NCBI GenBank assembly: GCA_029779995.1 | Contig: JAKOZM010000067.1 | Span: 1 to 16,591, forward strand | Direction of reading: 5' to 3' | DNA from: Actinomycetes bacterium | Lineage (GTDB): Bacteria; Actinomycetota; Actinomycetes; S36-B12; UBA10799 | DNA: 16,591 bases | Shown here: in pieces, positions 1 to 16,591 of the stretch | Numbering within the stretch: the first letter of the stretch is position 1 | Layout: each line of letters begins with the position of its first letter | Program-made: the position numbers and the translations under genes | Notes under the pieces: generated by a model | What the model saw: only the letters and a program-made list of their open reading frames with translations | Databases searched by the model: none | Told to the model about the DNA's origin: nothing

Positions 1-1
1 T

Positions 2-7
2 GAGGAG
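2..7 (+). promoter_or_regulatory. Ribosome binding site of cydB
   Basis: GAGGAG lies six bases before the ATG at 14 and fixes the cydB start. The first three bases of the window (tga) could be the stop codon of an upstream gene, which would normally be cydA, but that gene lies outside the window and cannot be confirmed. Confidence 0.7.
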
Positions 8-13
8 CTGATC

Positions 14-1072
14 ATGGAACTTCAACAAGTCTGGATCATCCTGATCGCGGTCCTGTGGGTCGGGTACTTCGTCCTCGAGGGCTTCGACTTCGGAGTGGGC
101 ATCCTGCTGCCGGTACTGGGCAAGACCGAGCAGGACCGCCGCGCCATGCTGACGACGCTCGGGCCGGTCTGGGACGGCAACGAGGTGTGGCTGCTGGTCG
201 CCGGTGGCGCCACCTTCGCCGCCTTCCCCGAGTGGTACGCGACGATGTTCAGCGGGTTCTACCTGCCGCTGCTGCTCATCCTGGTCGCCCTGATCTTCCG
301 AGGCGTGGCCTTTGAGTACCGCAGTAAGCGCTCCAGCCTGAAGTGGCGCAAGAACTGGGACCTGGCCATCGTGCTCGGGTCATTCGTGCCGGCTCTGCTA
401 TGGGGGGTGGCCTTCTCCAACCTCGTGCGGGGCGTCCCACTCAAGCAGGGCCCGTTCAACAACCTGCTGTACGACGGCGGCTTCTTCAACCTGCTCAACC
501 CGTACGCACTGCTCGGGGGCCTGGTGACGCTGACCCTGTTCGTCACCCACGGCGCGATCTTCCTGGCGCTGAAGACGGATGGTGACATCCGGGTGCGCGC
601 CAACAAGGTCGCCGGCCAGGTCGGCCTGGTGGCAACAGTGCTGGCGGTCGTCTACCTGCTGTGGACGCAGCTGGCTTTCAGCGACAAGGTGTGGACCTGG
701 GCGCTGGTCCTCGTCGCGGCGGTCGCGTGGCTGGCGGGATTGGCGATGAACCGCGCCGGCCGTGAGGGCTGGGCCTTCATCTTCAGCGCGATCACGCTCG
801 GTGGTGCGGTCATCTTCCTGTTCAGCGTGCTGTACCCGAACGTGATGCCGGCATCGAACGATCCCGCGCTGAACATGACGATCTGGAACGCGAGCAGCAC
901 CCCGTACACGCTCAAGATCATGACGATCGTGGCGGTGGTGTTTACGCCGATCGTGTTGGCCTACCAGAGTTGGACGTACTGGGTGTTCCGTAAGCGCGTT
1001 TCACCCTCGCAGATCTCCGACGCGGCTGAGGGTTCCCTGGACCTGCCGCATGAGAAGGAGACCGTGGCCTGA
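14..1072 (+). CDS. cydB: Cytochrome bd oxidase subunit II (CydB)
   Basis: This is the second membrane subunit of cytochrome bd, the quinol oxidase that reduces oxygen to water with high affinity in the cytoplasmic membrane. The N-terminus (residues 5-35) holds the family hallmark GYFVLEGFDFGVGILLP, followed by GPVWDGNEVWLL near residues 50-62 and FRGVAFEYR near 95-103. The rest is a series of hydrophobic segments consistent with eight or nine membrane helices. At 352 residues it is of normal length and looks intact. CydA would be expected immediately upstream, outside the window. The cydDC transporter genes that often follow in actinobacteria are absent; a hairpin terminator and unrelated genes come next. 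Confidence 0.97.
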   Translation: MELQQVWIILIAVLWVGYFVLEGFDFGVGILLPVLGKTEQDRRAMLTTLGPVWDGNEVWLLVAGGATFAAFPEWYATMFSGFYLPLLLILVALIFRGVAFEYRSKRSSLKWRKNWDLAIVLGSFVPALLWGVAFSNLVRGVPLKQGPFNNLLYDGGFFNLLNPYALLGGLVTLTLFVTHGAIFLALKTDGDIRVRANKVAGQVGLVATVLAVVYLLWTQLAFSDKVWTWALVLVAAVAWLAGLAMNRAGREGWAFIFSAITLGGAVIFLFSVLYPNVMPASNDPALNMTIWNASSTPYTLKIMTIVAVVFTPIVLAYQSWTYWVFRKRVSPSQISDAAEGSLDLPHEKETVA

Positions 1073-1078
1073 GGTTGT

Positions 1079-1129
1079 CACGCACGCGGCGGGGTTTCGG
1101 GAGGGGCTGCGCCGCGTGCGTGTGTTTGC
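1079..1129 (+). terminator. Hairpin terminator after cydB
   Basis: Arms at 1079-1091 (CACGCACGCGGCG) and 1110-1122 are perfectly complementary over 13 bp with an 18-base loop. A short T-rich stretch (tgtttgct) follows. The hairpin starts six bases after the cydB stop codon. It lacks a long T tract, as is common in GC-rich actinobacteria. It also argues against starting the next gene upstream of 1156. Confidence 0.7.
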
Positions 1130-1155
1130 TGCCGCACAGCGATAGCCTGACGACC

Positions 1156-1509
1156 ATGCCCACGGTGGACGAGTACCTCGACGTTGTCGCGCAGCCGCAG
1201 CGCGGCACCCTCGATGTGGTGCGGCAACGGCTACGGGCGCTGCTCCCGGGTGCTGAGGAGGGAATCTCCTACGGCGTGCCGACATTTCTGATCGACGGCG
1301 TTGGTATCGCGGGGTACTCGGCCTCCAAGAACCACTGCTCGTACTTCCCGATGAGCGGCTCGGTCTTGAGTGCGGTCGCTGACCGGCTCGAGGGTTTCAC
1401 CTTCAGCAAAGGGGCGCTGCGCTTCGGGATCGATGAGCCGCTGCCTGAGGAGTTGCTGGCGCTGCTCGTGCAGGTGAGGCTGGACGAGGTGGCAGCGAAG
1501 CAGCGCTGA
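1156..1509 (+). CDS. DUF1801 / YdhG-like small protein
   Basis: A 117-residue protein beginning MPTVDEYLD. The pattern fits DUF1801 (YdhG/frataxin-like fold): VDEYL near the start, then E-x-ISYGVPTF near residues 35-45, then KNHCSYFPMSG near 57-68, and a terminal segment with KGALRFGIDEPLPEELL. Members are small cytosolic proteins, some annotated as putative iron chaperones, but their biochemical role is poorly established. The frame is open further upstream, but that extension would run through the cydB terminator hairpin, so the ATG at 1156 was chosen. No strong Shine-Dalgarno sequence is visible. Nothing links it to its neighbours. Confidence 0.8.
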   Translation: MPTVDEYLDVVAQPQRGTLDVVRQRLRALLPGAEEGISYGVPTFLIDGVGIAGYSASKNHCSYFPMSGSVLSAVADRLEGFTFSKGALRFGIDEPLPEELLALLVQVRLDEVAAKQR

Positions 1510-1518
1510 CCGGCGGGA

Positions 1519-1656
1519 TCAGTCCTCGCTGTCTTCCCGGGTCATCTTCTCGATCTGGTGCTGCTTGGCTGCCGCATCGCGCTCGTTGTCGTGCTCAAGC
1601 TCGGCTTCGATGGCGGAGTCCACGGCTGCTTGTTCTTCATCGCGTTCGTTGGGCAT
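1519..1656 (-). CDS. Small highly charged protein, 45 residues
   Basis: On the minus strand an ATG at 1656-1654 opens a 45-codon frame ending in TGA at 1521-1519. The product starts MPNERDEEQAAVDSAIEAEL and ends KMTREDSED. It is rich in Glu, Asp, Lys, Arg, Ala and Gln, has no hydrophobic stretch, and would form a continuous amphipathic helix. It fills most of the gap between the DUF1801 gene (convergent) and the hemerythrin-like gene (divergent, 34 bases away). I recognise no family. Its composition, with GC-rich third positions and almost no rare codons, supports real coding. There is no clear ribosome binding site, so the call is tentative. Confidence 0.55.
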   Translation of the reverse strand: MPNERDEEQAAVDSAIEAELEHDNERDAAAKQHQIEKMTREDSED

Positions 1657-1690
1657 GGGTTCAGCCTAGGCCGGGTGGGTACATGATTGT

Positions 1691-2221
1691 ATGGCTGTCG
1701 ACATAGTTCTTGTTCTGCGCTCCGAGCATCGCCGTATCCAACAACTCATCGATCGATGCGGTCGGACCAGCAGAGGATTCCATGAGCCTGTCGCTGACCT
1801 GCAGCAGGCCCTGCGGGCTCATGTGCTCGCGGCCACTGCCGAGATCTACCCGAGCGTGGCCAAATCATCCGATCCGCACCTATGGCCCGCCGACCGGCTG
1901 ACTGAGGTGCGCACCGTCGTGGAGCGGGACCACGCGCCGGAACCCGAATTGATCAGGGCAGCAGCGGACCTGATGGCTCTCGAGGAGCAGAGCATTCTGC
2001 CGTTCCTGGAGAGCTTGGAGTTGCTGACCCGGCGTCGGCTGGGCAAGGTCTTCCGCATCCGTAGGGATGCAGCCGTGCGGGCTGCGAGCAGCACGGGGCG
2101 CCGCCGCAGGTCGCAGACCGAACTCTACGAACTCGCCCGCCGGGCTGGCGTGGAGCATCGATCCCGGATGACCCAGTCCGAACTGCAAGCCGCCATCGAG
2201 GACCGGGGTCTGCAAGCCTGA
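1691..2221 (+). CDS. Hemerythrin-like protein with C-terminal Rho_N-like domain
   Basis: A 176-residue soluble protein. Residues 1-115 look like a helical hemerythrin/HHE bundle: H13 in SEHRRIQQLID, H44 and E51 in the segment ending AEIYPSV, H81 in VERDHAPE, and EEQSILPFLE at 98-107. The di-iron set looks incomplete: the Glu usually four residues after the second His is A48, and no His precedes EEQSILPF. Residues 115-140 are a basic linker (RRRRS). Residues 141-175 (SQTELYELARRAGVEHRSRM and following) resemble the Rho N-terminal/SAP-like helical motif found at the tail of many small actinobacterial proteins. Such motifs may bind nucleic acid. A role in oxygen, NO or redox sensing is inference only. 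The ATG at 1691 is the first in frame. Confidence 0.75.
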   Translation: MAVDIVLVLRSEHRRIQQLIDRCGRTSRGFHEPVADLQQALRAHVLAATAEIYPSVAKSSDPHLWPADRLTEVRTVVERDHAPEPELIRAAADLMALEEQSILPFLESLELLTRRRLGKVFRIRRDAAVRAASSTGRRRRSQTELYELARRAGVEHRSRMTQSELQAAIEDRGLQA

Positions 2222-2622
2222 GGCGGGTCCAGAAGCAGCAAATGGGCGTTCGTTGCTGAGACACGCCGGACGGAATCGCAACTAATGCCCAATCGGCGCG
2301 CCATCAGTTCCACGTCAGCGCCCGTGTCCCAGCGGGCAATAGTGCCTCGAAATCCTCACCCGGGCAGTAGCAGAAGCCTGTAGCAAGGTTCCGTAAAGCG
2401 TTGTTCACGAATCAATTACCCCTAAGTCCTTGCCAGATCAAACTGGTATGGGTAACACTCAGAAGTGCGTCCAGAAAGTGGCGCATCCTTACTGTAGGTC
2501 CTGAAGACGACGGGACCACGGCTCTTCTTTCGCCACAGTTCTTTTTTTTCGTCGACGTGTGCTTGAACACCAAGGCCGCGTCGCTCACCGCCACATACAC
2601 ACGAGTCGTTGAGCGAGGTCTC
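2222..2622 (+). other. Gene-free leader region upstream of the sigma fusion gene
   Basis: About 400 bases with no convincing gene. The frame of the downstream gene stays open back to 2401, but the encoded residues have no resemblance to a glycosyltransferase N-terminus. The region is visibly less GC-rich than its surroundings, with an AT-rich patch at 2403-2456 and a run of eight T at 2542-2549. A possible promoter lies at 2430-2458, which would give a leader of roughly 160 bases. An imperfect hairpin (GGTCC at 2497-2501 with GGACC at 2513-2517) lies inside that leader. No known riboswitch was recognised. Confidence 0.6.
2430..2458 (+). promoter_or_regulatory. Possible promoter of the sigma fusion gene
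   Basis: TTGCCA at 2430-2435 is a good -35 element. After a 17-base spacer comes TAACAC at 2453-2458, a mediocre -10 that lacks the final T. The site lies in the most AT-rich part of the intergenic region, which raises its plausibility. GGGTAA at 2450-2455 also resembles the -10 of SigB/SigF-type promoters, but no GTTT-like -35 is present at the right distance. Confidence 0.25.
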
Positions 2623-4401
2623 ATGTTTATTCACGTAATTAGCCGTCCCCTGTCCACCGTTTCCCACGTTCCAGGCAGTGGTGTCACAACCGTTGCCGAC
2701 CATCTCCGCCGCGCTGGTGCCGACGTCGTTGAAGACATCGGGATCGCCCTCTCGGACATCAGCCGTGCCGCCCGCGAACTCAGCGAGGAACTGATCCAGC
2801 GCTGGGAGGCGTCGCCTCCCGAGGTCGTGCACACCATCGGTGTCGTGGCCACCATGGCCGCTGTCGCCGCTCGTCCGGAAGGCACTCGGATCGTGGCGAC
2901 CTTCGATGAGCGACCCGCCGCGGCCGAGTTGGAGAAGTCCCTGGCGCGAGAGGTCGATGCCGTGGTGCCCCTGTCCACTGCCGAAATGGCGGACTGGCGT
3001 AATGCCGGGGCCAGAACGTTCAACGTCGGCGCCATGATGCTGGCCAGCCCCGCCGTCACCGAAAGTACCGCGGATGCCCGTGGCCACGTGGTCTGCTTGT
3101 CCACTGGTCGTGCTCTGGAAGACGTGGTCGAGTCGATGACCTTGTGGGGTCCCACGCGGCTCGTGCTGATGGGTCGCCTGGACGCTTCTTCTCGGGCGCG
3201 AGTCCAGCAGTTGGCTGTCAAACTCGGTGTGTCCGATCGCATCGACTACCAGCCAGGCTTGCGTGGTGAACGGCGTAGCCGAGTCTGGGCCGAGGCGGCG
3301 CTGCTGATCGGTGGCGCCGATGGTGCCCGCCATGGTGGGCATGTCCTGGAGGCCGCCGCTCATGGTGTACCTGCGGTCGCCCTGGCGCAAGAAGCCCATC
3401 TCGACCACATCGTTGAAGGCGCCTCCGGTGTCCTCGTCGATCCGCGAGAAGGTCCCCGCGGGCTGGGACGTGGCGTGGCCACTGTGTTGCGCGATCCCCT
3501 GCGGTGCCGCGGCATGGGCTCTGCCACGTTGGTACGGGCAGAGAGCCTGCACGACCAAGCGAGTTTCGGTGAGCGGCTGCTGGAGATCTATCGCCAGGTG
3601 TGCGGCATCCTGCCGGCATCGACGAAGCCAGCCCCGGCGCCGTTGACCCCAGAGGCCACCAAGCTGGCTCTGAACTACATGCCGCTGGCTCGCCAACTGG
3701 CCCATCGCTACTCCGGCCGCGGCCAGCGTCTGGAGGATCTCGTGCAGGTCGCATCGCTGGGACTGGTCCGGGCGGCCTCGCGGTTCAACCCCGACTACGG
3801 GACCGAGTTCCACTCGTTCGCGGTACCCACGATCCTTGGGGAACTGCGCCGCCACTTCCGCGATCACGCATGGGCAGCGCGCGTCCCGCGCAGCCTGCAG
3901 GAGGTGACGCTGAAGGTTCAGCGCGCCTCCGACGAATTGCGAGCCAGCAAGGGCGAGGAGGTCACCCCCGCTGAGGTCGCGGCCCATCTCGGTCTGCTCG
4001 AGGAAGAGGTGCGGCAGGCGATGCAGGCCCGCGGTGAGGCGATGAGTTCGAAGTCGCTGGACCACCCCATGGGTGAGAACGGTGACGAGTCGTACGGAGA
4101 TCTGGTCGGCGAACTCGACCCCGACCTGGAGTACGTCGAGCTGCGGGAATCCGTGCGGGAAGCCATGATGGCGCTACCCGAACGCGAGCGGGAGATCCTG
4201 CTGATGCGGTTCTACGGTGAGCACACGCAGTCGGAGATCGCTGAGCAGCTGGGCCTGTCGCAGGTCCACGTCTCACGGCTGATCACACGAACGCTGGCCG
4301 CCCTGCGCGACCACGTGACCAACGATGTGCCGCTTCCCCGCTCCTGGGCTGCTGAGGAAGTCATCGGGCAGCCTGTCGCGGCCGGTCGTCGCGCGGCCTG
4401 A
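2623..4401 (+). CDS. Fusion of a degenerate GT4-type glycosyltransferase and a SigB/SigF-type sigma factor
   Basis: A 592-residue protein. Residues 1-325 have a GT-B glycosyltransferase layout that can be laid along the GT4 at 7084-8316. The matches are IHVISRPLSTV with GSGVTTVADHLRRAGADVV at the start, PEVVHTIG at 66-73, VDAVVPLSTAEM at 111-122, LGVSDRIDYQPG at 201-212, HVLEAAAHGVPAVAL at 240-254 and GASGVLVDP at 266-274. The donor-site R-x4-K is absent (LSTGRALEDV), and the first Glu of E-x7-E is missing, so catalysis is doubtful. A Pro/Ala-rich linker spans about 330-342. Residues 345-565 are a complete sigma-70 group 3 factor: region 2 (EDLVQVASLGLVRAASRFNP, then GTEFHSFAVPTILGELRRHF), region 3 (423-490) and region 4 with a helix-turn-helix (TQSEIAEQLGLSQVHVSRLI, 535-554). 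The ATG at 2623 has GAGG four bases upstream and starts exactly at the glycosyltransferase fold. A terminator hairpin follows. No anti-sigma gene is adjacent. Confidence 0.9.
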   Translation: MFIHVISRPLSTVSHVPGSGVTTVADHLRRAGADVVEDIGIALSDISRAARELSEELIQRWEASPPEVVHTIGVVATMAAVAARPEGTRIVATFDERPAAAELEKSLAREVDAVVPLSTAEMADWRNAGARTFNVGAMMLASPAVTESTADARGHVVCLSTGRALEDVVESMTLWGPTRLVLMGRLDASSRARVQQLAVKLGVSDRIDYQPGLRGERRSRVWAEAALLIGGADGARHGGHVLEAAAHGVPAVALAQEAHLDHIVEGASGVLVDPREGPRGLGRGVATVLRDPLRCRGMGSATLVRAESLHDQASFGERLLEIYRQVCGILPASTKPAPAPLTPEATKLALNYMPLARQLAHRYSGRGQRLEDLVQVASLGLVRAASRFNPDYGTEFHSFAVPTILGELRRHFRDHAWAARVPRSLQEVTLKVQRASDELRASKGEEVTPAEVAAHLGLLEEEVRQAMQARGEAMSSKSLDHPMGENGDESYGDLVGELDPDLEYVELRESVREAMMALPEREREILLMRFYGEHTQSEIAEQLGLSQVHVSRLITRTLAALRDHVTNDVPLPRSWAAEEVIGQPVAAGRRAA

Positions 4402-4465
4402 CACCACCACCCGGCCGGTGGCCGGCCTGTCGCTTCGGCGCAGGCCGGCCACTGGGTTGTGGTGT
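4401..4465 (+). terminator. Long TTCG-capped hairpin at the end of the sigma fusion gene
   Basis: The outer arms 4401-4412 and 4454-4465 pair with one mismatch. The inner arms TGGCCGGCCTG (4419-4429) and 4441-4451 pair perfectly over 11 bp. Then CGC/GCG (4431-4433 with 4438-4440) closes a TTCG tetraloop. T4430 is bulged and GGCCGG at 4413-4418 faces CT in an internal loop. The hairpin begins on the last base of the TGA stop codon. There is no T tract, as is usual in actinobacteria. It should separate the sigma transcript from the heptose operon, at least partly. Confidence 0.8.
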
Positions 4466-4604
4466 GCTGTCGCACGTCTGTCCGCAGTCGCGCAAGAGCA
4501 TCTTGATCAGGTAAAAGGCCACTTCCGGTATGGATTTGACCGCTGCGGGCAAAACCTTCTCACCATACGAAGCACCGAACGATCTCTCGAAAGGCCCTAA
4601 CCTC

Positions 4605-5144
4605 ATGCGCCCCATTTCCGCGGTCCTGTTCGACCGCGATCACACACTGACGGTGGACGATCCGCCGTACAACGGTGATCCGGAACTGGTGCGCCCGTAT
4701 CCAGGTGCGAGGGAGGCGGTGGCCCGCGTCAAGGCAGCAGGACTGCCTGTGGGGGTCGTGACAAACCAGGCGGGGATCGGGCTGGGAAGGCTCACCGTCG
4801 ACCAGGTCGAGGCTGTCAACGCCAGGGTCGACGCCCTCTTGGGCCCGTTCGACACCTGGCAGTACTGCCCGCACGCCCCCGTGGATGAGTGCAGCTGCCG
4901 AAAGCCCGCACCGGGCCTGGTCCTGCGCGCTGCCGATGCGCTTGGGGTGCCTGTCCCGGAGGTCGTGGTCATTGGCGACACCGTCATGGATGTGGGCGCT
5001 GCCGACGCTGCCGGAGCCATCGGGATCTTTGTTGTGACCGACCGCACCCTCGACTCCGACCTGCGGCGCTGCCCATTGGTGGCGCAGAACATCGGGGAAG
5101 CGGTGAGCTGGGTGCTCGCGCAACGCCAAGGGGACGCCGCATGA
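4605..5144 (+). CDS. gmhB: D-glycero-beta-D-manno-heptose 1,7-bisphosphate 7-phosphatase (GmhB-like)
   Basis: A 179-residue HAD-family IIIA phosphatase that removes the 7-phosphate of heptose 1,7-bisphosphate in the cytosol. The nucleophile motif is FDRDHTLT (D10, D12), motif II is VTNQAGIGLG (T53-Q55), the zinc loop is C88-P-H90...C96-S-C98 followed by RKP (K100), and the last motif is IGDTVMDVGAA (D125, D129). All catalytic and zinc-binding positions of GmhB are present, though His replaces the Gly usually found after the second Asp. The frame is open to an ATG at 4530, but the added 25 residues match nothing in the family, and the fold begins directly at the ATG at 4605. It is the first gene of the operon and overlaps the next by ATGA. 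A histidinol-phosphate phosphatase role is a less likely alternative. Confidence 0.9.
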   Translation: MRPISAVLFDRDHTLTVDDPPYNGDPELVRPYPGAREAVARVKAAGLPVGVVTNQAGIGLGRLTVDQVEAVNARVDALLGPFDTWQYCPHAPVDECSCRKPAPGLVLRAADALGVPVPEVVVIGDTVMDVGAADAAGAIGIFVVTDRTLDSDLRRCPLVAQNIGEAVSWVLAQRQGDAA

Positions 5145-6130
5145 GACCCCGGGTGCTGGTCGCTCGCCTCGACAGTGCCGGGGATGTACTGCTCGCCGGA
5201 CCGGCGATCCGGGCCGTGGCTCGACAGGCCGATGTCACGCTGCTCTGCTCTTCGGTCGGTCTGCCCGCTGCCCGCCTGCTGCCCGATACCCGCACTATGA
5301 TCTTCGACGCCCCGTGGGTGCACGGCAACCCACCACCGGTGCGCGCTCGGGAGTTGGCGCGGCTCGTTTGGCGGCTACGCGGCTTCGATGAAGCCATCAT
5401 CCTGACCTCTTCCTTTCAGTCGTCGCTGCCCATGGCCCTGCTCCTGCGCTTGGCCGGCATACGACCCATTACCGCGATCAGCGACGACTATCCCGGCAGT
5501 CTCATCGACAACCGGGTGCGTCCGGATTACGACCTGCACGAAGTCCAGCGCAGTCTCGCCGTCACCGGGGCGGCGGGCTACCCGGGAAGCGACGACCTGC
5601 GGCTGATCGACGAGCTCGCGGCCTACCCGGTCCCCAGCGAACCCTACGTCGTCGTCCACCCGGGTGCCGAGGCCGAAAGCCGGGCCATCGACCCGCGCAT
5701 CGCCGCCGAAGCGGTCACCGAACTCAGCGCTGCCGGTTACCAGGTATTGGTCACCGGCAGCCTCAGCGAGAAGCGCTTGACCGCGCGGGTCGCCGGCCCG
5801 GCCGGCATCGACCTCGGCGGTCGCACCACCTTCGGACAGCTGGCTTTCGTGCTGCGGGGTGCGCAGGCCGCGATCGTTGGCAACACCGGCCCCGCGCATC
5901 TCGCGGCCAGCGTAGGCACCCCAGTGGTGAGTCTGTTCACACCTGTGGTCCCCGCCCACAAGTGGCAGCCCTACGGCGTCGCGACGACGGTGCTCGGCGA
6001 CCAACGGGCCGCCTGCGCCGACACCCGAGCCCGGGAGTGTCCGATTCCCGGGCACCCGTGCATGGCCGGTGTCCGCGGCAGCGACATCGCGGCTGCCGTC
6101 GCCGGGCTCGCAGTGGGAATGCCCGCATGA
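5141..6130 (+). CDS. Glycosyltransferase family 9 (heptosyltransferase-like) 1
   Basis: A 329-residue GT-B protein of the ADP-heptose:LPS heptosyltransferase family. The N-terminal loop LDSAGDVLLAGPAIRAV (10-26) carries the Asp (D15) aligned with the catalytic Asp of WaaC/WaaF. VVVHPGAEAES lies at 170-180 and the signature VGNTGPAHLAASVGTPVVSL at 246-265. A C-terminal cysteine group (C292, C300, C307 in REC-PIPGHPC) is typical of many GT9 proteins. The Arg/Lys-Trp-Pro that usually follows HPGA is missing here (RAIDP), so donor contacts may differ. The start ATG overlaps the gmhB stop as ATGA. Acting on ADP-heptose is inferred from the operon; the acceptor is unknown. Confidence 0.88.
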   Translation: MRPRVLVARLDSAGDVLLAGPAIRAVARQADVTLLCSSVGLPAARLLPDTRTMIFDAPWVHGNPPPVRARELARLVWRLRGFDEAIILTSSFQSSLPMALLLRLAGIRPITAISDDYPGSLIDNRVRPDYDLHEVQRSLAVTGAAGYPGSDDLRLIDELAAYPVPSEPYVVVHPGAEAESRAIDPRIAAEAVTELSAAGYQVLVTGSLSEKRLTARVAGPAGIDLGGRTTFGQLAFVLRGAQAAIVGNTGPAHLAASVGTPVVSLFTPVVPAHKWQPYGVATTVLGDQRAACADTRARECPIPGHPCMAGVRGSDIAAAVAGLAVGMPA

Positions 6131-7083
6131 AGGTACTGATGTGGCACGTGCACGGCAGCTGGGCGACGGCGTTCGTCAACGGACTGCACGACGTGGTCGT
6201 GCCGGTGACGCCCGACCGGGGCCCGGACGGCCGAGGCCTTCCCGCCACCTACTCCTGGCCGGACACTGCGCGAGAACTGGCACCGGAGCTGCTGCGCGAC
6301 CAGGACTTCGACGTGGTCATTCTGCAGCGGCCCGCTGAATTGGATCTCGTCGAACAGTGGCTGGGGCGGCGGCCCGGCATTGACCTGCCCGCGGTGTACG
6401 TCGAACACAACACGCCCCGGGAGAGCCCAACGGGCAGTCAACACCCACTGGGTGGACAGTCACGCATCCCTATCGTTCATGTGACGCACTTCAACGCTGT
6501 GATGTGGGCCAACGGCCGGGCCCCTGCGCACGTGGTGGAGCACGGTATTCCCGATCCGGGCTACCGCTACACCGGCATGCTGCCGCGGGTCGGCTACGTC
6601 GTGAATGAGCCCGTTCGCCGCGGGCGAGTGACCGGCAGCGATCTGGTTGGGCACATCGCTCGGATCGCGCCGGTCGATGCGTTCGGCATGGACACGGCGC
6701 CGCTGACGACCGGCGCCCACCGGCACGAGGTCATCGGCCATGGCGATATCGCCCACGATGCGATGCACACCATGCTCGCGGACCGCCGGGTCTATGCCCA
6801 CCTGTGTCGCTGGACCAGCCTGGGCCTGTCGCTACTCGAGGCCATGTTCCTGGGCATGCCCGTGGTCGCCTTGTCGGTGACGGAGGCCCCAGAGGCCCTG
6901 AACGGGAGCGCCGCCGTGGTCAGCAACGACCTGCTGCGCCTTCAGGAGCACGTCCGTGACGTCATCCACGACCCTGAGCTAGCAGCCGACCTCGGCCGCC
7001 GCAACAGGGCCCATGTCGAAACTCGCTACTCACTACAGCGATTCCACGCGGATTGGGATCGCCTACTCAAGGAGGTCCTCTAA
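6127..7083 (+). CDS. Divergent GT4-like glycosyltransferase
   Basis: A 318-residue protein starting MKVLMWHVHGSWATAFVNGL. It has the layout of a GT-B enzyme, shortened in the N-domain. FDVVILQRPAEL (61-72) and AVYVEHNTPRE (89-99) fit the first Rossmann half. VYAHLCRWTSLGLSLLEAMF (222-241), then LGMPVVAL and EAPEAL, fit the donor-binding half of group 1 glycosyltransferases. The first Glu of E-x7-E is replaced by Thr/Ser and only E238 is kept. The R-x4-K motif is not apparent. It may be an unusual active enzyme or a partner subunit of the intact GT4 that follows. It overlaps the previous gene by ATGA and abuts the next with no gap. Confidence 0.75.
   Translation: MKVLMWHVHGSWATAFVNGLHDVVVPVTPDRGPDGRGLPATYSWPDTARELAPELLRDQDFDVVILQRPAELDLVEQWLGRRPGIDLPAVYVEHNTPRESPTGSQHPLGGQSRIPIVHVTHFNAVMWANGRAPAHVVEHGIPDPGYRYTGMLPRVGYVVNEPVRRGRVTGSDLVGHIARIAPVDAFGMDTAPLTTGAHRHEVIGHGDIAHDAMHTMLADRRVYAHLCRWTSLGLSLLEAMFLGMPVVALSVTEAPEALNGSAAVVSNDLLRLQEHVRDVIHDPELAADLGRRNRAHVETRYSLQRFHADWDRLLKEVL
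7069..7075 (+). promoter_or_regulatory. Strong ribosome binding site of the GT4 gene
   Basis: AAGGAGG ends eight bases before the ATG at 7084 and lies inside the last codons of the preceding gene. It is the strongest Shine-Dalgarno sequence in the operon, at the one internal junction where genes abut without overlap. This suggests the GT4 is translated independently rather than by re-initiation. Confidence 0.75.
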
Positions 7084-8316
7084 ATGAAGATCGCAATGGT
7101 TTCTGAACACGCCAGTCCCCTCGCCGTCCTCGGCGGAGTTGATGCCGGGGGGCAGAACGTTCACGTCGACGCGCTGGCTCGCGGTTTGGCGGCCCGCGGT
7201 CATGAGGTCGTGGTCTACACCCGGCGGGACAACCCCGACCTGGCGCAGCGGGTGGAGATTGTGCCCGGAATGGCGGTGCACCACATCGATGCCGGACCTG
7301 CCGAGCCCGTCCCGAAGGATGAGTTCGGCCCGTTCCTGGCCCGCTTCGCCCAGGAGCTCACGAAGCAGTGGGAGATCGATCGCCCGGACGTGATCCACGC
7401 TCACTTCTGGATGAGCGGTGTGATCAGCCTCGAAGGCGCCGAACTGCTGGACATCCCCACCGCGATGACCTACCACGCCCTCGGAGTGGTCAAGAAGCGT
7501 CATCAGGCCGAGGCCGACACCAGCCCGGACACCCGGATCCCGGCCGAACGTCAACTGCTGACCCGGATGTCCCGGATTATCGCAACGTGCACGGATGAGG
7601 TACGGGAACTCGTTGAGATGGGCGGCGACGAGAAGCGGATGGACATCGTTCCGTGCGGGGTGGACTCGACGGCGTTCTGCCCGGCCGAGGTCGGCGAGAG
7701 CGATGTGGTGGCCACCGAGCGGCAAGAGCGGCACAGGATCCTTTCGTTGAGCCGACTGGTGCCCCGCAAGGGTGTCGGTGAGGTGATCGAGATGCTCGCG
7801 TACCTCGATGATGTCGAGCTGACCGTGGCTGGCGGACCGGAGCCGCAGGCTCTGGACAGCGATGCCGAAGTTGCCCGGCTGCGGCGTCTCGCGGATGAGC
7901 ACGGGGTGGCCGACCGGGTGACCTTCGTTGGTGCCGTTGGCCGCGACCGGATCCCGCAGTTGTTGGCCGAGATGGATCTGGCCGTCGTGCTGCCATGGTA
8001 CGAACCCTTCGGCATTGTGCCGTTGGAGATCATGTCGTGTGGCAAACCCCTGGTCGGGTCGGCCGTTGGTGGCCTGCTGGACACCGTGAGCGACGGTGAG
8101 ACCGGACTGTTGGTCCCCCCGCGCAATCCGAGGCGGGCGGCAACGGCCGTACGCACCCTGCTCGACGACGCGGCTCTGCGCCGTTCCATGGGTAAGGCGG
8201 CCCGGCGAAAGATCGAGGAGCAGTACGACTGGCGTCGCGTCTGTGAAGCCACCGAGGCGGTCTACCGCGACATGCTCACCTCCCACTCCACGGTGGCCGT
8301 GCGGACCTCGGCCTGA
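7084..8316 (+). CDS. Group 1 (GT4) glycosyltransferase, MshA/sucrose-synthase-like
   Basis: A 410-residue retaining glycosyltransferase with all usual parts. The N-terminus reads MVSEHASPLAVLGGVDAGGQ, with the glycine loop and the VHVDALARGLAARGHEVVVYTRR run of the MshA/sucrose-phosphate-synthase group. PDVIHAHFWMSG lies at 101-112 and ATCTDEVREL at 167-176. The donor site is SLSRLVPRKG (R224, K229), and E-x7-E is EPFGIVPLE (E307, E315), followed by GGLLDTV and GETGLLVPP. The donor is a nucleotide sugar; which one cannot be read from the sequence. The N-terminal half of the sigma fusion (2623-4401) resembles this protein along its whole length, so the two are probably related by duplication. 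The stop overlaps the next start as TGATG. Confidence 0.9.
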   Translation: MKIAMVSEHASPLAVLGGVDAGGQNVHVDALARGLAARGHEVVVYTRRDNPDLAQRVEIVPGMAVHHIDAGPAEPVPKDEFGPFLARFAQELTKQWEIDRPDVIHAHFWMSGVISLEGAELLDIPTAMTYHALGVVKKRHQAEADTSPDTRIPAERQLLTRMSRIIATCTDEVRELVEMGGDEKRMDIVPCGVDSTAFCPAEVGESDVVATERQERHRILSLSRLVPRKGVGEVIEMLAYLDDVELTVAGGPEPQALDSDAEVARLRRLADEHGVADRVTFVGAVGRDRIPQLLAEMDLAVVLPWYEPFGIVPLEIMSCGKPLVGSAVGGLLDTVSDGETGLLVPPRNPRRAATAVRTLLDDAALRRSMGKAARRKIEEQYDWRRVCEATEAVYRDMLTSHSTVAVRTSA

Positions 8317-8945
8317 TGGGACCGCGCACCACGATCCCGGATCTGCCGGAGGTCGTTCTGGACACCGCCGACCCGTTGGTGATTGAACACCGCCGGGCCA
8401 CGGTCGCTGCCTTGAATGCCGCCAGCGGGGCCCTGGAACGGTGCGCGCAATGGGGTCGGCGGTTGGCGCAGATCCTGCCCGCTGGCGGGCGCCTGTTGGT
8501 GTGTGGCAATGGTGGCAGTGCGGCAGAGGCCCAGCACCTGACGGCAGAGATCGTGGGTCGGTTCCAGGAGGACCGGCCAGCGTACTCGGCCATCTCGCTA
8601 CACGCTGAAACGTCGTCCCTGACCGCAATCGTCAACGACTATGGCGCCACCGAGATGTTCGCTCGGCAGGTGGCCGCGCACGGTCGGGCCGGCGACGTCC
8701 TGCTGATGCTGACCACCAGCGGGCGCAGCCCCAACCTGCTGGTGGCCGCGGAACGTGCCGCTGGCCTGGGGATGTCGACCTGGGCTTTGACCGGCCCCGC
8801 ACCCAACGCGCTCAGTGGCTTGGCACAGGAGACGGCATCCATCCCAGGCCGTACGGTCAGCGCCATCCAGGAAGTGCATCTCGTGGCCGCGCATGTGCTG
8901 TGTGCGGCCTTCGACGCAGCCCTGCCTGTGGGGAGAGCCGGATGA
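8316..8945 (+). CDS. gmhA: Sedoheptulose 7-phosphate isomerase (GmhA-like)
   Basis: A 209-residue SIS-domain protein. GmhA converts sedoheptulose 7-phosphate to D-glycero-D-manno-heptose 7-phosphate, the first step of the heptose pathway. Seen here: LVCGNGGSAAEAQHLTAEIV (61-80), GRFQEDRPAYSAISL, TSSLTAIVNDYG (99-110), TTSGRSPN (133-140), and VSAIQEVHLVAAH (181-193). The zinc ligands known from E. coli GmhA (His, Glu, Gln, His) line up with H74, E78, Q185 and H193, so the active site is complete. It overlaps the next gene by ATGA. The similar DiaA lacks the metal set, so GmhA is clearly the better call. Confidence 0.92.
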   Translation: MGPRTTIPDLPEVVLDTADPLVIEHRRATVAALNAASGALERCAQWGRRLAQILPAGGRLLVCGNGGSAAEAQHLTAEIVGRFQEDRPAYSAISLHAETSSLTAIVNDYGATEMFARQVAAHGRAGDVLLMLTTSGRSPNLLVAAERAAGLGMSTWALTGPAPNALSGLAQETASIPGRTVSAIQEVHLVAAHVLCAAFDAALPVGRAG

Positions 8946-10321
8946 GCCTGCACGAGGCCGACGGGCCCCCGTTGGTGGTGGTCGGTGATTCCCTGCTGGA
9001 CATCGACCTGCTGGGCACGGCAACTCGGCTGTGTCCCGACGAACCCGTCCCGGTGATCGAGGACATCACGGAGGTGACACGGCCGGGCGGGGCTGGGCTG
9101 GCTGCCCTTCTGTGTGCACGACTGCGGCCCACCGTCCTTGTCACGGCCCTCGGTGGCGACGAGGCCGGAGAGCGCCTGCGGGAGATGCTCGCCGAGCACG
9201 TGACGCTGGTGGATGTCGGGGCCTCCCACACAGTGGTGAAGACGCGTGTCCGAGTAGGGGATCGGACCGTGGCTCGGTTGGACCGGGTCCATGAAGGTTT
9301 CGCTGCGCCAGAGGCTGTGGACCCGGAACTCTTCGGCTACGCCGCCGCGGTGCTCGTGAGCGACTACGGACTTGGGGTGACCGCTCGTGAGGATATCCGA
9401 GCTCTACTCGCAGGAGCAGCGCCCACGGTATGGGATCCGCATCCGCGCGGGTCCATGCCCGTCGCCGGCGTCACCACGGTCACGCCCAACCTGGCGGAGG
9501 CGGCGCATTTCGCTGGGCGTGGTGACGTGCTGGATCAAGCTCGCACGCTGCTGCAGAAGTGGGACCCGCAGTCGGTCACCATCACGCGAGGAGCCGACGG
9601 CGCCGTGCTGGCCACCAGGCACGGCACGCCGTTGATCGTGCCTGCCCCCGTCGTGGCACCTACCGACACCTGTGGTGCCGGCGATGCCTTCGCCGCCGCC
9701 CTGGTCAACGCGCTGGCCGACGATCTGGGACTGACCGACGCGGCCCAGCAGGCTGTGGTCAGTGCTGCGGCGTACCTGAGCAACGGCGGGGTCGGTGCTC
9801 TGCAGGTCGATGCGAGCCCGGCGGACCGGGCAGACCCCGATCCCAGCGACCTGGTGGCGACCGTGCGAGCCCGAGGCGGCCGCGTTGTCATGGCCGGTGG
9901 CTGCTTCGACCTCCTGCACGCCGGCCATGTCGCGTACCTCGAGGCAGCTCGCGCTCTCGGTGATTGCCTGGTGGTCGCGGTGAACAGCGACGACAGTGTG
10001 CGAACTCTCAAGGGAAGCGGTCGACCCGTGGTCGGCCAGGAGGACCGGGCGCGCGTGCTGCGCGCGTTGGAGTGTGTGGACGCTGTCATCGTCTTCGATG
10101 AACAGACCCCTGCAGCCCTGCTGGACCGCCTGCGCCCCGACATTTTCGCCAAGGGCGGCGACTACCACGCCACCCAAGTCCCCGAGACCGACGTGGTGCG
10201 CGCCTATGGCGGCGAGGTTGTGGTTCTGCCAACCCTGGCGGGGCGCAGCAGCACGCGTCTGGTCCACGCCGCCCGCGCGGCGCATCATGAGGAGGAACAA
10301 TGCAGGACTCAGCCAGCTTAG
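8942..10321 (+). CDS. hldE: Bifunctional heptose 7-phosphate kinase / heptose 1-phosphate nucleotidyltransferase (HldE-like) 1
   Basis: A 459-residue two-domain protein. Residues 10-290 form a PfkB/ribokinase domain: VVVGDSLLDIDLLG (12-25), RPGGAG (47-52), and APTDTCGAGDAFAAAL with catalytic D248. Residues 313-445 form a cytidylyltransferase-type nucleotidyltransferase: GGCFDLLHAGHVAYL with HAGH at 326-329, AVNSDDSVRTLKGSGRPV, then RPDIFAKGGDYH with KGGDY at 404-408, and LAGRSSTRL. HldE phosphorylates heptose 7-phosphate at C1 and, after GmhB, transfers AMP to give ADP-heptose. The kinase substrate loop differs from classic HldE (GGAGLAA instead of GGAANVA), while the transferase half is canonical. 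The start overlaps gmhA by ATGA, and the end overlaps the SDR gene by 22 bases. Confidence 0.9.
   Translation: MSLHEADGPPLVVVGDSLLDIDLLGTATRLCPDEPVPVIEDITEVTRPGGAGLAALLCARLRPTVLVTALGGDEAGERLREMLAEHVTLVDVGASHTVVKTRVRVGDRTVARLDRVHEGFAAPEAVDPELFGYAAAVLVSDYGLGVTAREDIRALLAGAAPTVWDPHPRGSMPVAGVTTVTPNLAEAAHFAGRGDVLDQARTLLQKWDPQSVTITRGADGAVLATRHGTPLIVPAPVVAPTDTCGAGDAFAAALVNALADDLGLTDAAQQAVVSAAAYLSNGGVGALQVDASPADRADPDPSDLVATVRARGGRVVMAGGCFDLLHAGHVAYLEAARALGDCLVVAVNSDDSVRTLKGSGRPVVGQEDRARVLRALECVDAVIVFDEQTPAALLDRLRPDIFAKGGDYHATQVPETDVVRAYGGEVVVLPTLAGRSSTRLVHAARAAHHEEEQCRTQPA
10290..10296 (+). promoter_or_regulatory. Ribosome binding site of the SDR gene inside hldE 1
   Basis: AGGAGGA lies three bases before the ATG at 10300, within the last codons of hldE-like 1. 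It decides the SDR start and explains the 22-base overlap of the two genes. Confidence 0.7.
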
Positions 10322-10989
10322 GACGGGTTCTGGTCACTGGCGGCGCATCCGGTTTGGGAGCGGCTGTCGTCGAGGCGATCGCCCGGGCTGGCGGGCAGCC
10401 GATCATCATGGACCTCAACGAGGGCACCGGTGAGCATCCGTCCTACTGCGTGGACCTGGCTGACACGGCTGCGACCGAGGCCATGGTCGGCTACATCGCC
10501 GAGTCCGGTCTGGACGCCGTGGTGACCTGTGCCGCTGTCGACTCCTGTGGACCCCTGGAGGCGGTGAAGTCCGATGACTGGGAGCGCGTCATTCAGGTCA
10601 ATTTGATGGGTACCGCTGCGGTCATCCGCGCCGCCATGCCCGTGCTGATGGCCGGTCAGGGACGCGTCGTGACGGTCGCCTCAACGCTGGGTCGCCGGGC
10701 GCTGCCCGACGCGACGGCCTATTGCGCCTCGAAGTTCGGCGTGGTGGGGCTGAGCCGCGCACTGAACGCCGAGTTGGGTGCCAGGCTGCCCGTCACCTGT
10801 GTGCTGCCTGGAGGGATGCGCACGGCGTTCTTCGACGGCCGTCCCGCCAAGTACAGGCCAGCAGACGACGCCCCGCTGATGGATCCGGCCGACGTCGCCG
10901 ACATCATCGTCAACGTCCTGCGGGCGCGCCGCACCGCCATGGTGCCCGAGATCATGGTCACGCCGGGCGGCGAGACCTCATGGCCCTAG
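10300..10989 (+). CDS. Classical short-chain dehydrogenase/reductase (SDR)
   Basis: A 229-residue NAD(P)-dependent oxidoreductase with a Rossmann fold. The cofactor loop is TGGASGLG (13-20), D52 lies in VDLAD, the catalytic set is N101 (VNLMG), S128 (VASTLG), Y141 and K145 (YCASK), and the loop after strand 6 is LPGGMRT. The usual NNAG motif reads TCAAV. It is of classical, not extended, SDR length and pattern, so it is not the HldD epimerase, which is about 310 residues with an extended-SDR fold. Its place between the two hldE-like genes suggests oxidation, reduction or epimerisation of a heptose intermediate, or supply of an acceptor. That is inference. It overlaps the next gene by ten bases. 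Confidence 0.88.
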   Translation: MQDSASLGRVLVTGGASGLGAAVVEAIARAGGQPIIMDLNEGTGEHPSYCVDLADTAATEAMVGYIAESGLDAVVTCAAVDSCGPLEAVKSDDWERVIQVNLMGTAAVIRAAMPVLMAGQGRVVTVASTLGRRALPDATAYCASKFGVVGLSRALNAELGARLPVTCVLPGGMRTAFFDGRPAKYRPADDAPLMDPADVADIIVNVLRARRTAMVPEIMVTPGGETSWP

Positions 10990-11876
10990 AACTGCTCGCC
11001 CTGCGGGCAGCCGGAGTGGGTGACCTGCTGACGGCCGTTCCGGCGCTGCGGGCCGTTGCCGGACTGGGCCCGGACGGTGTCACGCTGGCCGCTCCGCGGT
11101 GGCTGCATCCGCTGGCCCCGCTGCTGCCGGGCGTCAGTGACGTCGTCGATGTGCAGGGCCTGGATCCGCAGACGGACCTCTCGGGCAAGGTGGTCTTCAA
11201 CCTGCACGGCCGCGGCCCGCAAAGCCACCGGGCCCTGCTGGAGAAGGGGCCGCGCGATCTCGTGGCCTTCCGGTGCCCGGGAGTGTGGGAGTTCGGGCCG
11301 CAGTGGTTCACCCATGATGTGGAGGAACCTGAGCGCCAGCGTTTCGCCCGGCTCCTGGAATGGGTCGGCGTCTCCTGCGATCCCGACGACGTCGGCATCA
11401 AACGTCCCGCCAATCCACCGGCGGTGGGGCAGGCGGTGGTCCTGCACGTGGGGGGTACCGATGCCCACCGTCGTTGGCCGGCGGAATCGTTCGCGGCACT
11501 GGCCCGGCTGCTTGGAAGCGACAACCTGGTCATCACCGGCGGGCCCGGAGATCTGGTCACTGCGAACCGCACGGCGAAGTTGGCCGGACTGGACGCCGCG
11601 CAGGTCCTGGCAGGCCGGTTGACCCTGGACGATTTCGCGGCGGTGATCGCCAACGCCCGGCTGGTCGTGTCCGGTGACACCGGCGGAGCGCACCTCGCTC
11701 ACGCCTTCGGCACGCCCTCTGTCGTGGTATTCGGGCCGTCGTCGCCGGGCCAGTGGGGCCCACCGCCCGGGATCCCGAGCCACGTTCTGCGGGCGGGCGG
11801 TCCGGCACCGGTCGCCAGCGATGTTCCCGTCGACGAGGTGTATGCGGCCGTTCTGTGGCAATTGGAGCAGGCATGA
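10980..11876 (+). CDS. Glycosyltransferase family 9 (heptosyltransferase-like) 2
   Basis: A 298-residue, compact GT9 protein starting MALELLALRAAGVGDLLTAV, where GVGDLL carries the Asp (D15) aligned with the catalytic residue of heptosyltransferases. VVFNLHGRGPQSHRAL lies at 71-86, LHVGGTDAHRRWPAESFAAL (155-174) provides the typical basic-Trp-Pro donor contact, ITGGPGD lies at 185-191, and the signature is SGDTGGAHLAHAFGTPSVVV (231-250) followed by FGPSSPGQWGPP. The C-terminal cysteine cluster seen in the other two GT9 proteins is missing, and the protein is about 30-65 residues shorter. It resembles the short actinobacterial GT9 group. The ATG at 10980 was chosen because the fold begins there; it overlaps the SDR gene by ten bases and the next gene by ATGA. 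Confidence 0.88.
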   Translation: MALELLALRAAGVGDLLTAVPALRAVAGLGPDGVTLAAPRWLHPLAPLLPGVSDVVDVQGLDPQTDLSGKVVFNLHGRGPQSHRALLEKGPRDLVAFRCPGVWEFGPQWFTHDVEEPERQRFARLLEWVGVSCDPDDVGIKRPANPPAVGQAVVLHVGGTDAHRRWPAESFAALARLLGSDNLVITGGPGDLVTANRTAKLAGLDAAQVLAGRLTLDDFAAVIANARLVVSGDTGGAHLAHAFGTPSVVVFGPSSPGQWGPPPGIPSHVLRAGGPAPVASDVPVDEVYAAVLWQLEQA

Positions 11877-13336
11877 CCTTGCGACCTTCCTTGAACCGCA
11901 CCGTTGACCAGTTTGCCTGGGGAAGGGTGCTGGTCGTCGGTGACGTCCTGGTGGACGAGTGGTTGTCGGGCTCGTGCGGCAAAGTGGCTCGGGAAGCGCC
12001 GGTGCCGACCATTGACGTCCGCGACCGCGATCTGGTCCCCGGCGGAGCGGGCAACACCGCTGTCAACGTGGCAGCGCTCGGTGGCAGGGTCAGGCTGTTG
12101 ACCGCGCTCGGCGACGACCCGGAAGGCGACGCCGTCGCCACCCAGCTTCAGCGGCGTGGTGTCGAGGTGTGCGCGATCAGGATCGGTCAGCGCCGGACCA
12201 TGGCCAAACGACGGATCACGGTCGGCCGGCAGGTGGTGGCCCGCTTCGATGAGGGTGATAACGAACCCGTCAGTGCCTCGGTGGATGCCGACCTTGCCGA
12301 ACGGCTGGGTGCCCTGGCCGCCGAAGCCGACGTGGTGGTGCTCGCTGACTACGGTCTGGGCACCTGCGCCGGCCCGGCGATGCGCGAGGCGCTGACCGCG
12401 GTGTCTCATGCCCGCACGGTTGTGATCGACGCCCACGATGTGCGCGCCTGGGCGCAGATCCACCCAGAGGTAGTGACTCCCAACTGGGCCGAGGTTGCCG
12501 AAATGCTCTCGGCCTCCACGCAGATGACGGGTCCCGTGCGCCTGCATCGCCTGCGCATGGACGGCCATCGCCTGCTGGAGGCAACGGGTGCGGCGGCCGT
12601 CGTGGCCACCCTGGACGGGGACGGGGCCGCGGTCGTCACCGCCGATGCCGTGACTCACCTGCCCACGCGTCGGATCGACGACCCACACAGCACTGGGGCC
12701 GGTGACACTCTCACCGCAGCCATCGCCTTGAGCCTGGCTGTCGGGGCCCCACTGGCGGCGGCCGTGGAGATTGCCGTGGCGGCAGCCACCGTCGTTGTAC
12801 AGCGACCCGGCACCGCGACCTGCTCGGTGCAGGATCTGGTGGTCGGACCGAATAGTCCGCTACTGACCGCGGAACACCTGGTCGACATCTGCCGGGAGCA
12901 CCGGGTGGCGGGTCGCCGGATCGCGTTCACGAATGGCTGCTTCGACGTGCTGCATGCGGGCCACGTCGCCTTTCTGGCGGCTGCTGCCTCTGAGGCGGAC
13001 GTGCTCGTGGTGGCGTTGAACAGCGACGCGGGAGTGCGTGCCATCAAGGGACCTGGGCGGCCAGTCAACCGGGTGGCTGACCGGGCCGCGGTTCTGGCCG
13101 CGATGGACAGGATCGACCATCTGGCGAGTTTCGACGGGAACGCGCCGACGGCCTTGATCGAGGCGATCCGCCCGGACGTCTACATCAAAGGGGCCGACCA
13201 CGACGTCGTGGCACTGCCCGAGGCCCGGGCCACCGAGCGACTCGGCGGACGAGTGGTGACCGTGCCACTGTTGCCCGACCGGTCTACGACGGGTGTGATC
13301 GAAGCATGCGCTCTGGCCCAACGCTCGTCGGCGTGA
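11873..13336 (+). CDS. hldE: Bifunctional heptose kinase / nucleotidyltransferase (HldE-like) 2
   Basis: A 487-residue second HldE-type fusion. The kinase half (18-325) is closer to classic HldE than the first copy: VLVVGDVLVDEWLSG, EAPVPTIDV, PGGAGNTAVNVAALGG (57-72), VVLADYGLG, VVTPNWAEV, and DDPHSTGAGDTLTAAIAL with catalytic D278. The nucleotidyltransferase half (348-480) has FTNGCFDVLHAGHVAFL with HAGH at 361-364, LNSDAGVRAIKGPGRPV and LLPDRSTTGVI. However, the normally conserved KGGDY is KGADH at 439-443. That change touches the nucleotide or sugar pocket, so specificity or activity may differ. About 60 residues (206-265) between the kinase motifs include MTGPVRLHRLRMDGHRLLEA, which is typical of the family. 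It overlaps its neighbours by four bases at the 5' end and four or 31 at the 3' end. Confidence 0.9.
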   Translation: MTLRPSLNRTVDQFAWGRVLVVGDVLVDEWLSGSCGKVAREAPVPTIDVRDRDLVPGGAGNTAVNVAALGGRVRLLTALGDDPEGDAVATQLQRRGVEVCAIRIGQRRTMAKRRITVGRQVVARFDEGDNEPVSASVDADLAERLGALAAEADVVVLADYGLGTCAGPAMREALTAVSHARTVVIDAHDVRAWAQIHPEVVTPNWAEVAEMLSASTQMTGPVRLHRLRMDGHRLLEATGAAAVVATLDGDGAAVVTADAVTHLPTRRIDDPHSTGAGDTLTAAIALSLAVGAPLAAAVEIAVAAATVVVQRPGTATCSVQDLVVGPNSPLLTAEHLVDICREHRVAGRRIAFTNGCFDVLHAGHVAFLAAAASEADVLVVALNSDAGVRAIKGPGRPVNRVADRAAVLAAMDRIDHLASFDGNAPTALIEAIRPDVYIKGADHDVVALPEARATERLGGRVVTVPLLPDRSTTGVIEACALAQRSSA

Positions 13337-14427
13337 GTCCGCCCCCGGCGCTGGCCGAGGTGGCGTCCATCGCGGTGCTGCGGGCCAATGCGATGGGCGA
13401 CTACCTGGTCTGTGAGCCGGCATTGGCCGCCATCCGCGTCGCCGCTCCACAAGCCCGGATCACTCTGCTGGGCGGAAGCTTCGCTGCATCCGCACTGCCC
13501 CATCGGCCCGGGCCAGTGGATGAGGTGGTCCTGGTTCCTTATCTCGATGGGCTGCGGCAGCCCCCGTCAGGGACCGGTGTGGACGACGTGGAGGTGGCCC
13601 ATTTCTACGACCAGATGCGGACCCGGCGATTCGATCTGGCGCTGCAGTTGCACGGCGGGGGGCGCAACAGCAACCCGGTCGTCCTCGCCCTCGGCGCGGC
13701 GTACACGGCTGGCTTGCGAGCCTTCGACGCCCCCGCCCTGGACCGCAGCGTGGACTACCAGTTCTGGCAGCACGAGGTGTTCCGCTACCTGGAGGTGGCC
13801 GCGGCCATCGGAGCGCCCCCGGTGCGGGTGCAGCCGCACTTCGAGGTCCTCCCTGAGGATCTGCAGGTCAGCTTCGCATGTGTGCCAAAGCAGCAAAGGC
13901 CACTGGTCGTGGTCCATCCGGGCGCGACCGACCCACGCCGGCGCTGGCCAGCGTCGCACTTCGCGCAGGTCGCTGATGCGCTGACGGACCGAGGCGCCCT
14001 GGTGTGCGTGATCGGCAACGAGGAGGAGGTGCACCCCGTCGCTGACAGGGCCAGAGATGTCCGGGTCCTGACGGACACGAGCTTCGCGCAACTGGTCGGT
14101 CTGCTGGCCCGAGCCACCCTGCTGGTGGGCAATGACAGCGGGCCCCGACACCTTGCGGAGGCCGTGGGTACGCCGACGGTGTCCGTCTACTGGTGCGGCA
14201 ACATGGTCAACGCGGGGCCAACGGTGCGCCACAACCATCGGGCTCACATCTCTTGGACCACCCACTGTCCGGTATGTGGCATCTCGATGGTCGGCGAGCC
14301 GTTCCCCGCCCGATGCTGCGATACGGTGACGTGTGTATCCGACGTTCCCGTTGCGCACGTCCTCGGGAGCGCACTGGAATTGTTCGAACAAGCACACCAC
14401 CAGCCCAACACGTCGGTTGGAGGCTGA
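13333..14427 (+). CDS. Glycosyltransferase family 9 (heptosyltransferase-like) 3
   Basis: A 364-residue GT9 protein and the last gene of the operon. AVLRANAMGDYLVCEPALAA (14-33) holds the aligned catalytic Asp D23. LALQLHGGGRNSNPVVLAL lies at 102-120, VVVHPGATDPRRRWPASHF (192-210) holds the donor site, and VGNDSGPRHLAEAVGTPTV (265-283) is the family signature. The C-terminus carries C312-x2-C315 and C328, C329, C334, a possible metal site. GTG at 13333 gives a GTGA four-base overlap like its neighbours. An in-frame ATG at 13306 would add nine residues and cannot be excluded. The donor is inferred to be an ADP-heptose; the acceptor is unknown. Confidence 0.88.
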   Translation: MSPPPALAEVASIAVLRANAMGDYLVCEPALAAIRVAAPQARITLLGGSFAASALPHRPGPVDEVVLVPYLDGLRQPPSGTGVDDVEVAHFYDQMRTRRFDLALQLHGGGRNSNPVVLALGAAYTAGLRAFDAPALDRSVDYQFWQHEVFRYLEVAAAIGAPPVRVQPHFEVLPEDLQVSFACVPKQQRPLVVVHPGATDPRRRWPASHFAQVADALTDRGALVCVIGNEEEVHPVADRARDVRVLTDTSFAQLVGLLARATLLVGNDSGPRHLAEAVGTPTVSVYWCGNMVNAGPTVRHNHRAHISWTTHCPVCGISMVGEPFPARCCDTVTCVSDVPVAHVLGSALELFEQAHHQPNTSVGG

Positions 14428-14493
14428 CGCACAATGAGGGTTGAGCAGGCAGGACGAACGCGCGGCGTGTTGCAGGTGAACCGACTCGATACA

Positions 14494-14500
14494 GGGGAGG
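14494..14500 (+). promoter_or_regulatory. Ribosome binding site of the ANTAR-GAF gene
   Basis: GGGGAGG lies four bases before the ATG at 14505. It is only one base from the in-frame GTG at 14502, so it decides for the ATG. Confidence 0.65.
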
Positions 14501-14504
14501 CGTG

Positions 14505-15752
14505 ATGGCCCGCTACAGTACCGACTCGGCAGCGGCCGACCAGCCCCTGGCCGAAACCGTGGCTGCCCTGAGCAAAGAGGTCAGGGATCTCCGCGCGTCG
14601 GCGCGCATGCGAGCCGTGATCGAACAGGCCAAAGGGGTGCTGGTCGAACGTCACAGCATCACGCTGGAAGAGGCGTTCGCCCGGCTGCGCACCATGTCTC
14701 AAAAACACAATGTGCGCCTCGTCGAAGTCGCCGCCACCGTCGTCGGGGTTGCCATTCCTGAGGTCGAGGACCCGGTGACCACCTACGCGGACAGTGTGCT
14801 GTCCAAAGAGCTGCCGGCGTCCAAGGCCATCTCCGGCACGTGGCGGGCGCTGCGTGAACAGCCGGAGATCAAGGCGGGTGTGGTCACGGCCATCATGGAC
14901 TCCTTGGCCGGAGCCACCAGTCAGGGCGATGAGGCGGCGCAGTTGCTGCTGGAAGTCCTGGCACAGCATGAGGTCGCCGCTCTGCTGGTGTACCGCTGTG
15001 GCCTGGACGGGTCGTTACGCCTCGTCGGCCAGGTCGGCATCCCCGGCGACCTCGTGTCGTCCTGGCGGCACATCCCACCGAGCACTGATATCCCCTACAC
15101 CCGGTCGGTGATCGAGAACCGCTCATTGTTCTTCGGTAGCCGGGAGGAGCGCATCGCCGAGTTCCCCGCGAGTTCGCGTGCCCGGGGTGGATACGCCGCC
15201 ACCGCCACGGTGCCGGTCGTCGACGAGGGCGAGGTCATCGGCGTTGTGGGGCTCGTGTGGCACGACGAGCAGTCCTTCGACGATGTGCGCCGCAAGAGTG
15301 TGGAGCGCACGGTGCAGCGGATCACGCCCCTGTTGCTGCGCAACGTGGTGTTCGCCGATCCCGAGCTCGACTGGCTCAACACCCTGCTGCGCCTGCACTT
15401 GGATCCCTGGCTGCTCATGGAGGCCGTCGTCAGTGCCGACGGTGTGGTGCGGGACTTTGTCATCCAAGACGTCGCGGTGGCGGCGGGAGTGCCGGCGCAG
15501 GGGTGGATCGGGCATCGGCTGCTGGAGATCTGGCCGTTCCTGGCCGGCGACCCCGTCCTCGGGGCGCTGCTCTCACTGGCCCAGACCGGTGGGTCGTGGA
15601 GTTCCATGACGACCACGGAGTCGGCCGCGCCGTGGGGAGAGCAGGAGACGGAGATCCGGGCAGTGCGGCTGGGTCAGCGGATGGCGGTGGTGTGGCGGTC
15701 CGGCTCCTCGTCCAAGCGGACGAGAAGCACTGTCGCGTTGCCGGAGTTCTGA
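14505..15752 (+). CDS. ANTAR-GAF-PAS-like regulator
   Basis: A 415-residue soluble regulator. Residues 28-82 are an ANTAR domain, which binds RNA and prevents termination: RAVIEQAKGVLVERHSITLE followed by EAFARLRTMSQKHN and LVEVAATVVG. Residues 130-280 fit a GAF domain: LLVYRCGLDGSLRLVGQVG, SWRHIPPSTDIPYTRSVIEN, LFFGSREERIAEFP, ATATVPVVDEGEVIGVVGLV. Residues 285-398 look like a PAS domain similar to those in actinobacterial PP2C regulators. In most ANTAR proteins the RNA-binding part is C-terminal; here it is N-terminal. The gene starts 77 bases after the heptose operon on the same strand and could be co-transcribed. Its 3' end overlaps the convergent phosphatase gene by 79 bases. Confidence 0.85.
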   Translation: MARYSTDSAAADQPLAETVAALSKEVRDLRASARMRAVIEQAKGVLVERHSITLEEAFARLRTMSQKHNVRLVEVAATVVGVAIPEVEDPVTTYADSVLSKELPASKAISGTWRALREQPEIKAGVVTAIMDSLAGATSQGDEAAQLLLEVLAQHEVAALLVYRCGLDGSLRLVGQVGIPGDLVSSWRHIPPSTDIPYTRSVIENRSLFFGSREERIAEFPASSRARGGYAATATVPVVDEGEVIGVVGLVWHDEQSFDDVRRKSVERTVQRITPLLLRNVVFADPELDWLNTLLRLHLDPWLLMEAVVSADGVVRDFVIQDVAVAAGVPAQGWIGHRLLEIWPFLAGDPVLGALLSLAQTGGSWSSMTTTESAAPWGEQETEIRAVRLGQRMAVVWRSGSSSKRTRSTVALPEF

Positions 15753-16591
15753 TCCGGCACCAGCACGGCATCGGTGAGGGCCTTGGCCCAGCCTGGCGTT
15801 TCGCGTTTGCGAAGTGCTGTCGCTGAGGCCCGCAGGGTCGATAGGCCCTCGATCACGTCATTCCCGCCGTCGACGACGCCGTCGGAGTAGAAGACGAGGG
15901 AGTCTGCCGGGGCCAATTGCCGGGTGAGCGGGACGGCCAGTTCGACCTGTTCCAGCACGGTGGCCGGACCCGTGCTCTCCAGCCATTCCGTGGCGCCGTT
16001 CTCGTGGATCAGCAGCGCCGGCGGGTGCCCGCCCCCCGCGAGTTCGAGGCGCCCGCTGTCGGTATCCAGCACCGCGATCATGAGGGACACATCCGGTAGC
16101 TCACCCTGAGCGCCGAGAGTCCGTGCCGTCCGTCCCACGACCTCCTCCAGGCGGATGCCGGCCTCCACGTAGGCCCGAGCGGTCTGCAGCACCTTCGAGG
16201 CGTCGCGCACGGAGAGTACCCCGTCTCCGAGGGCGTCCGCGATCATGATCAGCAGCCGCCCATCGGGCAGCGGAGCCACGTTGACCACGTCCCCACTGGC
16301 GGAGCCGCCGGCGACGGTCGGTGTGCTGTACAGATCGACACTCGCGCCGGGGATCGGTTGCAGATCGGCGAACTCCGGTGCGCCGAGCGCCTTGAGCAGC
16401 TGCTCCTGCTCCCCCTGCCGCACGGCTGCCTCCAGCATCAGGCGACGGTTCAGCTCAGCGTCCTTGACCGCTGTCACGTCGCGCAGACTGACCACGTGAC
16501 TGTCATGGTCGATGGGGGCGCTGGTGTACTCGACCGCGATCTGGGCGTCCACGCCCGTGATGCTCTCCCCTTCGACGAGCGAGGGCGAGGT
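15674..16591 (-). CDS. PAS-PP2C (SpoIIE-type) serine phosphatase, 5' end beyond the window
   Basis: The frame is open to the right edge, so only the last 305 residues are visible. The first 35 or so (ITGVDAQIAVEYTSAPID and following SLRDVTAVKDAELNRR) are the end of a PAS domain, then comes a helical linker. About residues 80-295 form a SpoIIE/RsbU-type PP2C phosphatase: GGSASGDVVNVAPLPDGRLL, IADALGDGVLSV, LPDVSLMIAVLD, LAGGGHPPALLI, LVFYSDGVVDGGND, NATVLLVRLD. Such enzymes dephosphorylate anti-anti-sigma factors in partner-switching systems. Two departures are visible: the usual GGDxYDV reads SGDVVNV, and the late DDAT-type Asp pair reads GNAT. A GTG at 16552 would start mid-domain and is not the true start. 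Confidence 0.87.
   Translation of the reverse strand, partial: TSPSLVEGESITGVDAQIAVEYTSAPIDHDSHVVSLRDVTAVKDAELNRRLMLEAAVRQGEQEQLLKALGAPEFADLQPIPGASVDLYSTPTVAGGSASGDVVNVAPLPDGRLLIMIADALGDGVLSVRDASKVLQTARAYVEAGIRLEEVVGRTARTLGAQGELPDVSLMIAVLDTDSGRLELAGGGHPPALLIHENGATEWLESTGPATVLEQVELAVPLTRQLAPADSLVFYSDGVVDGGNDVIEGLSTLRASATALRKRETPGWAKALTDAVLVPDQNSGNATVLLVRLDEEPDRHTTAIR

What the first reader, a model, noticed from the sequence alone, without database searches (positions are those of the whole stretch)
2623..4401. Glycosyltransferase fused to a SigB/SigF-type sigma factor
One uninterrupted frame encodes a GT-B glycosyltransferase-like half (residues 1-325) and a complete sigma factor with regions 2, 3 and 4 (345-565). 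Sigma factors of this group are normally stand-alone proteins of roughly 250-300 residues controlled by a separate anti-sigma factor. Here a sugar-enzyme fold is built in, and the gene sits directly upstream of a glycan operon. Inference: the protein is a one-component switch in which binding of a sugar nucleotide, glycan intermediate or partner glycosyltransferase controls promoter recognition.
Basis: partly seen in the sequence, partly recalled or inferred. Interest (0 to 1): 0.88.

Follow-up and report, generated by a model that had tools for sequence, protein, structure and literature searches.

The report
Sigma factor fused to dead glycosyltransferase
Some uncultivated actinobacteria carry a gene switch (a sigma factor) permanently joined to what looks like a retired sugar-transferring enzyme that probably controls it, an arrangement that our searches did not find described.

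Summary
The fusion is real. Frame 2623-4401 is open and encodes a GT-B, GT4-type domain (1-330), a short linker and a complete SigB/SigF/SigG-type sigma factor (345-565). It is a recurrent family: 113 full-length members aligned; the fused sigmas sampled form one clade; both halves diverged together. (1) The GT half looks catalytically retired: the first Glu of the GT4 EX7E motif is absent in 113 of 113 proteins and the Arg/Lys donor-phosphate loop is shortened and not conserved, yet the fold is intact and the former pocket conserved (R236 in 109 of 113). (2) The most constant partner is an ANTAR-GAF gene rather than the heptose operon: it is linked or present in 4 of 4 cases examined, in exactly the 2 of 166 genomes of one order that hold the fusion, and on 26 shared contigs by length matching. 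An RsbW-like (anti-sigma-type) gene lies beside 31 of 32 stand-alone SigF genes and beside 0 of 4 fusion genes. Best reading: a pseudo-glycosyltransferase has replaced the anti-sigma factor as an on-board regulator, working with the ANTAR-GAF protein, often on a heptose-glycan cluster. Regulation itself is inferred, not shown.

The parts
2623..4401 (+). SigGT: pseudo-GT4 domain fused to SigB/SigF/SigG-type sigma factor (592 aa)
2623..3612 (+). GT-B (GT4-like) half, residues 1-330
3319..3351 (+). Altered EX7E region, residues 233-243 (DGARHGGHVLE); the canonical first Glu position is A235
   Evidence: HMMER alignment to 6kih; columns over 113 members
3613..3654 (+). Low-confidence linker, residues 331-344; variable length in the family
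   Evidence: pLDDT 55 in block 331-340; 17-59 residues over columns 327-345
3655..4317 (+). Sigma regions 2, 3 and 4, residues 345-565
14505..15752 (+). ANTAR-GAF protein (weak PAS), constant partner gene of SigGT
   Evidence: Pfam ANTAR 61.6 bits, GAF_2 33 bits, PAS_4 22.3 bits (just under its cut-off of 23.1); linkage
15674..16591 (-). SpoIIE-type phosphatase (runs off the window), convergent with the ANTAR-GAF gene
   Evidence: PF07228 83 bits; 40-42% identical genes in the same place in G001 and G002
4605..5144 (+). gmhB-like HAD phosphatase
   Evidence: below the gmhB equivalog cut-offs
5141..6130 (+). GT9 (heptosyltransferase-type)
   Evidence: PF01075
6127..7083 (+). GT4-type glycosyltransferase (its EX7E region also lacks the first Glu by my reading)
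7084..8316 (+). MshA-like GT4 with intact EX7E motif (in-window comparison)
8316..8945 (+). gmhA-like isomerase
8942..10321 (+). hldE-like bifunctional kinase/adenylyltransferase 1
10300..10989 (+). Short-chain dehydrogenase (SDR)
10980..11876 (+). GT9
11873..13336 (+). hldE-like 2
13306..14427 (+). GT9

Best explanation
SigGT is an alternative SigB/SigF/SigG-type sigma factor whose usual partner, an RsbW-like anti-sigma factor encoded next door, has been replaced by an N-terminal GT4-fold domain that has lost its catalytic residues. Shown here: the architecture, its recurrence, one clade of fused sigmas, the loss of GT4 donor-binding residues with the fold kept, the absence of a linked RsbW-like gene, and linkage to an ANTAR-GAF gene and, in three of four loci, to a heptose-glycan cluster. 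Inferred: the pseudo-enzyme's cleft binds a ligand (a glycan intermediate or other metabolite, less likely an ordinary nucleotide sugar) or a partner protein; opening or closing of the GT-B clamp exposes or hides the sigma's polymerase-binding surface; the ANTAR-GAF protein acts in the same circuit; the heptose-glycan cluster is in the regulon.
For: Fusion recurs with both halves. Fused sigmas form one clade apart from stand-alone SigF: support 99/100 with 34 fused and 3 stand-alone rows (its bootstrap had not fully settled), 98/100 with 24 fused and 17 stand-alone rows. Each of the three relative genomes also has a SigF without a GT half. Distances of the two halves correlate: Mantel r 0.755 over 113 rows, at most 0.124 in 500 permutations. 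E at the EX7E first position 0 of 113; E243 in 101, R236 in 109, H237 in 98 of 113. In the shortened donor-phosphate loop (158-170) Lys in 5 and Arg in 31 of 113. RsbW-like gene in 31 of 32 stand-alone loci (all but L058) and 0 of 4 SigGT loci. ANTAR-GAF protein in 3 of 3 relative genomes, in exactly the 2 of 166 genomes of the order of G001 that hold SigGT, and 26 distinct contig lengths shared with SigGT (offset control mean 0.17, maximum 2).
Against: No experiment; domain packing is unresolved (pTM 0.60). Catalysis is not strictly excluded: column 233, two before the canonical Glu, is D or E in 86 of 113, E243 is mostly kept, and a neighbouring GT4 gene (6127-7083) also lacks the first Glu. 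Anti-sigma control in trans remains possible: the three genomes hold 9, 14 and 12 PF13581 matches, a lower bound, since the RsbW-like frames beside SigF score under that family's cut-off (15.6-23.9 against 27.4); for the same reason calling them anti-sigma factors rests on position and weak similarity. G001 and G002 are close relatives, so their shared ANTAR-GAF gene counts roughly as one event. No SigF-type promoter was found in front of SigGT or gmhB.
Confidence: 0.55

Rival explanations
1. The GT half is a docking or scaffold domain with no ligand control: it tethers the sigma factor to glycan-synthesis enzymes or to the ANTAR-GAF protein, so that holoenzyme formation depends on partner availability.
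For: Catalytic motifs lost while the fold is kept; a constant genetic partner exists; control by partner proteins is proposed for extension-bearing ECF42 sigmas (PMC8999054, passages).
Against: The former donor pocket is strongly conserved (R236, H237, G238, E243), more as expected of a ligand site than of a bare scaffold.
Confidence: 0.2
2. SigGT is still governed by a conventional partner-switching circuit in trans: an RsbW-like kinase encoded elsewhere holds it, and the SpoIIE-type phosphatase beside the ANTAR-GAF gene takes part in releasing it; the GT half is an accessory.
For: SpoIIE-type phosphatase at the far end of the cluster in the window, G001 and G002; PF13581 proteins elsewhere in all three genomes.
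Against: No RsbW-like gene beside SigGT in 4 of 4 loci against 31 of 32 for stand-alone SigF; 19 sigma columns carry different residues, each at 85% or more, in 113 fused and 32 stand-alone proteins (a 20th listed column is a gap from trimming); no relative of the phosphatase in L003.
Confidence: 0.15
3. The GT half is an active glycosyltransferase with a rearranged active site, so the protein is a bifunctional enzyme and sigma factor.
Against: First Glu absent in 113 of 113; donor-phosphate Arg/Lys loop shortened and not conserved.
Confidence: 0.1

Closest known systems
Stand-alone actinobacterial SigF/SigB-type sigma factors (TIGR02980) with a neighbouring RsbW-like gene
   Same: Sigma regions 2-4; about 46-52% identity over the sigma half in the matches listed
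   Different: 0 of 32 stand-alone loci hold a GT half and 31 of 32 hold an RsbW-like gene; SigGT has a GT-B domain in front and no linked RsbW-like gene
[quoted passage not shown] PMC8999054, passages read; OrbS on-board iron sensor, PMC9023288, abstract and outline read)
   Same: A fused extension takes over the role of the missing anti-sigma factor
   Different: ECF sigmas have sigma2-sigma4 only (recalled; also in the listed abstract of PMC7730460), with mostly C-terminal extensions in the passages seen; SigGT is a SigB/F/G-type sigma with region 3 and a 330-residue N-terminal pseudo-enzyme. In the passages seen, the review mentions glycosyltransferases only as neighbours of ECF248
GT4 retaining glycosyltransferases (sucrose-phosphate synthase 6kih, MshA 3c4q, BshA 3mbo)
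   Different: First Glu of EX7E and Arg/Lys loop lost; fused to a sigma factor
GmaR of Listeria (PMC3150276, passages read)
   Same: A glycosyltransferase domain in one protein with a transcription-control function
   Different: GmaR is described as a working glycosyltransferase whose separate C-terminal part binds the repressor MogR; it is not a sigma factor
RmdB with WhiG of Streptomyces (PMC13232838, abstract and outline read)
   Same: An enzyme steers a sigma factor
   Different: Separate proteins; a phosphodiesterase that binds WhiG and keeps its anti-sigma factor off

Membership tests
SigB/SigF/SigG sigma factor (TIGR02980) | Score above the curated cut-off | tested here: met
   Window 240.7 bits against 234.35; the three relatives score 232.1-234, just under it
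SigB/SigF/SigG sigma factor (TIGR02980) | Sigma regions 2, 3 and 4 present | tested here: met
   PF04542, PF04539, PF04545 above cut-offs; regions 2 and 3 in 78 of 78 members, region 4 in 77 of 78
SigB/SigF/SigG sigma factor (TIGR02980) | Linked RsbW-like gene (usual context, not part of the family definition) | tested here: not met
   0 of 4 SigGT loci against 31 of 32 stand-alone loci
GT4 glycosyltransferase | GT-B fold | tested here: met
GT4 glycosyltransferase | EX7E motif (recalled as the GT4 donor-binding motif) | tested here: not met
   First Glu 0 of 113; second Glu 101 of 113
GT4 glycosyltransferase | Arg/Lys donor-phosphate loop (recalled GR..K pattern) | tested here: not met
   Loop shorter than in 6kih; Lys in 5 and Arg in 31 of 113 within 158-170
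GT4 glycosyltransferase | Sugar transfer activity | not testable with these tools
   Needs protein and assay
ECF sigma with regulatory extension | Sigma2-sigma4 only, no region 3 (recalled) | tested here: not met
   Region 3 present
ECF sigma with regulatory extension | Fused domain controls sigma activity | not testable with these tools
   Needs transcription assays
ANTAR antitermination system | ANTAR domain protein | tested here: met
   PF03861 61.6 bits in the window, 65.4 in L003
ANTAR antitermination system | Dual stem-loop target RNA with A1/G4 hexaloops (PMC8164766, passages) | tested here: inconclusive
   A simple scan (stems of 4 or more pairs) found a pair in 1 of 9 regions before SigGT, gmhB, ANTAR or hldE genes of the window and L001-L003; it lies in L001 inside the csbD-like frame. 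No Rfam match at gathering threshold in the window, L001, L002 or L003

The most novel reading that the evidence does not exclude
A new class of self-regulated sigma factor in which a retired GT-B glycosyltransferase serves as on-board anti-sigma and metabolite sensor, paired with an ANTAR-GAF (probably RNA-binding) protein, so that one small module could control both transcription initiation and elongation of a surface-glycan cluster.
Probability: 0.3. Interest if true: 0.9.

Novelty: new variant of a known kind. Interest (0 to 1): 0.75.

Why it matters
Sigma factors carrying their own regulator are known to me mainly among small ECF sigmas. This would extend the principle to the SigB/SigF/SigG group, with a whole two-domain pseudo-enzyme as the regulator, and would show how an anti-sigma partnership can be replaced. 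The ANTAR-GAF partner gives a directly testable two-gene module, and the linked cluster suggests what it controls in actinobacteria with heptose-type glycan genes.

Tried and rejected
Frameshift or sequencing artefact: rejected; the fusion recurs down to 35% identity in the GT half (P0088).

Sigma part made alone from an internal start: in-frame GTG 3598, TTG 3643 and ATG 3679 exist, none with a convincing ribosome-binding site by eye. No start position near the junction is shared by all four loci, though the window's TTG 3643 has an ATG at the matching place in L003. Not excluded without proteomics.

SigF-type promoter (GTT N13-18 GGGTA, recalled consensus): three matches, window 1659 (+), window 3844 (-) and L001 7360 (-), none in front of SigGT or gmhB; loci L001-L003 and L023-L025 were scanned with the window. 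A GGGTAA without that -35 part lies in the window's leader, about base 2450, and is not seen in the L001 or L002 leaders.

ANTAR target hairpins: a pair in 1 of 9 regions. Rfam: nothing.

A first regular expression for RsbW-like ATPases found nothing even beside stand-alone SigF; the pattern was bad and was replaced by tblastn with five RsbW-like queries read from those loci. Five of the 32 stand-alone loci are thus matched by their own query, and 29 of the 32 are among the best matches of a 296-genome sample, so many are near relatives. All five queries have PF13581 as best Pfam match, all below its cut-off.

Rarity: the genome scan used one pattern (184 stretches, 3 relatives), which only 81 of the 113 aligned members contain. 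Even samples of 393 and 396 genomes added no new fusion; the first also gave three GT4-like frames at E about 1e-31. Only the best few candidates per genome were scored in the larger searches.

Literature: searches listed no paper that I could recognise as being on a sigma factor fused to a glycosyltransferase; only openly licensed PMC papers are held. Apart from the five papers named, only listings were seen.

The fold of the sigma part was not assessed with VIA-align: the rows shown cover residues 1-331 only.

Full report

A family. A search with the GT half found 90 proteins, 86 of which carry sigma domains; one with the sigma half found 254 at E <= 1e-20, 120 of them listed. I aligned the 113 proteins of at least 560 residues, window included, leaving out P0002 (99% identical over the GT half) and P0091. 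Mean pairwise identity is 46% in the GT half and 67% in the sigma half, and the two sets of distances correlate (Mantel r 0.755; 500 permutations at most 0.124). Fused sigmas group together with support 99/100 (34 fused, 3 stand-alone, 3 WhiG-like rows, bootstrap not fully settled) and 98/100 (24 fused, 17 stand-alone, 2 WhiG-like). In the second tree the long-branched L058 sits next to them and the program warns that the join may be false, so the nearest stand-alone relative is unsure. Relatives with names are MAGs of Candidatus Nanopelagicales (L001, L002, P0078, P0083), an unplaced Actinomycetes MAG (L003), and one labelled Limnocylindrales (P0054).

A retired enzyme. The HMMER alignment of the family profile to 6kih places A235 where that enzyme has the first Glu of EX7E and E243 at the second, and shows a five-residue gap where the donor-phosphate loop is. 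Over 113 rows, position 235 is A 55, S 53, C 2, V 2, R 1; 243 is E in 101; 236 is R 109, Q 4; 237 is H in 98. Within 158-170, Lys occurs in 5 and Arg in 31 of 113. For comparison, the neighbouring GT4 gene at 7084-8316 reads EPFGIVPLE there and SRLVPRKG in its loop. Against this reading: column 233 is D or E in 86 of 113, so a shifted acidic residue could still touch a ligand, and the other neighbouring GT4 gene (6127-7083) also lacks the first Glu. The pocket is conserved though changed, which speaks for a ligand or partner site rather than decay.

No linked anti-sigma gene. All three relative genomes also hold a SigF-type gene over the family cut-off, and none of 32 stand-alone loci shows a GT half by tblastn at 1e-3 while L001-L003 do. 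Reading upstream of eight stand-alone genes showed a short RsbW-like frame in most; tblastn with five of these finds one in 31 of 32 stand-alone loci (not L058) and in none of the 4 SigGT loci, although the latter are longer (L002 and L003 end 1.1 and 1.4 kb upstream of the gene). These frames have PF13581 as best Pfam match but under its cut-off, so 'anti-sigma' rests on position and weak similarity.

A constant partner. The ANTAR-GAF gene of the window (14505-15752) has a best match in G001, G002 and G003 at 59, 60 and 49% identity (G002 has weaker matches too). In G003 it overlaps the end of SigGT by 4 bases if its TTG at 3199 is the start. In the order of G001, the genomes with SigGT (2 of 166) and those with the ANTAR-GAF protein at E <= 1e-60 (2 of 166) are the same two, close relatives of each other. 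Of 129 SigGT-type proteins have a longest contig of 5 kb or more; 26 distinct lengths among these recur among the 120 listed ANTAR-GAF homologues, while shifting by 1-60 bases either way gives 0.17 on average and 2 at most. The shortest shared contig is 5,621 bases. This infers shared contigs from length; the contigs were not read.

The cluster. G001 shows three contigs: upstream gene, SigGT, csbD-like, gmhB, GT9, GT4; then GT4, gmhA, hldE, SDR, GT9, hldE; then GT9, ANTAR-GAF, SpoIIE-type phosphatase. G002 shows two: upstream gene, SigGT, csbD-like (by eye), gmhB, GT9, GT4, GT4, gmhA, hldE (cut); then hldE (cut), GT9, ANTAR-GAF, phosphatase; SDR and the middle GT9 were not seen. This fits the window's order, but the joins between contigs are not proven, and the csbD-like gene is not in the window's 203-base gap. 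In L003 the ANTAR-GAF gene follows SigGT directly and no relative of the window's heptose genes is on that 9.8-kb contig; G003 has a gmhA-like gene elsewhere at 45% identity. gmhA-like genes occur in 5 of 166 genomes of the order, 3 of them without SigGT. So the heptose cluster is a frequent but not a necessary companion.

How it probably works. ECF sigmas with regulatory extensions show that a fused domain can take the place of an anti-sigma factor (PMC8999054, passages; OrbS, PMC9023288, abstract and outline). I infer that the GT-B clamp does this here, answering a ligand in the altered cleft or a partner, and that the ANTAR-GAF protein belongs to the same circuit. ANTAR proteins act on dual hairpin RNAs (PMC8164766, passages); a simple scan found none before SigGT. 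Proteins with enzyme domains that steer transcription have precedents in GmaR (PMC3150276, passages) and RmdB (PMC13232838, abstract and outline).

Verdict. A genuine sigma architecture that the listed paper searches did not turn up, with good comparative evidence for an on-board pseudo-enzyme and a two-gene module, and no direct evidence yet for switching or a ligand.

Noticed in passing
   Followed up: partly
L001:11939-12112 and the matching gap in L002: CsbD-like small protein gene between SigGT and gmhB (PF05532 57.8 bits in L001; L002 by eye); csbD is recalled as a SigB-controlled stress gene in Bacillus.
   Followed up: partly
window:1691-2221: Gene upstream of SigGT, 54% and 50% identical in L001 and L002, with weak Rho_N and hemerythrin similarity below cut-offs; L003 has a clear hemerythrin gene convergent with its ANTAR-GAF gene.
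   Followed up: partly
window:2423-2622 and the same place in L001-L003: Partly conserved leader before SigGT: GCGTCCA...GTGGCGC in the window, L001 and L002, seen by eye and not lined up by MAFFT; CAGCAGGC-CGCG near the start in L001-L003, weaker in the window. Function unknown.
   Followed up: partly
   Followed up: no
window:8942-10321 and 11873-13336: Two hldE-like genes in one cluster; the first scores higher for the adenylyltransferase part, the second for the kinase part.
   Followed up: no
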